A stretch of 64,000 bases of DNA from an uncultured Treponema sp. (GTDB lineage Bacteria; Spirochaetota; Spirochaetia; Treponematales; Treponemataceae): contig CASGDA010000002.1 of NCBI GenBank assembly GCA_949300145.1, positions 124,001 to 188,000 on the forward strand, in the 5' to 3' direction. Under the pieces are notes generated by a model. That model was not told where the DNA came from and ran no database searches. It was given only the letters and a program-made list of their open reading frames with translations. Of the stretch, positions 1-64,000 are shown piece after piece; position 1 is the first letter of the stretch; every line of letters starts with the position of its first letter. Made by a program: the position numbers and the translations under genes.

Positions 1-869
1 ATGCCGCTGGCGGAACCCGTTTCGGAATCCACAACTTCGCGGTAATAATCGATTTTGAGGAAAAGCGTTCCTGAACGGTAAGCGGGGATAATATCAGAGA
101 GAACGGAAATATGCTTCCTGTCGTCCTGATAAGGAGAAGGAAGAGCGTCAAAGGAAACGGGGATGCGGTATAAAAGCCTGCCGTCCGGATCAAACCAGAA
201 TACAACCGCTCCAGCCGGCTTACGGGAAACCACAAAAAGTTCATCGTCGGAATTGATGAAAATCCCGGACAAAGCGGAAAAAGGTGTTCCGGCCGGCCCT
301 TCCTGACCGATGTAGTCAATAAATTTTCCGGAAGCATCAAAGCGCACCACGATATTCTCCAGCATAAGCTGCTCTTCCTCGTTATATTCGACACGCTCAG
401 GAGGCATGGTGTCAGCCACATGGAGCCTTTTTTTTGAGTCAACAGCGACGGAAAAAATACGGTTGAAAGGATATTCAATGGCTTTCTGCGTGGTTATACC
501 TGAACCGGAATTTTCACCGCCGGACGCACCTAAAGCGGAGGAAAAATCAGGGGATGGAACTGATTCAGGATTATAGTAAACCGACAAAAGATCCCCGTAA
601 GATGTAAACTGAAGGACTTTCTGTGAAGGGGAATTCCCGATGTAAAATATTCCGTCACGCATAAAAAGGCATACCGCCGGAGCATCACTTCCCACAACGT
701 GGGTGAACAAATCTATCTCATCATCGAACCGTCCGTAGGAAATCGAAAACAACTCGTCCCTTTCCAAATCAGAAGAACCGCTCCTTTCGCAGCCTGTCAT
801 CAAAATCAGGAAAACAAGCGGTAAACATATAAAAAAAGGCAATTTCATACGGTACAGCGTAAAATTCAT
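1..869 (-). CDS. beta-propeller lipoprotein, 3' end outside window
   Basis: The reading frame is open to the left edge, so the C-terminus is missing. The N-terminus (MNFTLYRMK, then a hydrophobic run ending LILMTGC) is a lipoprotein signal peptide with a lipobox Cys, so the product should be exported and lipid-anchored. The visible part contains NHL/six-bladed-propeller-like repeats, for example FDASGKFIDYIGQEG followed by a hydrophobic strand and DDELFVV, then FWFDPDGRLLYRIP. The start at 869 is preceded by AAGGA only a few bases upstream; the in-frame ATG at 848 is an alternative and still gives a signal peptide. Divergent from secA. Substrate or partner unknown. Confidence 0.7.
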   Translation of the reverse strand, partial: MNFTLYRMKLPFFICLPLVFLILMTGCERSGSSDLERDELFSISYGRFDDEIDLFTHVVGSDAPAVCLFMRDGIFYIGNSPSQKVLQFTSYGDLLSVYYNPESVPSPDFSSALGASGGENSGSGITTQKAIEYPFNRIFSVAVDSKKRLHVADTMPPERVEYNEEEQLMLENIVVRFDASGKFIDYIGQEGPAGTPFSALSGIFINSDDELFVVSRKPAGAVVFWFDPDGRLLYRIPVSFDALPSPYQDDRKHISVLSDIIPAYRSGTLFLKIDYYREVVDSETGSASG

Positions 870-877
870 TTTCCTTC

Positions 878-906
878 TTGTCAACGCCAATCAGTTTTAG
901 TACACT
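878..906 (+). promoter_or_regulatory. sigma-70-type promoter of secA
   Basis: TTGTCA (878-883) and TACACT (901-906) are separated by 17 bp. The secA ATG at 913 lies only 6 nt after the -10 element and has no Shine-Dalgarno sequence, so transcription would start at or next to the start codon. Confidence 0.5.
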
Positions 907-912
907 AAAATA

Positions 913-3684
913 ATGATTACAGATAAAATATTGAAGTTTTTTATAGGTTCACAACACGAAAGAGATATAAAGGCGATGCTGCCCGTTCTGCACCGCGTCA
1001 ATGAAAAAGAATCCTGGGCCCTTTCCCTGAAAGCTGAAGATTTTCCCAAGCAGACCGCGGAATTCCGTAAAAGATTTAAAGACGGTGAGTCCCTGGACTC
1101 TTTCCTTCCGGAAGCCTTCGCACTGGCAAGGGAAGCCGCAAGAAGAATCCTCGGAGAAAGGCCTTATGACGTCCAGATTCTCGGTTCCATTGTCCTGCAT
1201 ACAGGAAGGATAACCGAGATGAAGACGGGCGAGGGAAAAACCCTCATGTGCGTCGCTGCCGCCTATTTAAACAGCCTGACGGGGGAAGGAGTGCACATTG
1301 TCACCGTCAACGATTACCTCGCTGAAAGGGATGCGGCATGGATGCGGCCCGTATACGAATACCTCGGGGTATCGGTGGGGGTTATTCTTTCCAGCATGGA
1401 CAAGGCTTCCAGAAGGGCGGCCTATAACTGCGATATAACTTACGGAACAAACAACGAGATGGGCTTCGACTATCTGCGGGACAACATGCAGTGGGATATC
1501 AGGGACTGCACCCAGCGCCCCTTTAATTTCGCCATTGTGGACGAAATCGACTCGATTCTGATAGACGAAGCGCGGACCCCCCTCATAATTTCAGGTTCGG
1601 CGGAAGACGACACGTCGAAATTCTTTGAGGTTGACAAGCTTGTCCCAATGCTGCGGGAAGTTGAAAAAAATCCCGGGACAGGCGAATATCCAGACGAAGC
1701 CCGCGGGGAAGAAATATCAGGCGACTATAAACTCGATGAAAAATCAAAAAAGGTGTCCTTCACAAATGAAGGGATGCTTCATATAGAGCAGATTCTGAAG
1801 GACAAGCGCTTTATTTCCGGAAGCCTTTTTGACGAGGAGAATTTTGAATACATACACTACTTCACACAGTCGCTGGCGGCGCACAAACTCTACCATATCG
1901 ATGTGGACTATGTGGTGAAAGACGGTGCGGTTCAAATCGTTGATGAATTCACCGGAAGGATTCTGGAAGGACGCCGTTACTCAGACGGTCTGCATCAGGC
2001 GATTGAAGCGAAGGAACACATAAAGATAGCACAACGTAACCGTACCATGGCTACGATAACCTTCCAGAATTTCTTCAGAATGTATAAAAAGCTTTCAGGA
2101 ATGACGGGAACCGCGGACACGGAAGCCGTTGAATTCAACAAAATATACAACCTCCAGCCCGTCGTAATCCCGACAAACCTTCCCGTAGCCAGGATTGATG
2201 AGGACGATGTTGTTTATCTGAATGAAAAGGATAAATGGGACGCGCTGTGCGATGAGATAGCGGAGGCGAACAAAAAGGGTCAGCCGGTCCTTGTGGGTAC
2301 AGTCTCCATTGAAAAATCAGAGCTTATTTCCAGGTTAATCCAAAAGCGCGGAATAAGGCATGAAGTTTTGAATGCCAAAAACCACGCAAGGGAAGCGCTG
2401 ATTATTGCCGAAGCGGGCGCGAAAGGCTCCGTTACAATTGCAACCAATATGGCAGGCCGCGGAACGGATATAAAACTCGGCGGAAATCCTGAATTCCGCG
2501 CCAGAAAAAAAGCGGGCACAGAAGCCACAAGGGAACAGTATGAGGCGGTTTACGCCGGGGAATATGAAAAGTGGAAGAAAGATTATGAAGAAGTAAAAAA
2601 ACTTGGCGGTCTTTATGTCATCGGAACCGAACGGCATGAAAGCAGGCGTATCGACAACCAGTTGAGAGGCCGCTCCGGACGGCAGGGGGATCCGGGCCGC
2701 TCCAAATTCTTCATTTCCATGGATGACGATTTGATGAGGCTGTTCGGAGGGCAAAACCTCAAAAGCATCATGTCGAAAATCGGGATGAAACCGGGCGAGC
2801 CGATTTATCATCCGTGGCTTAACAAAAGCATTGAAAAAGCCCAGAGAAAGGTTGAAGAGCGCAACTTTGAAATACGAAAGCATCTTCTTGAATATGATGA
2901 CGTTCTGAATGAACAGCGTTCCTTCATATACGCCCAAAGACGCAGCATCCTTACGGACGATAATCTTTCTGAACGAATATTGAATACCGCACGGGAATAC
3001 GTTGAAATTTATCTTGATGATTATTATTCTTCGTGGAAAAAAGAAGGAACAAAAGCTGACAGCGAGCTTATAAAGGATTTGAAGGAAAAGACGGGTTATG
3101 CAATCACGCCGGAGGATATTGAAACCTGCAAAAAAAATCCCGATGAGATAAAAAAGCGTATCACGGCAGCCCTAGAAAAAGACATTGCGGAAAAGGAAGC
3201 GCTCGCAGGGAAAGAGAATTTGAACGCATTTATCCGCTACCAGTATCTGCAGTCAATAGACCGGAAATGGCTTGCCCACCTGGAAAGGCTGGAATCCCTG
3301 AGGGAGGCTGTCTATCTCCGTTCCTACGGACAGAAGAATCCTCTCACAGAATACAAGCTCGAAGGCTTTGATATTTTCTACTCAATGATTGATGATATAA
3401 GGCTGGAAATAGCTTCCAAGGTCTTCCTTGTAAAAATAAAGAGGGAAACTCCTGAGTCCGCAAGAAGGGAGCGCAGGATATCCGGCATCAACGAAAACCA
3501 CCAGGACAGCGCCATATTCGGGCTGCCGCAGAGCGGAAGAGCACAGCAGAAAGACGGCTCACCCACCCGGTCAGCGGCGAACCCGGCGTCAATACAGGTG
3601 GTAAGAAACGGACCGAAAATCGGGCGGAATGATCCCTGTCCGTGCGGTTCCGGAAAAAAATACAAACACTGCTGCGGACGGTGA
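913..3684 (+). CDS. secA: preprotein translocase ATPase SecA
   Basis: SecA is the motor ATPase that drives unfolded preproteins through SecYEG at the inner membrane. The 923-residue length is typical. The Walker A motif MKTGEGKT lies at about 103-110, a DEID-type Walker B at about 209, and the helicase-like motif with ATNMAGRGTDI follows in the second nucleotide-binding domain. The extreme C-terminus (DPCPCGSGKKYKHCC) is the zinc-binding SEC-C motif used for SecB or ribosome contact. The ATG at 913 has no Shine-Dalgarno and sits just after a promoter -10 element. Monocistronic, ending at a strong bidirectional hairpin. Confidence 0.98.
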   Translation: MITDKILKFFIGSQHERDIKAMLPVLHRVNEKESWALSLKAEDFPKQTAEFRKRFKDGESLDSFLPEAFALAREAARRILGERPYDVQILGSIVLHTGRITEMKTGEGKTLMCVAAAYLNSLTGEGVHIVTVNDYLAERDAAWMRPVYEYLGVSVGVILSSMDKASRRAAYNCDITYGTNNEMGFDYLRDNMQWDIRDCTQRPFNFAIVDEIDSILIDEARTPLIISGSAEDDTSKFFEVDKLVPMLREVEKNPGTGEYPDEARGEEISGDYKLDEKSKKVSFTNEGMLHIEQILKDKRFISGSLFDEENFEYIHYFTQSLAAHKLYHIDVDYVVKDGAVQIVDEFTGRILEGRRYSDGLHQAIEAKEHIKIAQRNRTMATITFQNFFRMYKKLSGMTGTADTEAVEFNKIYNLQPVVIPTNLPVARIDEDDVVYLNEKDKWDALCDEIAEANKKGQPVLVGTVSIEKSELISRLIQKRGIRHEVLNAKNHAREALIIAEAGAKGSVTIATNMAGRGTDIKLGGNPEFRARKKAGTEATREQYEAVYAGEYEKWKKDYEEVKKLGGLYVIGTERHESRRIDNQLRGRSGRQGDPGRSKFFISMDDDLMRLFGGQNLKSIMSKIGMKPGEPIYHPWLNKSIEKAQRKVEERNFEIRKHLLEYDDVLNEQRSFIYAQRRSILTDDNLSERILNTAREYVEIYLDDYYSSWKKEGTKADSELIKDLKEKTGYAITPEDIETCKKNPDEIKKRITAALEKDIAEKEALAGKENLNAFIRYQYLQSIDRKWLAHLERLESLREAVYLRSYGQKNPLTEYKLEGFDIFYSMIDDIRLEIASKVFLVKIKRETPESARRERRISGINENHQDSAIFGLPQSGRAQQKDGSPTRSAANPASIQVVRNGPKIGRNDPCPCGSGKKYKHCCGR

Positions 3685-3733
3685 AATTATCGCTTTCAGC
3701 TCAGCGGAAAGATTCCCGGCCATAAGCCAATAA

Positions 3734-3767
3734 AAAAGCTTCCGTTTCAAACCTGACGGAAGCTTTT
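3734..3767. terminator. bidirectional terminator, secA / propeller gene
   Basis: A perfect 12-bp stem (AAAAGCTTCCGT at 3734-3745 with its complement at 3756-3767) closes a 10-nt loop. A/T runs on both flanks let it serve both converging transcripts. Confidence 0.85.
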
Positions 3768-3800
3768 CACAAGTGAACGCATAAGGCGGGGCACGGAGCC

Positions 3801-6065
3801 TCACAAAAGCTCATTGACCGTAACGACAGAATATCCGGCCTCGGTCAGTGCATTCAGCAGCACCCTGATTCTGCCGTAAAGATAATCGGAGCGGGTTCCG
3901 TCCATATTTTTTCCTATCCGGACAGGTATAACGTCGCCCGGCTTTATATCCCGCATTATATCCTCGATGATGAAGTCCGCGCCCTTGTACAGACCCGGAA
4001 GATTACCGGACATTTCCGCGGTCACCCAATCCGGAACAAAAATATCGGCGTTTATGTATTCATAACCGGCGAGATTTCCGCCTTCGGCTATTTCAGGTGA
4101 AAGCACATAATACGGGGCATGCCAGAAAAGGGAAAGCTCACTTCCGGTCGCATTATGAAAATCATCCTCATTTCTGGCGAGACCGCGCTTTATAAAATCA
4201 GCGTCGATTTTGAATCCCGGATCGGAAAGATTCCACGAGGTAAAAAACATCGAGGCTGTCTGGTGTCCCGCCTCAACAATATCACAAACGGCTTCGGGAT
4301 GCCGCCGGATAAATTCACCGTTAATAAAAAAAGTTGCTTTTATGCCGTAGTCATTAAGAGCGGACAAAATAAGCGGAAGCCCGTCGGATTCTTCCACCGC
4401 ATCAAATACAAGAGCAACGGACGGAGGATTCGCCCCCTTCAATCCGGATTCCTGAAGAACACCTTCAGCGCCGTTGTTTCCGGTAGCAACAATCGGACTT
4501 GTTCCTCCGGAACCATGAATGGAACGGACAAAAAGCATATTCTTGTAAACGCCCCCGAAGGAATCCAGATACAACCTGTACCGGCTGTTTGTTGAAACCG
4601 GCGCGCCCGCCCGGCTTCCGGAAGCCAGTTCCCATTTCATTCCACCGGTACAACGGAAACGCCCTGAGGTCTGTGATGAATCCGGGTTTGCACTCACAAA
4701 AGCCACCGGAAGAACGCCCTGCTCATCCCATCCATATCCGTTTACGGAAGATATCGTAACAATTTCGGATGCACCGGTTTTGAAATTCCAGCGTGAAACC
4801 GTACCGGTACCGCCTATGTACAGGGAATTCCCGTCAATCCATACAGCGGAAACCGCGTTGGAAACATAGGAGGCGACCTCCGTCCAGGATGAAACCGAAT
4901 AAACGGAAACTCCTGAATCCCCTATAAAAGCCGCGTAATTACCGTCCGGTGAAAGAACCACTTGTTTTGTTTCCGAAGGAACTACTACAGGGATAAAAAC
5001 CCCCGAACCGGAAGTTCCCGAAAGAATCCATCCCTTCATGACTGATTCACCGGCATCCACCGTTCTGGCGAAAACAGCCGGTTTCCCGTTCTCAGCCCAG
5101 AAAGGGAAAACTTCCGCGGTATTACCGGGAAGGAGGAGGCAGGGAACGGAACCGTTACCGGCGGAATAGTCGTCACCATAAAGCGGGAAAAAATAAATGC
5201 ACCTTGAACCGGAAACAAAAAGAGCGGAATTACCATCAGGAGAAGCGCAGAATTTGTCTTCCCTGGGGTTAAAGGCCGCGGGAAGTTTCCCGGCCAAATC
5301 ACCCACGGAAATCAAAGGTCTGTAAAGGGAATAAGTGAAAAGCTCCGGCACATGAACCCTGTACACACTGTCGCCCGACGCATATAAAAACCTTGAGGAA
5401 CCGTACCAGCTTACGGAATCGACAGATCCCTCCCCTATAATCCTGAAATTGGCGGGAAGCTCGGAATTTGAAAAAAGGGAATCAGGCCTGGCATAATACA
5501 GGGAGCCGGAATCTTCATAAATCAAAACGGAGGAATCCGGCGACCAGGAAACAGGAAGTGTACCCCGCCCGGCGGAGGATGAAAGCTCAAAGGAATTCGT
5601 TCCCGAGGCATCGGAAAGTATAAGCCTTCCTCTGGAGGGTGAAACCGGAGAAAGGGTGACTATCCACCGGCCGTCAGGACTGGCGGCCGATTTTTCCAAT
5701 GCACCGTGATTCGGGGCATAACCGGAGGAAAAGGCGGGGAAAGCCTTAATAGTTGTAAATTGCTTTAAAACGGAATCATAGCGTACTGTACCGAACCTGT
5801 TGCGTATCTGAAGTACCGTGCCTCCGGAAAGAAGCTCCATCTGCTCGGGGAAAAAGGTAAGCTGCTCAATCTGTCCGTCATTCAGGTTTTTCTTAAAAAG
5901 TGTCCGGTAAGGAATTTGCGCCGGAACAGAAGTATCAACGGCAAACAGGACCTCATCCTTCTGGTTTATGACGCCGCCGGAAAAGGAAATTTCCGAAGCG
6001 GAAACCTGCAGGACTTGAAACGAAAATATGAACAGAGAAACAACAAAAAACAGAACCTTCTTCAT
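3801..6065 (-). CDS. secreted propeller protein with degenerate NodB domain
   Basis: A signal peptide (MKKVLFFVVSLFIFSF) is followed by about 500 residues of WD40/TolB-like beta-propeller repeats (SPDG, SPDSSVLIYE, SPDGNYAAF) and, from about residue 549, a NodB-type polysaccharide deacetylase fold. The catalytic motifs align but are lost: TFDDG is VFDAV, the H-x3-H metal site in the helix starting GHQTASMFF has Met and Ser where His is expected, RxPY is HAPYY, and the final LH motif is VRIG. It is therefore probably a non-catalytic carbohydrate-binding or scaffold protein in the periplasm. I chose the ATG at 6065 (GAGGG upstream) over a TTG six bases earlier. Convergent with secA. Confidence 0.75.
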   Translation of the reverse strand: MKKVLFFVVSLFIFSFQVLQVSASEISFSGGVINQKDEVLFAVDTSVPAQIPYRTLFKKNLNDGQIEQLTFFPEQMELLSGGTVLQIRNRFGTVRYDSVLKQFTTIKAFPAFSSGYAPNHGALEKSAASPDGRWIVTLSPVSPSRGRLILSDASGTNSFELSSSAGRGTLPVSWSPDSSVLIYEDSGSLYYARPDSLFSNSELPANFRIIGEGSVDSVSWYGSSRFLYASGDSVYRVHVPELFTYSLYRPLISVGDLAGKLPAAFNPREDKFCASPDGNSALFVSGSRCIYFFPLYGDDYSAGNGSVPCLLLPGNTAEVFPFWAENGKPAVFARTVDAGESVMKGWILSGTSGSGVFIPVVVPSETKQVVLSPDGNYAAFIGDSGVSVYSVSSWTEVASYVSNAVSAVWIDGNSLYIGGTGTVSRWNFKTGASEIVTISSVNGYGWDEQGVLPVAFVSANPDSSQTSGRFRCTGGMKWELASGSRAGAPVSTNSRYRLYLDSFGGVYKNMLFVRSIHGSGGTSPIVATGNNGAEGVLQESGLKGANPPSVALVFDAVEESDGLPLILSALNDYGIKATFFINGEFIRRHPEAVCDIVEAGHQTASMFFTSWNLSDPGFKIDADFIKRGLARNEDDFHNATGSELSLFWHAPYYVLSPEIAEGGNLAGYEYINADIFVPDWVTAEMSGNLPGLYKGADFIIEDIMRDIKPGDVIPVRIGKNMDGTRSDYLYGRIRVLLNALTEAGYSVVTVNELL

Positions 6066-6080
6066 GCACAACCCTCAAAG

Positions 6081-6332
6081 TCAGGACGAATGTTCCACCG
6101 GAACCCCGTCAAGGAAAACATCAAGTTCCCTCTCAAGTTTCAGCAGATTCAAAGAAAGACGCCGGAGCCTGTTCTCGGCGGTTCCTTTCCGTAAATCACC
6201 ATGATTCACAGCGTTACAGCTGAAATCATCGGGAGACACATCATGGTTTATCCGTGAACGGCACCAGGGACAAAAAGGAAAAACACTGTCCATTGTCCTT
6301 CCGCATATATGACAAATTGATAATTTCTCCAT
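6081..6332 (-). CDS. small zinc-ribbon protein
   Basis: An 83-residue protein beginning MEKLSICHICG with two CxxC knuckles (CHIC at about 7-10 and CPWC about 15 residues on), a typical zinc ribbon, then a charged leucine-rich helix (LRRLSLNLLKLERELDVFL) that could form a coiled coil. An AGGTGG ribosome-binding site precedes the ATG at 6332, so that start is preferred over a GTG at 6341 that overlaps it. It is 15 nt upstream of the propeller/NodB gene and probably cotranscribed with it. Function unknown. Confidence 0.65.
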   Translation of the reverse strand: MEKLSICHICGRTMDSVFPFCPWCRSRINHDVSPDDFSCNAVNHGDLRKGTAENRLRRLSLNLLKLERELDVFLDGVPVEHSS

Positions 6333-6420
6333 GCAAACCACCTATTCCATATCCGTTAAGTATACATCCATACATCACATAAACAAAGCGCAATTATGCA
6401 CTAAGTAGAACAATCCTGCT

Positions 6421-7770
6421 TCAATTAAGGACAGAGAAGGGATCTATCATCTTTCCGTTTTTATAAACTGAAAAATGAAGATGAGGGCCTGTTGAATAAC
6501 CGGTGCTTCCGACCTTCCCCACCTCGTCGCCCTGGGTCAAATACTGGCCCCGGCGCACTGATATTTTGCTCATATGAGCGTACAGTGTCTGATATCCGCC
6601 GCCGTGGCTTACAATAACATAATTACCGAAAATATTCTGCCAGCCGGCATCAACGACACGTCCGTCAGAGGAAACCTTTATCGATGTCCCCATCGGAGCC
6701 GCCAGATCCACGCCGGTGTGGAAGCTTTTCACCCCTGTGAAAGGATCCGCCCTGAAACCGAATCTGGATGTGAGCCTTCCGCGTATTGGATAAATGAAAA
6801 GTTCACCCATAGCCTTGCGCAGGTCATAGGAGCTCAATGTCGCCCCGGGAATGAACAATTCCTGCCCCTCCATCAGTATGGAATCCGTGAGATCATTGGC
6901 GTCAAGGATATTTGAAAGGGAAACATTAAACTTATCCGAAACAGAAGAAACGGAATCTCCTTTTGCCACGGTATACAGGATTCCGTCCATTGAAGGTATT
7001 CTGAGCTTTTGCCCGGAACGTATCCGGCGGGCGTTTTCAATTCCATTCACAGACAGAATTGTGCTTATGTTGTTTAAGCCGAACCTCATGGCGACGCCGC
7101 TCACTGTATCCCCGCCTTTAACAGTATAATCCGAATAGGAGACAGGAGAGACAATTTCCAAATCAGCAGCCAGAGCCGACATTTGTTCCGCGGCCGTGAT
7201 TTCGGTACCGTTCTGCAAAATGGCGGAAACAGGAAGATATTCCCCGCTCAGCAATGCATTCATAGCGGAGGAGGAGGCTCCGTCATCCTTGAAGGAGAAT
7301 TTCTCCAGCCGGTGGAAACCGAACCTGCTTTGAAGGACGGGGGCGCAAATCCACAATGCCGCCAGTAATATTGTCAAAACAGCCGTACAGCTTCCGAAAA
7401 ACGGAAGCCCGGCGGTATACTCTGATTTTTTCTGGTTCCCGAAGTCGCCCACAACCTGCCGGAAAATGGTTTTTCCTCCGAAAGAATTTTCCGGATACGG
7501 ATTGGCGAATATATCACCGGCGGAAAATGTCTTTCCTGAAGAATAAGCCCGGCCGGCACCTGCGGAGGAAAAGGCTCCGACAGCGAAATCATTAAAGTCC
7601 GCCGCGGAATCCTTTTTTGCTGCGGAAAAAAGACCGTTCAGCTTTGAGAGAGGATTAAAAGATAAAATATTGAATTTTGTCTTTGCGGAAGAGGAGGTTC
7701 TCCCGTTCCCCTTTTTCATTTTACCAGACAAAATGTGATTTTCAGGCTGCAAAATAGTAATAACATCCAT
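6421..7770 (-). CDS. LysM-M23 peptidoglycan endopeptidase
   Basis: A membrane-anchored murein peptidase. A polar 120-residue N-terminal region precedes one transmembrane segment (about 124-146). Two LysM peptidoglycan-binding modules follow (about 215-258 and 265-308), then an M23 domain with the zinc ligands HTGVD (351-355) and HLHF near residue 434. All key M23 residues are present, so it should cleave peptide crosslinks during growth or division. The long cytoplasmic N-terminus is unusual. The ATG at 7770 has no good ribosome-binding site; the internal ATG at residue 18 is an alternative. Divergent from lepB across 48 bp. Confidence 0.88.
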   Translation of the reverse strand: MDVITILQPENHILSGKMKKGNGRTSSSAKTKFNILSFNPLSKLNGLFSAAKKDSAADFNDFAVGAFSSAGAGRAYSSGKTFSAGDIFANPYPENSFGGKTIFRQVVGDFGNQKKSEYTAGLPFFGSCTAVLTILLAALWICAPVLQSRFGFHRLEKFSFKDDGASSSAMNALLSGEYLPVSAILQNGTEITAAEQMSALAADLEIVSPVSYSDYTVKGGDTVSGVAMRFGLNNISTILSVNGIENARRIRSGQKLRIPSMDGILYTVAKGDSVSSVSDKFNVSLSNILDANDLTDSILMEGQELFIPGATLSSYDLRKAMGELFIYPIRGRLTSRFGFRADPFTGVKSFHTGVDLAAPMGTSIKVSSDGRVVDAGWQNIFGNYVIVSHGGGYQTLYAHMSKISVRRGQYLTQGDEVGKVGSTGYSTGPHLHFSVYKNGKMIDPFSVLN

Positions 7771-7780
7771 GCACTATATA

Positions 7781-7809
7781 TCGACATAATCATCCGTGAT
7801 AATTAGAAT
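7781..7809 (+). promoter_or_regulatory. promoter of the small lepB gene
   Basis: TCGACA (7781-7786), a 17-bp spacer and TAGAAT (7804-7809). The ATG follows 9 nt later without a Shine-Dalgarno sequence. Confidence 0.5.
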
Positions 7810-7818
7810 ACTTTATAC

Positions 7819-8388
7819 ATGAAAACCGGAAAGAAAAAGATAAAAACCGCCGCCGTGTTTTTCGCCGCGGCTGGCGCCGCCTGTTTCCTGAGGCTTTTTG
7901 CCCTGGATACTGCCCTTGTATCGGGAGATTCAATGCTTCCAGGCTTAAAAAACGGGCAGCGCGTTTTCATCAACAAACTGGCATGGGGATTCCGTCTTCC
8001 CCTTTCAAAAACTTATTTATTGCGCTGGTCAACCCCGGAACCCGGGGATATCGTGGTTTTCATCCACAACGGACAGTATAATATAAAACGGTGTACAGCC
8101 GCAGGCGGAATGGATATAGTATTTTCAGATAAAAACGGATATAGTGTAACAGCCGGGAACAAACACGAGGAGCTTTCAAAAAAGCAATACGAAGCTCTTT
8201 CGGAAACGCTGCCTCGTACCGGGAACAGCCGGAAAATGAAAATTCCGGCGGACATGGTTTTCGTGACGGGGGATAATCCCGCGGCTTCAGTAGATTCCCG
8301 GGACTACGGGTTGGTAAGCATAAATTCCTTTTGCGGGAAAGTATTGTTTTATGACGGGAACGGAACCCGGCGGGAAACGGAAAATTAA
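7819..8388 (+). CDS. lepB: signal peptidase I (short form)
   Basis: S26-family signal peptidase that removes Sec signal peptides on the outer face of the inner membrane. One N-terminal transmembrane helix (about 10-30) precedes the catalytic Ser in SGDSMLPGL (Ser38) and the general base Lys90 in NIKRCTAAGG; the conserved box GDNPAASVDSRDYG starts at 151. At 189 residues it is a minimal form. A second, much larger S26 peptidase is encoded at 49042. The ATG lacks a Shine-Dalgarno sequence and lies directly downstream of a promoter. Probably cotranscribed with the penicillin-binding protein 14 nt downstream. Confidence 0.92.
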   Translation: MKTGKKKIKTAAVFFAAAGAACFLRLFALDTALVSGDSMLPGLKNGQRVFINKLAWGFRLPLSKTYLLRWSTPEPGDIVVFIHNGQYNIKRCTAAGGMDIVFSDKNGYSVTAGNKHEELSKKQYEALSETLPRTGNSRKMKIPADMVFVTGDNPAASVDSRDYGLVSINSFCGKVLFYDGNGTRRETEN

Positions 8389-8402
8389 GCGCTGGACAGA
8401 AC

Positions 8403-10268
8403 ATGGAAGAAAACAGCTTTGTTTCAAAAAAGCGTCTCATTTTTATCGCTGTAGTTTCAGCTGCACTCACCGGCGGCATTATTTTCTCCTATGCCTCGAT
8501 AATGCTTTCCCCGAAAGAAATACGTATCCAGCCTGAAATCATGGTGGAAAGGGGCTCCATTCTGGACAGAAACGGGAAAATCCTTGCCATCCAGACAACC
8601 CTCTACAACATAGCCGTAACGCGTTCCGCCGTAAGAGACAAAGAAGTTTTTGCGGACACCCTTTCCCCGATAACCGGAATTCCCCGGGACGAAATATTGG
8701 AAAGGCTGAAAGACGAATCCGGCGACTTTTTTTACCTGAAAAAGCGCATAACCGAAAACGAAAAAAACATGGTATCCCAGGCGGTAAAAGCCAATTCCCT
8801 GAGAGGGTTAAGACTCGAACCTGTTCAAAGCCGCACTTATCCTGAAAACAAACTTGCCTCCCATGTCGTTGGTTTTGTGGGTGAAGACGGATTCGGGTTG
8901 ACCGGCGCTGAATATTCATTTCAGGAGACCCTTTCCCCGCCGGTCTCCTTTTCCGAGGTTTCTCCCTCAGGATACAACATAATGCTGACGATAGACGGCA
9001 ATATTCAGTATGAGCTTGAAAAAATCGCGGAAGAAACCATGGAGACAACCGAAGCCGAGGCTGTAATCATGATAGCGGCCGATTCCTCCAACGGTGAAAT
9101 ACTGGCATATATAAGCGAACCTTCCGCCGACCTGAATAAATTCCCGCAAAGTTCCGAGACGGAACGCCGGGACAGACCGGCTTTGTACGCCTATGAACCC
9201 GGCTCGGTTTTCAAGATTTTTTCCGTTTCAGCCCTGCTGGATATGGGAATTGTAAAAGACACCGATGAATTCCTGTGCGACGGTTTGTATGTATATACAG
9301 CCAGAAACGGGGCCTCCATACGGATACACTGCCTTGAACACCACGGCTGGCTGACTCCCGGCGGTGTCATACGTTTTTCCTGCAACGAGGGGACAGCCCA
9401 GATGGCAGAAAGGGCTGACAACAGCGCTTTTGAAGAAAAACTGAGGAGTTTCGGTTTCGGGACGAAAACAGGCATAGAGCTGCCGGGGGAAACAACAGGC
9501 ATCTTCAAACCCAATTCAACCTGGTCCCTCAGATCAAAGCAGACCATCGCGATGGGACAGGAAATTTCAGTGTCCGCCCTGCAGATGGTCGGGGCGGCGA
9601 CCGCCATCGCAAACAGGGGGGAAAGACTGAAGCTGACGCTCCTTTCCAAAGTATATTCCCACGACGGGGAGCCCGTCTTCACTCATCATCCCGTATCCCT
9701 GGGGAACCCAATAAAACCGGAAACAGCAGCCCTCATGCTCTCATATATGCAGACAACCGCTGAAAGCGGTACCGGAGCACGGGCTTCCATAGGAGATGTC
9801 CCGATTGCCGTAAAAACCGGCACAGCCCAGATGATTGACCCGGAGACAGGCGGATACAGCCAAACAGACTTCATATCAAGCTGTATGGGAATCTTCCCCG
9901 CCGACGACCCGGAAATAATACTTTACCTCGTAATTGTAAAACCCACCGGAGAAACCTATGGCGGAAGGATTGCGGCGCCGTTGATTTCAAAAGCCGCAAA
10001 CAGAATCATCGACTATCTTGGTCTGGGACGGGCAAGGGCCACATCTGTCAGCCACACCGGATTGATTATTGTTCCACGGAACGAGCCGGTCAAAATAGAG
10101 GATATCATGCCGGATTTACGGGGAATTTCAAAGAAAATGCTAACAGACCTTTTATCCCGGACAGATTTATTTGTTTCCATCAGCGGCGACGGGTATGTTG
10201 TGGAACAAAGTCCTCCGCCGGGAACTCCCGTTGAAGAGGGCATGAGAATTGAACTCAAACTTGAATAA
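8403..10268 (+). CDS. ftsI: FtsI/PBP2-type transpeptidase with PASTA domain
   Basis: Class B penicillin-binding protein that crosslinks peptidoglycan, probably at the septum. An N-terminal membrane anchor (about 11-33) is followed by the dimerisation domain beginning ERGSILDRNG and the transpeptidase domain with SVFK (Ser268, Lys271), SCN (326-328) and KTG (471-473), all intact. A C-terminal PASTA module (about 560-621, with EQSPPPGTPV) may sense muropeptides, as in SpoVD and related proteins. It sits away from a dcw cluster, between lepB and a Maf-family gene, so the exact FtsI assignment is tentative although the enzyme class is clear. Confidence 0.9.
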   Translation: MEENSFVSKKRLIFIAVVSAALTGGIIFSYASIMLSPKEIRIQPEIMVERGSILDRNGKILAIQTTLYNIAVTRSAVRDKEVFADTLSPITGIPRDEILERLKDESGDFFYLKKRITENEKNMVSQAVKANSLRGLRLEPVQSRTYPENKLASHVVGFVGEDGFGLTGAEYSFQETLSPPVSFSEVSPSGYNIMLTIDGNIQYELEKIAEETMETTEAEAVIMIAADSSNGEILAYISEPSADLNKFPQSSETERRDRPALYAYEPGSVFKIFSVSALLDMGIVKDTDEFLCDGLYVYTARNGASIRIHCLEHHGWLTPGGVIRFSCNEGTAQMAERADNSAFEEKLRSFGFGTKTGIELPGETTGIFKPNSTWSLRSKQTIAMGQEISVSALQMVGAATAIANRGERLKLTLLSKVYSHDGEPVFTHHPVSLGNPIKPETAALMLSYMQTTAESGTGARASIGDVPIAVKTGTAQMIDPETGGYSQTDFISSCMGIFPADDPEIILYLVIVKPTGETYGGRIAAPLISKAANRIIDYLGLGRARATSVSHTGLIIVPRNEPVKIEDIMPDLRGISKKMLTDLLSRTDLFVSISGDGYVVEQSPPPGTPVEEGMRIELKLE

Positions 10269-10287
10269 ACCTGATTCCGGCGGAACA

Positions 10288-12153
10288 ATGGTTCTCGAAA
10301 AGAATCTGGACTGTCTGCGGACTTTATTCCCCGGGCTGGTTTCAGTCCTGGCATTGGATACAGATGAAAAAGTATCAGGGCTGTTAAAAAAAATTCCGGA
10401 AAATTACAGGCTTGATTTTTCAAAGGACGGGCAAGTCCTGTTAACCGCCGGAGGTTTTTCACTTCACTCAAAATATAATCCTAAACGCGAGGCTGAAAGA
10501 ACCATTTTAAATCAGGACGGAAATTTCTCAAAAAACGGCTGTATTTTTGCAGGACTTGGCCTTGGGTATTACTGTCTGGAATACATTTCAAATTTTCCTG
10601 ATGCCCCGGTCACAGTGGTGGAACCTGACATCTTTATTTTCCTGTTGTGCCTGAAAACCATGGACATGACACCGCTGCTTACCAAAAAAAACACAGCGCT
10701 TTTTATAGGCCTGCCTGCCTCAGACAGCGCGGCCGCGGTGGAAGAAATCCTTCAAAACAGTCCGGAACCTGTAAACATTTTTATGCCGCCTGCCCTCACA
10801 AAACCAAACCAGCCGTGGTTTGATGAATTTTCGGAATTGATGAGGCGCAACAAAGAAAAACGCGGCATAAACAAAAATACGCTTAAACGCTTCGGAAAAC
10901 TTTGGCTCAAAAATATGTCAAAAAACCTGCCGGAAATGGGGAACCGCAGAGGGATTGCCCTTTTTGAAAACGCTTTTAAAAACTTTCCGGCCGTTCTCCT
11001 GGCCGCGGGTCCAGGGCTTGACGCCGTGCTGCCGTTTTTAAAAAACCTGAAAGAAAAATGCCTGATTATCGCCGTAGACACCGCGCTGAGAGCCTGCCTC
11101 AGGGAAGGCGTCCAGCCGGATTTCCTTCTGCTTGTGGATCCCCAATACTGGAATTACAGGCACATAGCAGGTTTTTCAAGCGGAAATACTTTTTTGATAA
11201 CCGAATCGGCGGCCTACCCCGCTGTTTTCAGGTTTGAATGCAGGAACATTTTCCTGTGCTCATCCCTCTTTCCTCTGGGAAAATTCCTTGAATCAAGGGC
11301 GGAAGAAAAAGGAGCTCTCGGTGCCGGCGGTTCAGTGGCTACAACGGCATGGGATTTTGCCAGATATGCAGGGGCCGAAACCATATACGCAGCCGGCCTT
11401 GATCTGGGCTATCCGGACAGGGCGACCCATTTCCGAGGAGCCCTCTTCGAGGAAAAGAATCATTCCGAATCTTTCCGGCTCTCCACGGCTGAAACAGGTT
11501 CCGCGGCGGCATTGCTGTCAGGCGGTGTGTTTTATACCGCCGGCTATGGAGGAAAACAGGTTTTAACTGACCGCCGCCTGAATCTGTATGCATGGTGGTT
11601 TGAATCGGCCGCCGCCAGACATCCTGAAACTAAAACTTATATCGTCGAAGGGAAAGGCGTCAGAATTCCCGGAATGGAAGCAGTTCCGGTTGAAAATCTT
11701 TTATCCCTTCCGGGGCGCCGGCGGGAAATAGACGCCGTCCTGGACAAAATCGAAAGAGAAAGCCGGAACACCGGACAAAACGCAAAAACCATGGAAGCCT
11801 TTATCAAAGCCCAGGAAGAACTGAAAAAAGGCCTTAATGAAATACTCCTGCTAACGGAAAAAGGCTGTAACTGCTGCCTGCGGTTCCGGAATGAAATCAC
11901 AAGGCAAAGCGCCCCCGCCGAAAAAAACAGGCTCATAAAGGAATTTTTCAGGGATTTGGATGAAATAGACATGAAAATAAAAAAACATCCCGTGAAAGAC
12001 GTTCTGGCGATGACATTTCAGGATGAAGAACCAGGAATAAAACAGGGAGAGGCGGAACCCGTACTGGAAATAATCTCAAAATCGATTGATTTTTATCAGA
12101 AAGTAGAGGAAGCGGCTTTAAAAAACCTGGAAGCCCTAAAAAAAACGAGATAA
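10288..12153 (+). CDS. Maf/DUF115 motility-associated glycosyltransferase-like protein
   Basis: A 621-residue protein of the DUF115 (Maf, motility-associated factor) family, whose members are tied to flagellin glycosylation with nonulosonic acids. The core is recognisable: FPAVLLAAGPGLDAVLP (nucleotide-sugar-binding loop), IIAVDTALRACL, GVQPDFLLLVDPQ, GGSVATTAWDFA and IYAAGLDLGYP. The C-terminal 150 residues are a charged helical region. I use the ATG at 10288; an upstream TTG would overlap the preceding gene by 20 nt. Both flagellins in this window are candidate substrates. Read-through from the penicillin-binding protein gene is likely. Confidence 0.8.
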   Translation: MVLEKNLDCLRTLFPGLVSVLALDTDEKVSGLLKKIPENYRLDFSKDGQVLLTAGGFSLHSKYNPKREAERTILNQDGNFSKNGCIFAGLGLGYYCLEYISNFPDAPVTVVEPDIFIFLLCLKTMDMTPLLTKKNTALFIGLPASDSAAAVEEILQNSPEPVNIFMPPALTKPNQPWFDEFSELMRRNKEKRGINKNTLKRFGKLWLKNMSKNLPEMGNRRGIALFENAFKNFPAVLLAAGPGLDAVLPFLKNLKEKCLIIAVDTALRACLREGVQPDFLLLVDPQYWNYRHIAGFSSGNTFLITESAAYPAVFRFECRNIFLCSSLFPLGKFLESRAEEKGALGAGGSVATTAWDFARYAGAETIYAAGLDLGYPDRATHFRGALFEEKNHSESFRLSTAETGSAAALLSGGVFYTAGYGGKQVLTDRRLNLYAWWFESAAARHPETKTYIVEGKGVRIPGMEAVPVENLLSLPGRRREIDAVLDKIERESRNTGQNAKTMEAFIKAQEELKKGLNEILLLTEKGCNCCLRFRNEITRQSAPAEKNRLIKEFFRDLDEIDMKIKKHPVKDVLAMTFQDEEPGIKQGEAEPVLEIISKSIDFYQKVEEAALKNLEALKKTR

Positions 12154-12168
12154 AAACACATTTGCCTG

Positions 12169-12313
12169 TAAAGTAAAATCCGGATTTTCCGATACTTTAA
12201 ATGTTGTCGCAAAGTAAAACGGCGGTAAGACATCCAGACGCCGTTTCTGGAGACAAGATATCCGTACAGGTGAAGAGTGCGGGCCAAAGGAGTCGCTGTA
12301 CATCGACTCCTTT
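12169..12313 (+). other. structured RNA candidate (3' UTR or small RNA)
   Basis: Three nested hairpins fill the gap after the Maf-family gene. TAAAGTA (12169-12175) pairs with 12193-12199 around the palindrome AAATCCGGATTT. AAACGGCG (12217-12224) pairs with 12239-12246 over a 14-nt loop. The terminator follows at 12286-12313. GTACAG at 12264-12269 is complementary to CTGTAC at 12296-12301, which includes terminator-loop bases, so an alternative fold or pseudoknot is possible. No known RNA family recognised. Confidence 0.3.
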
Positions 12314-12321
12314 GTTTTTTT
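12286..12321 (+). terminator. rho-independent terminator
   Basis: A 10-bp perfect stem (AAAGGAGTCG at 12286-12295 with 12304-12313), an 8-nt loop and a T run to 12321. It ends the lepB/PBP/Maf transcript. Confidence 0.88.
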
Positions 12322-12329
12322 AAATGCGC

Positions 12330-13205
12330 TTAACCCGCGGGAAAAAGCCAGGCCCTTACATCTATCAGAGTCTTACCGATAACCGCAGCCCTGACCCTCT
12401 TACGGCTTCCGACGCAAAGCTTGTTCCATTTTTCCATTGAACAGCACTGCAGAACCCTTTCCTTGGCTGAAAGCGCGGCCGCACCGGCATTTTCTTTTGA
12501 CGCGCCGAGACCTATACCGAACGTTTTGCCCGGAATAACTTCGGAACAAAAATAACCGGAAACTGCCGCGACAATCAAATCATCAGCCCCGGAAGCGAGC
12601 GCCGCGAACCCATTCAAAGACTTCTCATAGCTCTTCTTTTTCATGGCTATAAACGCTGAATAAAAATCGAGCCAGTCTTTCACTCCGGGGAAGGAAGAAG
12701 CGTTTCTCGATGCATATTCCAGACATTTTTCAGCTTCCTCCAAATTGCCGAAAACAATGGAGGCCGCCGTAAAATCAGGCGAAAAACGGCAGTAAAGATC
12801 GGGTTTCCCGGACTTCAGCTTCGAGAAAAGGTTCTGCAAAGTGGGATAATCCGACAATAAAACCAGAACCTCCGTCAAAAGGGACACATTCATTTTTGAG
12901 AATTTCCCGCGCCCGATAGTCTGTTTTTCCAGGGTTCTGGCGAGCGCCGGCCAGTTTTCAGCGGCAAGGAATTCAAAAAGCCGCATATTTTTTATGAAAA
13001 ACACATCCGCGGCAACAATCGCCAGAAACAGCAGCAAACATAATACGGCGGAAACATAAATGCCGGAGGGCAATTCAGACGGTATTCCGGAGGTTTCCCC
13101 CGCTTCCATCGAACCGGGGATGACTGAAAAAACAGCGGAAAAAAGCAAAACGAAAACAGCAATAAAAAGAAGATTCAAAATTACAAATAAAATTTTCAGT
13201 TTCAT
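12330..13205 (-). CDS. membrane protein of unknown function
   Basis: A 291-residue protein with two predicted transmembrane helices (about 4-27 and 49-71) separated by a short extracytoplasmic loop, followed by a cytoplasmic helical domain with TPR-like pairs (GNLEEAEKCLEYA, KSYEKSLNGFAAL). I do not recognise a named family. The start is supported by GGAG about 8 nt upstream of the ATG. It is divergent from the variant HD-GYP gene (49-bp gap), which is the only functional hint from context. Confidence 0.6.
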   Translation of the reverse strand: MKLKILFVILNLLFIAVFVLLFSAVFSVIPGSMEAGETSGIPSELPSGIYVSAVLCLLLFLAIVAADVFFIKNMRLFEFLAAENWPALARTLEKQTIGRGKFSKMNVSLLTEVLVLLSDYPTLQNLFSKLKSGKPDLYCRFSPDFTAASIVFGNLEEAEKCLEYASRNASSFPGVKDWLDFYSAFIAMKKKSYEKSLNGFAALASGADDLIVAAVSGYFCSEVIPGKTFGIGLGASKENAGAAALSAKERVLQCCSMEKWNKLCVGSRKRVRAAVIGKTLIDVRAWLFPAG

Positions 13206-13254
13206 GACAAGAACTCCAGTATATGATACAGTGTACTATGAGACAGGAGGATAA

Positions 13255-14463
13255 GTGAATACTTTTAAGGTATCGGATTTGAAGGAAGACAAATATTTTC
13301 AGAAAGACGCACTTTTGGACAAGAAATTCCTTGTCTGCGTACCAGGCGTGCCTATCTCCGCGGCGCTGAAAAAGGAATTGACGGACTGGAATTTCCAGAA
13401 AATATTCTCAGAAGGACAAATCGTCGATAATTCCCCTATTCTTCCGCAGATAAAACAAAGTGAAATCAATTTACAGCTCGATGCTGAACTGGATGCTATC
13501 CTGGAGGAAGCGGAAAACGGCGGAAAAAAAGAGCAGGAATATTCAAAACTTTCAAAAGAAGAAGAAAAATTGTCTTCGGTCAGGACTGTATATCTAAAAT
13601 ATTTGAATTATGTTGAGTCTGTGTATTCCGGTTATATGCAGCGTAAATTTCTGTCCCTCGACGACGTCACCTCAAAAATGAAGGAATTCTGCGATTTCAT
13701 GCGGGAAAACAAGCGGTATGTACTGAGAATCCAGCCGGGAAACAATTCCGAGACAAAAACCTATCTGGCGGCTCATTCACTCCGCTCAACCGTCTTCGCA
13801 ATATCCATCGCAATGCAGCTTAAATTTCCTCCCCATAAAATGATAGAACTGGCGGTGGCGTGCATCCTCCACGAAATAGGAATGGTAAGACTGCCGGTCC
13901 AGCTTTATACCAGCAGCAGGCCGCTGACAGAACAGGAAAAAAACGCCATAACAGCCCATCCGGTCATCTCATACAACATACTGAGGGAATTCTCCTTCCC
14001 GCTCAGCATATGCCTCGGAGCATTGGAACACCATGAAAGGGAAAACGGCACGGGTTATCCCAGGAAACTCATCAAAGAGCAGATTTCAATATACGCGAAA
14101 ATAATAGCCGTCGCCTGTTCTTACGAAGCCGCAACAACGAAAAGGCCCTTTAAAGAAGGAAAAGACGCTTACAGCGGCATAGTCGATATATTGAAGAATC
14201 AGGGACACCAGTATGACAGCACCGTCATACAAGCGCTGCTGCTCTCGCTCTCCTTATATCCAATAGGGTTATACGTACTTCTTTCGGATAACAGAAAAGC
14301 CCAGGTAACCGACATAAATCCCGAAAATCCCAAATACCCGATTGTCCAGCTGTTGGAAGAGTACAAATCCGACGGAACACCCAAAACCGTAGAGACAAAT
14401 GAATACACAATTCACATCGAAAGACCACTGACAAAGGATGAAGTCTCTTCCCTGAAAAAATAA
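13255..14463 (+). CDS. variant HD-GYP protein with altered metal site
   Basis: HD-GYP proteins hydrolyse cyclic di-GMP. The domain occupies about 170-330 and keeps His174, His206, His235, the His259-His260 pair and GYP (267-269). The signature HD is HE (Glu207), the usual Lys of HDxGK is Met210, and the later Asp (usually VxD) is replaced in VACSYEA. These are metal-ligand or catalytic positions, so the protein may be inactive or have changed metal use and may act as a c-di-GMP receptor. The N-terminal 165 residues match nothing I know. GTG start with a perfect AGGAGG. A canonical HD-GYP protein is encoded at 38896. Confidence 0.75.
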   Translation: MNTFKVSDLKEDKYFQKDALLDKKFLVCVPGVPISAALKKELTDWNFQKIFSEGQIVDNSPILPQIKQSEINLQLDAELDAILEEAENGGKKEQEYSKLSKEEEKLSSVRTVYLKYLNYVESVYSGYMQRKFLSLDDVTSKMKEFCDFMRENKRYVLRIQPGNNSETKTYLAAHSLRSTVFAISIAMQLKFPPHKMIELAVACILHEIGMVRLPVQLYTSSRPLTEQEKNAITAHPVISYNILREFSFPLSICLGALEHHERENGTGYPRKLIKEQISIYAKIIAVACSYEAATTKRPFKEGKDAYSGIVDILKNQGHQYDSTVIQALLLSLSLYPIGLYVLLSDNRKAQVTDINPENPKYPIVQLLEEYKSDGTPKTVETNEYTIHIERPLTKDEVSSLKK

Positions 14464-14479
14464 ACTTCCCGACAACGGG

Positions 14480-15196
14480 TCAATGGACTTTTTCGTTGGA
14501 AGTTATTTCTATTTTCAATACGGAAGGATTTTTTTCCAGCTCCCTGCAAAAGCTTTCCGTGTCCAGACTTTCAGGCGTATGAATCTGGAAGAAAACCTTT
14601 ATCCGGCCCGAAGACTTTGATACCGCCATATCGATGTTATTCACAATTATTTTATTTGCCTGAAGAACATTCTTTATTTTTTCCAGATTAAAATCTGATT
14701 TGCCGCATATAACGCAAAGGGTCTTTATTTTCTTTGCGGGAAAAACTTTCTCCTCTATTTTTTCCATCACAATCAAAGTACAAAGAGCCACAACAAGAAC
14801 AACAAAGGCGGAAAAAAACTCTCCGGCACCGCAGGCCAAACCCACGGCGGCGGCCAGCCAGATTGTCGCGGCTGTGGTGAGGCCTTTTATATTCAAGCCC
14901 TGCCTTATTATGGCACCGGCGCCCAAAAAACCTATTCCAGAAACCACCTGGGCCGCAATCCTTCCGGGGTCGCCCATATTAAAAACAGCCCCGGGATCCT
15001 CCGCCGAAAACATCCTGCCTGTCATTTCCGGAAAACCTCCGGCCATCATCAGCGAAACAATCATGAGGAGGGAAGAACCCACGCATATGAGGATAACAGT
15101 CTTTAAGCCGGCCGGCTGCCTGTGGAACTGTCTTTCCAAACCCAGCAAAAAACCGGCCAGAAAGGCGGCCAGTATTCTGATAATTATTTCCTGCAT
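14480..15196 (-). CDS. mgtC: MgtC/SapB family membrane protein
   Basis: A 238-residue inner-membrane protein. The N-terminal MgtC domain shows GLERQFHRQPAGLKT, VGSSLLMIVS, IAAQVVSGIGFLGAGAI and GLTTAATIWLAAAVGLA, with about five transmembrane helices. The C-terminal 80 residues form the soluble ACT-like domain seen in long MgtC proteins. MgtC is linked to magnesium homeostasis and ATP synthase control in other bacteria; the role here is inferred. No Shine-Dalgarno: the ATG lies 9 nt after a strong promoter -10, suggesting a leaderless mRNA. Convergent with the HD-GYP gene (16 bp). Confidence 0.88.
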   Translation of the reverse strand: MQEIIIRILAAFLAGFLLGLERQFHRQPAGLKTVILICVGSSLLMIVSLMMAGGFPEMTGRMFSAEDPGAVFNMGDPGRIAAQVVSGIGFLGAGAIIRQGLNIKGLTTAATIWLAAAVGLACGAGEFFSAFVVLVVALCTLIVMEKIEEKVFPAKKIKTLCVICGKSDFNLEKIKNVLQANKIIVNNIDMAVSKSSGRIKVFFQIHTPESLDTESFCRELEKNPSVLKIEITSNEKVH

Positions 15197-15205
15197 AACG
15201 GTATT

Positions 15206-15233
15206 ATTATATCCCGGAGAACCGAAATGGCAA
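15206..15233 (-). promoter_or_regulatory. mgtC promoter
   Basis: On the minus strand, TTGCCA (15233-15228), a 16-bp spacer and a consensus TATAAT (15211-15206). The mgtC ATG follows after 9 nt. Confidence 0.6.
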
Positions 15234-15301
15234 GGAAAATCCGGACTTGACGCAAAAAAACAGGGAATATATCCTTCCTGTCAGAAACTGAAGGGGATGA
15301 C

Positions 15302-15781
15302 ATGAATAAAACAAACGCCATGAGAATCCTGGAGAAACTCAACATACCTTTTTCAACCCTGGAATACGAAGAAAACGGAGAGCATATACCTGGACACGGG
15401 CTGGCAAAGGCCGCGGCGGAAAAGACAGGAATTCCGGCGGAGCGCATTTTTAAAACCATAGTTATGCGCTCTGAATCCGGTGAAAACCTTGTTTTCTGTG
15501 TGCCGGCTGACCAGGAAGTGAACTTAAAAAAAGCGCGCGCCGCATCGGGCGCGAAAGAGCTGGTTCCGTTAAAAGCCGCTGAACTGCCCGCCGCCACCGG
15601 CTATGTCCGCGGCGGCTGTTCGCCTATAGGAACAAAAAAGCATCTCAGGACATTTCTGGACGAAAACGCTTTCTTATACGATTCGATTTTTGTAAGCGCA
15701 GGAACACGCGGTCTTCAGCTGGAAATTTCCCCTGACAACCTGGCGCGCGCTGTTTCCGCGGAAACCTGCGGAATAACCTGA
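15302..15781 (+). CDS. ybaK: Cys-tRNA(Pro) deacylase YbaK/EbsC
   Basis: A 159-residue YbaK-family aminoacyl-tRNA editing protein that hydrolyses Cys-tRNA(Pro) formed by prolyl-tRNA synthetase errors. The family core is clear: TIVMRSESGENLVFCVPADQ, the conserved Lys in LKKARAA, and GYVRGGCSPIGTKK (the conserved GxxSPxG loop). Length is normal. A GGGG ribosome-binding site lies 6 nt before the ATG. It is a single gene facing kdgK, whose stop is 3 nt away. Confidence 0.92.
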   Translation: MNKTNAMRILEKLNIPFSTLEYEENGEHIPGHGLAKAAAEKTGIPAERIFKTIVMRSESGENLVFCVPADQEVNLKKARAASGAKELVPLKAAELPAATGYVRGGCSPIGTKKHLRTFLDENAFLYDSIFVSAGTRGLQLEISPDNLARAVSAETCGIT

Positions 15782-15783
15782 TT

Positions 15784-16818
15784 TCAGCGTTTTACACGTC
15801 CGCTTCCGCCGGAAGCAATCAAATCCTCAACATCCGGCTTTGACGAAAGGTTAAAGTCTCCGGGGTAAGAGTGCTTCAAACAGGATGCCGCCGCGGCGAA
15901 TTCAAGGGCTTTTTTCCCGTCCGCAAACTCCTTCAGACCGAAAATAAACCCGGCCGCGAAAGCGTCCCCCGCCCCCATCCGGTCCACAATATCATTGATT
16001 TCGTATCTGCCTGAGCAAAAGAAACCCTCATCATTCAAAAGAAAAGCTTCCCACCCGTTCCAGTCAGCGGAATGGGAAATACGGTCCGTCACCGCGACCG
16101 CCGAAATATTCCGGTATTTTTCCCTGACGGCGGCGCACAACTTCCTGAATTTCCCGGCCTCACCGGATCCGTCACAAGAAGCGGAAGAAGCCCCAGGGTA
16201 AATCCCAAGAGAAAGCTGGATGTCCTCTTCATTGGCAATAAGAATATCAGCCCGGGAAACAAGCACATCCATTATTTCCGAAGCTTTTTTACCGTATTTC
16301 CACAATTTCTTGCGGAAATTCAAGTCGATTGAAACAACGGCACCGGCTTTTCCGGCCGCCTCCACCGCCTCAATACACGTAAGGGCCGCGGATTCAGATA
16401 CAGCTGGGGAAACACCCGAAACATGAAACCATTCCGCCCCGGAAAATATTTCCCCCCAGTCAAACAAACCGGGGGTAACCGAGGAAAAAGAGCTGGCGTC
16501 CCTGTCGTAAAAAACCACGGAAGGTCTTTGGGCCGCGCCGCTTTCAAGGTAGTACACGCCCATCCGCCCCGGAGTACGTTTCACAAAGGACACGTCAACC
16601 CCGAATCCCCGCAAAACAGAAATGGCCCTGTCCGCCGGGGGAAACACAGGAAGCGCCGTGACAAAAACGGAATCCAAGCCGAAATTGGCGAGGGAAACAG
16701 CCACATTCGCCTCCGCCCCGCCGAATGAAGCCTCCAGGACAGGCGACTGAAATAGTTTCTCATGCCCCGGAGACTTCAATCTGAGCATTATTTCGCCAAA
16801 AGTTACAAATTTTCCCAT
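15784..16818 (-). CDS. kdgK: 2-keto-3-deoxygluconate kinase (PfkB family)
   Basis: A PfkB-family sugar kinase. The N-terminus VTFGEIMLRLKSPG with FGGAEANVAVSLANFG is characteristic of KDG kinase, and the C-terminal signature DRMGAGDAFAAGF carries the catalytic Asp and anion hole. The product KDPG is the substrate of the aldolase encoded divergently 32 bp away, so the two genes complete the lower part of hexuronate or Entner-Doudoroff catabolism. No Shine-Dalgarno; a TATCAT hexamer lies 9 nt before the ATG. Promoters for both genes must overlap in the 32-bp gap or lie inside the opposing gene. Confidence 0.85.
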   Translation of the reverse strand: MGKFVTFGEIMLRLKSPGHEKLFQSPVLEASFGGAEANVAVSLANFGLDSVFVTALPVFPPADRAISVLRGFGVDVSFVKRTPGRMGVYYLESGAAQRPSVVFYDRDASSFSSVTPGLFDWGEIFSGAEWFHVSGVSPAVSESAALTCIEAVEAAGKAGAVVSIDLNFRKKLWKYGKKASEIMDVLVSRADILIANEEDIQLSLGIYPGASSASCDGSGEAGKFRKLCAAVREKYRNISAVAVTDRISHSADWNGWEAFLLNDEGFFCSGRYEINDIVDRMGAGDAFAAGFIFGLKEFADGKKALEFAAAASCLKHSYPGDFNLSSKPDVEDLIASGGSGRVKR

Positions 16819-16850
16819 ATATGTGATATGATAATGGCAAAGAGGGCAAT

Positions 16851-17807
16851 ATGCAATCTATTGTTGAAAAAATAAAACTTTCCGGAGTGATTCCAATCAT
16901 CAAACTGGAAGAACCGGAAAAAGCGGTGAAGCTTGTTTCCGCCGTGAAAAAAGGCGGAATTTCATGTGTCGAGGTCGTTTTCAGGACAAAAGAAGCCCCG
17001 GCCGTCCTTAAAAACATAAGGGAATCCTGTCCTGAAATCACAGCCGGAGCAGGAACAGTCCTCACCGTGGAAGACGCCGCAAGGGCCGCGGAATCCGGGG
17101 CGCAATTCATTGTCTCACCGGGTTTTACATATGAATTGGCGGAATGGTGCGCCGGAAAAAACATACCCTTTTTCCCCGGCGTTGACAGTCCATCGCAAAT
17201 TCAAGCCGCGTTGTCCACCGGACTTTCAGTCCTGAAATTCTTTCCGGCGGAACTCCGGGGAGGAGTCCCCATGCTGAAAGCTATGCAGGGGCCATTCAAG
17301 TCCGTGCAGTTTATCCCTACCGGAGGTATCTGCACGGAAAACCTGGGTGACTATATGCGCCTTCCCAACGTGCTCGCGGCGGGAGGAAGCTGGCTGATTC
17401 CGGATGAAGCGGTGGAAAAGGATTCCTGGGACGAAATAACAGCCGGAGTTGAAAAAGCGGTGCTTGCCGTACACGGGTTCCAATTCAGGCATCTGGGGAT
17501 AAATTCAGACAATGAGAGACAGGGAAAAGAGGCTTCCGCATTCTTCGATTCACTGGGATTTTCGGCCAAAGAAACGGAGATTTCCTGGTTCAACGGGACG
17601 GATTTTGAAATAATGAAACAAAACGGACGGGGGGCAAAAGGCCACATCGCCCTCGCCTGCAATAATCTGGAGCGGGCCCTTGATTTTTTCAGCAGGAAGG
17701 GATTTTCCGCGGATGAAAATACAGCCCGCCGGGACGGAAACGGACTGACATTCATTTATCTGGACAGGGAAATAAACGGTTTTGCAATTCACCTTGTAAA
17801 GAAATAA
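16851..17807 (+). CDS. eda: KDPG/KHG aldolase fused to a VOC (glyoxalase-like) domain
   Basis: Residues 1-205 are a KDPG aldolase that splits KDPG into pyruvate and glyceraldehyde-3-phosphate. The landmarks are CVEVVFRTKEA, ITAGAGTVL, FIVSPGFT, the Schiff-base Lys in VLKFFPAEL, and the phosphate-binding FIPTGGI. Residues 208-318 form a VOC/glyoxalase-like half (FRHLGINSDNERQGKEASAFF, HIALACNNLERALDFF, FAIHLV). The same joined architecture occurs in some other anaerobes as far as I recall; the role of the VOC part is unknown. AGAGGG precedes the ATG. Divergent from kdgK. Confidence 0.85.
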   Translation: MQSIVEKIKLSGVIPIIKLEEPEKAVKLVSAVKKGGISCVEVVFRTKEAPAVLKNIRESCPEITAGAGTVLTVEDAARAAESGAQFIVSPGFTYELAEWCAGKNIPFFPGVDSPSQIQAALSTGLSVLKFFPAELRGGVPMLKAMQGPFKSVQFIPTGGICTENLGDYMRLPNVLAAGGSWLIPDEAVEKDSWDEITAGVEKAVLAVHGFQFRHLGINSDNERQGKEASAFFDSLGFSAKETEISWFNGTDFEIMKQNGRGAKGHIALACNNLERALDFFSRKGFSADENTARRDGNGLTFIYLDREINGFAIHLVKK

Positions 17808-17853
17808 AGAAAAATATAGCGCTAAACGCTTTTTCATGGTATATTGACGGCTT

Positions 17854-18900
17854 ATGGATAGCAGCCAGTTATATAACGGCATGGACAGTATAATAGAGTC
17901 TCTTAAAGTAACCGCCCCTCAGCCATCGGATATCATTGCGCTCAACAACCAGGAGCGTGAGTTGATAAACAGGTTTTTTGAGAATATGCGGGTATACTCG
18001 CCGGAAACCATGGTCGGGGTAGCCGCCAGAATCATGGACCTTGAAAGGCTTTCAGTTTCAATTTCCCGTTATCCCTCAATGTATGAGCAGACATCGTTTT
18101 CCGGACAGGAAAGATCCATACAAACCCTGCTGGATACACTTTGCACATTGAATGAAGGCGGAAAACTCCTCTACCTTCCCACCAAGGCAATCCTCGGCCA
18201 GGGCTTCCTTGTGGCGAAATTCCATGCGTTTTCGGCCATAACAAAGGTGGCTAAAAATTCCTTCTTTCCTGAACAAAACGTAAAGGAACTTTATGAAGCC
18301 ACTGTAAACGTAATGTTCACCCTTATGGCGGAAGACGTATACATGTCCCTCCTGGATGACCCGAATTTGCGGGATGATGTAAGGCACGACGTCGCGGAAT
18401 CACTGGCGGATTTGTGGGAGCACCGTCTGGACCCCCACGCCTCCAGAGTGGCTCCCGTTTTGGACGCCGTATGGTCAACCCGTGACAAGATTATACCCAA
18501 CTTCGGTACAATGATAGGCACAAGCGAGCTTCTGCTTCTTTCAATAGAGCTTGATGATACATGGAACAAATTCATATCCGAGAGGATTTCCATTCCTGAT
18601 GTCGCCTCTTCCATGGAAGAATTCCTTTTCGGGCTTTCATATGAGGATATTTCCCTCATAAGGGAGGAATTGAAAAACAGAAGGAATACCGCCGTCGGAC
18701 GAGAGGACGTGGAAGGGATTCTGGGGCATAAAACCGAAATAAAAACAACCGAAGACCCAAGGATTTTTTACCAGGCATATACAAAACGGAGGAACAATGC
18801 CAGCGCCAGAAAAAGACTCGGCGTCAAAGGCCCCTGGAAAACATTGGAAGACCACTATATGCAATTCATTTTTGAAAAGAACCGGGAGCAGAAAAAATAA
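17854..18900 (+). CDS. unknown protein coupled to XRE-cupin regulator
   Basis: A 348-residue soluble, mostly helical protein that I do not recognise. It has no signal peptide, transmembrane segment or known catalytic motif. The C-terminus is basic (RRNNASARKRLGVKGPWKTLEDHY). Its stop codon overlaps the start of the next gene by one base, so translation is coupled and the two products probably work together. There is no Shine-Dalgarno sequence; TATATT lies 8 nt before the ATG, consistent with a leaderless start. Confidence 0.6.
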   Translation: MDSSQLYNGMDSIIESLKVTAPQPSDIIALNNQERELINRFFENMRVYSPETMVGVAARIMDLERLSVSISRYPSMYEQTSFSGQERSIQTLLDTLCTLNEGGKLLYLPTKAILGQGFLVAKFHAFSAITKVAKNSFFPEQNVKELYEATVNVMFTLMAEDVYMSLLDDPNLRDDVRHDVAESLADLWEHRLDPHASRVAPVLDAVWSTRDKIIPNFGTMIGTSELLLLSIELDDTWNKFISERISIPDVASSMEEFLFGLSYEDISLIREELKNRRNTAVGREDVEGILGHKTEIKTTEDPRIFYQAYTKRRNNASARKRLGVKGPWKTLEDHYMQFIFEKNREQKK

Positions 18901-19481
18901 TGGATTCGGAAAAAAGAACTTTCCATGTGGGTGAAAAAATACGTTCCGTCAGGGAACGGAAAGGATATACCCTCAAGACTGTCGCGCAAAAGGCGGGGGT
19001 AAGTGAAAGTCTGGTTTCACAGATTGAAAGGAACAAGGTTTCCCCTGCCATAGATACCCTCCTCTCGATTGCCGATGCCCTGGAAATTGACCTGGAATAT
19101 CTGTTTTCCGGATACAGGCAACAGCGTCCTGTAAGGCTTATCGCCGCCGAAGAAAGGCAGAAGATAACCGAAAACGATGTCATATACGAAGAGGTGGTTC
19201 ATCCCAACGAGGGGGACGGGATACACGCCCTTGAGGCCTATTACCTTACAGTCCCGCCGGGAGGGGAAACAAAACGCGGATCCTACGGGCATTCAGGCAG
19301 GGAATTCGGGATAATAATACAGGGGAACGGGGAGCTGAGGTACGGCAGCTCGGTTTATGCCCTGAAAACGGGTGACAGCATCTCTTTCTCAGCGGGAGCC
19401 CCTCATACACTGGCGAACAGGGCAAAAACAGAGCCCCTGCGCGCTTTCTGGGTTGTCACTCCGCCGCAAAGGTTCAGGTGA
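18900..19481 (+). CDS. XRE-family regulator with C-terminal cupin domain
   Basis: A 193-residue transcription factor. The N-terminal helix-turn-helix (IRSVRERKGYTLKTVA, GVSESLVSQIERN) is followed by a small-molecule-binding cupin barrel (GGETKRGSYGHSGREFG, LKTGDSISFSAGAPHTL). In this architecture the cupin usually binds a metabolite controlling a nearby uptake or catabolic gene; here the only partner is the translationally coupled unknown gene upstream. Terminated by a strong bidirectional hairpin. Confidence 0.88.
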   Translation: MDSEKRTFHVGEKIRSVRERKGYTLKTVAQKAGVSESLVSQIERNKVSPAIDTLLSIADALEIDLEYLFSGYRQQRPVRLIAAEERQKITENDVIYEEVVHPNEGDGIHALEAYYLTVPPGGETKRGSYGHSGREFGIIIQGNGELRYGSSVYALKTGDSISFSAGAPHTLANRAKTEPLRAFWVVTPPQRFR

Positions 19482-19483
19482 AA

Positions 19484-19520
19484 AATAAAACCGGGGACTT
19501 TCACGGACCCCGGTTTTATT
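19484..19520. terminator. bidirectional terminator between XRE-cupin gene and glyA
   Basis: A 13-bp perfect stem (19484-19496 with 19508-19520) around CCGGGG/CCCCGG, an 11-nt loop and A/T flanks. It serves the converging genes on both sides. Confidence 0.9.
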
Positions 19521-19529
19521 TTATGCGGT

Positions 19530-21035
19530 TTATTTTCCCTGGAATTCCCTTTTCAGGAAATCAAGATCCAGTTCCGGATAAAGGACGAATTTTTTAAGGA
19601 GAGCCTCCGCCCTGGAGACAGCTTCTTCCCTGGCCTTATCATCCACAACAACCTTGCCTTTGGCGGGCTTTCCGTCTTTTGTAAGACCGGGCTTGCTTGA
19701 AGAAAGGACAAGTTTAATGATGGCGGCGATTTCCTTCATTTCCTCCGGCCCCATACCCAGAGACGTCACAGCGGGTGTTCCTACACGAAGGCCGCTGGTC
19801 CACCAGGGGCCGTTCGGGTCAAAAGGAAGGGTATTCCTGTTGAGTGTGACACCGCACAAAGACATGGCGTCCTCCGCCTGCCGGCCTGTCAACCCGAAGG
19901 AAGTCACATCAATGAGCATAAGGTGGTTGTCCGTTCCACCGGTATTAAGACGCATACCAAGCTTAATGCATTCTTCAGCCAGAGCCTTCGCGTTTTCGAC
20001 AACGGCACGGGCATATTTCCTGTAAGACTCGCTGCCTGCTTCCTTAAGGGCAATGGCCTTGGCTGCCATCACATGGGGAAGCGGTCCGCCCATGACAAGA
20101 GGGCAGCCTTTGTTTACGGAATCAGCAAGCCAGGATTTACATAATATCAAGGCGCCGCGGGGACCGCGCAGGGTTTTATGTGTTGTCGTGGTAACAATAT
20201 CAGCCCAGGCCACAGGATCATTGTCCCCGGTGAAAACTTTCCCGGCTACAAGTCCGGCGAAATGCGCCATATCAACCATGAGCACAGCGCCGCATTTATC
20301 CGCAATTTCACGGAAACGCCTGAAATTAATGGCCCTCGGATAAGCGGAATAACCGGCAAGAAGAATCAGGGGCTTGACCTCCATGGCGGTGCGCTCGATT
20401 TCATCATAATCCAAAAGACCGGTCTCTTTGTTGACGGCATATGAATAAGCGTCAAACATCCTGGCGGACACATTCTGCCTGTAACCGTGGGTCAAATGAC
20501 CGCCGGAATAATAATCCAAGCCGAGCAGCCGCTGGTTGCCCATTTTTGCGCGCAAAGCATCCCACTGTTCCTTTGTCAAATCCGAAACATTTGTTTTACC
20601 GAGTGACTCCAGCTCAGGAACTTCAATTTTCGCATTGATTACAGCCCAATAAGCTATAAGGTTGGCATCGGCGCCTGAATGCGGCTGTACATAGGCATGT
20701 TCAGCGCCGAACAGCTTTTTAGCCTCTTCAACAGCGACCGATTCAACCGCATCAACATTCACACATCCGCCGTAATACCTGTGCATCGGGAAACCTTCCG
20801 CATATTTGTCTGTAAGCAGATTCCCCATAGCCGCCTGGGTGGACAAAGAAGTATAGTTCTCGCTGGCTATTAACTTCAAATGGCTGCGTTGGTTTTCAAT
20901 TTCACTTACAATGGAAGCGGCGATTTCAGGTCCCACCGCCGCAACCTGCTGAAGATTCGAAATATAGGCGACGAAAGCCGGATTCACTTCACCGGCAGGA
21001 ACTGAACTAAGATACTTTTCTAACGGCGTTGGCAT
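19530..21035 (-). CDS. glyA: serine hydroxymethyltransferase (long form)
   Basis: PLP enzyme interconverting serine and glycine with tetrahydrofolate. The PLP lysine lies in TTTTHKTLRGPRGA, and LIASENYTS, GYSAYPRAINF and MVDMAHFAGL are clear. At 502 residues it is about 80 longer than the common enzyme because of an insertion around VPELESLGKTNVSDLTKEQ; treponemal SHMTs are long in this way. I moved the start to the ATG at 21035, which has AAGGAG 7 nt upstream. The divergent neighbour is a chemoreceptor gene. Confidence 0.95.
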   Translation of the reverse strand: MPTPLEKYLSSVPAGEVNPAFVAYISNLQQVAAVGPEIAASIVSEIENQRSHLKLIASENYTSLSTQAAMGNLLTDKYAEGFPMHRYYGGCVNVDAVESVAVEEAKKLFGAEHAYVQPHSGADANLIAYWAVINAKIEVPELESLGKTNVSDLTKEQWDALRAKMGNQRLLGLDYYSGGHLTHGYRQNVSARMFDAYSYAVNKETGLLDYDEIERTAMEVKPLILLAGYSAYPRAINFRRFREIADKCGAVLMVDMAHFAGLVAGKVFTGDNDPVAWADIVTTTTHKTLRGPRGALILCKSWLADSVNKGCPLVMGGPLPHVMAAKAIALKEAGSESYRKYARAVVENAKALAEECIKLGMRLNTGGTDNHLMLIDVTSFGLTGRQAEDAMSLCGVTLNRNTLPFDPNGPWWTSGLRVGTPAVTSLGMGPEEMKEIAAIIKLVLSSSKPGLTKDGKPAKGKVVVDDKAREEAVSRAEALLKKFVLYPELDLDFLKREFQGK

Positions 21036-21078
21036 TGAGAAACTCCTTGTTTTTTGTTTGCATAGACAATGCACTCCT

Positions 21079-21107
21079 ATATTACCGACTATAATGAAAA
21101 TATTCAA
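21079..21107 (-). promoter_or_regulatory. glyA promoter
   Basis: On the minus strand, TTGAAT (21107-21102), a 17-bp spacer and TAATAT (21084-21079). This gives a leader of about 40 nt with a normal Shine-Dalgarno. Confidence 0.5.
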
Positions 21108-21203
21108 TAAAATAGAACCATAAGCCGAAAATTAAATTCCTGCATTATCTTGCATTATACCAAAAGGTAGATGTAGAATAGCAACAGTAGCGGAGGAGAA
21201 AAA

Positions 21204-23258
21204 ATGAAAAACAGAAAGTCTTTGTATTCCCAGATAATTCTGCCACTCATAACAACTTTCTTAATATGCTGCGTCCTGATTTACATACTTATTTCCGCTG
21301 TAATCAATAAATACCTGTTGGATACATATTCAGAAACACTCCGGAAAGGAGTGGTATCAATCAACAAAGAATTTTTAAACATCACAGAGGAAACAAAATC
21401 CATTGCGGCATTTTTAGCGGAGAGGATGAATGACATAAATTCGCCAGGGGAAATAAATTCTTTCCTTGAACAGTCATGTCTTTTTCTTGACCTCGAATCT
21501 GTTTCCCTGCTAAATAAAAGCGGCGCGCCTCTTTTTTCCGCCGGCGCGGCTACCGGAATGCAGCTTGAATCAGAAAAAACCGCTTTTAAAAAAGCCTGCC
21601 AAAGGAACGACGTCGGTTCCAGTGTTTCCATCACCACCGAAGATGTCGTGGTTACAGCCGTTGCTCCAACCGACACAGGATTTATCGCCGCGCAGAAATC
21701 AGTCGCCGATACGGAGTATCTGACGTCATGGGCTGAAAAACTTTCATGCCAAATGACTGTTTTTATAGGCGACCTGCGTATAAGCACAACCATTAAAGAT
21801 GAAAACAACAATTACATAGTACGGACAAGACTCGGCAATGATGAAATAATGCGCGCAGTATATAACAACGAAAGCATATACTACGGTGACAATATTATAA
21901 ACGGTGAAAAATACATGACGGCGTATTTTAGAATTGACGCGGATGAGCCGGACAGACAAGCAATGTATTTTATAGGAATCCCGGCAGGAACAATTGACAC
22001 GACAAAAGTACAGATCATGCTTTATATCATGGCGTGCCTTGGATTGCTGATACTGCTGACAATAATAATTGAACTGCTGCTGATTTCAAAAATAATCATG
22101 AAACCGGTAAAAGAGGTTGTCAATGCCCTTGAAAATTTAAACCACGAGGATGAATCTGATTTAACATATAAACTGGACATACGTAGAAACGATGAGCTTG
22201 GAATCATCTGTTCATACATAAATAAATTCGTAGGAACCCAACACTATATAATTACGGAGATGAAAAACCTCTGTGATTCCCTTACGGAAATCAGCGGTGA
22301 ATTATCCGTAAAAGCGGAACAGTCAACAAAATCCACCGAAGAGATCCGCGGAGACATCACCGTTATAAAAAGCCATATGTCAGAGCAGTCAGATGCAAGG
22401 AATTCCGTGCACAGAGTTCTGGACGCCTCCGCGAAAGGCATTGAAAGCCTTGACGGACAGATTGAAAACCAGTCAGCCGCCATTGTTGAGTCTTCCGCAT
22501 CGATAGAAGAAATGGTCGGAAATATTTCCGCCGTTTCAAATTCAGTAAACAAAATGGCCGAAGAATACAAACTTTTGAGCAGCATTACCGCAGAAGGCAA
22601 GTCAAAACAGGATCTTATGGCGCAGGAAATACAGGAAATGGCCGCACAGTCCGAGCACCTTGCTGAAGCGAACAACGTAATAGCAAAAATAGCTTCCCAG
22701 ACAAATCTTCTGGCGATGAATGCCGCCATTGAGGCGGCTCATGCCGGCGAATCCGGAAAGGGCTTCAGTGTTGTCGCGGACGAAATAAGAAAGCTGGCGG
22801 AAAACTCGGCCCTCCAGTCAAAAACCATCAAAATTGAACTCGGCAATATTTCCAAGACAATAACATCAGTAGTGGAAGCTTCCAAACTTTCATTGCATGA
22901 CTTCACGGAAATCGCGGCGAAGGTTTCCAGCACGGAAAACCTTGTACATGAAATAGACAACGCCATGTCAGAGCAGAAGGAAGCGTCCCAGCAGGTTTTG
23001 ATTGCGCTCAGGGACATCACCGACACTTCAAGCCATGTACAGACCACATCCAAACAAATGGATACGAACGTCGGCGCTGTTTTTGAAGAAATGAATAAAC
23101 TGGAGACCATCGCCAAATCGGTTGAACAAAGCATGGAGAATATGTCATCCAGCGCTGACGGAATCAATATTGCGGCTCAAAAAACGCAGAACTTGGCCCG
23201 GAATACAACAGACAGCATTCTGAATATGAACAGGATTCTGTCCAAATTCAAGTTGTAG
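21204..23258 (+). CDS. methyl-accepting chemotaxis protein
   Basis: A 684-residue transmembrane chemoreceptor. TM1 (about 9-33) and TM2 (about 270-293) flank a sensor domain of roughly 235 residues. A HAMP linker follows ([25 protein letters not shown]), then a long coiled coil with the conserved signalling tip [19 protein letters not shown] and [14 protein letters not shown] that docks CheA/CheW. No C-terminal CheR pentapeptide is visible. GGAGG lies 7 nt before the ATG. Ligand unknown. Confidence 0.95.
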
Positions 23259-23294
23259 AGTGAAATTAAGCCTGTTTACTGTTTACAAACAATC

Positions 23295-23786
23295 TCAAAC
23301 GCCGTCTGTTGAAGCCCGCGCAAGATTTTTCGCGGCTTCGTAAAGCCCGGCATCCTTCACGGGGGTTATGCTCTCGAAATACAGGTCAACAGGATTCCCG
23401 CCGCCTTCAGGAACAAAAGAAAGCTCCACCAAAGACAAGGCGGAAAACAATCTGGAAAGGAACCCCTGTTTTTTTACGGGGACATTTATACTGCGTATGG
23501 ATTCCGCGGGAAACCGCGCCCACTGCTCTTTTGGAGGATCCGCCCTCGCGGCGGCCCTGAAAAGCAAAGACATCGTGTTCTCGCTTGGATGCACAAAAAA
23601 GTGGAGGCTGTTTTCACCGAAAATAAGAATACCCCACAATTCCTTTCTGCCGGGCATAACCTCAAGTCCCGCCGCGGCCAAAGCGGCGGATGAACCGTAG
23701 GCTTTCGCCATCAGCATGCATTTTATTTTGTCACCGGAACGCTTTTCAAATTCCTTCTTAAATTCATAGGCTCTCGCTTCACTCAT
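23295..23786 (-). CDS. conserved hypothetical protein
   Basis: A 163-residue soluble protein with no signal peptide. An N-terminal helical stretch (KKEFEKRSGDKIKCMLMAKAYG) is followed by a beta-rich region (ELWGILIFGENSLHFFVHPSE, IRSINVPVKKQGF, LVELSFVPEGGG, VDLYFESI) suggestive of a PH-like or Bet_v1-like fold. I recognise no family. AAGGCGG precedes the ATG by 6 nt. It is convergent with the chemoreceptor gene, with no obvious shared function. Confidence 0.55.
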   Translation of the reverse strand: MSEARAYEFKKEFEKRSGDKIKCMLMAKAYGSSAALAAAGLEVMPGRKELWGILIFGENSLHFFVHPSENTMSLLFRAAARADPPKEQWARFPAESIRSINVPVKKQGFLSRLFSALSLVELSFVPEGGGNPVDLYFESITPVKDAGLYEAAKNLARASTDGV

Positions 23787-23951
23787 TAAAACCGCCTTTT
23801 AATCCTTAATCCGGCCGCACGCAGACCCGCAGCCGTTATGGAACAATGATGGGGCATTGATGCCGTTACAGTCAATATCCGGACAAAAATACCGGTAAAA
23901 AGAATACTCATAATCAAGAAACACCAGGGGAATAAAACGGAAGGAAAATAT

Positions 23952-24024
23952 TAGCGGCTGTAGGGCTTGAACCTACGACCTAACGGATATGAGCCGTTTG
24001 CTCTACCAACTGAGCTAAGCCGCC
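23952..24024 (-). tRNA. tRNA-Met (CAT)
   Basis: Read on the minus strand, the acceptor GGCGGCT pairs with AGCCGCT. The D arm is GCTC/GAGC, the anticodon stem AACGG/CCGTT holds loop CTCATAT (anticodon CAT), and the T loop is GTTCAAG. CCA is not encoded. An elongator Met identity is likely; a CAT anticodon could also be a modified Ile tRNA. Confidence 0.92.
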
Positions 24025-24100
24025 GTAACAACGGACTGTAATATATCAAAGTACCCGAAAAAAGTCAATATAAGCGGAAAAGTATAAACAGCGTTTGGAT

Positions 24101-26605
24101 TCAAATAAGCTTATTTTCCCTGGCCGCGGAAAAAAGAAGGGAATTCCAATACGGTTCCCGCAGGAATTTTTCACGCATCACGGTATCTGATATATTATTG
24201 GCGTCAAGCTGGATGCTTTTAAAACTTCTGCTCAAAAATGAAAGGGCGTCGGTTGAATTACGCCAGGAACTCAAATTCTCAAGTTCATAACACATATAAT
24301 AAAATATATAGAGATAAGGATTCCTGAAAGACTGGGTTTCCTTCGCGTAATTGTCTATTTCCGTTTTTGCGGCATCACAATCCCCTCCATACAAAGCAGT
24401 GCAAAATGCGAGGAAAGCAGAATAAAGCGGGTACAGAATTCTGCCGCACTTGATGCCGCAAAGGAACCTGTCATCCGTAAGAGAAAAAGAACTTCCCCAA
24501 CTCCATTTTTCCGGGGAGACGAAAATTTCCGGGGAATAAACACCGCGCATGTCTGCGGGAAATCCTTCCAAAACATCATCTTTTTGAAGGGAATCCGCAT
24601 GTTGGTTTCCGCCGTGTTTTTTTTTCACAAGCTCTTCCAAAGCGAACAGCCATGCTTCCGGAACAGCCGGCGCAAGGTTTTTCAACGTTTCATATTCCCT
24701 GGGATTTTTTATCTGGTAAATCCTTGATCTGGAAGCCCATACACGGCACAACATGAAAGCCTTCGTTATACCGTAGGAAGAACAAAACATCTCGGTATTA
24801 TGAAACTGTTTTTCAGCCGTTTTGTAATCCCCAAGCAAAAACGAAATCTTCCCTTCCAGAAACAAAGAAACCGCCTCCCAGTCCTTGTCATAAAAAAGGG
24901 AGGCCGCTTCCCTCAGTTTTTTTACATTTGCCAGTGCCCCGCAAAAATTCCCCGAAAGAAGGTGGATGGAGGCGAAATCGAAGAAACACCGCATCCTGGC
25001 ATCCGGGTCACGCATTTTTTCAGCGTTTTCATACGCATACTCCATGTAGGTGACGGAATCTCCTCCGGAAACCCCGTGTTTTGCGAAAGAAAACCTGGCG
25101 TAAAAAGAAAACACCTCGTATTCACCGGAAACTATGCCTGAACGCTGAAAATCATGGAGCGCGTTCTTTGCGGTTTCCCGGGCTTCCCTGAACATCCCGC
25201 GGCGCAGCTTTTTTTCAGCTTCAACCATATTTATTATTGCGGAAGCGGTTTTTCCGTCGGAAAAATCCGGCTGCAAGGCTGCGGCGGCTTCCCGCGGATC
25301 GGAGTCCTTGAAAACAGCGGCCGCCAGAAAGGAATCAGGGATTCTCTGCCCCAACCGGATAAGATTCCGCAAAAAGTCCCTGCCGGCTAAAATGGAACCG
25401 CCCTCATATTTACTCCACAGAAAGTCAAACAGATATTTATCCAGCCGGCCGCGGTTCGCCAGAGGCGGGAAATCCTTTTTTTCAAGCTCTGAGACAAGAG
25501 ATAAAAAACCTGTCTTGCCGGGAAAACCTGAAGCTGAAAGCCACAGCTGCACCGCTTTCAGGAAAGTCCCGTCCTGTTTTCCCAAAAAGGCGAACAGGGA
25601 AGAAATCTCTCCCGAATAAAGGAAGGAGGAAGCCCTGTACAAAAGGTAAGCCGCATCCATTATGTCCGCGGGGATTTCAAATCCGTCAACCGCAGCCACA
25701 TCTGTCCGGGCGTTTTCATGTTCCTTCTCCGTAAAAGAAAAAGAGCAGGTATCCTCAAGCAGAGACTCCATGGCTGAAATCTCAGTCCTGTCAAAATATC
25801 CTCCCGGAATTTCCACCGTAGTGAGCTTTTCCTGTTTCCCTTCAATCCTGGCACGGGAAACCGCGGTGAAAAAAAGCTTTATGTATTCCCTGCATCCTTT
25901 AAGTCTGTAATCAGGATGGACGGAAGAAAACCTGAGGGAAGAAAATCCGGAAACCGCCCTGCCATAAGAATTCAAAACCGCCGTTTCTTTTTTCGACAAA
26001 AAATTCTCCGGCGCAAAACATCCCTTTAATCCGGAAATCACGTTTATAAAGGCGGAAACCACGGAAGATTTCCCGTCCGCGCAGTCTCCCGGAGGCGGAT
26101 ACAAAAAAACACTTTCAGGAAGGGATGCTTTGGCCTCTGAATCCGCGGAAAAATCCAGCCTTATTTTATGGCCGCAATAGTAATACAGCGGACTGTTTTC
26201 AATCCGGACACAATCTGCGTAGGAGCGCAGGAGGGAAGCCGCATCCCCGTCAAGCAGAACAGCGCCATCCTCCAGAATCATGTTGTCGCACACGGCCTTC
26301 CTGTCCGCAATATTTTCCTGGGGAATGTCGTTTTCAGAATAATCCACAAAGATTAAATATTCCTTAATTCTGTCTTCCCTCGCCTTTATCATGGACAGAA
26401 GCGAATCAATAAAGAGGGAAACGGAAAAAACACAGCACAAATCGCTGTTGTCAAAACTGAAGACATAGTTTGAAAACGAACGTAAAACCTTACCGCCTTT
26501 TTGCACTGCGGATTCAACGGCTTCCCTGAAAAAACTTTCCACCACGTCAGGACAAATCAACCCGAGCTGACGGTGATAACGCAAAGAAAGTGATATATAC
26601 ATCAT
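24101..26605 (-). CDS. large helical-repeat protein, possible cyclase-like/STAND/TPR architecture
   Basis: An 834-residue soluble protein. The C-terminal half is TPR-like (EAEKKLRRGMFREARETAKNAL, IHLLSGNFCGALANVKKL, GKISFLLGDYKTAEKQF). The N-terminal 150 residues include GGKVLRSFSNYVFSF, which recalls the GG...GD strand of class III nucleotidyl cyclases without the catalytic Asp. A Walker-A-like GDCADGKSS (173-181) follows a beta strand, and LTTVEI (261-266) followed by DRTEISAMESLLED resembles a STAND Walker B region. The domain reading is inference; the TPR reading is firmer. Only a distant GGAG supports the ATG at 26605. Confidence 0.55.
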   Translation of the reverse strand: MMYISLSLRYHRQLGLICPDVVESFFREAVESAVQKGGKVLRSFSNYVFSFDNSDLCCVFSVSLFIDSLLSMIKAREDRIKEYLIFVDYSENDIPQENIADRKAVCDNMILEDGAVLLDGDAASLLRSYADCVRIENSPLYYYCGHKIRLDFSADSEAKASLPESVFLYPPPGDCADGKSSVVSAFINVISGLKGCFAPENFLSKKETAVLNSYGRAVSGFSSLRFSSVHPDYRLKGCREYIKLFFTAVSRARIEGKQEKLTTVEIPGGYFDRTEISAMESLLEDTCSFSFTEKEHENARTDVAAVDGFEIPADIMDAAYLLYRASSFLYSGEISSLFAFLGKQDGTFLKAVQLWLSASGFPGKTGFLSLVSELEKKDFPPLANRGRLDKYLFDFLWSKYEGGSILAGRDFLRNLIRLGQRIPDSFLAAAVFKDSDPREAAAALQPDFSDGKTASAIINMVEAEKKLRRGMFREARETAKNALHDFQRSGIVSGEYEVFSFYARFSFAKHGVSGGDSVTYMEYAYENAEKMRDPDARMRCFFDFASIHLLSGNFCGALANVKKLREAASLFYDKDWEAVSLFLEGKISFLLGDYKTAEKQFHNTEMFCSSYGITKAFMLCRVWASRSRIYQIKNPREYETLKNLAPAVPEAWLFALEELVKKKHGGNQHADSLQKDDVLEGFPADMRGVYSPEIFVSPEKWSWGSSFSLTDDRFLCGIKCGRILYPLYSAFLAFCTALYGGDCDAAKTEIDNYAKETQSFRNPYLYIFYYMCYELENLSSWRNSTDALSFLSRSFKSIQLDANNISDTVMREKFLREPYWNSLLFSAARENKLI

Positions 26606-26733
26606 GATTGACAGCGGCTCTCCAGACCGTTAGTATAACCTCTGCAGGAATAAAAATCGAGTATGATTTTTCACTTATTTAAATAAAACATCATGAATTC
26701 AGCCTGTTTATCACCTTGTTTTTGGAGGAACCT

Positions 26734-27690
26734 ATGCAGGGCCCGGACATAAAGGGAAGATCCCTTGTCAATCTTAAAAACTGGACACCGGAAGAAATAG
26801 ATTTTTTACTGCGGATAGCCGCCAACGAGAAGAAAAATTCCAGGGAAGGAATAATCAAACGCCGTTTTGAGGGGAAAACCCTGGCGATGATTTTTGAAAA
26901 ACGTTCCACAAGAACCCGATGTTCTTTTGAAACGGCCTTCGGGGAGGAAGGCGGTCATCCTGTTTTCCTTTCAAACGCCGATATCCAGCTGGGAGCGAAA
27001 GAATCCCTGGAAGACACCGCCCGTGTCCTCGGCAGAATGTTCTCGGCCATAGAGTTCCGGGGATTCAGCCAGAAAATGGTGGAGGAGCTGGCAGAGAAAT
27101 CCGGCGTTCCCGTTTACAACGGCCTTACAGACGACTACCATCCGACACAGGCCCTTGCGGACATAATGACGCTGTCAGAGGAATTCGGCTCTCCCGCAGG
27201 CAGAAAACTCTGCTTTGTAGGGGACGGACGCAACAATGTGGTACGGTCTTTAATCATAATATGCTCGAAAACGGGAACGAACTGCACGGTGGTCTCCCCG
27301 AAAGCCCTTCACCCGGAACCAGGGCTTTTTGAAGAAATAAAGCCGTGGCTCAAGGCGTCCGGGGCTGAAATAACCGTAACGGAAGACATTTCCGCCGTAA
27401 AAGGCGCGGACGGACTTTATACGGATGTATGGGTCTCCATGGGGGAAGAAAGCAAGAAAGATGAAAGGGTCCGCCTCCTCTCCCCTTACCAGGTGAATGA
27501 CAGGCTGCTTGAAATGACGGGAAACAAAAACTGCATTTTCATGCACTGCCTTCCAGCGGTAAAAGGTGAAGAGGTGACTGTCTCTGTTTTTGAAGGCGGC
27601 GGAAGCCGTGTGTGGGAACAGGCTGAAAACAGAAAACACACAATAAAAGCAATTATGCTTGCAACTTTGCTCAATCAAGATGTATACTGA
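26734..27690 (+). CDS. argF: ornithine carbamoyltransferase
   Basis: Makes citrulline from ornithine and carbamoyl phosphate, or the reverse in the arginine deiminase pathway. Diagnostic motifs are the carbamoyl-phosphate loop RSTRTRCSFETA, DDYHPTQALAD, and the ornithine-loop FMHCLPAVKGEE. Length 318 is normal. I moved the start from a TTG at 26716 to the ATG at 26734, which has GGAGG five bases upstream. No other arg or arc genes are nearby, so the direction of the reaction cannot be told from context. Confidence 0.95.
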   Translation: MQGPDIKGRSLVNLKNWTPEEIDFLLRIAANEKKNSREGIIKRRFEGKTLAMIFEKRSTRTRCSFETAFGEEGGHPVFLSNADIQLGAKESLEDTARVLGRMFSAIEFRGFSQKMVEELAEKSGVPVYNGLTDDYHPTQALADIMTLSEEFGSPAGRKLCFVGDGRNNVVRSLIIICSKTGTNCTVVSPKALHPEPGLFEEIKPWLKASGAEITVTEDISAVKGADGLYTDVWVSMGEESKKDERVRLLSPYQVNDRLLEMTGNKNCIFMHCLPAVKGEEVTVSVFEGGGSRVWEQAENRKHTIKAIMLATLLNQDVY

Positions 27691-27721
27691 ATTTGATTGC
27701 AGAATAAAGTGGAGGTTAACA

Positions 27722-28186
27722 ATGAGTCTGGCAATGAAAAAAATCATTCTCTCACTGGCTGTTATTTTTATGACGGCGGGAGGGCTTTTTGTATCAGCCC
27801 AAACACAGGAGCAGGACAATGTGCGGCAGACAGACCAAACAGAAACTTCTGAAGAAGACTTGGATTTGTATTATATAAATCTTCCGATAGTGAAAATATT
27901 CACCCATCCGGAAGGTTACTATATCCTTTACCGTTCTTCCAACCTGAAAATAGGGAAACTCTACATTCCGTGGGAATGGATGGACTACAGGGATCAAAGG
28001 GCTGTATACGACACTGTAGGGACAGGGGTGAATCCCTATATTTCCTATGTTATAAACAACGGCTCTTTCTACCAGCTGAGGATAAAGGCATCCGCGAATC
28101 TTTTTCATCCTACATGGGGCGTAATAGGAGCCTCGGAAATACCTGATGAAAATTTCGACGTGGAAAGCGTGAATATAAATTTTTAA
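27722..28186 (+). CDS. secreted hypothetical protein
   Basis: A 154-residue protein with a Sec signal peptide (MSLAMKKIILSLAVIFMTAG, cleavage near SAQ), a short acidic linker, and a beta-rich domain (IVKIFTHPEGYYILYRS, GKLYIPWEWM, YVINNGSFYQLRI). No lipobox. GGAGG lies 6 nt before the chosen ATG at 27722; the frame extends upstream into argF but that is unlikely to be used. I recognise no family. Probably periplasmic. Confidence 0.65.
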   Translation: MSLAMKKIILSLAVIFMTAGGLFVSAQTQEQDNVRQTDQTETSEEDLDLYYINLPIVKIFTHPEGYYILYRSSNLKIGKLYIPWEWMDYRDQRAVYDTVGTGVNPYISYVINNGSFYQLRIKASANLFHPTWGVIGASEIPDENFDVESVNINF

Positions 28187-28210
28187 CCGGCCGCTTTGAT
28201 TTAATAAAAC

Positions 28211-29182
28211 ATGTCCCGTATTCCAGAAAAACTGAAGGATTTTCTCTCGGCGTATGATATGTACCTGATAGCAGGGCATAATGAACCTGACGGGGACTGC
28301 ATAGGAAGTTCATTGGCGTTGTCATCTTATTTACAGAGAACAGGGAAAAAGACGCTTTTACTTTCAGCGGGTCCATTCAAACGGACCGAAACCAGGGAAT
28401 ATGAAAAACTGTTTACCTCCTGCGTGCCGGAAAATACGCCGGAAAAAACGGCTGTTATCATCGTAGACTGCTCCGACATTAAACGTACAGGAGACATCGC
28501 CGGGAGTATTTCGGCTTTTCCATGTGCGGTCATTGACCATCATGCGACCAATACAGGAAACGGGGAGGCGGATTTCATCGATCCGGGGAAACCGGCTTCA
28601 GCGGTTTTAATACAGCAGATAATAGAGGAATGCTCCGGCACGGTGACAAAGTATGAGGCGGAAATGCTCCTTTTCGGGGTATGCACAGACACAGGCTTTT
28701 TCAGGCATCTGGATTCAAACAGTTCGGAAACCTTTTCCGCTGTTTCCAGGCTTGTGCTTGCCGGAGGGAATCCCAAACAGACTTTTGCGAAAATCCGGGG
28801 CGGAAAATCCTTTGAATCCAGGCTTCTCATATCCTCCATCCTGTCCAGAATGGAGCGTTATTATGACGGCAGGCTTATTGTCTCCATGCAGACGCTGGAA
28901 GAAACCGAGAAATACGGGAACGAGGCAAGGGACTCCGATTCACTTTACCAATTGATACAGGCGGTGGAGGGGGTTGAGGCCATTGTAATCGTAAAACAGG
29001 AAACCGAAACCAGATGTTCCGTCGGATTCAGGTCTCTGGATAAAATCGATGTAAGCCTGGTGGCCTCATCTTTCGGGGGCGGCGGCCATAAACAGGCGTC
29101 TGGATTGAGCATAGAAGGAAAAGCCGAAAAACTTATACCGGTATTTGTCGAAGCCTTCAAAGCCCAATTCACCCGCCAATAA
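28211..29182 (+). CDS. nrnA: DHH/DHHA1 phosphoesterase, NrnA-like
   Basis: A 323-residue DHH-family enzyme resembling NrnA, which degrades nanoRNA and pAp. Motifs I-IV are GHNEPDGDCIGSS (two metal-binding Asp), VIIVDCSD, VIDHHATN (the DHH motif) and a later CTDTGFFRH. The C-terminal DHHA1 domain carries FGGGGHKQASG. All catalytic residues are present. The Shine-Dalgarno is weak. It may also act on cyclic dinucleotide breakdown products, as some family members do, which would matter beside two HD-GYP proteins. Confidence 0.88.
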   Translation: MSRIPEKLKDFLSAYDMYLIAGHNEPDGDCIGSSLALSSYLQRTGKKTLLLSAGPFKRTETREYEKLFTSCVPENTPEKTAVIIVDCSDIKRTGDIAGSISAFPCAVIDHHATNTGNGEADFIDPGKPASAVLIQQIIEECSGTVTKYEAEMLLFGVCTDTGFFRHLDSNSSETFSAVSRLVLAGGNPKQTFAKIRGGKSFESRLLISSILSRMERYYDGRLIVSMQTLEETEKYGNEARDSDSLYQLIQAVEGVEAIVIVKQETETRCSVGFRSLDKIDVSLVASSFGGGGHKQASGLSIEGKAEKLIPVFVEAFKAQFTRQ

Positions 29183-29226
29183 GGCGAACAGAAGAACACA
29201 CAGGGTTCCAGGTTCGCCGTATTTTT
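29183..29226 (+). terminator. weak terminator after the DHH gene
   Basis: GGCGAAC (29183-29189) pairs with GTTCGCC (29212-29218) across a 22-nt loop, followed by GTATTTTT. The stem is short and the loop long. Confidence 0.4.
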
Positions 29227-29514
29227 CCCCCATTCCACAGTTTCAAAATCCCCGCTGAATTCAAAAAAACAGGGATTAAGCCCCAGAATCACTTAAAATC
29301 CATTATTTTATTTTAATTTATTTTAAATTATTCCGATTAAAAAAGAAGTTATGCTTTAAAATAAAGTAAAAAAAAGATTAATTCATCATTATTTCTTGTA
29401 AGGCAACTTTTTTTTTAATTTTTTTTTAGCTTTTAAAGTCACCTGACAACTTTTTGCGAATAAATATTTATGCAGTGAAAGTCTGCGAAAAAAAAAGCAT
29501 TGGGGGAGACTTAT
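29227..29514. promoter_or_regulatory. AT-rich gene-free stretch upstream of the sigma-like gene
   Basis: A 288-bp gene-free region, extremely A/T-rich from about 29294 onward, with phased A and T tracts that would bend DNA. CTGACA (29443-29448) followed after 16-17 bp by TATTTA/ATTTAT (about 29465-29471) is a plausible promoter, partly inside the palindrome ATAAATATTTAT. I see no coding sequence in it. Confidence 0.35.
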
Positions 29515-30492
29515 ATGAGAAAAAATGATTTGAGCTCATCATGGGAGAATTTCAGCAAAAACAAAAGCCTGGAGAACCGGCAGAAACTGGTTCATGCCGT
29601 CGCAGCTTACATTTTCACCAATCTGACTTACATAACTTCGCAGGCCTGTAGTCTGAAGGATGACACAAGGAGCGATTTTATCCTCTGGATTTATCCGAAA
29701 CTGGCAAAAATAGTGGAAAAATTCAATCCGGAAAGATCTTCTTTACCGACTTATATAGGCATGATAGTGAAATTCAAATATAAAACCTTCTGCCGGGAAC
29801 AGAAAAAACATTACTACATACAGGAAGCTGCGGAAATTGAAGGTAATTCACTGACGGAAAAAAGTTTCAATGAAGAAAATACGGATTGTTTTTCCTCTCC
29901 GGCGGACTCTGTCTCGGAATTCGCGGCGGAATACAATACACCGTCCAAACCATTAATCCCTTCCGGAGCGCTTGCCTTTACAAAATGCATGAAAAAAAAG
30001 AAAGCGAGGGATATCCTTCTTCTTGCATTGAAATCAACATTCTATATTTCCGAGGACTTAGTGGAAAAAAGCGCCGCTGCATGCGGTATAAGTAAAAACG
30101 AACTGAAAGCCTTGATGGACACAATACGCACCGATTACGGGGAAAGACAGAAGCTTTTTGAATCACTGAAAATGCAGAGGCATGGATATTATCTCCGGTC
30201 ATTCATATGCCAGCAGCGGCTGCGTAAACTTGCATCGGAATACAACCAGGACATCTGCGAAGCGAAACCCATAGAAAAAGAAAAGGAATTCTGTGAACGA
30301 CAGAAGGAAAGACTGAGCGTCAGGATGAGCAAAATCCAAAGAACCCCAAGCAACAGGTATCTGGCTTCACTGTTGAACATACCCAGGGGAAGCGTGGATT
30401 CTGCACTTGTAAGATTGAAAAAAGAATTGTATCCTGAAAAGCCATGGAACTTTACATCGCAAGCGGAAACAGACATAAACAGCAGGAAATAG
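29515..30492 (+). CDS. sigma-70-like or related DNA-binding protein (divergent)
   Basis: A 325-residue soluble basic protein. DFILWIYPKLAKIVEKFNPE with LPTYIGMIVKFKYKTFCREQ looks like a sigma-factor region 2 core (acidic helix, then aromatic/basic helix that melts promoter DNA). Near the C-terminus NRYLASLLNIPRGSVDSALV is a good helix-turn-helix like region 4. The 180 residues between are not recognisable. I use the ATG at 29515 with GGGGGAG upstream. It overlaps rdgB by 49 nt in another frame. The sigma-factor reading is inference. Confidence 0.5.
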   Translation: MRKNDLSSSWENFSKNKSLENRQKLVHAVAAYIFTNLTYITSQACSLKDDTRSDFILWIYPKLAKIVEKFNPERSSLPTYIGMIVKFKYKTFCREQKKHYYIQEAAEIEGNSLTEKSFNEENTDCFSSPADSVSEFAAEYNTPSKPLIPSGALAFTKCMKKKKARDILLLALKSTFYISEDLVEKSAAACGISKNELKALMDTIRTDYGERQKLFESLKMQRHGYYLRSFICQQRLRKLASEYNQDICEAKPIEKEKEFCERQKERLSVRMSKIQRTPSNRYLASLLNIPRGSVDSALVRLKKELYPEKPWNFTSQAETDINSRK

Positions 30493-31049
30493 CGGAAATT
30501 CTTCCGGAATTCGACATAATTCTGCCGGAAGATAAAAACATTGTCTTTAATCCAGAAGAAACAGGAAATTCCTTTTTTGAAAATGCTTTCATCAAAGCGG
30601 AAAACCTGTACGAAATCACAGGGAAACCGGCTTTAGCCGATGATTCGGGAATCTGCGTCGATGCCCTGGACGGCAAGCCGGGTATTTTTTCAGCCAGATT
30701 TGGAAGCGAAAACGGTGACAAGCTTTCAGATGCGGACAGGAACAACTATCTCCTGAGGAAAATGGCAGGTATAAAAAACCGCGCATGCAGGTTTGTATGC
30801 TGCATAGTATTATACGGCGGCAAAAACCGCTTTATATCAGTCCAGGAAACCCTGGAGGGGATTTTACTGGAAGAACCCAGGGGAAAAAACGGTTTTGGGT
30901 ATGATCCCCTGGTTTTTCTGCCTGAACTTGGAAAGTCAGTTGCGGAATTAAACGCTGAAGAAAAGAACAGCCTGTCCCACAGGGGGAAAGCGGTAAGGAC
31001 ACTGGCCCCTGCCCTGCCCGGTTTTCTGTCAGAGACAGCGCAAACGTGA
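30444..31049 (+). CDS. rdgB: RdgB/HAM1 non-canonical purine NTP pyrophosphatase
   Basis: Removes ITP, dITP and XTP from nucleotide pools. Family signatures are IASGNRHKQQEI (substrate-binding SxNxxK-type loop), ALADDSGICVDAL (catalytic Asp pair), GIFSARFG, GKNGFGYDPLVF and SHRGKA. Length 201 is normal. The ATG lies 49 nt inside the preceding gene and has only a poor ribosome-binding site, which points to translational coupling. It converges with a methyltransferase gene, 6 bp apart. Confidence 0.95.
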   Translation: MELYIASGNRHKQQEIAEILPEFDIILPEDKNIVFNPEETGNSFFENAFIKAENLYEITGKPALADDSGICVDALDGKPGIFSARFGSENGDKLSDADRNNYLLRKMAGIKNRACRFVCCIVLYGGKNRFISVQETLEGILLEEPRGKNGFGYDPLVFLPELGKSVAELNAEEKNSLSHRGKAVRTLAPALPGFLSETAQT

Positions 31050-31055
31050 AATCAC

Positions 31056-31829
31056 TCATGATTCCTTTCTGAAAACCATAAGATCGCCGCATTCTCCTTC
31101 CCCGCCGGGATCATTTCCGGCGACGGGAAAAACGGCTTTCAGACCTGTTCCGGAAACCGCTTTTTCCATTGCCGTGTAAGAATAAAAGGCGACATGGGTA
31201 AAATCCATCCGGTACCACCATTTTTCAAAAAAATCCGGGAAAGAAGACCCGGCGGGCGGAATAAATCTGGTGGAAACAGCGCAAAACCCCTCCGGTTTGA
31301 CAAACGAAGCCATTTCAGAAAACGTCTTTCCAGGGAAATGAAAATGCTCGGCGCATTCATGGCAAAGAACCAAATCAAAACTCCCGGGAGAAATTTCAAG
31401 GCGGGAATATTCCGGCCACCCTTCAGGAAAAAAAAACGGATCCGTCCCATAGGCGGCATATCCGTCCTCACGCAAAAGATAGGCCAGAACAGGAGAAGGG
31501 CCGCAGCCGAAATCAAGAATCCGCATTCCGGGAAAAGCATTGACTCCCGGCGTTTTCAGAACCCTTGAGACGAAGCCTTTCAGCATACCAAGATATTTCT
31601 CATCGCAGACGCTGTTTTCATGAAGGAGGTACCGCTCTTTCTCCCCGGCCGGGGAAGGAAGATATTCCCGCGCGCAAAAAATCCCACCGCAAACACGGCA
31701 ATGACAATAAAGCCGTGTTTTATTCTTACCGAGAGGAAAAAACCTGGAATAAGTTTCTTTTTCACCGCAAAAAACACAGGAATGTCCTTTTCCGGTTGGG
31801 TTTTCAGCGTTTGATTCACATATAGGCAT
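31056..31829 (-). CDS. zinc-ribbon class I SAM methyltransferase
   Basis: A 257-residue protein. The N-terminus has a zinc ribbon (CVFC, then CHCRVCGGIFC). The SAM-binding motif I is MRILDFGCGPSPVLAYLL, with FDLVLCHECAEHF as motif II/III. The overall pattern resembles methyltransferases acting on sugars or small metabolites in cell-surface pathways; the substrate cannot be told. AAGGA lies about 6 nt before the ATG. Divergent from flaB1, so a link to flagellin or surface modification is possible but unproved. Confidence 0.75.
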   Translation of the reverse strand: MPICESNAENPTGKGHSCVFCGEKETYSRFFPLGKNKTRLYCHCRVCGGIFCAREYLPSPAGEKERYLLHENSVCDEKYLGMLKGFVSRVLKTPGVNAFPGMRILDFGCGPSPVLAYLLREDGYAAYGTDPFFFPEGWPEYSRLEISPGSFDLVLCHECAEHFHFPGKTFSEMASFVKPEGFCAVSTRFIPPAGSSFPDFFEKWWYRMDFTHVAFYSYTAMEKAVSGTGLKAVFPVAGNDPGGEGECGDLMVFRKES

Positions 31830-31866
31830 TTTTTTCCTTTTTTTTCAAATTTTTCAAAATTTTTCC

Positions 31867-31893
31867 TAAAGTTAAAAAAAAATATTCCGAAGA
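31867..31893 (+). promoter_or_regulatory. sigma-28 (FliA) promoter of flaB1
   Basis: TAAAGTTA (31867-31874), an 11-bp spacer and TCCGAAGA (31886-31893). The consensus for FliA promoters is TAAAGTTT-N11-GCCGATAA, so the spacing is exact and the -35 differs at one base. Transcription would start near 31901. Confidence 0.7.
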
Positions 31894-31900
31894 TATAGGC

Positions 31901-32019
31901 GGAATAAAGTGATTTTTAAGCCGCAGGGCTGTTCTTACGGCTGGAACATCAGTTCCGGAAGTCACTTTTATTCTCGGAAGGCAAGGATGCTTTCTGAATC
32001 TTTTTCATGGAGGAAATCT
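31901..32019 (+). promoter_or_regulatory. structured flaB1 leader with CsrA-type hairpin
   Basis: The roughly 120-nt 5' UTR can fold into a three-way junction: AAAGTGA (31906-31912) with 31962-31968, AGCCG (31919-31923) with 31938-31942, and GGAAC (31943-31947) with 31952-31956 over an ATCA loop. Downstream, GGCAAGGATGC (31980-31990) matches 8 of 10 core positions of the CsrA consensus ACARGGAUGU, with GGA in the loop of a small AAGGC/GCTTT hairpin. A second GGA lies in the Shine-Dalgarno ATGGAGGAA. csrA and fliW are encoded 8 kb away. Confidence 0.5.
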
Positions 32020-32880
32020 ATGATTATCAACCACAACCTTTCTGCAATGTTCGCACAGCGGACACTTGGAATCACAAACGGTGCCATCCACAACGACATC
32101 TCAAAGCTGTCGTCCGGAATGCGCATTAACAAAGCCGGGGACGATGCTTCCGGTTTGGCTGTATCAGAAAAAATGCGCAGCCAGATCAGGGGTCTTAACC
32201 AGGCTTCCCAGAATGCGTCAAACGGTATCAGTTTCATCCAGACGACCGAAGGTTATTTGCAGGAAACCACCGACATCCTTCAGCGTATCAGGGAACTTGC
32301 AATCCAGGCTTCCAACGGTATTTACTCCGCGGAAGACAGAATGCAAATCCAGGTTGAGGTGTCACAGCTGGTAGCGGAAGTGGACAGAATTGCAAGCGCG
32401 GCGCAATTCAACGGTATGAACCTGCTTACAGGCCGCTTCGCACGTGAAACAGGCGAAAACGTAATCGGCGGATCAATGTGGTTCCATATTGGTGCCAACA
32501 TGGATCAGCGTATGCGCGCCTATATCGGTACGATGACAGCCGCAGCCCTCGGCGTAAGGAACGTCGGGGATGAAAGCATCATGAGCCTTGAAACACAGGA
32601 CTCAGCGAACAGAGCCATCGGAACACTGGACGCGGCGCTGAAAATCGTGAACAAACAGCGCGCGGATCTCGGTGCTTACCAGAACAGGCTCGGTCATACC
32701 GTAAACGGCTTGAACATCGCGGCGGAAAACATGCAGGCTGCTGAATCCCGCATACGTGACGCCGATATGGCTCAGGCTATGGTTGACTACACCAGAGACC
32801 AGATTCTGGCCCAGGCGGGAACAGCTATGCTGGCTCAGGCGAATGCAACCAGCCAGCAGGTTCTGTCACTTCTCAGATAA
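32020..32880 (+). CDS. flaB1: flagellin FlaB (core filament)
   Basis: A 286-residue core flagellin of the periplasmic flagellum. The conserved N-terminal D0/D1 ([37 protein letters not shown]) and C-terminal D1/D0 ([34 protein letters not shown]) helices are intact, with the very short central part typical of spirochaete FlaB. GGAGG lies 6 nt before the ATG. It has its own sigma-28 promoter and terminator, so it is transcribed separately from flaB2. The allele number is arbitrary. Confidence 0.95.
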
Positions 32881-32900
32881 GCATAGAACGTGCGGATATA

Positions 32901-32950
32901 CGTGCCGGATTTTCCGGCGCGTGTATTCCGGCGGTTTTCCGGGATTTTTT
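32901..32950 (+). terminator. flaB1 terminator
   Basis: CGTGCCGG (32901-32908) pairs with 32914-32921 (one G-U). A second CCGG hairpin (32928-32942) is followed directly by ATTTTTT, and another T run starts near 32954. Confidence 0.75.
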
Positions 32951-33016
32951 CAGTTTTTTTACTATACGGCGTTATTTTTTTTAAATAAACAGGTGTAAAA
33001 AAACGTCAAAATATGT

Positions 33017-33260
33017 TATTATAGAATGTAAGTGTATATTTCTGCCTGCTTTCAGGCTTTTATACACAGGGTTCTTTGACAATCACCTCCAGGTCTTCCG
33101 GTACGGTACAGACGGTTACGTTTGATTACCTGCCGAAAACAGGGTTCAAGCGATACCTTCCGTATCGTGGCCGCTTTTCCGCGGAGGCGCTTCCGCGGGG
33201 ATTCTTGGACACGAACGGCCGGAATGCAAGGAATGCATACCGGAAGAATCTTCAAGGAGG
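33017..33260 (+). promoter_or_regulatory. long structured leader of flaB2
   Basis: The 388-bp gap before flaB2 holds no gene. TATTAT (33017-33022) is a possible -10; I see no sigma-28 site. The leader starts with GTGTATA (33032-33038) pairing with 33061-33067 around GCCTG/CAGGC. It ends with a rod from 33200 to 33250: GATTCTT with AAGAATC, CCGG with CCGG, then ATGCA (33224-33228) with TGCAT (33234-33238) presenting AGGAA in the loop, a CsrA-like site. The Shine-Dalgarno AAGGAGG follows at 33254. Confidence 0.45.
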
Positions 33261-33268
33261 GTCAAAAT

Positions 33269-34123
33269 ATGGTTATCAACCACAATTTGAGCGCTATGTA
33301 TGCCCAGCGGCAGTCCTCTGTAATTGAAAGCGGATTGCAGCACAACATCGAGCGGCTCTCAAGCGGTCAACGGATTAACCGTGCCGGTGATGATGCCAGC
33401 GGACTTGCCGTTTCCGAAAAAATGAGGACGCAAATCCGCGGTTTGAATCAAGCCGGTGAAAATATCCAGAACGGAGTGTCGTTTATCCAGGCTACCGAAG
33501 GGTATCTTGGCGAAACAACGGACATTGTCCAAAGGCTCCGGGAACTTTCAATCCAGGCTGCAAACGGAATTTATTCCGCTGAGGACAGAATGCAGATTCA
33601 GGTTGAAGTTTCACAGCTTGTGGATGAAGTTAACCGCATTGCAAGCCACGCGCAATTCAACGGGATGAATATCCTTACAGGACGTTTCGCCCGTGATTCC
33701 GCCATGGGTCCGATGCAGCTTCATGTCGGCGCAAACGTCGATCAGAATGAAACAATTTATATCGGAACTATGACAGCGACAGCTCTCGGTCTTACTGGAG
33801 CGCAAGGAGCGGAAGATTCTATGATTTCATTGTCATCTGTTGAAGGCGCTAACATGGCTATAGCGGCCCTTGATTCCGCATTGAAAACCATTAACAAACA
33901 GCGCGCTGATCTCGGTGCGTATCAGAACAGGTTTGAAATGGCATACAACGGAATCGCGATAGCCGCTGAAAATATGCAGGCGGCGGAATCCCGCATCAGG
34001 GATACGGATATGGCTGCGGAGATGGTTGACTTCACCAAAAACCAGATCCTTAGTCAGGCCGGCATTGCAATGGTTGCACAAGCTAATACACAGCCGCAGT
34101 CAGTTCTCAGACTGATGCAGTGA
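33269..34123 (+). CDS. flaB2: flagellin FlaB (core filament)
   Basis: A 284-residue core flagellin closely related to the one just upstream ([53 protein letters not shown]). The two are most alike in the terminal helices and differ around the middle. AAGGAGG lies 8 nt before the chosen ATG; the longer upstream frame runs through the leader and is not used. Different leader and promoter signals from flaB1 suggest the two filament subunits are timed or dosed differently. Confidence 0.95.
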
Positions 34124-34190
34124 ACCTGACACCGTGAAAGGCTGCTGGATGTCACCTTTTGCGGAACTTGAACGGGAAAGCCGTTCACCG

Positions 34191-34225
34191 GAAGAAGAAG
34201 CAGCGCCATTCTTCTTCCCCTTTTT
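34191..34225 (+). terminator. flaB2 terminator
   Basis: GAAGAAGAA (34191-34199) pairs perfectly with TTCTTCTTC (34209-34217) over a 9-nt loop, followed by CCCTTTTT. Confidence 0.75.
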
Positions 34226-34342
34226 AAAACAGGACGCCGGAAAAACCGGCGTATAAATAAAACGGACGGGGATTTATGTAAAACGAATTTCCGGATTCCG
34301 TGTCACGGATGACGCGGAAATGTTTTTCAGTGGAGGTTTCCG

Positions 34343-34690
34343 ATGAGTATGGAGATTTCAAGCATCGGACAGCAACTGACGGCAATGGATCGCCGTGTAG
34401 AAGAAATACCGGCCGGTTCACTTCGGACTCAGCCTGCCGAAGAAACAAGAGCAGAGGCGGTTCATCAGGAAATGGACGTCTCTGAAGCGGTTGAGCAAAT
34501 CCAGAAAATAGCGGATATGTTCAACAGGGAATTAAAATTTCATGTCAGCAAGGAATTGAACAGGGTTATTGTCAAAGTGATAGACTCTTCTACCGATAAA
34601 GTAATCAGGGAGATTCCTTCGGCGGAAATCCAGAGATTACAGTTGAGAATAAAGGAAACCCTGGGACTTTTATTTGACGAGTCAATTTAA
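34343..34690 (+). CDS. flaG: FlaG family protein
   Basis: A 115-residue FlaG-type protein found beside fliD in many flagellar loci and linked to filament length control. The conserved C-terminal half reads ELKFHVSKELNRVIVKVID with IREIPSAEIQRLQLRIKE. GGAGG lies 7 nt before the ATG. A perfect ACGCCGG/CCGGCGT hairpin (34234-34252) in the upstream gap may be a second terminator for flaB2. It leads into fliD 47 nt downstream and is likely in the same operon. Confidence 0.9.
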   Translation: MSMEISSIGQQLTAMDRRVEEIPAGSLRTQPAEETRAEAVHQEMDVSEAVEQIQKIADMFNRELKFHVSKELNRVIVKVIDSSTDKVIREIPSAEIQRLQLRIKETLGLLFDESI

Positions 34691-34737
34691 AACTACAGGC
34701 GGCCGGAGTCCGATATTATAAGCGTGGAGATGACATT

Positions 34738-36705
34738 GTGGCTGATATCAGCATTCCCGGAGTAACAGCGAGCAAATACAAGACAGAGGAACTCATAGAA
34801 GGTTTGATGAAGCTTGAACGGGTTCCACGGGAAAGAGCTGATGAAGACCTCCAGACATACAAAAAGCAGCAGGAAGCATGGAGACAGCTTTCCCGGCATG
34901 TCTCAACGCTGAGGGATTCTGTCAGAACCCTGTATTCGTATAACAACCCTTTTTCAGAAAAAACCGCGGAATCCTCCGACAGCGGGGCTGTCACAGCCAC
35001 AGCCAGCCGTGAGGCGCAGGATCAGAATTTCTCGGTAAGCGTATCCCAGGTCGCGTCGGCGGACAGTTTTTTGTCCAAAGAAATTCCCGAAAACGGAACA
35101 GTGGAAAAAGGCACCTACACATTCACAGTGGGAGACAAAAAACTGGAATTCGAATGGAAGGGCGGAAGCTATTCTGATTTCGTGACAGCGCTCAACCGCA
35201 GGGGCGGAGACATGCTGCGGGCGTCCCTCATAAAAACAGCGCCGGGTGAAAGGGCGCTTCTCATTGAATCGCTGAAGACGGGTGCAGACCAGCGGCTTGG
35301 TTTCGAGAATTCCGCCCTGGATTTTGCCCTGGAAACCGGGCTGATAACAAAAAACACATCTGCGGCGGTCTCCATACAGGAACAGGAAGCTGTGGTTCCG
35401 CCTGCATCTTCAAAAACCATGGATTTTTCCAGCCAGGTGAAAGCCTCCCAGGGCTATGTGCTTGAATATACTGTTTCCGCTGAAAGACAGGAGGCAGGAA
35501 CGGAAGAAACTCCGGAAGGAACCGTTCCGACGGAACCGCAGCTGCAAAAGCCTGGTGAAATTACATACAGCGGGATTACGATTGTAAACGCAAAATCAGA
35601 GACGGCGTTGACGGAAGAAACCGCCCCTCCCCCGCCGCCGGCTCCCGTGGAAACAAATTCGGTTCTGGCGCTTCGTTCCACCAGAGGGGCGGCGATACCG
35701 CTGCCGGACATTCCGGAATCCGGGGAAGAAAAGTTCACAATACAGCTCAACGAATTCGGAAATGTTGACGCCCTTCTGGTAAACAATAAGAATACAAACA
35801 GAAGCGTCAAAATCAGCAATATAAAAATATATGATCCGGCAACCGCGGGGGACTATACGCCGGTAAATCCCGTCTCGGTCGCAAAGGATGCGGTAATCAA
35901 ATACGAGGGCATCACGGTAACCCGGCCCACAAATACAATAGATGATTTGATTCCCGGTGTTTCCATATCCGTCCACGACACGGTTGAAAAGCCCGTTTCA
36001 ATAGACGTCAAGCCTGACACGGAAACCGCAAAAGAGGCTGTCATTTCTTTTGTGGCAAATTACAACAGGGTTATGGCGGAAATAAATATCCTTACACAGA
36101 ACAAACCTGAAATTATCACAGAGATTCAATATTTCACCCCGGAAGAAACGGAAAACGCAGAGGAAAAGCTCGGCATGATGCAGGGGGACATGACATTAAA
36201 CACGCTGAAATCGGCGTTACAGCGCATCACCTCAAATCCGTACACAGCCGATGACAATTCAGAATTCAGACTGCTTTCCCAGATAGGCATCTCCACAAGG
36301 GCTGATTCAGGCGGAGGGTTGGACGCCTCCAGATTGAGGGGCTACCTGGAAATAGACGAGGGGCGCCTGGATGATGCGCTGGAAAACTCAATGCAAAGCG
36401 TGAAAAGTCTTTTCGGTTTTGACTCTGACGGGGATCTGGTTGTAGACAGCGGCGCCGCGGTGGAAATGGAAAACAATGTGGCCCCCTATGTCCAGACGGG
36501 AGGTATTTTCGCGACCCGCACATCAGGATTGGCCACGAGAATAACGGAAACAGAAAGACGGATAGCGCAGATGGACCAGCAGCTTGAGGCGAAGGAGGCT
36601 TCGCTGCGGCAAAAGTACAGTCAAATGGAAGGAGCCCTGAACAGGCTGGAAAGTCAGTCAGAGTCAATTTCAAATTTCAGCAGAAACCGTTCTTCCCAGA
36701 ATTAA
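34738..36705 (+). CDS. fliD: flagellar filament cap protein FliD
   Basis: FliD (HAP2) caps the filament and folds exported flagellin at the tip. The N-terminal coiled coil (ISIPGVTASKYKTEELIEGL, MKLERVPRERADEDLQTYKK) and C-terminal FliD_C region (ISFVANYNRVMAEINILTQ, LSQIGISTRADSGGGLD, ITETERRIAQMDQQLEAKEA) are clear. Length 655 is in range. A proline-rich linker (ETAPPPPPAPVETN, about 294-308) splits the middle domain. GTG start with GGAG upstream; an out-of-frame ATG precedes it. Confidence 0.93.
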   Translation: MADISIPGVTASKYKTEELIEGLMKLERVPRERADEDLQTYKKQQEAWRQLSRHVSTLRDSVRTLYSYNNPFSEKTAESSDSGAVTATASREAQDQNFSVSVSQVASADSFLSKEIPENGTVEKGTYTFTVGDKKLEFEWKGGSYSDFVTALNRRGGDMLRASLIKTAPGERALLIESLKTGADQRLGFENSALDFALETGLITKNTSAAVSIQEQEAVVPPASSKTMDFSSQVKASQGYVLEYTVSAERQEAGTEETPEGTVPTEPQLQKPGEITYSGITIVNAKSETALTEETAPPPPPAPVETNSVLALRSTRGAAIPLPDIPESGEEKFTIQLNEFGNVDALLVNNKNTNRSVKISNIKIYDPATAGDYTPVNPVSVAKDAVIKYEGITVTRPTNTIDDLIPGVSISVHDTVEKPVSIDVKPDTETAKEAVISFVANYNRVMAEINILTQNKPEIITEIQYFTPEETENAEEKLGMMQGDMTLNTLKSALQRITSNPYTADDNSEFRLLSQIGISTRADSGGGLDASRLRGYLEIDEGRLDDALENSMQSVKSLFGFDSDGDLVVDSGAAVEMENNVAPYVQTGGIFATRTSGLATRITETERRIAQMDQQLEAKEASLRQKYSQMEGALNRLESQSESISNFSRNRSSQN

Positions 36706-36753
36706 AAAGGAGCCCGGCTTTAGGGAAGAAAATAAAAAGCCGATAATTTTAAC

Positions 36754-37344
36754 GTGGAAATATTTATCAACGGAACCAACATAGATTTTAAGCTTGAAAA
36801 CGAAAAAACAATCGGAGAAGTCCTGGGACAGCTTGAAAAAGCCTGCGAACAGGACGGAATGACAATAACATCGGTAAAAACAGACGGCAGGAATCTGTCC
36901 CCGGAAGAACTGGACGCCTTTTTTTTGAAGGAGATAGATTCCGTCAAAAACATGGAAATTGAAACGCTTTCCGGAAAGGAGGTTCTGCTCATCGCAAAAG
37001 AAAAAGGCGCCCTGTTTTGTGACATAGCGGAAAAACTTGAAAACATTCCGGTACTGTTGCAGACAGGAAAAGAAATTGAAGCGATGAAAAGTCTGGAACT
37101 TTTTTCATCTGAAATGCAGAAGCTGAAAACAATCCTCCCCCTGCTTCCTCTGGCCGGAATAGACGAAGACAAGCTTTTAATCGAAGGGCTAAATCCCGGT
37201 GAATACGCCGCGGGTCTTTTTCCGTTTCTGGAGGAAATCACGGAGGCAATAGAACAAAACGATACGGTGACAATAGGCGATATCGCGGAATATGAGATAG
37301 CGCCGAGAGTCGCGGCCATTTCAAAATTCCTTGCTGAAATATAG
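36754..37344 (+). CDS. conserved flagellar-region protein of unknown function
   Basis: A 196-residue acidic helical protein beginning MEIFINGTNIDFKLENEKTIGEVLGQLEKA, which looks like an N-terminal ubiquitin-like or ThiS-like strand-helix unit followed by helices. Its fixed place after fliD suggests a filament-export chaperone or assembly role (inference). GTG start with no Shine-Dalgarno. GCCGATAA, identical to the sigma-28 -10 consensus, ends 7 nt before the GTG, though the matching -35 is poor. A CGGCTTT/AAAGCCG hairpin (36715-36742) lies between fliD and this gene. Confidence 0.6.
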   Translation: MEIFINGTNIDFKLENEKTIGEVLGQLEKACEQDGMTITSVKTDGRNLSPEELDAFFLKEIDSVKNMEIETLSGKEVLLIAKEKGALFCDIAEKLENIPVLLQTGKEIEAMKSLELFSSEMQKLKTILPLLPLAGIDEDKLLIEGLNPGEYAAGLFPFLEEITEAIEQNDTVTIGDIAEYEIAPRVAAISKFLAEI

Positions 37345-37387
37345 CGGTATTGTTATATTATATGTTGAGGGGAGAAGAAGCAACAAA

Positions 37388-37648
37388 ATGACTGTTTTAG
37401 CGCTACAAAATATAAAACGGAAAGAATCTGCGATTTATTACCGCAGACAGTTTTCCGCCAAAGCTTCTTACCAGATGCCGGGACACAATTCCTCCGGAAA
37501 AATAGAATTCACCATAGAGACAACTCCGTTCGGAAACAATGACATAAGTGTTGATTTAATTGACGATGTGGATTACCCTGTGATACAGGTAAAACGGGCT
37601 TTAAAAGATTACATAGACAAACTTGATACAGCAGGAAAACTTCCTTAA
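37388..37648 (+). CDS. small conserved protein of unknown function
   Basis: An 86-residue protein (MTVLALQNIKRKESAIYYRRQ, then IEFTIETTPFGNNDISVDLI). No known domain recognised; the pattern is a single alpha-beta domain with no signal peptide. The ATG at 37388 is preceded by GGGGAGAAG; the frame is open further upstream but overlaps the previous gene. It lies 10 nt before tsaE, so it is probably cotranscribed. Confidence 0.55.
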   Translation: MTVLALQNIKRKESAIYYRRQFSAKASYQMPGHNSSGKIEFTIETTPFGNNDISVDLIDDVDYPVIQVKRALKDYIDKLDTAGKLP

Positions 37649-37658
37649 AGTTAAAGAA

Positions 37659-38129
37659 ATGGACTTTGAATTAATTTCACGTTCGCCGGAAGAAACAGAG
37701 CATATAGGCCGGCTTTTAGGCGAAAAATTAAAACCGGGGGATATTCTGGCGCTTCAGGGAACGCTTGCGGCCGGAAAAACCACGTTGACAAAGGGAATCG
37801 CCGTCGGTCTTGGAATAGAAGAGCCGGTTACAAGCCCCACATTCACGCTGATTTCAGAATATGAAGGAAGGCTCCGCCTGTACCATATGGATGTTTACCG
37901 GCTGGATACAACAGAAGATTTCCTTTCACTTGGTGCCGAAGAACTCCTGTACGGGAACGGGGTTTCCGTACTTGAGTGGAGCGAAAAAATCATGGATATC
38001 CTCCCGGAGGATGTCATAATCATAAAGCTGGAAACCGGTGCAAACGGGGAAAGGCGTATTTGTTTTTCAAACTGGAACCGCGGCGGGTTTGAGGGATTGA
38101 CCGGCAACAAGCAGGATCAGGGGGAATAA
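37659..38129 (+). CDS. tsaE: tRNA t6A synthesis ATPase TsaE
   Basis: P-loop ATPase that works with TsaB and TsaD to make N6-threonylcarbamoyladenosine on tRNAs reading ANN codons. The Walker A is GTLAAGKTTLTKG; the family motif SPTFTLISEYEG and YHMDVYRL follow, with EWSEKI near the end. Start set at the ATG at 37659 rather than an upstream TTG inside the previous gene. Immediately followed by tsaB (1-nt gap). Length 156 is normal. Confidence 0.93.
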   Translation: MDFELISRSPEETEHIGRLLGEKLKPGDILALQGTLAAGKTTLTKGIAVGLGIEEPVTSPTFTLISEYEGRLRLYHMDVYRLDTTEDFLSLGAEELLYGNGVSVLEWSEKIMDILPEDVIIIKLETGANGERRICFSNWNRGGFEGLTGNKQDQGE

Positions 38130-38130
38130 A

Positions 38131-38877
38131 ATGAATGTACTGGCAATTCATACAGCGACACCTGAAATTTGCGTGGCGGCGGAAGGAGATGCGGGTTCTT
38201 TTCTCATCGCATTCAGAGGAAAAAAACAGCAGGCGGAAGAAATCCTGCCGTTTATGGAGACAGCGGCTTCAAACGCCGGATTCACGTTAAAGGAAACCCA
38301 GCTTGTGACAGCTCCCGAAGGACCGGGGGCTTTCACAGGGCTCAGGCTGGCTTATTCAGCCGCGAAAGCCGTGCAATTTTCAAGCGGATGCCCTTTTATT
38401 CCGGTTCCCACGCTTACAGCCTGCGCCGAAAATCTTAAACACTGTTCACCGCCGGTTTTATGCGTGATGGACGCAAAAAAAAAGCATTTTTACGCACAGT
38501 TCTTCAAATCAGCGTCCCCTCTATCCCCTGTGATGGACATTTCCCCTGAAGAAATTGCGGAGAAAATCTTTGAGGAGACTGTACTGGCCGATCAGAATCA
38601 GGATGCGGTGACGAAAGAAATCATTTTAACCGGTCCTGACGCGGAAATCCTGGCATCAGAACCATTATTCACGGAAACAATCCAAAAATACTCCTCGGGG
38701 CACGGTAAAATAAATTTATGTGTTATTCCTACATTAAACGGAGCTGTTTTTTCATTAATATCATTGTCAAAACAGATGCTTCCGCATTATAATACTTCCG
38801 GGTCATTTGGAGCAGGCCCTATGTATATAAGGAGAAGTGACGCTGAAATATTCCGTGGATACCAATACCGGGGTTGA
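38131..38877 (+). CDS. tsaB: tRNA t6A synthesis protein TsaB
   Basis: Inactive-protease homologue that forms a dimer with TsaD and recruits TsaE. The ASKHA-fold N-terminus (MNVLAIHTATPEICVAA) and the family motif APEGPGAFTGLRLAYSAAKA are diagnostic. Length 248 is typical. It lies one base after the tsaE stop, and tsaD is not in the window. Cotranscribed with the HD-GYP gene 18 nt downstream. Confidence 0.92.
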   Translation: MNVLAIHTATPEICVAAEGDAGSFLIAFRGKKQQAEEILPFMETAASNAGFTLKETQLVTAPEGPGAFTGLRLAYSAAKAVQFSSGCPFIPVPTLTACAENLKHCSPPVLCVMDAKKKHFYAQFFKSASPLSPVMDISPEEIAEKIFEETVLADQNQDAVTKEIILTGPDAEILASEPLFTETIQKYSSGHGKINLCVIPTLNGAVFSLISLSKQMLPHYNTSGSFGAGPMYIRRSDAEIFRGYQYRG

Positions 38878-38895
38878 TGAAATAAGCGGAGAATA

Positions 38896-39999
38896 ATGGG
38901 TATATATATAAATAATCTGGAAAAAGTAATTAAAGCCGTCGCGAACCCTGCCCTGCCAATGTTTATCGTAAACGACAGACTGGAAATCGTTTATTTTTCA
39001 GAACCATCGCAAAAACTCTTTAAGGATTATTATCATCTGGATTACAAGCCCTTCTTTGATGTTTTGAATTCAGATTCCATGGCGGCCAGTTTCCACGATA
39101 TAGTGAATTCACTTCATTCTCCGGAAAAAGGATTCAGCTGGAACGGCAGTGTTTCCCATAAATCCCGGGAACATCGGACACTGAATACAAACATAACGTT
39201 TTTCCCGCTCTTTGACGAGGATGAGGACATTGAAGGCCGGGACACCCGCAAGAAAAAAATCGACTTTTACATTGTCATTTTTGAGAAAACAGAAAACACA
39301 AGGTGCTTCAATCCTGAAAGGCTTATCCAAAGTCTGTTGAAGGCTGTGGAACTCAAAGATAATGACACCGGCAATCACAACAAACGTGTAAGTTATTACA
39401 GCAGGGAAATAGCCCGGATACTGTACACAAAGCACGCGTATTCCCAGGTGGATCTGGATTTTATCGAGAATATAACGCTGTTTGCGGCCATGCACGATGT
39501 CGGGAAAATAGGAACCCCGGACAGCATTCTTTTAAAACCCGGGAAACTTACGTCATTGGAATGGGATATTATGAAAGAGCATACGATAAACGGTGCATTC
39601 ATCCTTTCAGGATATCCGATTCCGATGGCGAAAGAAATATCCCTGTCCCATCATGAATGGTGGGACGGCAGCGGGTATCCTTACAGACTCGCGGGGGAAA
39701 TGATCCCCCTGTCCGCAAGGATTGTGGCCATCGCGGATGTTTATGATGCCATAAGGATGAGACGCAGTTATAAAGACGCGTTTCCTCATGAAAAAGCGGT
39801 CGATATAATACTGAGTCACAGGGGGACGCATTTTGATCCGTTTTTGACGGACATTTTCAAATCAGTTTCCGACAGATTCGATTTAATATGGAACGAGCAC
39901 AAAGACCATGAAGATTCGGCCGTTCTCCAGGAAATCCAGAATGAGGCCAGAACAATATCTTTGCAAAAACAGGATTTTTCCTTCCACAGCGGACATTAA
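38896..39999 (+). CDS. HD-GYP phosphodiesterase with N-terminal PAS-like domain
   Basis: A 367-residue c-di-GMP phosphodiesterase candidate. Residues 1-130 form a PAS-like sensor (NPALPMFIVNDRLEIVYFSE). The HD-GYP domain is canonical: HNKRVSYYSREIA, MHDVGKIGTPDSILLKPG, KEHTINGAFIL, SHHEWWDGSGYPYRLAG and IADVYDAIRM, so every metal ligand missing from the 13255 protein is present here. GGAG lies just before the ATG. It ends 16 bp from the csrA stop (converging). Its place beside the filament genes fits control of motility by c-di-GMP. Confidence 0.9.
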   Translation: MGIYINNLEKVIKAVANPALPMFIVNDRLEIVYFSEPSQKLFKDYYHLDYKPFFDVLNSDSMAASFHDIVNSLHSPEKGFSWNGSVSHKSREHRTLNTNITFFPLFDEDEDIEGRDTRKKKIDFYIVIFEKTENTRCFNPERLIQSLLKAVELKDNDTGNHNKRVSYYSREIARILYTKHAYSQVDLDFIENITLFAAMHDVGKIGTPDSILLKPGKLTSLEWDIMKEHTINGAFILSGYPIPMAKEISLSHHEWWDGSGYPYRLAGEMIPLSARIVAIADVYDAIRMRRSYKDAFPHEKAVDIILSHRGTHFDPFLTDIFKSVSDRFDLIWNEHKDHEDSAVLQEIQNEARTISLQKQDFSFHSGH

Positions 40000-40015
40000 A
40001 ATCCTGCATACAGTG

Positions 40016-40237
40016 TTACAATTTTATTTCCGGAAGATTTTTCAAGGATTCGGAGGAAACCGCGGCGGCTTTATTTTCTTTCTGGACCGCTTCAAAAACC
40101 TCATGCCTGAAAACCTTTACAGATTTAGGAGCCTCAACTCCAATCTTGACCTGTTCGCCTCTGGTCTCGATTATAGTCAGGACCACATCATCACCGATCA
40201 TTATCTTTTCATTGACTTTTCGTGAAAGTATCAGCAT
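40016..40237 (-). CDS. csrA: carbon storage/translation regulator CsrA
   Basis: A 73-residue RNA-binding dimer that blocks translation by binding GGA hairpins near ribosome-binding sites. The sequence [20 protein letters not shown] with [16 protein letters not shown] is canonical, including the conserved Arg of the RNA-binding strand; a 15-residue tail extends it. It overlaps the end of fliW by 7 nt. FliW sequesters CsrA when flagellin is scarce in other bacteria, and two flaB leaders in this window carry candidate CsrA sites. Confidence 0.97.
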
Positions 40238-40683
40238 GGGCGGCGCTCCCTGGCGGCGGCTAATTCGGCCGCAATGTCATGTTTGGTGCTCCACCTGGGG
40301 TCGGAGTGGATCGCCTGAATCGCCTTATTGTTCTTCTTGTTTATGATAAGAGGTCCCTGCAGATTCGCCGTCACGGGGGAACCGTCGGAGGGAATCGTGA
40401 TGAGGGCGAAAACCAAGACATCGGAGGGGGAATCCACACCGAGTGCGGTGACGTCAGAGTCGTCGATGTTTATTTCGTAATCAGCCCTGAAAAGGAACGG
40501 ATCCACAGCTAAAAAAGCTAAATTCACGTCCTCAAGGCACTGAACCCACACAAAAGGTTTTTGAACCGCATCAATCAACGCGAAATCATGATACCCGGGA
40601 AAGCCGAGAAAACCTTCATTCATATGAATAATCTGTTTTTCCACAATGGAAACATTTCCCATTGCCTTCGTTTGAATTTCCAT
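40231..40683 (-). CDS. fliW: flagellar assembly factor FliW
   Basis: A 150-residue FliW that binds flagellin or CsrA in a partner-switch. Landmarks are [34 protein letters not shown] and [20 protein letters not shown]. It is fourth in flgN-flgK-flgL-fliW-csrA, the same order as the Bacillus late flagellar operon apart from missing genes. The gap to flgL is 15 nt and it overlaps csrA by 7 nt. Confidence 0.96.
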
Positions 40684-40698
40684 TTTTCCACCTTACCA

Positions 40699-41943
40699 TT
40701 ACCGCAGGTAATCCAGAAGAGTATTTGAATATAGTTTCCCCGCAGTACTGAGAGCAGCCTGATGAGTATATTCAAGCATTTTAAGGTCTGTCACCGCTTT
40801 TGTAAAGTCCAAATCAGTTTCCCTGGAATCAGCGGCCTGTGTATTAAGGGTCTGCGTATCAAGACGGGCAGAAATAACCTGCGCCCTCTCATACCTTGAA
40901 CCCAATTCGGCCATTCTGGTGGCAAGGTTATCTATGGAACCGTCAAGGGCTCCCAAAACACGGCCTCCTATTGTCTCCTGGTCGCCTGAAAGCATTGCGT
41001 CCCGCAGGGAAATCACAGCATCAAAAAGGGACCCGCCGGAAACACGAACAGAATCAGCAATATTATAGGGAGGTCTTTGTCCGCTTTTTATCAGTCCAAG
41101 TGAAGACAGAACTTCCTCTCCCTCCACATCCCGGAGCCACAACTGCCGGCTGTCCGTTGTGCTGATATTAAGGCCGTTTGTCACCGGATCAAGACCTGCC
41201 TTAACCGCGGCGCCTGAAGAATTTATCTTGGAAATAACCGCATAAACAGTGTCACCTGCGGAAAGGGAAATTTCAACCCCATCAATCTCAATGGTGCTGT
41301 CCGCAGGAACCACATATCCGGTTGCATCAGTCTGGGAGAAAAGACTTTGAGGTTCCGCCCAGAATGTACGGTTTCCGGCATAATCGGCATCAAGGAAAGC
41401 GGTTTCGTCCACCTCCACCTTTTTTGTATCCAGGGAACCGTTATAGCGCACTTCTTTTATCGTGGGGTTCCCCGCGCCGTCCACATCTCCGTAAACAACT
41501 TCAAACGGTTCGGTAAAACTCTTTGAACCGGCAAAAACCCGCACACCGTCCGGTCCCACGGCATTACCGTTCACAAGAAGTTCCTTCAAAAGCTCGTCCA
41601 CTTCCGAAGCCATATTCTTCAAGTCAGAGGGGGTGTAAGTACCGTTCGCACCGGAGACCGCCAGCTCCCTTATGCGCTGCATAACCTGCATCGAGCTATT
41701 CATATAACCTTCCGTGACCTTGAACCTGTCCGCAAGGGTTTTGGCGTTTTTATCAAAACGCTCAAGACGGGCAAGATAAGAACGGTAACGGACCGAATGT
41801 CCGGCGGCGAGGGGATCATCACGGAGATTTGATATCCGTGACTGACCGGCTATCTGACCGTTCTGGGTATTCAGCCTTGATTCCTGACGGCGAAGGGCAT
41901 ACTGCAGGTCAGTATGTTGGATATTGGAACTTATTCTTCTCAT
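40699..41943 (-). CDS. flgL: hook-filament junction protein FlgL
   Basis: FlgL (HAP3) joins filament to hook. The flagellin-like N-terminus (MRRISSNIQHTDLQYALRRQ, RISNLRDDPLAAGHSVRYR) and C-terminus (DFTKAVTDLKMLEYTHQAAL, ending KLYSNTLLDYLR) are intact. At 414 residues it is longer than the enteric protein because of a central domain (about 150-290). AGGAGG lies 7 nt before the ATG. It is 17 nt downstream of flgK. Confidence 0.95.
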   Translation of the reverse strand: MRRISSNIQHTDLQYALRRQESRLNTQNGQIAGQSRISNLRDDPLAAGHSVRYRSYLARLERFDKNAKTLADRFKVTEGYMNSSMQVMQRIRELAVSGANGTYTPSDLKNMASEVDELLKELLVNGNAVGPDGVRVFAGSKSFTEPFEVVYGDVDGAGNPTIKEVRYNGSLDTKKVEVDETAFLDADYAGNRTFWAEPQSLFSQTDATGYVVPADSTIEIDGVEISLSAGDTVYAVISKINSSGAAVKAGLDPVTNGLNISTTDSRQLWLRDVEGEEVLSSLGLIKSGQRPPYNIADSVRVSGGSLFDAVISLRDAMLSGDQETIGGRVLGALDGSIDNLATRMAELGSRYERAQVISARLDTQTLNTQAADSRETDLDFTKAVTDLKMLEYTHQAALSTAGKLYSNTLLDYLR

Positions 41944-41960
41944 TTTTTCACCCTCCTAGG

Positions 41961-43838
41961 TTAAACTCCCATCCTGTTTATAATCGTATCAAGCATATCA
42001 TTTACAGTGGCTATAAAACGGGCGGCCGCATTATATCCGTGCTGGAATTTAATGATGTCCGCCAGCTCTTCATCGATATTCACGCCGGAAATTGAATCCC
42101 GGGTATCATGCAACTCTTTCATTATCGCACTCTGCGTTTCAAGGGAAAGCTGGGCCTGCTCACCTTTCAAACCGATGGAGGTGACTGTATCAGCGAAATA
42201 GTCATCGAAGGTTCTGGTATTCCCGACCATGACGGGAGTATTCCTGATGGAGGCGATTGCGGATGCGATTGTATTGTCCCCCGGGAAAGCGACCCCGTCA
42301 TAACCGGCTTTTCCGGCGGCGATGGTATTGACATCCGCCGTTATTTCGGCATTGACTTCCATCCAGCCTGAAGGATGGGCGACAGGAGCGACCGCATACC
42401 TGACGTTTTCTCCGGCGAGGGACAACACCGCATCGGCTCTTTCCCAGTCGTAAGCGTTTTCAGGTCCGTATCCGGACAGAATTCCCGCGTATCCGGCAAG
42501 GAAACGTCCGGAATCCTCCAGATGACGGATAACAAAATCAGGGTTTTCTGGATCCCGGGCGGATGTACCTTTAAGGATCAGCCGGCCGTCCCCGTCCAGG
42601 GAGGCGGTGACTTCCGCACCGGAATTGTTTATTCTGGCGATGACGTCAGAAACCATATCGGTGGAATAATAGGGAACCTGGACGAGACCTTCAGGAGCAG
42701 AAAAAGTCATCACGCCTTCAAGGCCCACCTGTGCCCGCGGCGAAAGGGAGTTCGCACCGCTTATCCTGAAGATATATGAAGAATCATATTCCCCGTCACC
42801 ATTCCTGTCATAATTTCCCGCGGTATTTTCGATGAAATGCTGTTCCACAAAGAAATCCACGTTGGTTTTGCCGTTTGGAGACATTCCTTCCCGGTGGATG
42901 CTGTTTACCAAATCCACGAAATTCATCGCCATCGTATCAAGATTCTGTATTTCACTCCTGATGTCGGAGTCTCTCAGCTCAAGGAGGGCCCCGAGTTTTC
43001 CACCCGTAAAATCAACCTCTTCGCCCGTGCCGGACCATACCACCCGGTGATATCCGTCATTCTCAAAACCTGAGGCGAGGGAAAAGGTACGGAAAGTCCT
43101 GCCCTGTACCAATTCAAAGCCGTCAATATGAATAATGTATTCCTCGTCCCTGTCCCTGATATCAAAGGTCACACCTATCAATTCCGAAAGTTTTTCCGTG
43201 AGGACATCCCTTTTATCCATGAGGTCATTGGGGTTGTCGCCCATGGCTTTCACTTTGACTATCTCTTCATTGAGGGCGGCTATACGGCCGGATATATCAT
43301 TCACCTGTTTCACGACCGCTTCAATGTCACCGTTAATCATGTCCCCTATTCCCCGCAGGGCCCTGTACTGGTTATGGACGGTATCGGTGAATGTCTGTCC
43401 ACGGGTAAGAACCGCCTGTCTGGCGCTTTTGGATTCAGGATAGAGGGAAAGTTCTTCCCAGGCATCCCAAAACTGATCCATCCTTGTCCGCAGGGAGGTT
43501 TCATCAGGTTCATTATAAACCTGCTCCATCATCAGAAGATACTGGTTCCTGGTTTCCCAGTAACCCGTGTTTTCAGACTGGGCGACTATCCGTTTATCCA
43601 AAAGCGTATCACGTATACGCCTTATCGACTCAATTGAAACACCCTGCCCTATCTGCCCGGGGGTTTCAGCTCTTGACAAATCAGGCCTGTACAGAGGATC
43701 CGTTGCCCTCAGCTCAACCCGTTGGCGCGAATATCCTTCTGTGGAAGAATTGGACACATTGTGCCCCGCAGTCTGAATGCTCTGGGAATGAGCGAACAGG
43801 CTGCGTTTCCCCATTTCTATTCCTGAAAAAGTTGACAT
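41961..43838 (-). CDS. flgK: hook-filament junction protein FlgK
   Basis: FlgK (HAP1), 625 residues. The rod/hook-family N-terminus includes SLFAHSQSIQTAGHNVSNSS and GYSRQRVEL; the C-terminus is the typical KFQHGYNAAARFIATVNDML. A large central domain contains two or more beta-rich units. It lies 27 nt after the flgN-like gene in the late flagellar operon. Confidence 0.95.
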   Translation of the reverse strand: MSTFSGIEMGKRSLFAHSQSIQTAGHNVSNSSTEGYSRQRVELRATDPLYRPDLSRAETPGQIGQGVSIESIRRIRDTLLDKRIVAQSENTGYWETRNQYLLMMEQVYNEPDETSLRTRMDQFWDAWEELSLYPESKSARQAVLTRGQTFTDTVHNQYRALRGIGDMINGDIEAVVKQVNDISGRIAALNEEIVKVKAMGDNPNDLMDKRDVLTEKLSELIGVTFDIRDRDEEYIIHIDGFELVQGRTFRTFSLASGFENDGYHRVVWSGTGEEVDFTGGKLGALLELRDSDIRSEIQNLDTMAMNFVDLVNSIHREGMSPNGKTNVDFFVEQHFIENTAGNYDRNGDGEYDSSYIFRISGANSLSPRAQVGLEGVMTFSAPEGLVQVPYYSTDMVSDVIARINNSGAEVTASLDGDGRLILKGTSARDPENPDFVIRHLEDSGRFLAGYAGILSGYGPENAYDWERADAVLSLAGENVRYAVAPVAHPSGWMEVNAEITADVNTIAAGKAGYDGVAFPGDNTIASAIASIRNTPVMVGNTRTFDDYFADTVTSIGLKGEQAQLSLETQSAIMKELHDTRDSISGVNIDEELADIIKFQHGYNAAARFIATVNDMLDTIINRMGV

Positions 43839-43865
43839 AAGCGATTCCCCCTGAAAACAGGCATA

Positions 43866-44366
43866 TCAAAATGCCCTGTTAAGTACAAATCCCTCTCCGG
43901 GTCCGGAAGCAAGATTTCCGGACCGTGTATAAATCTTGTTTCTGCGTGAAGGGACAATATTCTCCAAGAGGGAGGAAAGCATTTTCTGCGCCCCGTCCAC
44001 ATAACCGGTGAAAATTTCATTCTCGGTTTTTGAAAGAACAAGAATCCTCTTCAATTCCCTTAAAAGGGAGTTCAGTTCCCTCCTCTTTTCCTCTTGAAAG
44101 AGGGCTGTCACTGCATAAAAATCACACGGAACACCGAATTTCCCGGAAGCGGCGGTTAAAAGCTGTACCCGCCGGTTTTCCAGCACGGCAAAAACATCAG
44201 CGCATTCCTCCATGAAAGCGGTTTCTGAAAGGAGCGCAGACCAATCTTTCCCGGTCACACCGGCATACATCCGTTTCTGGCAGGAATACAGGGAAGAAAC
44301 TGTCTGTATCTGTTTACGGAGAATTTCATCCAGGGAATTCTGAATCATTTCTTTATCCATTTCCAT
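43866..44366 (-). CDS. flgN: FlgN-like flagellar export chaperone
   Basis: A 166-residue helical protein, first in the operon before flgK and flgL, the substrates of FlgN. It shows FlgN-type features: an N-terminal helix (IQNSLDEILRKQIQTVSSLY), a long amphipathic helical body and a C-terminal region with SGNLASGPGEGFVLNRAF. The assignment rests on position and helical pattern more than sequence identity. Start set at the ATG at 44366 with GGAGG 8 nt upstream, not the TTG at 44387. Confidence 0.7.
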   Translation of the reverse strand: MEMDKEMIQNSLDEILRKQIQTVSSLYSCQKRMYAGVTGKDWSALLSETAFMEECADVFAVLENRRVQLLTAASGKFGVPCDFYAVTALFQEEKRRELNSLLRELKRILVLSKTENEIFTGYVDGAQKMLSSLLENIVPSRRNKIYTRSGNLASGPGEGFVLNRAF

Positions 44367-44423
44367 AAAAAATTCCTCCTGAAACAAATCCGTGCAAAAT
44401 CCATCCGGATTTATACTTATTCA

Positions 44424-44431
44424 TTATCGGA
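44424..44431 (-). promoter_or_regulatory. possible sigma-28 -10 element of the flgN operon
   Basis: On the minus strand TCCGATAA matches 7 of 8 bases of the FliA -10 consensus, about 58 nt before the flgN start. The -35 position 11 bp upstream (TTCATTTT) matches only 5 of 8. Confidence 0.4.
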
Positions 44432-44502
44432 AGCGGAAAAAAAAAATGAAGTTTTTTCTTTTAAAACGTAAAAACAGAATTTGAAAGGACCGCCGAAACA
44501 TA

Positions 44503-44531
44503 TTGACTTTTTTCAAATTTCAGGGCAGAAT
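44503..44531 (+). promoter_or_regulatory. promoter of the tRNA cluster
   Basis: TTGACT (44503-44508), a 17-bp spacer and CAGAAT (44526-44531), 12 nt before the tRNA-His 5' end. Confidence 0.6.
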
Positions 44532-44543
44532 AGTGGAACATGT

Positions 44544-44616
44544 GGTGCCTGTAGTTCAGGGGTAGAGCGCCAGATTGTGGATCTGGTTGTCATGGGTTCG
44601 AATCCCATTAGGCACC
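44544..44616 (+). tRNA. tRNA-His (GTG)
   Basis: The anticodon stem CCAGA/TCTGG holds loop TTGTGGA (anticodon GTG). The extra G at -1 (44544) opposite C73 (44616) is the tRNA-His identity pair. T loop GTTCGAATC. Confidence 0.96.
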
Positions 44617-44622
44617 CTATCC

Positions 44623-44696
44623 GCGCCTGTAGCTCAGCAGGATAGAGCGTCGGACTTCGAATCCGCAGGTCGCACGTTCGAATCGTGTCAGGCGCA
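44623..44696 (+). tRNA. tRNA-Arg (TCG)
   Basis: Acceptor GCGCCTG pairs with CAGGCGC, discriminator A. Anticodon loop CTTCGAA gives anticodon TCG. It follows tRNA-His after 6 nt, so it must be processed from a shared precursor. Confidence 0.93.
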
Positions 44697-44730
44697 GCGC
44701 GGGCACGGAAGCGGTTTCCGCCTCCCACAC

Positions 44731-44803
44731 GGGCCATTAGCTCAGCTGGTAGAGCAACAGACTCTTAATCTGTGGGTCGAAGGTTCGATCCCTTCATGGC
44801 TCA
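44731..44803 (+). tRNA. tRNA-Lys (CTT)
   Basis: Acceptor GGGCCAT pairs with ATGGCTC, discriminator A. The anticodon stem ACAGA/TCTGT holds loop CTCTTAA (anticodon CTT). Third gene of the His-Arg-Lys cluster. Confidence 0.95.
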
Positions 44804-44826
44804 TTTGACAGTTTTAGTTTTATAAG

Positions 44827-46029
44827 ATGCGTAAGTCCAGAAAAACAGCGGACAGAAGTAAACTCCAGACGGTTTACTTCGTGGTATTTTTATTCCTGGT
44901 TATCATCCCTGTAGCCTTAATCGGAATAGGAACGCTGGGCACACTGCATAATGTGATGCTTAATTCTGCGGTTGAACAGGTTCATTTGACCCAGGAAAAT
45001 GTTTCTTCGATTTTGTCATCTGAAATAAGAGCATCTTCCCTTCAATTGGCCCATTTAATGTATGTAAACAACCGGCAGATATTGTCTTTGGCGACAGCGG
45101 CGGCGCAGTCGGACAACATGTCGCTACGCTACTCATATTACACAGAGCTTGCAAATACCGTCAACCACATAATAAAACCGGGCAGCGAGATTATGTCCCT
45201 GAAGCTTTACATGAAAACCGGAGAATCCATTTACCCGAAAGAGGAAATTACAACGCCTTACAGCATAATAAAGGAAGAGCCCTGGTATCAGGCGGCGATG
45301 GAAAATAAAGACAAGGTGCAGGTCGGTACATACAATATCCAGAAAGTATATCCAAGCAACAACAGCTTCCACCATGATTCCTTCATCATTGTTTGTGCGA
45401 TGTCGCCTGACAACATAACAGGAGAGGAAAACAACATAGAGACGACGGCGGTGTTCATCAGGTCGCAGGCGGATAATATTATTTCAAATTACAACCGGTT
45501 TTCATACAAAAAGATGGGGTTCATGTACATAACCGATTCGAATGACAACCTCCTTATTTTAAGGAATGCGCCTTATCCTGATTTTTTGAATTCCGGAGGA
45601 AAAACCAAAGCACCGGGAAAAATCATTGTCACTGTTCAACCGGAAACCAACTGGAAAATAGTATCCGTTGTAGATTCTTCCGTATTGATGCATGATTTTT
45701 ACCGGATTATGTTCATTGTCGCAGGGATAACATTCTGTCTTCTGGTTTTATTTATAATATTCTCAAGATACTTTCTGGAGACGGTTATACGGCCTGTGAA
45801 TTTAATGATTCAGGGATTGGAGAAAGTTGAATCAGGAAACTTCACGGTACATATTGAACCCTGCGGACATTCCGAAGTAAGAAAAATGATTGAATCATTC
45901 AACCATACAGTTTCACGGTTGAAAACGGTGAATGAGGAAAAAGATCTTGAAAGAAGAAAGAAATTCGAAGCCGAACTGAAAACTCTGCAATCACAGATAA
46001 ATCCTCATTTTTTAGTTAATGCCTTATGA
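44827..46029 (+). pseudogene. YesM-type histidine kinase, N-terminal part of a broken gene
   Basis: Two transmembrane helices (about 17-37 and 293-317) flank an extracytoplasmic sensor, then a HAMP linker (RPVNLMIQGLEKVESGNFTV) and the His_kinase phosphoacceptor LQSQINPHFL. The frame then stops after VNAL, where the family continues for about 50 more residues before QKIRYGDR. The ATPase half resumes in another frame at 46026 with an ATGA overlap. The stop lies at a perfect hairpin (CCTTAT-GAAA-ATAAGG, 46022-46037). A deletion plus frameshift is the simplest reading; separate translation of two halves cannot be excluded. Confidence 0.75.
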
Positions 46030-46433
46030 AAATAAGGTATTCCGACAGTTTCAGGGTTGAATATATGGTTGACGAAACCTGCCTTGACTGCCAGGTACCC
46101 AGATTGATTTTGCAGCCGTTGATAGAAAATGCCATTGTACATGGATTTGACAATCTGGAAGAACAGGGATGCATATATGTTGTTATAAATAAAGCAGGTG
46201 AAAATATTCAATTTGAAATAAAAGACAACGGATGCGGAATGACACAGGAAACTCTTCAAAGGCTGAATTCCTGGAATCCATTGGACAATACAGAACATGA
46301 GAATTCTTCGATAGGAATAAACAATGTAAACAGCAGGCTGGTTTTAAACTTCGGACAGAGTTACAAATTGAATATTGAAAGTGTTCCCGGCGCGGGGACA
46401 AAAATCACCTTCAGGATTCCGTACAATGTATGA
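46026..46433 (+). pseudogene. YesM-type histidine kinase, ATPase part of the broken gene
   Basis: A 135-residue HATPase_c fragment with the N box (LILQPLIENAIVHGF), G1 box (IKDNGCGM) and G2 region (SSIGINNVNSRL, PGAGTKITFRIP). Its first residues (KIRYSDSFRVEY) correspond to the end of the dimerisation/phosphotransfer domain, whose first half is missing. The ATG overlaps the stop of the upstream part (ATGA), so translational coupling could still make it. No phosphoacceptor His of its own. It overlaps the response regulator start by 8 nt. Confidence 0.75.
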
Positions 46434-47607
46434 CGTTATTTTGGTAGATGATGAAACGCTTATAAGGGCAACCCTGCGGAATATTATAGATTGGGAGGCT
46501 GAGAATTTCCGCATTGTGCTGGACGCTTCAAACGGAAAACAGGCGTTTGATTTTATCCGGGGCGGAGTCCATTTTGACCTTCTTATCACCGACATGAAAA
46601 TGCCGGTGATGGACGGCATTGATTTACTGCGGAATATACAGCCTTACAAAAAGTCCGGATGTATTCTGGCGCTGAGCAGTTACAACGATTTTTACCTCGT
46701 CAGGGAAGCTTTCCGTCTGGGTGCTACAGATTATATACTGAAGACGGATATCGGACAGCAGAATTTTTTACGCAAAATACAACAAACAAAAGAGTTGCTG
46801 GACAAACTGAAATCCGGCGGTATGGATAACGGACAATCCGTACAAACTGATTTTTCCCAGGTCCACTATACAAAAAATTTACAGACGCTTCTGGAAGAAA
46901 CATTATGCGGAAAAAACAACAACCCGGAAGATTTTCTTTCAGGCGCGGAGGAAAAAGGAATACCCTGCGGAAATTACAGCATCGCGGGCCTGTACTGCGG
47001 TATCCGTGATATGAATGGTGTAAAAATCGAGCAAATGAGGGAGAAAATTGTAACCGGCCTTTATATGCGGGATTTGAAGGAAGCCCAAAAAGAGTGTCTC
47101 TTTGTCATTTATCAAATAGCTTCAACCCTGAATAAATACAATATTTCATTCTGGAATATTTTTCAGCAGGATGAAAATTACTATGAAAAAATCTTAAAAT
47201 GTTCCTCAATAAAAGAACTTGAAATCTGGATGATAAACTATCTGCGGGTCCTTCTGGAGTATATGGAAAAACAGTATTCGCGGAAACAGGACGATATAAT
47301 GCTACGGGCAAGAAAATTCATTGTGGACAACTACGCCAATCCCGAGTTATCAGCCTCATCAGTGGCCACTTATACCGGACTCAGTGAGAAATACTTCAGC
47401 ACAAGATTCACGAAAGAAACCGGCTCAACTTTCATCGCCTATTTGACGGATTTACGCATGATGAAGGCAAAGGAGCTGCTTCTGAAAACGGATTTCAAAA
47501 CCTACGAAATAGCCGCGCTGGCGGGATATAACAGCGCCGAGCATTTTATCAGGGTTTTCAAAAAAAACACCGGGATAACCCCTTCCGAATTCCGTTCCAC
47601 ACGGTAA
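46426..47607 (+). CDS. YesN-type response regulator with AraC DNA-binding domain
   Basis: A 393-residue regulator. The receiver domain is complete (ILVDDETLIRATL, the phosphoacceptor Asp in LLITDMKMPVMDGIDLL, LSSYNDFYLVREAF, and the Lys in YILKTD). A linker of about 150 residues leads to an AraC/XylS domain with two helix-turn-helix motifs (SASSVATYTGLSEKYFSTRF, YEIAALAGYNSAEHFIRVFK). The family normally pairs with YesM kinases to switch on sugar ABC transporters. Start at 46426 overlaps the kinase stop. The regulator is intact although its kinase is broken. Confidence 0.92.
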   Translation: MYDVILVDDETLIRATLRNIIDWEAENFRIVLDASNGKQAFDFIRGGVHFDLLITDMKMPVMDGIDLLRNIQPYKKSGCILALSSYNDFYLVREAFRLGATDYILKTDIGQQNFLRKIQQTKELLDKLKSGGMDNGQSVQTDFSQVHYTKNLQTLLEETLCGKNNNPEDFLSGAEEKGIPCGNYSIAGLYCGIRDMNGVKIEQMREKIVTGLYMRDLKEAQKECLFVIYQIASTLNKYNISFWNIFQQDENYYEKILKCSSIKELEIWMINYLRVLLEYMEKQYSRKQDDIMLRARKFIVDNYANPELSASSVATYTGLSEKYFSTRFTKETGSTFIAYLTDLRMMKAKELLLKTDFKTYEIAALAGYNSAEHFIRVFKKNTGITPSEFRSTR

Positions 47608-47642
47608 GCAGGGAAACATACATTTTTTACGCTGCAGCACGA

Positions 47643-47762
47643 AAAATCGAACGAAACATCAATATTTCTTACATTGTATCATGGACTTTTCAAAAAAATG
47701 GGAAGATAATCTTCCAAAGATACATACTTGCAGGTGTTTCAGCCGGTGCCGTAAAAGAATAA
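47643..47762 (+). pseudogene. C-terminal remnant of a MalG-type sugar ABC permease
   Basis: An open stretch without a start codon ends IIFQRYILAGVSAGAVKE-stop (codons 47706-47762). This matches, position by position, the conserved end of MalG/UgpE-family permeases (FQ[RK]Y[FI]xxGxxxGxVKG). Everything upstream of about residue -20 is missing; the sequence between it and the regulator gene does not look like a permease. With the truncated kinase this points to deletion of a sugar transporter that the YesMN pair once served. Confidence 0.6.
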
Positions 47763-47793
47763 AAAAGATCGCAGCAAAAGCATTGAATATTTT

Positions 47794-47842
47794 CCCGGTT
47801 GAAATTCAGGATACAGACGTTTCAACCGGGATTTTGTTTTTT
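47794..47842 (+). terminator. rho-independent terminator
   Basis: CCCGGTTGAAA (47794-47804) pairs perfectly with 47820-47830 over a 15-nt loop, followed by ATTTTGTTTTTT. It lies 32 nt after the permease remnant and probably once ended that operon; it now ends the two-component transcript. Confidence 0.88.
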
Positions 47843-47868
47843 ATTGCGGATATAAAAACCCCGGTCGT

Positions 47869-48900
47869 TCAGCCCTCATCGTCCTGCATAAGTTTTTCTA
47901 TTTCATCTCTGGAAGGAAGGGCCGGTATAGCACCCTTCCTGGATGCACAGATGGAACCGGAAGCGTTGGCATACCTGCATAGTGAAACAAGCTCTTCACA
48001 GGATAAATTTTCAACCATGTCAAGAAAAAACTTTTTTCTGGCCTCCCCTTTTGAAGGAGGAACTGCATTTATTTTTCTTTCAAGCAGAAAGAACAAAAAC
48101 GCACCCCAAAAGGAATCCCCCGCCCCTGTGGTATCCGCGGCAGGAATATCAAATGTGGGAACAAGCTGACTTCCATTCTTATGGAAAAAAAGACATCCCT
48201 CCGGTCCCAGGGTTATCACAACCAGGGGAATCTTCTCAAGTAAAACATAACCTGCTTTTTCCCTGTCTTTTTCACCTGTTATCAGGGAAGCTTCCTCTTC
48301 GGACACCTTCAATAAATCCGCATAAAGAAGTCCCGCCCGCATTGCCTCTACCGCCGCCCCCGTGCTGCACCATAAAGACGGACGCCAATTAGGGTCAAAA
48401 GAAATCAACGCACCGGAGGCGGAAGCCCGTCTTACAGCCGAAAAAGTCGCGGAACGGGAGGGGTCACAGGTCATGGAAAGACTGCCGAAATGAAAGACAG
48501 AACAATTCTCCACAACAGAAGAAGGCACATCCTCCGGCGAAATACATGTATCCGCGCCGGGCCGGCGGTAAAAACTGAATGAACGGTCGCCTGAAGGAGA
48601 AAGGGTGACAAAAGCCAGGGTTGTATCAGCTCCGTCTTTAAACACAAGGTTCTCGGCGTTTACAGAGGACTTTACCAGGGATTCCTTCAAAAAGACACCG
48701 AAGGAATCATTGCCCACAGCTCCTATGAAAGAAGCCTTTCCTCCAAGCTTCGCGAAACATGACAGCACATTTGCGGGTGCGCCGCCGGGATTCTGGACAT
48801 AGCAGGGGTTTCCAGTTTCAACATCAAATCCCTGTCCGGAAGGCGTAAAGTCTATAAGTATTTCTCCCAAAGACACCAGATGAAGATTGTCAGCATTCAT
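47869..48900 (-). CDS. fructokinase-like PfkB sugar kinase
   Basis: A 343-residue PfkB kinase. GEILIDFTPSG with NPGGAPANVLSCFAKLGG is the fructokinase-type N-terminal signature, and DTTGAGDSFWGAFLFF carries the catalytic Asp. An insertion of about 35 residues (ERKINAVPPSKGEARKKFF) follows the catalytic motif and could alter the lid. AGGAGCG precedes the ATG by 5 nt. It may feed sugar from the lost neighbouring transporter into glycolysis (inference). It is distinct from kdgK at 15784. Confidence 0.82.
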   Translation of the reverse strand: MNADNLHLVSLGEILIDFTPSGQGFDVETGNPCYVQNPGGAPANVLSCFAKLGGKASFIGAVGNDSFGVFLKESLVKSSVNAENLVFKDGADTTLAFVTLSPSGDRSFSFYRRPGADTCISPEDVPSSVVENCSVFHFGSLSMTCDPSRSATFSAVRRASASGALISFDPNWRPSLWCSTGAAVEAMRAGLLYADLLKVSEEEASLITGEKDREKAGYVLLEKIPLVVITLGPEGCLFFHKNGSQLVPTFDIPAADTTGAGDSFWGAFLFFLLERKINAVPPSKGEARKKFFLDMVENLSCEELVSLCRYANASGSICASRKGAIPALPSRDEIEKLMQDDEG

Positions 48901-48979
48901 ACTCGCTCCTGAGTAATATTAACCTGATTTTTACCTGCTTGCAATATTAAATGAAAGATATCTATTTTTTTTGATATTA

Positions 48980-49007
48980 TTGACAAATACGCTGAAAACC
49001 AGATAAT
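48980..49007 (+). promoter_or_regulatory. promoter of the long lepB gene
   Basis: A consensus TTGACA (48980-48985), a 16-bp spacer and GATAAT (49002-49007). Confidence 0.65.
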
Positions 49008-49041
49008 AGAAAGAAACAACAATACTTGTCCGGGGTTTTCC

Positions 49042-50727
49042 ATGACAAAACGTCTTTATATTTTGGCTGTACTCTGCGCACTTTTTACCGTCCTTTCCTT
49101 TTATCCTGGATTTTCCATTTCTCTTCTGGCATTCCCGGCAGGGGCCGTTTTCACTTTTTTTTACTATGTGATGCTTTCCAGATTTATAAAAAACAAAGAC
49201 AGAAAAACCTTCGGGAAACTCAGAAAATTCATTGAATATACGCCTTTTGTTTTTTTCGCCGTTTTTATACTCCGCCGCGCCGGGCATTCCGCGGGTTCCT
49301 TTGCCCTGGATGTTATAACTGTTCTGCTCTGGACAGGAATGACCGTTTATTCCTTCGTATTGCTGTTCCATTTGTCCGAAAAAAGGGTGGAAAAATATTA
49401 CCCGGAACTGAAAAAAACTGAATCTGAGCATAAGACTCTCGGTCATCAGATTCTGGAATGGGCGGACGCCCTTGTACAGGCGGCGTGCCTTGTATTGCTG
49501 ATCAATCTGTTTTTTTTCCAGTTGTATGCTATTCCAAGTGAATCCATGGTTCCGGAATTTATGGTGGGAGACAGGGTGATTGTGGTAAAAACGCCTTCAG
49601 GACCGAAATTTCCACTTTCTGAAGCAGGCATCCCCAGGCTGCGGAATTATGACCGCGGAGACATAATTGTTTTCAGGAATCCGCATTATGACGACGGAAA
49701 AGAATCCGAAGTCCGTTCCTTTGTTTCCCAGCTTGTTTATATGCTTACATTCACGGCGGTGAATATCAACAAAGACGAATTCGGAAACGTAAAGGCAGAC
49801 CCTCTTGTAAAAAGAATCACAGGCGTTCCCGGGGAAAAGCTCATGATGGTTGACGGAATCCTCTATTCAAAAAAACAGGGAGAAACTGATTTTTCCCCTG
49901 TACAGGAAGATGCGGCGTGGGCGGCCTGGGATTTGAATTCCCTTCCTCTTTCCCAAAAGGAGATGGTTCATTATTTTCCCCTTTCCGAGGAAACATTCAA
50001 TCTTATGCTTTCAGTCGAATCTCTGCGGGCAAACCTCGATATTTCCGAAGCGGCTGAAACCGCCAGACGTATAGCGGAAGAATTTGAATACCTCAAACCC
50101 GACCGTGACACCGATATAACTTTCGACAATCTTGAAGAGATACTTCCATCTTCAAAGATGGAGTTAACAGACATGTTCATGAATAACGAGCAAACCGCAA
50201 GGACACTTTTAACTGTAAACGGCGGTTCAGCCTGGTTCTCTGCATTCATGACAGACTGGACAAGGAATCCCGAACGTGAAAACCTTTTTGAAAGACGGTC
50301 CGCAAATTTGAATATCCTCGCAAAACTTGTTTTTGGCAGACTGATTCTGCGCAACGCCCAGCTTATACTCGCAAATACAACCGCATCGGAATTCAGGGCC
50401 GATCCCCAGAGGGCAAGCTTATTGGCTGATGCGGATGTATACCGCTTTTATATTTCAGCCCATGACCAGCGTAACTTCGGGGAATTCCCGGAGGGGGAAA
50501 ACAACTTCATACCGGAAGATTCCTACTTCATGATGGGAGACAACAGATTCAATTCCATGGACATGCGCCATTCTTACAACGTGCATTTGCAGCCGATAGA
50601 TCCTGAAGATAAATATTCATTCCTTTACAGGTCGAATCTGGCACCGCAGTATGTTCATGCCGATAAAATACTAGGCGGCGCTGTTTTCAGATTCTGGCCT
50701 CCGTCCAGAATAGGGGTTCCGGAATAA
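49042..50727 (+). CDS. lepB: signal peptidase I (long form)
   Basis: A 561-residue S26 peptidase. Three or four hydrophobic helices (about 5-47, 65-80, 88-110, 143-162) precede the catalytic Ser168 in IPSESMVPEF and Lys257 in LVKRITGVPGEK; MMGDNRFNSMDMR (from about 498) is the last conserved box. About 200 residues between 285 and 487 are an insertion rich in charged helices (ETARRIAEEFEYLKPDRDTD), absent from ordinary LepB. GGGG precedes the ATG. With the 189-residue enzyme at 7819 the organism has at least two type I signal peptidases, which may divide substrates. Confidence 0.9.
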   Translation: MTKRLYILAVLCALFTVLSFYPGFSISLLAFPAGAVFTFFYYVMLSRFIKNKDRKTFGKLRKFIEYTPFVFFAVFILRRAGHSAGSFALDVITVLLWTGMTVYSFVLLFHLSEKRVEKYYPELKKTESEHKTLGHQILEWADALVQAACLVLLINLFFFQLYAIPSESMVPEFMVGDRVIVVKTPSGPKFPLSEAGIPRLRNYDRGDIIVFRNPHYDDGKESEVRSFVSQLVYMLTFTAVNINKDEFGNVKADPLVKRITGVPGEKLMMVDGILYSKKQGETDFSPVQEDAAWAAWDLNSLPLSQKEMVHYFPLSEETFNLMLSVESLRANLDISEAAETARRIAEEFEYLKPDRDTDITFDNLEEILPSSKMELTDMFMNNEQTARTLLTVNGGSAWFSAFMTDWTRNPERENLFERRSANLNILAKLVFGRLILRNAQLILANTTASEFRADPQRASLLADADVYRFYISAHDQRNFGEFPEGENNFIPEDSYFMMGDNRFNSMDMRHSYNVHLQPIDPEDKYSFLYRSNLAPQYVHADKILGGAVFRFWPPSRIGVPE

Positions 50728-50739
50728 TTTACGCAGTCC

Positions 50740-51873
50740 CTATTTCCTCAGAAGAAAAAGATACTCAACATTTTTCTCTTCAGCGCTTTTGGCCCAGATA
50801 TTCGTGCTTTTCATCGAAGCCATGACATTCTTTTTAAAGTTGATTTTCTCCGCCTTGAGAATTTTACCGTTGGACGAGAGTATATCCTGAAGCGAAGATA
50901 AATTTATTCTGCCGGACGAGCCATAAGACAAGATAATAAAAGGATTGGACAGCTTTTTTATCAACGAATTCAGGGCATCAGCCGCGACATAATCCCCGCA
51001 ATCAGTTTTCCGGAAATCCTCAAACACGGACGGAGAAACCTTGTCGGCGGCATCCGCCCTTCTTCCTGCTTTTCCTGTTACAGAGGGCATGTCATTAAGG
51101 CAAATTGTTGTCCAGATATGGTAATATGCCCTGTACCTGATACGGGAAGGAGGCATCTTATGATTGTTGGAACCGTAAGGGGGATCAAGATAAGCCGCAT
51201 CAGCTGAAGAAGCCGATTCATTTTCAGCGGCGGAAAAAACATCTTCATCCAACACTGTGTTTTCCATGGTGTTCACACGTAGCGACGGTACAACAAGTTT
51301 CAAGTCTCCGTAGGATCTTGCGGACCAGTTATTTAAATATGAAACAAAATGTCCTATAGTATTGTCAACCTTATCCAATGCGAGCATTAAACTGGAAAGA
51401 CAAACTGCACGTGTCACTTCATCCAAACCGAGCCTGTCGATTTCTGTACGGATAGCATCCAGCTTCATAGTGTTCTTTTTCTGCCACGGTTTCTTTAAAC
51501 CGTCAGAACCGCAGGAAATCCCGGTGTCACCGCAACCGCCGTAATGCTGTGTGAACCAACCATCCACAGGCGGAAGGGAATCAAGATGTTCTATCAACGG
51601 AATATATTCCGAGGGATTTTTCTTATTCAAAAGATATGCGGTGTTGAATACTTTTGAATATACGGCACAGTCATTGGCGGTAACTGAATACCCGGTCGCT
51701 GCGAAAGCCTGGCTCACCCTGGTGGAACCGGAAAAAGCGTCAAAAACCGAACGGCATCCTGTTTCACGGGCTAATCCCAAAATGAATGGAAGAAGCTTTA
51801 ATTTCGAGCCCGCATACTTAATGCCTTCAGTATAAGGGACACAGGGAAGGACAGGATTTTTCTCCTCATTCAC
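50740..51873 (-). CDS. orphan D12-class adenine-specific DNA methyltransferase
   Basis: A 377-residue N6-adenine methyltransferase of the Dam/D12 class. The N-terminal YAGSKLKLLPFI and FDAFSGSTRVSQAF (SAM-binding motif I) and the catalytic motif IV in AAYLDPPYGSNNH (DPPY) are intact. No restriction endonuclease, specificity subunit or phage gene lies near it, and it sits between lepB and mfd, so it is probably a solitary methylase acting in regulation, repair or self-protection. Target sequence cannot be read from the gene. Confidence 0.88.
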   Translation of the reverse strand: MNEEKNPVLPCVPYTEGIKYAGSKLKLLPFILGLARETGCRSVFDAFSGSTRVSQAFAATGYSVTANDCAVYSKVFNTAYLLNKKNPSEYIPLIEHLDSLPPVDGWFTQHYGGCGDTGISCGSDGLKKPWQKKNTMKLDAIRTEIDRLGLDEVTRAVCLSSLMLALDKVDNTIGHFVSYLNNWSARSYGDLKLVVPSLRVNTMENTVLDEDVFSAAENESASSADAAYLDPPYGSNNHKMPPSRIRYRAYYHIWTTICLNDMPSVTGKAGRRADAADKVSPSVFEDFRKTDCGDYVAADALNSLIKKLSNPFIILSYGSSGRINLSSLQDILSSNGKILKAEKINFKKNVMASMKSTNIWAKSAEEKNVEYLFLLRK

Positions 51874-51963
51874 GGCGTCTTCTCCCGGTGACTTTGCAAA
51901 AGTAAATCAACATTATTATACAGGCATATCATAAAAACGCAACTTTTAATCCGGATAAATTAT

Positions 51964-54900
51964 TTAAACAAGGCGCTGAAGCTTCTCGCGTATGTATTCG
52001 CTTTTCTCTCTCAATCCGATTTGTCCTGTCTCCAGCAAAATTGAATTCGGACTGGAAGAATCCAAGCGGATGCGGCCGCCGCTTTCTTTGATTAGCCGCA
52101 GAAGTTTTTCCACGGAAATGTCCGCAACCTTTGAGAACTCAACTCTGGCGACTGAATTTTTCTCTTTCAAACTTGAAACAGAGAGCTTCCGGCAGATTAT
52201 CCTTATCTCGGCCAAAGACAAAAGACTTGAGACTTCATCCGGGAAAGGACCGAATCTGTCCAATAATTCGGCGCACACAGAATCAAATTCCTCTTCAGTG
52301 GATATCGCCGCGATTTTCTTGTAAATTTCCATTTTAGTCTGGGCGAGGGGAATATATGAATCCGGAATAAAACCGGTATATTCAAGTTCCAGCCAGACAT
52401 CCGATTCGGGAACAAAATCACTGTCCTGCAGCCGTTGGACAGCTTCTTCCAAAAGACGCAGATACATATCAAAACCGACTGAATATATTTCCCCGGATTG
52501 TTCCATTCCAAGAAGATTCCCCGCACCGCGTATTTCCATATCCTTCATGGCTATCTTAAAACCGCTTCCCAGTTCTGTAAAATCAGAAATAACCTGAAGG
52601 CGTTTCATTGCTATTTCAGACAGTGCTCTGTTTTCCGGATACATGAGGTAAGCGAAGGCTTTTCTATCCGAACGACCCACCCGGCCCCGCAACTGGTATA
52701 ATTGGGAAACACCGTACATATCGGCCCTGTCAATAATTATAGTATTCACATTAGGAATATCTATTCCATTTTCCACAATAGTTGTAGCAATAAGTATGTG
52801 AAAACCTCCCATCTTAAAACGCCGGAAAACATCATCAAGCTGGGAGGAAGACATTTGTCCGTGCGCTGTATCCACAAGAAGCTCAGGGACAATTGACTGC
52901 ACAAAAATCCTTGTCTCTTCCAGCGTTTCAACCCTGTTATGCAGATAAAAAACCTGTCCTCCCCTTTCAGTTTCATTCCTTACCGCCCTGGCGATTCTTT
53001 CAGCATTGAATTCGCATATCACAGTTTCTATAGGCTGGCGGTTTTGAGGCGGCGTTGTCAAAAGACTCATGTCCCTGATTTTAAGCAGACTCATATGGAG
53101 TGTCCGGGGAATCGGAGTCGCACTCATAGCAAGACAGTCAATATTCGTTCTAAGCTCTTTAAGCCTTTCCTTGTCCTTAACACCGAAACGCTGTTCCTCG
53201 TCTATTATCATCAAACCCAAATCTTTAAACTTTATATCCTTTTGGATTATCCGGTGGGTTCCAACCAGAATATCTATTTTCCCTTCCGATGTTTTTTGAA
53301 TTATGGCTTTCTGTTCTTTCGGGGGAACGAAACGAGACAACTGGGCTATATGCACAGGGAAGCCTTTAAATCTTTCCGTCAACGTTTCATAATGCTGCTC
53401 AGCCAGAATCGTTGTCGGGGCAAGGAACGCGGTCTGTTTACCGCCCATAACAGCTTTAAAAGCCGCCCTCATGGCAACCTCAGTTTTGCCGTAGCCTACA
53501 TCACCACAAATCAGTCTGTCCATGGGAAGAGGACTTTCCATATCGGCTTTGATTTCCGCGATACACGTCAACTGGTCATCGGTTTCTTCATAGGGAAAGG
53601 CAGCTTCAAAAGCTGTCTGCCATTCTGTATCTTTAGGAAAAATAAAACCCCTCGCGGCTTTTCTTTTTGAATACAAGTCAATCAGCCGGCGGGCGATGTC
53701 TTCAACTGATTTCTTTACACGGTTTTTCCGGTTTTCCCAAGCTTTTGAACCGAGTCTGTCAAGCCTTGGGTTTTCCCCTTCATTACCGATATACCTCTGG
53801 ATGAGGTTAACCTGCTCAATCGGGATAAAAACCATCTCATCATCAGCATATTCAAGTTTTATATAATCACGCTCATTGTTCCTGACTTTTATCCGTTCAA
53901 TACCTTTGAAACGGCCTATACCATGCTGCACGTGGACAACATAATCACCAGGCGTAAGCTCCACAAAAGTATCGATTACCGCACTTTTGGCGCGTTTTCC
54001 CGCGGGAACAACCCTCCTCCGTCTGCCGAAAATTTCGTTTTCCTGAATTACAAGAAGTTTTACTTCCGGAATACAAAATCCGGATGACAGGTTAAGTGGA
54101 AAAACATCCACCTCAAAATCCTTTAACAGGGATTCTATGCGCAGAGCCTGATTTTCCGTTTCAGCAAAAACACATACATACCAGCCGTCCGCGGAAAGTG
54201 ATGTCAATTCTTCTTTCAGATAATTTATATTCCCGAAAAAACTTCTTCCCGGCTCACACTGTAGCTTTATAACCGTATCCGCATCCGCGTTATCCTCCGA
54301 AGCGGAATCATGCAACGTTCTGAAAAGAATGTGTCTGGAATAGGAAGAAACAAGCCCGTCGAAATCCATAAGTTCTTTTTCAGGAGGAGGAAACAAAACT
54401 GAATAAGGAACCGTATCATTAAACGAAAGCGTTTTTTTATACATTCCGGAATATTCCCGGGCAAGATTTTCCACAGCATTCTTCTGCCTGTCATAATCAA
54501 GAAAGAAAACAGAGGCAGGTTTTGGCTCCAAAGAAAGATAATCCAAAATTGAATAAAGCTTTTCCGACAGCAACGGGAAGAAAAATTCTTCACCCGGAAA
54601 AGTGCCGTAAATTTCAAGTTCATCCAAAATATTTTCCAACTGAAGATTAAGCTCTTCCTCCCCGTCCCCGATTTCTGCGGAAAGACGGGCTTTCAGGAAA
54701 TTCTTTTTTTCCTCTGTCCAGAGGATTTCTTTCAGAGGATACAAGACAAACATATCCAGTTTTTCAAGGGACGTCTGCATAACAGGATCAAAAAGTTTTA
54801 TATCCTCGATTTTATCAAAGTCAAATACAATACGGTGGGCAGCCTCATCACCCGGAAGGAAAACATCAAAGACCTCCCCGCGCATGGCGAACTCCCCCCT

Positions 54901-55425
54901 GACAGAAACCTTGGGCACACGGGTATATCCGTAAAAAGCCAATGTTTCAGCGAGCTGAACAGGATCAAAGGACGCGCCCTTCCTTAATTTCAAAATATGC
55001 GAAGAAAAATCCGCAGGATCAGGAACAGGTGTCAGGAAGGCCCGTTGTGTCATCACCAGGATGGACGGGCAGGTTCCGGAAATCAAACCGGCAAGAACAG
55101 AAGACCTTTTACCGAATACGGAGGAGCCGGCTGCGACAGGCCTGTAAGGAATTGTACCCCACCAGGGCATCACGTCAAAATCCAGGCCGGAAACATCAAG
55201 ATCCCGTGACAGGCTTTCAATTTCCTTCTCGGTCGGAACCACAAGAACCAGCGGTTCAGGGAAAAGACGTGTATATTCCGCCAGGAAAAAGGCGTGCAGA
55301 CCGCCCTGGAGCCCTTCCACAGAATAAGGCCATTTACCTTCTTTTAAAACGGAAAAAGCACCGGCGAGCCCTGACCACCGGCGGATTTTTTCAAATAAAC
55401 GCTTGGTATTCATATCCAGAGACAT
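51964..55425 (-). CDS. mfd: transcription-repair coupling factor Mfd
   Basis: Mfd removes RNA polymerase stalled at lesions and recruits UvrA. The N-terminal UvrB-like region, the RNA-polymerase-interacting CarD-like module (LTPGDYVVHVQHGIGRFKGIE), the SF2 helicase motor (GDVGYGKTEVAMRAAFKA, IIDEEQRFGVKDKERL, SATPIPRTL, QLRGRVGRSDRKA) and the C-terminal TRCF domain are all present. I place the start at the ATG at 55425; a TTG at 55452 and an ATG at 55413 are alternatives, none with a strong Shine-Dalgarno. About 1153 residues, normal for the family. Confidence 0.97.
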   Translation of the reverse strand: MSLDMNTKRLFEKIRRWSGLAGAFSVLKEGKWPYSVEGLQGGLHAFFLAEYTRLFPEPLVLVVPTEKEIESLSRDLDVSGLDFDVMPWWGTIPYRPVAAGSSVFGKRSSVLAGLISGTCPSILVMTQRAFLTPVPDPADFSSHILKLRKGASFDPVQLAETLAFYGYTRVPKVSVRGEFAMRGEVFDVFLPGDEAAHRIVFDFDKIEDIKLFDPVMQTSLEKLDMFVLYPLKEILWTEEKKNFLKARLSAEIGDGEEELNLQLENILDELEIYGTFPGEEFFFPLLSEKLYSILDYLSLEPKPASVFFLDYDRQKNAVENLAREYSGMYKKTLSFNDTVPYSVLFPPPEKELMDFDGLVSSYSRHILFRTLHDSASEDNADADTVIKLQCEPGRSFFGNINYLKEELTSLSADGWYVCVFAETENQALRIESLLKDFEVDVFPLNLSSGFCIPEVKLLVIQENEIFGRRRRVVPAGKRAKSAVIDTFVELTPGDYVVHVQHGIGRFKGIERIKVRNNERDYIKLEYADDEMVFIPIEQVNLIQRYIGNEGENPRLDRLGSKAWENRKNRVKKSVEDIARRLIDLYSKRKAARGFIFPKDTEWQTAFEAAFPYEETDDQLTCIAEIKADMESPLPMDRLICGDVGYGKTEVAMRAAFKAVMGGKQTAFLAPTTILAEQHYETLTERFKGFPVHIAQLSRFVPPKEQKAIIQKTSEGKIDILVGTHRIIQKDIKFKDLGLMIIDEEQRFGVKDKERLKELRTNIDCLAMSATPIPRTLHMSLLKIRDMSLLTTPPQNRQPIETVICEFNAERIARAVRNETERGGQVFYLHNRVETLEETRIFVQSIVPELLVDTAHGQMSSSQLDDVFRRFKMGGFHILIATTIVENGIDIPNVNTIIIDRADMYGVSQLYQLRGRVGRSDRKAFAYLMYPENRALSEIAMKRLQVISDFTELGSGFKIAMKDMEIRGAGNLLGMEQSGEIYSVGFDMYLRLLEEAVQRLQDSDFVPESDVWLELEYTGFIPDSYIPLAQTKMEIYKKIAAISTEEEFDSVCAELLDRFGPFPDEVSSLLSLAEIRIICRKLSVSSLKEKNSVARVEFSKVADISVEKLLRLIKESGGRIRLDSSSPNSILLETGQIGLREKSEYIREKLQRLV

Positions 55426-55520
55426 GGTATCATTTTTTTTTCCATGCCTCAAGCCTGAAGGTTCTTATGCCGATATTTGTATTTGATGAAATCCGCGAGC
55501 GATTTTAAGGAGGAATCCGA

Positions 55521-56525
55521 GTGAAAAAAAATCCCTTTCTGTGCATCTGTTTCTTGACAATGATTGCCGGCGGTTTTTTATGGGGCCAAACCGATGTCCA
55601 GACGGATTCTGAAGAACAGGCTTCCTCTGATGCGGAAGTTTCCATACGTTTTGAAGAAAGAACAACCTATTATCCGGGCGACAGCGTTTCCCGGCCGGTG
55701 TTGGTTACATTCACCATTACGAACAAAGGCGACAGCACCTACAGATTCAAGCTTGCCGACGACCATTTTTTCAGCCTTGGATTCAAAGCCGTAACCACAA
55801 GAAACACGCCTCTTCCGAATTCCATGGAATGGATACGGAGAAGGAGCACCGCAAACCAGATTTATTTCAGGGAAATCAGCCTGGAACCCGGAGAATCATA
55901 TTCGTTTACGGAAAACATCAAAGACTATCTTTCGGTTGAAGAACCTGGCCTTTACCTTCTGGAATGCACGTTTTTTCCCGAACTCAGACGTCTCCCTGAT
56001 TACAGCGAACAGAATATAAAGTCAAACCGTCTGACCATGGAAATAAAACCGGAGCCGGCTCCTGCGGCGGCTTCCAGCTACATGGCCCTGTCAGAAGAAA
56101 CCGGGGAAATCCTCAAAGCCCGGCCCATCCCGCCGGATCAGGTTGTAAGTACTGTTCTTTCCGCAAGACAAAAATCCCAGTGGGAACTCTTCTTCCTATA
56201 TCTTGATATTGAGGAAATGATAAACAGGGATCCTGTGCGCAAAAGACGTTTCCAAAGTGAATCAGAAAGCGGAAGATTTGAAATGATGGAAAATTACAAG
56301 ACAGAACTTTCGCAGAACAGGGCTGAAAACGAAATCTCCCTTATCCCAAGCGAGTTTCAAATTGAAAAAACAACTTACACCGGAAACGAAGGAACTGTAA
56401 GTGTTATAGAATGGTTTGACTACATAACCTTCAGGGAAAAAAAGAGATTCACATACCATCTTATCAGAAGGGATGATATCTGGAAGATATGTGACTACAC
56501 CGTAGATAATCTTGGAACTGAATAA
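55521..56525 (+). CDS. secreted hypothetical protein
   Basis: A 334-residue protein with a signal peptide (MKKNPFLCICFLTMIAGGFL). After an acidic linker comes an immunoglobulin-like beta domain (RPVLVTFTITNKGDSTYRFKL, LEPGESYSFTENI, GLYLLECTFFPE), then a second domain with a conserved-looking DIEEMINRDPVRKRRF helix and a C-terminal sheet (VSVIEWFDYITFREKKRFTY, WKICDYTV). GTG start with AAGGAGG. Divergent from mfd. Function unknown; probably periplasmic. Confidence 0.7.
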   Translation: MKKNPFLCICFLTMIAGGFLWGQTDVQTDSEEQASSDAEVSIRFEERTTYYPGDSVSRPVLVTFTITNKGDSTYRFKLADDHFFSLGFKAVTTRNTPLPNSMEWIRRRSTANQIYFREISLEPGESYSFTENIKDYLSVEEPGLYLLECTFFPELRRLPDYSEQNIKSNRLTMEIKPEPAPAAASSYMALSEETGEILKARPIPPDQVVSTVLSARQKSQWELFFLYLDIEEMINRDPVRKRRFQSESESGRFEMMENYKTELSQNRAENEISLIPSEFQIEKTTYTGNEGTVSVIEWFDYITFREKKRFTYHLIRRDDIWKICDYTVDNLGTE

Positions 56526-56542
56526 CAGTGAAAAGGCGGTGT

Positions 56543-56908
56543 TTAAAACGGGAAAAACAGGATTACAGCTATAAGCACCGCCGCAAGCAGTAAAATGAAA
56601 AAATAAACCCACAGAGGCAGCGGATCTATCCCACCCGCTTCATGCCTCTGTTTTTTCTTCCGGAGAAATTTCCCGGCTCCGCTTTTTTCATCAGAAAATC
56701 CCGGATCCACGGAGGATGATGAGGAAGAAAAAACAGCGTAACCGCATGAAGGGCAGCCCTTAACAAAAACCGGAGCCTGTCCCGTCAGCCCGCAGGAAGG
56801 GCATTTGACAGCGGCGAAGAATTTCCCGCAGGACGGGCAGAATTTATCATTCCGCTTAACTTCTGTACCGCAGAATTCGCAAAAAAATTTCGGTGATTTT
56901 CTGGGCAT
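56543..56908 (-). CDS. double zinc-ribbon membrane protein
   Basis: A 121-residue protein with four CxxC knuckles in two zinc ribbons (CEFCG / CPSCG at about 10-28 and CPSCG / CPSCG at about 36-56), a Ser-rich linker and a single C-terminal transmembrane helix (about 98-119). This is a tail-anchored zinc-ribbon layout common in unknown bacterial proteins. Convergent with the secreted protein gene. Function unknown. Confidence 0.7.
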   Translation of the reverse strand: MPRKSPKFFCEFCGTEVKRNDKFCPSCGKFFAAVKCPSCGLTGQAPVFVKGCPSCGYAVFSSSSSSVDPGFSDEKSGAGKFLRKKKQRHEAGGIDPLPLWVYFFILLLAAVLIAVILFFPF

Positions 56909-56932
56909 AAGTTAAAATTATACGTGTATAAA

Positions 56933-57202
56933 TTATTTTCCTGAAGCACAGCAACAGGAACCGCCGCAAGCATGGGCTCCTCCGCCTTCCTTTGAAGAGT
57001 TGCAGGCATTATGTTTTGAAGACGCATGGGAATCATTCACATAAAATCCGGAACCCTTGAAATTTATCCCGATACCGCCGGACAGAACCCGTCTGACATG
57101 CTTGCCGCATTTGGGACAAACCTGGACAGGCTTATCACTCATCTTCTGAAAAACCTCAAAATCATTTCCACAGTAATCACATGAATACTCATAAGTAGGC
57201 AT
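56933..57202 (-). CDS. FmdB-type zinc-ribbon regulator
   Basis: An 89-residue FmdB-family protein: MPTYEYSCDYCGNDFEVFQ with CPKCGKHVRRVLSGG. The C-terminal third is His/Cys-rich and ends ACGGSCCCASGK, a tail found in several anaerobe members that may bind metal. The ATG at 57202 has AAGGAAG upstream; the GTG at 57211 would lie too close to it. Family function is poorly defined. Confidence 0.85.
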   Translation of the reverse strand: MPTYEYSCDYCGNDFEVFQKMSDKPVQVCPKCGKHVRRVLSGGIGINFKGSGFYVNDSHASSKHNACNSSKEGGGAHACGGSCCCASGK

Positions 57203-57241
57203 TTCAATCACTTCCTTTATTTAAATATAAAACCTATTCAC

Positions 57242-58258
57242 CTATAAATAAGATACTAAAAAAAATGAAAAAACAGCAAGCCCGATGGATTTTCCGGAAA
57301 CTTTTTTTTCTATAAAAAAGGTTTTTCCGTCCCGGGTTATCTTTGCATCCGGCATAGCCATCTGCAAAAACAGGACCGCGGGGATCACGGTTTGTCCGGA
57401 TGAAGCCTCAACAGTCACATCCAAAGTATACAGCCTGTCCCCTGATTTTTCAGCCTCTTCAGCCTCCGGGCGGATATAAATTTCAACCGGACCGAAAGGC
57501 ACCTTGAAGCCCTTCAAATCCAGCGGAAGCGCGGACCCGGATGCTCCGTTCCCCTGCATGAATCCTGAAAAAACCGGAAGGAGGTCCGAAGCGCTTCCCG
57601 AATAAAAGGCCATGGGCGTACCCGGCGAATCCGAAACCGCCGCGGACGCGACCGATTCAAAAGAAGGTGGTATTTCCGCGATACCTGAAATACCTGGCCG
57701 GGATAAGGCGTTCAAAATATCAGCCAAATGGGCGCTCCCCTCACCGTTGTTTCCGGAAGAAAAAACCGCGGCGAATATTCCGGACGAGGGAACCGAGACA
57801 GAAATATTTCCGGACTTAAAGCAGGTCACATCAACCGCATCGAAGCGCTCCCAGCCTGAAGACGCATTCAAAGATAAATTGAAACGTGTTTTCGGAAAAT
57901 TCCCTGAAGCGAGAAGTTTCAGGGCGAAACCGCCTGTGTTTTCATCGTAAAATAATACGGCGCTCACATTAGAAGCCCGTGAAAAAAAGTCCTCCAGTGT
58001 CTTCACATCGGAAGCGCGGTCCAAAAACCCGGCATTCTCCCGGAGCAAGTCCGTCATAATCTCAGGAGGAAGCACAAAAAACGCGGCCGGGCTTCCGCCG
58101 TCCGATGAAAAAGAAAGCACGGCAAACGGATCTTCCGGTACAGCATCAGGAAAGCCCCTGCATGAGAAAAACAGGGGCAGGCAGAGAATCATCCAAAGGA
58201 CAACCAGACGGAGGATTCCCAGCCTGGAAATCAAGCTTTCACCAAAGCGGCCCGCCAT
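57242..58258 (-). CDS. lipoprotein of unknown function
   Basis: A 338-residue protein with an N-terminal hydrophobic stretch ending LPLFFSC, a probable lipobox. The rest alternates beta strands and short helices with many Ser and Gly residues (VSAVLFYDENTGGFALKLLA, GPVEIYIRPEAEEAEKSGD), and the C-terminus is again hydrophobic (IGLAVFSFFLVSYL). The start overlaps the last 28 nt of ileS, so it is probably translationally coupled to it. An ATG further inside or a TTG are possible alternatives. No family recognised. Confidence 0.6.
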   Translation of the reverse strand: MAGRFGESLISRLGILRLVVLWMILCLPLFFSCRGFPDAVPEDPFAVLSFSSDGGSPAAFFVLPPEIMTDLLRENAGFLDRASDVKTLEDFFSRASNVSAVLFYDENTGGFALKLLASGNFPKTRFNLSLNASSGWERFDAVDVTCFKSGNISVSVPSSGIFAAVFSSGNNGEGSAHLADILNALSRPGISGIAEIPPSFESVASAAVSDSPGTPMAFYSGSASDLLPVFSGFMQGNGASGSALPLDLKGFKVPFGPVEIYIRPEAEEAEKSGDRLYTLDVTVEASSGQTVIPAVLFLQMAMPDAKITRDGKTFFIEKKVSGKSIGLAVFSFFLVSYL

Positions 58259-61200
58259 ACATAGCCCCCTGATTCAAGGGAAAGAGTTTTTTCGCCGTCC
58301 GGAATATTTTCCACCCAGACAGCCGACAGGGAAAGAGTTTCCGACATCAAGTAATCCTTATTCTGAAGGAAAGCATTGTGCAGGGTTTCATCACCCGAAA
58401 CGGAAAGATTTATCCTGTCTGTCACGGACAAACCGCACTCTTTACGCAGATTCTGCACCGCACGGACAAGATCCCGGATACAACCCTCATACAAAAGGCT
58501 CTCGGTGATTTCTGTATCAAGACCCACCGTCAAAGTCCCGTCATTTATGACTTTCAGATTGTCCTTCTCAATTCTGTTGACTATGATTTTATCAGCGGTA
58601 AGGGAAACCTGTTTTCCGTCCACCTCGATACTCAAAACGGATCCGTCAAGTACAGACTGTATTTCGGAAGAAGACAGTTTTTCAATTTCGGCCGCGGCGG
58701 TTTTCATGGAGCTTCCCAATTCCTTCCCAAGGGTACGGAAATTGGCTTTTGCGGAATACTCAACCAAATCCTCTTCCTTATCGTGGAACAAAACCTCCTT
58801 GACATTCAACTCTTCCCGGATACTGTCTTTCATTTCGAGGAGAGCCTTTTTCTCCTCACTGTTACGGGTAACGAGCTCCACAGCGCGGAGAGGCTGCCTT
58901 GTTTTCAGATTGAACTGATAACGCAGGCTCCGGCCCATGGAAACCGCTTTCTGGGCGGAAGCCATCTTGAATTCAAGATTCAAATCCCTCATGGCTTCAT
59001 TGTACACCGGATAATCCGCCAGATGAACGGATTCAGGATCCTCAGGAGTGCGCAGATTCTGCCATATTGATTCCGTAAGGAAGGGAATGAAAGGGGCGGC
59101 CACAAGAGTGAATTTCTTTAAGGCAAGATAGAGGGTTCTGTATGCGAAAATCTTGTCACAGTCATTCCCGCTTTTCCAGAAACGCCTGCGGGAACGTCTT
59201 ATATACCAGTTGTTAAGCTGATCAATGAAAGACACGACAGGGTCGATGGCCCCCGCAAGATCATAGGAATCAAGAGCGGATGAAACATCGAGAACCATTT
59301 TTTCCGCAACGGAAAGAACCCAGCGGTCCAGAGGATTCTGCCCTACATCATTGATTTCGGATGAAACAGGCGGTTTTATTCCGTCTATATTCGCATAGGT
59401 GACATAAAAACTGTAGCTGTTCCACAGGGGGATGAGTATACCTTTAAGGACATCCCTGACCCCTTCATCCGAATATTTCAAATCATCCGCTTTCACCACC
59501 GCGGAATGCATCAGGAAAAGACGGAGGGCATCGGCGCCGAATTCATTCACGACCTGCACCGGATCCGTGTAGTTCCGCAGAGACTTTGACATTTTTTTCC
59601 CGTCAGAAGCAAGGACAAGCCCGCTTACAATACAATTCTGAAAAGCGGGTCTGTCAAACAAAGCCGCGGCAAGGACTGTCAGGGTATAAAACCATCCGCG
59701 GGTTTGATCCAAGCCTTCGGAAATAAAATCCGCCGGGTAGTGGCTTTCAAAATATTCCTTGTTTTCAAAAGGATAATGGTTCTGGGCATAGGGCATGGAG
59801 CCGGACTCAAACCAGCAGTCCAAAACCTCAGGAATCCGGTGCATTGTGCCGCCGCAGGCGCAGGGGATTGTAATTTTATCCACAAAATGCTTGTGCAAAT
59901 CATCCGGATAAACCCCTGACAATTTTTTAAGCTCATCCCTGCTGCCAACACAGATTGACTTCCCGCAGTCCGGACATTTCCACACGGGGATGGGATTACC
60001 CCAGTAACGGTTGCGGCTTATAGCCCAGTCCCTTGCACCCTCAAGCCATTTTCCGAAACGACCGTCCTTTATATGCGCCGGCTGCCAGTTTATCTTTGAA
60101 TTCGCCTTCAGGAGCTTGTCCCTGATGGACTCCACGGAAACAAACCAGCTTCCAACGGCACGGTAAATCAAGGGGCTCGAACAGCGCCAGCAATGGGGAT
60201 AGGAGTGAAGTATCTGCTCCCGTTTTACGATTTTCCCTTCCGACTTGAGGCGCTCTATTATGTCTTTATCACATTCCTTTACGAAACGGCCCGCATAATC
60301 GGGAACCTCCTCCGTAAATTTACACTCCGCATCAACAGGACAGACCATTGCGATTCCCCTGCCCTTGAAAACCTTGTAGTCATCCTCACCAAAACCGGGG
60401 GCGGTATGGACTATACCGGTACCGTCCTCAGTTGAAACAAAGTCCGCCGTGAACGTCCTGAAAGCCCCGTCCCCGGCGAGAGAAGCGAAATAGGGCATCA
60501 GGGGTTCATAGGTTATACCGTCAAGCTCCGCCCCCTTTTTCTTCCATACGATGCTGCATTTCTCAGGCTCCTTATAATAGGCATTGAGCCGGGATTCAGC
60601 TATAAGGTAATATTCCCCCTCATCCGAAACAAGAACATAGTCAATGTCAGGACCAAGAACAAGGCCGAGATTGGAAGGAAGCGTCCATGGAGTCGTTGTC
60701 CAAGCCAGAACAAATGCTTTACCTTCACCGGTACCGGGAAGATTTGCACAGCCGGAACCGAATTCCTTTTCCGCACCGGTACCGGGAACAGTGCCCGTTA
60801 TTTTGAACTTGATGGTTATCGCGGGGTCATGAACATCACGGTAACCGCCCAAATTCAACTCATGATTGGACAAAACCGTGGAACACCTCGGGCAATAAGG
60901 GAGGATATAGTGGCCTTCGTAAATCAAACCCTTTTCCCACAGGCTTTTGAAAATCCACCAGATGGACTCCATATATCCGGGTTCCATCGTTTTATAGTCA
61001 TTGTCGAAGTCAACCCAGCGTCCGAGCCTGGTGATTGTGGACCTCCACTCTTTCACATAACGGAGAACTGAAGAACGGCATGCTTCGTTGAATTTATCCA
61101 CCCCGAATTTTTCTATATCGGTCTTTGAATTAAGCCCAAGTTCCTTTTCAATCAGATTCTCCACCGGAAGACCGTGACAGTCCCAGCCGAAACGCCTTTC

Positions 61201-61443
61201 CACCCTTTTCCCCTTCATAGTCTGGTATCTGGGGATTATGTCCTTTATCGTGCTGGGCACAAAGTGTCCGAAATGAGGAAGTCCCGTGGCAAAAGGAGGG
61301 CCGTCATAAAAAACATACTCCAAAGCCTTCCCTTTTTCCCTCTGACGGAGAGATTTTTCAAAAATATCATTTTTTTTCCAGAATTCAAGGATTTTCTCTT
61401 CCTGCTTCGGAAAATTGACTTTCGGATCAACGGGCTCAAACAT
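58231..61443 (-). CDS. ileS: isoleucyl-tRNA synthetase (long, eukaryote/archaeal-like type)
   Basis: A 1070-residue class I synthetase charging tRNA-Ile. The HIGH motif is HFGH (in GLPHFGHFVPSTIKD) and KMSKS is intact (GKKMSKSLRNYTDPV). The CP1 editing domain lies in between, and WKCPDCGKSICVG is a zinc knuckle. Length and motif spelling fit the IleS2 class, which is known from spirochaetes and is associated with natural mupirocin resistance in other bacteria. GGGAGAAGAAG precedes the ATG. Divergent from rex. Confidence 0.96.
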   Translation of the reverse strand: MFEPVDPKVNFPKQEEKILEFWKKNDIFEKSLRQREKGKALEYVFYDGPPFATGLPHFGHFVPSTIKDIIPRYQTMKGKRVERRFGWDCHGLPVENLIEKELGLNSKTDIEKFGVDKFNEACRSSVLRYVKEWRSTITRLGRWVDFDNDYKTMEPGYMESIWWIFKSLWEKGLIYEGHYILPYCPRCSTVLSNHELNLGGYRDVHDPAITIKFKITGTVPGTGAEKEFGSGCANLPGTGEGKAFVLAWTTTPWTLPSNLGLVLGPDIDYVLVSDEGEYYLIAESRLNAYYKEPEKCSIVWKKKGAELDGITYEPLMPYFASLAGDGAFRTFTADFVSTEDGTGIVHTAPGFGEDDYKVFKGRGIAMVCPVDAECKFTEEVPDYAGRFVKECDKDIIERLKSEGKIVKREQILHSYPHCWRCSSPLIYRAVGSWFVSVESIRDKLLKANSKINWQPAHIKDGRFGKWLEGARDWAISRNRYWGNPIPVWKCPDCGKSICVGSRDELKKLSGVYPDDLHKHFVDKITIPCACGGTMHRIPEVLDCWFESGSMPYAQNHYPFENKEYFESHYPADFISEGLDQTRGWFYTLTVLAAALFDRPAFQNCIVSGLVLASDGKKMSKSLRNYTDPVQVVNEFGADALRLFLMHSAVVKADDLKYSDEGVRDVLKGILIPLWNSYSFYVTYANIDGIKPPVSSEINDVGQNPLDRWVLSVAEKMVLDVSSALDSYDLAGAIDPVVSFIDQLNNWYIRRSRRRFWKSGNDCDKIFAYRTLYLALKKFTLVAAPFIPFLTESIWQNLRTPEDPESVHLADYPVYNEAMRDLNLEFKMASAQKAVSMGRSLRYQFNLKTRQPLRAVELVTRNSEEKKALLEMKDSIREELNVKEVLFHDKEEDLVEYSAKANFRTLGKELGSSMKTAAAEIEKLSSSEIQSVLDGSVLSIEVDGKQVSLTADKIIVNRIEKDNLKVINDGTLTVGLDTEITESLLYEGCIRDLVRAVQNLRKECGLSVTDRINLSVSGDETLHNAFLQNKDYLMSETLSLSAVWVENIPDGEKTLSLESGGYVWRAALVKA

Positions 61444-61515
61444 CTTCTTCTCCCATAATAAAAACTGAATAGATTATACAAAAATAAAGGAAATGTTTCC
61501 ATAGGAAAGGATGTC

Positions 61516-61547
61516 TTGATTTTCAAATAAAACTGGGGTATTGTTAA
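61516..61547 (+). promoter_or_regulatory. rex promoter with possible Rex half-site
   Basis: TTGATT (61516-61521), a 17-bp spacer and TATTGT (61539-61544). TTGTTAA (61541-61547) is a perfect half of the clostridial-type Rex operator TTGTTAAnnnnTTAACAA, but the second half (TTCGGTA) is poor. Autorepression is possible only if a weak second half suffices. Confidence 0.35.
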
Positions 61548-61595
61548 TATATTCGGTAAAAAAATACCGGATAACCTCAGCCAAGGAGAAAAAAA

Positions 61596-62294
61596 ATAGC
61601 GAAACAAAAAATCTCGGCGGCGCCTTCCATCAGGAGACTGCCTTCATATCTGCATATAATACGCCAGGCCAAAAACGAAAAACAGGAATACATATCCGGT
61701 ACTGTAATAGCGCAGGAACTGAGACTTGAACCTATACAAGTGCGGAAAGACCTTGCGATTACAGGAATCGTGGGAAAACCAAAAAAAGGGTATCCCGTTG
61801 TAGCCCTGATGGCGGCGATAGAACATTTCCTCGGCTGGGATGAAATCCAGCAGGCGGTGCTCATCGGCGCAGGAAACCTTGGCACCGCCCTCGCGGGTTA
61901 TCAGGAATTCCAATACCACGGGCTGAACATATGCGCCGCCTTTGACATAGACCAGAAAAAAATCGGCGGTGAAATCCACGGGGTTCCGGTGTTCTCCCTT
62001 GAAACAGCCGATGTATATATCAGGAACTTCGGGGCTAAAATCGCCATCCTTACCGTTCCGTCAGGCCAGGCCCAGTCTATCGCAGACAAAATAATAGAAG
62101 CGGGGATAACAGCCATCTGGAATTTTACGAACATCAAATTAAAAGTCCCCGAACACGTGTCCGTGCAGAGGGAAGATTTAACCTCAGGATATGCCATGTT
62201 GTGCGTAAAAATGAATACGCGGAAAATGTGCGCCAACTGCGGGCGTAAAGCCGCCGACGGATGTTGCGGGGATTGTGAAGTTTGCAACACATAA
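61596..62294 (+). CDS. rex: redox-sensing repressor Rex with Cys-rich tail and apparent AUA start
   Basis: Rex binds DNA when the NADH/NAD ratio is low. The N-terminal winged helix is complete (KISAAPSIRRLPSYLHIIRQ, AQELRLEPIQVRKDLAITG) and the Rossmann loop IGAGNLGTALAGYQ (about 91) is canonical. No ATG, GTG or TTG lies in frame before residue 49, yet the winged-helix sequence runs back to an ATA at 61596 that is 7 nt after AAGGAG, so AUA is the likely start unless there is a base error. The last 21 residues add six Cys (212, 215, 223, 224, 227, 230) in CxxC-x7-CCxxCxxC. The [FeFe]-hydrogenase gene is downstream on the other strand. Confidence 0.88.
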   Translation: MAKQKISAAPSIRRLPSYLHIIRQAKNEKQEYISGTVIAQELRLEPIQVRKDLAITGIVGKPKKGYPVVALMAAIEHFLGWDEIQQAVLIGAGNLGTALAGYQEFQYHGLNICAAFDIDQKKIGGEIHGVPVFSLETADVYIRNFGAKIAILTVPSGQAQSIADKIIEAGITAIWNFTNIKLKVPEHVSVQREDLTSGYAMLCVKMNTRKMCANCGRKAADGCCGDCEVCNT

Positions 62295-63331
62295 TAACTG
62301 AAGAGGTGGAACTCAAAACAGAGCGCCAGACGGCATTTTTCATAAACAGACTGAAAAAAAAGGCGAAACACCTGCGCAGATGGGCCGGAAGGAACGGTGT
62401 CCATGCCTACAGAATTTACGGCAGGGATATCCCCGAAGTCCCCGTGGATGTGGATTTATACGAAAACCGTGACACGGGTGAGCAGTTCCTGCATGTTTCC
62501 TTTTACCGCCACGCAAGCGGAAGCAAAACGGAGGAAGAAGACTACCGGCTGAAAAAAATGGTGGAAGCAGCCTCAACCGCGCTTTCAATCCCGCCTGAAA
62601 ATATTTACATAAAAACACGGGAAAAACAGAGGGGTGAAAAAAAACAGTATGAAAAACTCGGAGGGAAAAACATCTCCTTTTATGTTGAAGAATCAGGCTC
62701 TTCCTTCAAAGTGAATCTCTCCGACTACCTTGACACCGGCCTTTTCCTGGATCACAGGAATTTGCGCCTTAAGGTAAAAGAAAAAGCCTGCGGCAAGAGG
62801 GTTTTGAATCTTTTTTGTTACACCGGCTCCTTTTCCGTCCATGCGGCTGCAGGCGGAGCCCTGTCCGTCACCTCTGTTGACCTGTCAAAAACGTACCTGG
62901 CCAGGGCAAAAGAAAACATGCTGTACAACGGTTTTTCCTCCGGCATAGACGGGAGTTATGAATTCATCTGCTCGGATGTAATGGAATTCCTCCGCCTGGA
63001 AGAACTGCGGGGCAAAACCAGAAAGTGGGACATCATCATCTGCGATCCGCCTACCTTTTCAAATTCAAAACGCACGGAAAAAATCCTGGACACAGGAAGG
63101 GACTGGGCCGTCTTATGCAATGCCTGTCTTGAAAAACTCGAATACGGCGGCAGCCTGTACTTTTCCACCAACTCGAAAAAGCTGCGTTTCGACCGGGAAA
63201 AACTAACGCCGCCGGCGGGAACGGAAATCCTATGCAAAGACATCACGGAGGAAAGCACCCCGGAGGATTTCCGGGGTAAGCGTCCCCACCGCTGCTGGGA
63301 AATCACGCTGAAAAAATCCGGGAACGGTTAA
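62282..63331 (+). CDS. RlmK/RlmI-like 23S rRNA methyltransferase
   Basis: A 349-residue SAM methyltransferase resembling the C-terminal (RlmK) half of RlmKL, which makes m7G2069 in 23S rRNA. Signatures are YLDTGLFLDHRNLRL, RVLNLFCYTGSFSVHAAAGG (motif I) and ICDPPTFSNSKRT (motif IV). The N-terminal 120 residues form the usual insertion domain. The RlmL half and THUMP domain are absent. The start is uncertain: a TTG at 62282 overlaps rex by 13 nt and a GTG at 62306 is the next choice, neither with a well-placed Shine-Dalgarno. Probably cotranscribed with rex. Confidence 0.82.
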   Translation: MQHIITEEVELKTERQTAFFINRLKKKAKHLRRWAGRNGVHAYRIYGRDIPEVPVDVDLYENRDTGEQFLHVSFYRHASGSKTEEEDYRLKKMVEAASTALSIPPENIYIKTREKQRGEKKQYEKLGGKNISFYVEESGSSFKVNLSDYLDTGLFLDHRNLRLKVKEKACGKRVLNLFCYTGSFSVHAAAGGALSVTSVDLSKTYLARAKENMLYNGFSSGIDGSYEFICSDVMEFLRLEELRGKTRKWDIIICDPPTFSNSKRTEKILDTGRDWAVLCNACLEKLEYGGSLYFSTNSKKLRFDREKLTPPAGTEILCKDITEESTPEDFRGKRPHRCWEITLKKSGNG

Positions 63332-64000
63332 ACGTCAGGGTTTTCCACGGGCTTTCCGTCCGGCTGGGATCCCGCCGCCGCATATTTTTTCAGCAGTGTC
63401 GAAGCAATTTTCGGATTTGAAATCACAGACGGACCGGCGATACATCCACCGGGGCATGCCATAACTTCAACGAGGTTGGCATCAGCCTCAATCCCCGCGG
63501 CGACAGATTTTCCGTATGAAACAAGCTGCTTGATTCCGTTTTTATCCAGACCGTCTATAACTGCGGCTCGCAAAATTCCCGGATGCTTCAAACGGATACG
63601 GACAGCGGCGGAAACACCTCCGGATTGGGCGAAATTCCTTCCGCTCGGTGTGGACAATTTTTCAGGGAGGATTGCCTCGCATTTCGCCACATCAATGTCC
63701 TTGGCCACAAACAAGGCTCCGATTTCTTCGGCGGAAAGAACATAATCCACAAATTCATCATCGAGCCCCTCCTTGCGTTTGGCAAGACAGGGACCGATAA
63801 AAACAGTGATATAATCCGGATTCTCCTTCTTTGCGATTTTTGCCGTGTAATGCATCGGGGAGCGGGTATCCGAAATACAGGAAGACAGGGCGGGCACATG
63901 TATCTTTACAGCCCTGACATAAGCAGGACAACAGGAGGTTGTCATCAGGATATCCCCCCGCTCCATCCTTTCAGAAAACTCCGCGGCTTCTTTGTCGGAA
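63328..64000 (-). CDS. [FeFe]-hydrogenase catalytic domain, N-terminus outside window
   Basis: The gene enters from the right edge. It carries the three H-cluster motifs: L1 TTSCCPAYV, L2 FIGPCLAKRKE and L3 EVMACPGGCIAGPS, with all four cluster-binding Cys present. L1 has AYV rather than the PGW of prototypical group A enzymes and L2 has GPC rather than MPC, which suggests a group B (HsfB-type) enzyme; this is from memory of motif variants. Fermentative H2 production or sensing is the expected role. The stop overlaps the methyltransferase stop by 4 bp on the other strand. Confidence 0.9.
   Translation of the reverse strand, partial: SDKEAAEFSERMERGDILMTTSCCPAYVRAVKIHVPALSSCISDTRSPMHYTAKIAKKENPDYITVFIGPCLAKRKEGLDDEFVDYVLSAEEIGALFVAKDIDVAKCEAILPEKLSTPSGRNFAQSGGVSAAVRIRLKHPGILRAAVIDGLDKNGIKQLVSYGKSVAAGIEADANLVEVMACPGGCIAGPSVISNPKIASTLLKKYAAAGSQPDGKPVENPDV

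Follow-up and report, generated by a model that had tools for sequence, protein, structure and literature searches.

In Bacillus, CsrA represses translation of the flagellin gene hag by bridging, and FliW relieves the repression. Spirochetes are believed to control flagellin mainly after transcription, a view with few direct tests behind it. The window analysed here is a 64-kb stretch from the 2.24-Mb genome of a treponeme, and the flaB1 leader that it contains is very probably best explained by bridging repression through CsrA, with relief by FliW. For this leader, the promoter motif, fold, covariation, conservation and the presence of csrA and fliW were computed.

Passages of a 2022 paper on T. 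denticola state that CsrA sites lie near the Shine-Dalgarno sequences (SDs) of flaB1 and flaB2, assign the flaB1 promoter as sigma-70-like, and map the flaB2 transcription start 124 nt 5' of the start codon (PMC9481697). ANGGAN is the loop of RsmE ligands, two sites can be bridged over 10-63 nt, and CsrA ligands obtained by SELEX mostly have four or fewer contiguous pairs (PMC7652899).

Promoter and anatomy of the flaB1 leader

The sole zero-mismatch site for TAAAGTTN-N11-NCCGANNA in the 64-kb window lies 5' of flaB1 (31867-31893, Table 1), and allowing one mismatch gave 3 matches against 0.44 expected, a number reached in 0 of 100 shuffles. The site is a TAAAGTTT-N11-GCCGATAA-like sequence, agreeing with TAAAGTTT at 7 of 8 letters (-35) and with GCCGATAA at 5 of 8 (-10); what a preliminary description of this DNA had called an exact sigma-28 promoter is exact in its N11 spacing only, not in its letters. 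The sister species has TAAAGTTT-N11-TCCGAATA at this place, and a TAAA-N(13-18)-CCGA promoter precedes the flaB1 leader in 27 of 28 other-treponeme loci checked. A predicted sigma-28 promoter of flaB1 is supported by its letters and by its recurrence in relatives. T. putidum flaB1 (L050, 5' of 2501) has a sigma-28-like TAAAGTTT ... GCCGATAA, unlike the sigma-70-like promoter reported for T. denticola flaB1.

Table 1. Coordinates of features in the window and of two-hairpin RNA examples at other treponeme loci (numbered within each locus).
Feature	Position	Strand	Details
sigma-28 (FliA)-type promoter of flaB1	31867-31893	+	-35 TAAAGTTA 31867-31874, N11, -10 TCCGAAGA 31886-31893
Expected transcription start of flaB1	31899-31901	+	inferred from -10 position
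Three-way junction	31902-31973	+	P1 31902-31917/31957-31973, P2 31919-31942, P3 31943-31956
GGA-loop hairpin, putative CsrA site 1	31974-31997	+	10-bp stem, AGGA tetraloop 31984-31987
SD hairpin UUUUC-AUGGA-GGAAA, putative CsrA site 2	32002-32016	+	GGA 32009-32011 in AUGGAGG
flaB1, flagellin, 286 aa	32020-32880	+	translation; flagellin families, below curated cut-offs
Second flaB leader	33096-33268	+	stem 33103-33120/33151-33168; GGCGC hairpin about 33176-33201; GGA-type hairpin and SD 33217-33266
Second flagellin gene (flaB3-type position)	33269-34123	+	family search
FlaG-like protein	34343-34690	+	family match below cut-off
fliD	34738-36705	+	over cut-off
csrA, 73 aa, C-terminal extension	40016-40237	-	PF02599 83.7 bits; ORF
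fliW, overlaps csrA	40231-40683	-	PF02623 126.6 bits; NCBIfam
flgL and flgK, co-directional with fliW-csrA	40699-43838	-	over family cut-offs
Two-hairpin RNA, L131	1501-1601	-
Two-hairpin RNA, L024	1369-1469
Two-hairpin RNA, L084	2347-2446

Folding of the approximately 120-nt leader gave an MFE of -47 kcal/mol, compared with -30.2 ± 3.4 for shuffles (z about -5; 0/200). The order from 5' to 3' is three-way junction, GGA hairpin and SD, and the promoter, leader and hairpin were all found where the preliminary description had placed them. The GCAAGGATGC within the GGA hairpin (31981-31990) had been counted there as 8 of 10 matches to the CsrA core, which is correct against ACARGGAUGU, and the fold agrees with the GGA in the loop. 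Directly 3' of this hairpin, a U-rich tract (31998-32006) is terminator-like, and its conservation is limited to this genus (three genomes). In the window MFE structure the SD is paired with the start-codon region instead of forming its own short hairpin, and relatives conserve the alternative SD hairpin of the UUUUC-AUGGA-GGAAA form with GGA in the loop. The distance from the loop GGA to the SD GGA is 24 nt, inside the bridging range of 10-63 nt (PMC7652899), as the earlier suggestion of two-site spacing had it. Since hairpin 1 has 9-10 bp, and SELEX ligands mostly four or fewer contiguous ones, it may be more stable than ideal.

Conservation of the GGA and SD hairpins

For comparison across the family, 53 flaB1 leaders were gathered from whole genomes and GTDB contigs; these share an ANGGA stem-loop with a GGA-GGA distance of 22-29 nt, and the SD reads UUCC-ANGGA-GGAA (TTCCANGGAGGAA-type sequence) in almost every one. 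Leaders for the covariation count were chosen for having ANGGA and, in one sequence, 6 or more of 9 pairs, a selection that raises the percentage paired and not the double changes. Covariation, proposed beforehand as the check on the leader, was strong for the GGA hairpin (helix 1; the SD hairpin was helix 2), with both partners altered at 9 of 10 pairs among 49 aligned leaders. The GGA/SD structure in these 49 leaders had a covariation score of 0.459, against 0.065-0.097 with the partner slid, and the alignment contained 141 double-changed cells, against 53.5 in shuffles (0/500). An independent fixed-register count found 371 of 400 pairs, compared with 256 ± 6.7 after shuffling.

Conservation at the protein level, with translation starting at an in-frame upstream GTG (31909), was also considered, since the window frame is open to that position and the 120 nt upstream contain no in-frame stop in the sister species either. 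Most other leaders, however, have in-frame stops within 120 nt, the double changes follow base pairing, a strong SD lies 5' of ATG 32020, and the spacer lengths of 22-29 nt do not change in multiples of three, which argues against a coding reason for the conservation; the in-frame reading has next to no chance of being correct and was dropped on these four points.

A covariance model (R1) was built from the aligned flaB1 leaders, comprising the GGA and SD hairpins, and matched 48 of 59 genomes across the order. Within the family it matched 179 of 195 genomes (19 of 20 genera), with a single match in almost every case, and 120 of the 124 high-quality genomes; since the training leaders of R1 came from this family, these family-wide matches are not fully independent. 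The window flaB1 leader scored 53.6 bits, and flaB1 alone was marked in the window's own genome (E 1.4e-10). A DNA search of the 59 genomes recovered the full leader, besides the window's own, only in the sister species (G002, 92%), and among the good DNA matches the similarity of the other flaB1 leaders begins at or after the GGA hairpin. The GGA hairpin and SD hairpin together are most likely a family-wide regulatory element.

Reading the hairpin at 31974-31997 and its U-run (ATCTTTTTC) as an intrinsic terminator would make the leader an attenuator, with the junction as antiterminator or sensor. A terminator scan did find the 10-bp stem followed by a T-rich tract, with the U-run kept in 3 of 3 genomes of the genus; other genera, however, lack the U-run and yet retain the hairpin and its GGA loop, the terminator-like sites in the region are in moderate excess (11, against 5.8 ± 2.4 shuffled), and the folds contain no alternative antiterminator pairing. 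This reading is very improbable. As an intrinsic terminator the candidate was rejected, the stem with U-run being conserved in this genus only.

Structures 5' of the GGA hairpin

The three-way junction, described earlier with stems at 31906-31968, is a real predicted fold and extends slightly wider, over 31902-31973 (z -3.8 when folded alone). The sister species keeps the topology (leader z -2.5), a third species of the genus (G001) has a single long hairpin in its place, and the leader of another treponeme (L019) has a short hairpin only. In a gapped comparison of G000 with G002 (one insertion and one deletion), 24 of the 29 junction pairs were unchanged, 1 was changed on one side, 4 were broken or gapped and 0 were compensatory; changes were rarer at paired positions (5/58) than at unpaired ones (8/19; Fisher p 0.002), and 14% of random mutants folded at least as well as the sister junction. 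The junction stems thus failed the covariation check that the GGA hairpin passed, with 0 compensatory pairs between two species, in a comparison that covered two other genomes of the genus. The flaB1 leader had no Rfam match up to E 10. Other genera yielded no junction, and their leaders carry at this place either a plain hairpin or another structured element. For the junction, a conserved RNA family is not supported, given the lack of compensatory changes and the other fold in G001. The predicted junction is confined to two species, this organism and a close relative, and its pattern of change fits a loosely constrained, recently evolved 5' stem structure, not a conserved aptamer.

In many flaB1 leaders, two long hairpins separate the sigma-28 promoter from the GGA hairpin, hairpin I capped CUUC-GUN-GAAG and hairpin II with the loop GUAGCCUUGUAA. 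A model (R2) was built from 8 of these leaders, using a subset model and structural re-alignment, and matched 126 of 195 family genomes, in nearly every case with a single match, but in 5 of 20 genera only; the window's genus (G000, G001, G002) had no R2 match. In 28 of 28 loci checked, the two-hairpin RNA is followed by the GGA hairpin, the SD and the flaB start. Among 45 distinct sequences, changes on both sides were found in 26 of 32 pairs and 93.6% of cells could pair, which 0 of 500 shuffles reached, and the covariation score was 0.524 against 0.05-0.09 for slid controls. The two-hairpin alignment (A6) was fitted to the model, and 2 of its 52 rows (L144 and L149, + strand of the locus) are minus-strand artefacts, which R2 produces because hairpin II is nearly palindromic. 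No meaningful match in Rfam 15 and no description in a literature search were found for the two-hairpin RNA. Judged from the alignments, it is an undescribed structured RNA in the flaB1 leaders of most other treponemes, and a concrete regulatory-RNA candidate.

That this slot holds a strongly conserved RNA in other treponemes speaks for a junction that would itself be a regulatory RNA sensing a ligand or protein and working ahead of the CsrA switch. The stability of the junction alone (z -3.8) and the scarcity of changes at its paired positions point the same way; against this stand the absence of compensatory changes, the proportion of random mutants folding as well as the sister sequence, the single long hairpin in the third species, the lack of any Rfam match, and the restriction to two species, from which a conserved loop sequence is not definable. 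We consider a sensing junction quite unlikely. Unlikely too is a composite switch, in which a clade-specific 5' sensor (the two-hairpin RNA in most species, the junction in this genus) would report a second signal and set flagellin output together with the CsrA double hairpin. The junction is probably a 5'-stabilising or insulating module, which would most likely protect an abundant mRNA at its 5' end or prevent misfolding of the CsrA hairpin.

Proposed CsrA-FliW control and related systems

The csrA-fliW pair lies about 8 kb downstream of the flaB1 leader and adjoins flgL and flgK. In a search of 39 genomes, csrA was found in 34 and fliW in 34; another survey found csrA in 44 of 48 genomes, and since csrA is almost ubiquitous, correlating the hairpin with csrA has little power. 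Two genomes, G009 (99% complete, 80 contigs) and G012 (63% complete), have the GGA hairpin and gave no match to CsrA or FliW, perhaps owing to assembly gaps.

The locus has the features of a CsrA two-site, SD-occluding system of the hag/glgC type, namely an ANGGAN hairpin loop, a GGA overlapping the SD, a spacing within 10-63 nt and an encoded csrA, and those of a FliW-CsrA-flagellin homeostasis circuit, with fliW present and overlapping csrA. From these we infer CsrA binding, repression and FliW relief at flaB1. In the proposed sequence of events, FliA-driven transcription would yield a leader RNA whose hairpin loops present two GGA sites, and a CsrA dimer would bind hairpin 31974-31997 with one face and bridge 24 nt with the other to the SD hairpin at 32002-32016, blocking the ribosome and turning flaB1 translation off. 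Export of flagellin would free FliW, which would bind CsrA and lift the block. The CsrA reading first offered in the preliminary description is strongly supported at the sequence level, by the covarying hairpin, the ANGGA loop, the SD site, the near-universal occurrence and the nearby csrA-fliW. If so, the leader offers a defined two-hairpin CsrA target, shared by almost all of the treponeme family, with exact nucleotides to mutate.

The second flaB leader of the window gave a weak R1 match (E 0.004). Three parts of it recur in relatives: a long covarying stem, a hairpin with GGCGC and a hairpin of the GGA type. Neither this leader nor that of flaB1 reached the gathering cut-off of Rfam Termite-flg (RF01729), and the second leader looks like a distant Termite-flg relative below threshold. 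Like the window flaB1 leader, Termite-flg is a flagellin leader RNA with a GGA hairpin before the SD at its end; its 5' part (a long stem, and GGCGC in a loop) differs, being of the second-gene flaB leader type. A related second-flaB leader (L025 2609-2714) scored 53.9 bits to Termite-flg, and the Termite-flg 3' hairpin has AAGGAU in its loop, so that Termite-flg is probably a treponeme flaB leader with a putative CsrA site. The GGA element would then explain the Termite-flg 3' hairpin as a likely CsrA site; CsrA goes unmentioned in the main text of the 2010 paper.

Other flaB leader types were also seen. Second flaB leaders L015, L021, L023, L029, L083, L087, L091, L099, L100, L104 and L107 keep the pre-SD hairpin with an ANGA-like loop (e.g. 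AACATGATGTT), not ANGGA, a pattern that would fit loss or alteration of the CsrA contact on a retained stem. About 190 nt 5' of the flaB start, L042, L044, L045, L047, L057 and L072 have CCGTCTTCTGCGG ... AGAGGATCCGG ... CGGCAGGGATGCCG (T. putidum second locus type), and in this CCGTCTTCTGCGG-type leader, likewise conserved, the GGA hairpin is farther from the start codon. L043, L049, L052, L064 and L075 (gut/rumen Treponema, T. bryantii) have the conserved flaB leader AGGGTGGTGGAAACCCGTGAGATAAACCACGTTGTGG without the GGA hairpin, though csrA is present.

The ANGGA loops, the spacing within bridging range, csrA-fliW and the T. denticola statement together identify the proposed mechanism as the known one, to which the present analysis adds its precise anatomy, covariation and near-universal spread in the family. 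CsrA at treponeme flaB leaders is not a new idea, having already been stated for T. denticola flaB1/flaB2 in the passages cited above (PMC9481697), which describe a spirochete flaB with fliW-csrA beside flgK-flgL and CsrA sites near the SD, as in the window; those passages contain no structure or conservation analysis, and the T. denticola flaB1 promoter in them is sigma-70-like, whereas that of the window is sigma-28-type. Escherichia coli glgC resembles the window in having a high-affinity hairpin GGA 5' of an SD site, bridged by one dimer, and differs in having four sites and the CsrB/C RNAs, rather than FliW, as antagonists. The Bacillus subtilis hag leader likewise belongs to a flagellin gene and carries two CsrA sites, of which one covers the SD, in a genome encoding fliW and a CsrA with a C-terminal extension; in contrast to hag, both sites in the window can sit in ANGGA-loop hairpins, with a clade-specific module 5' of them.
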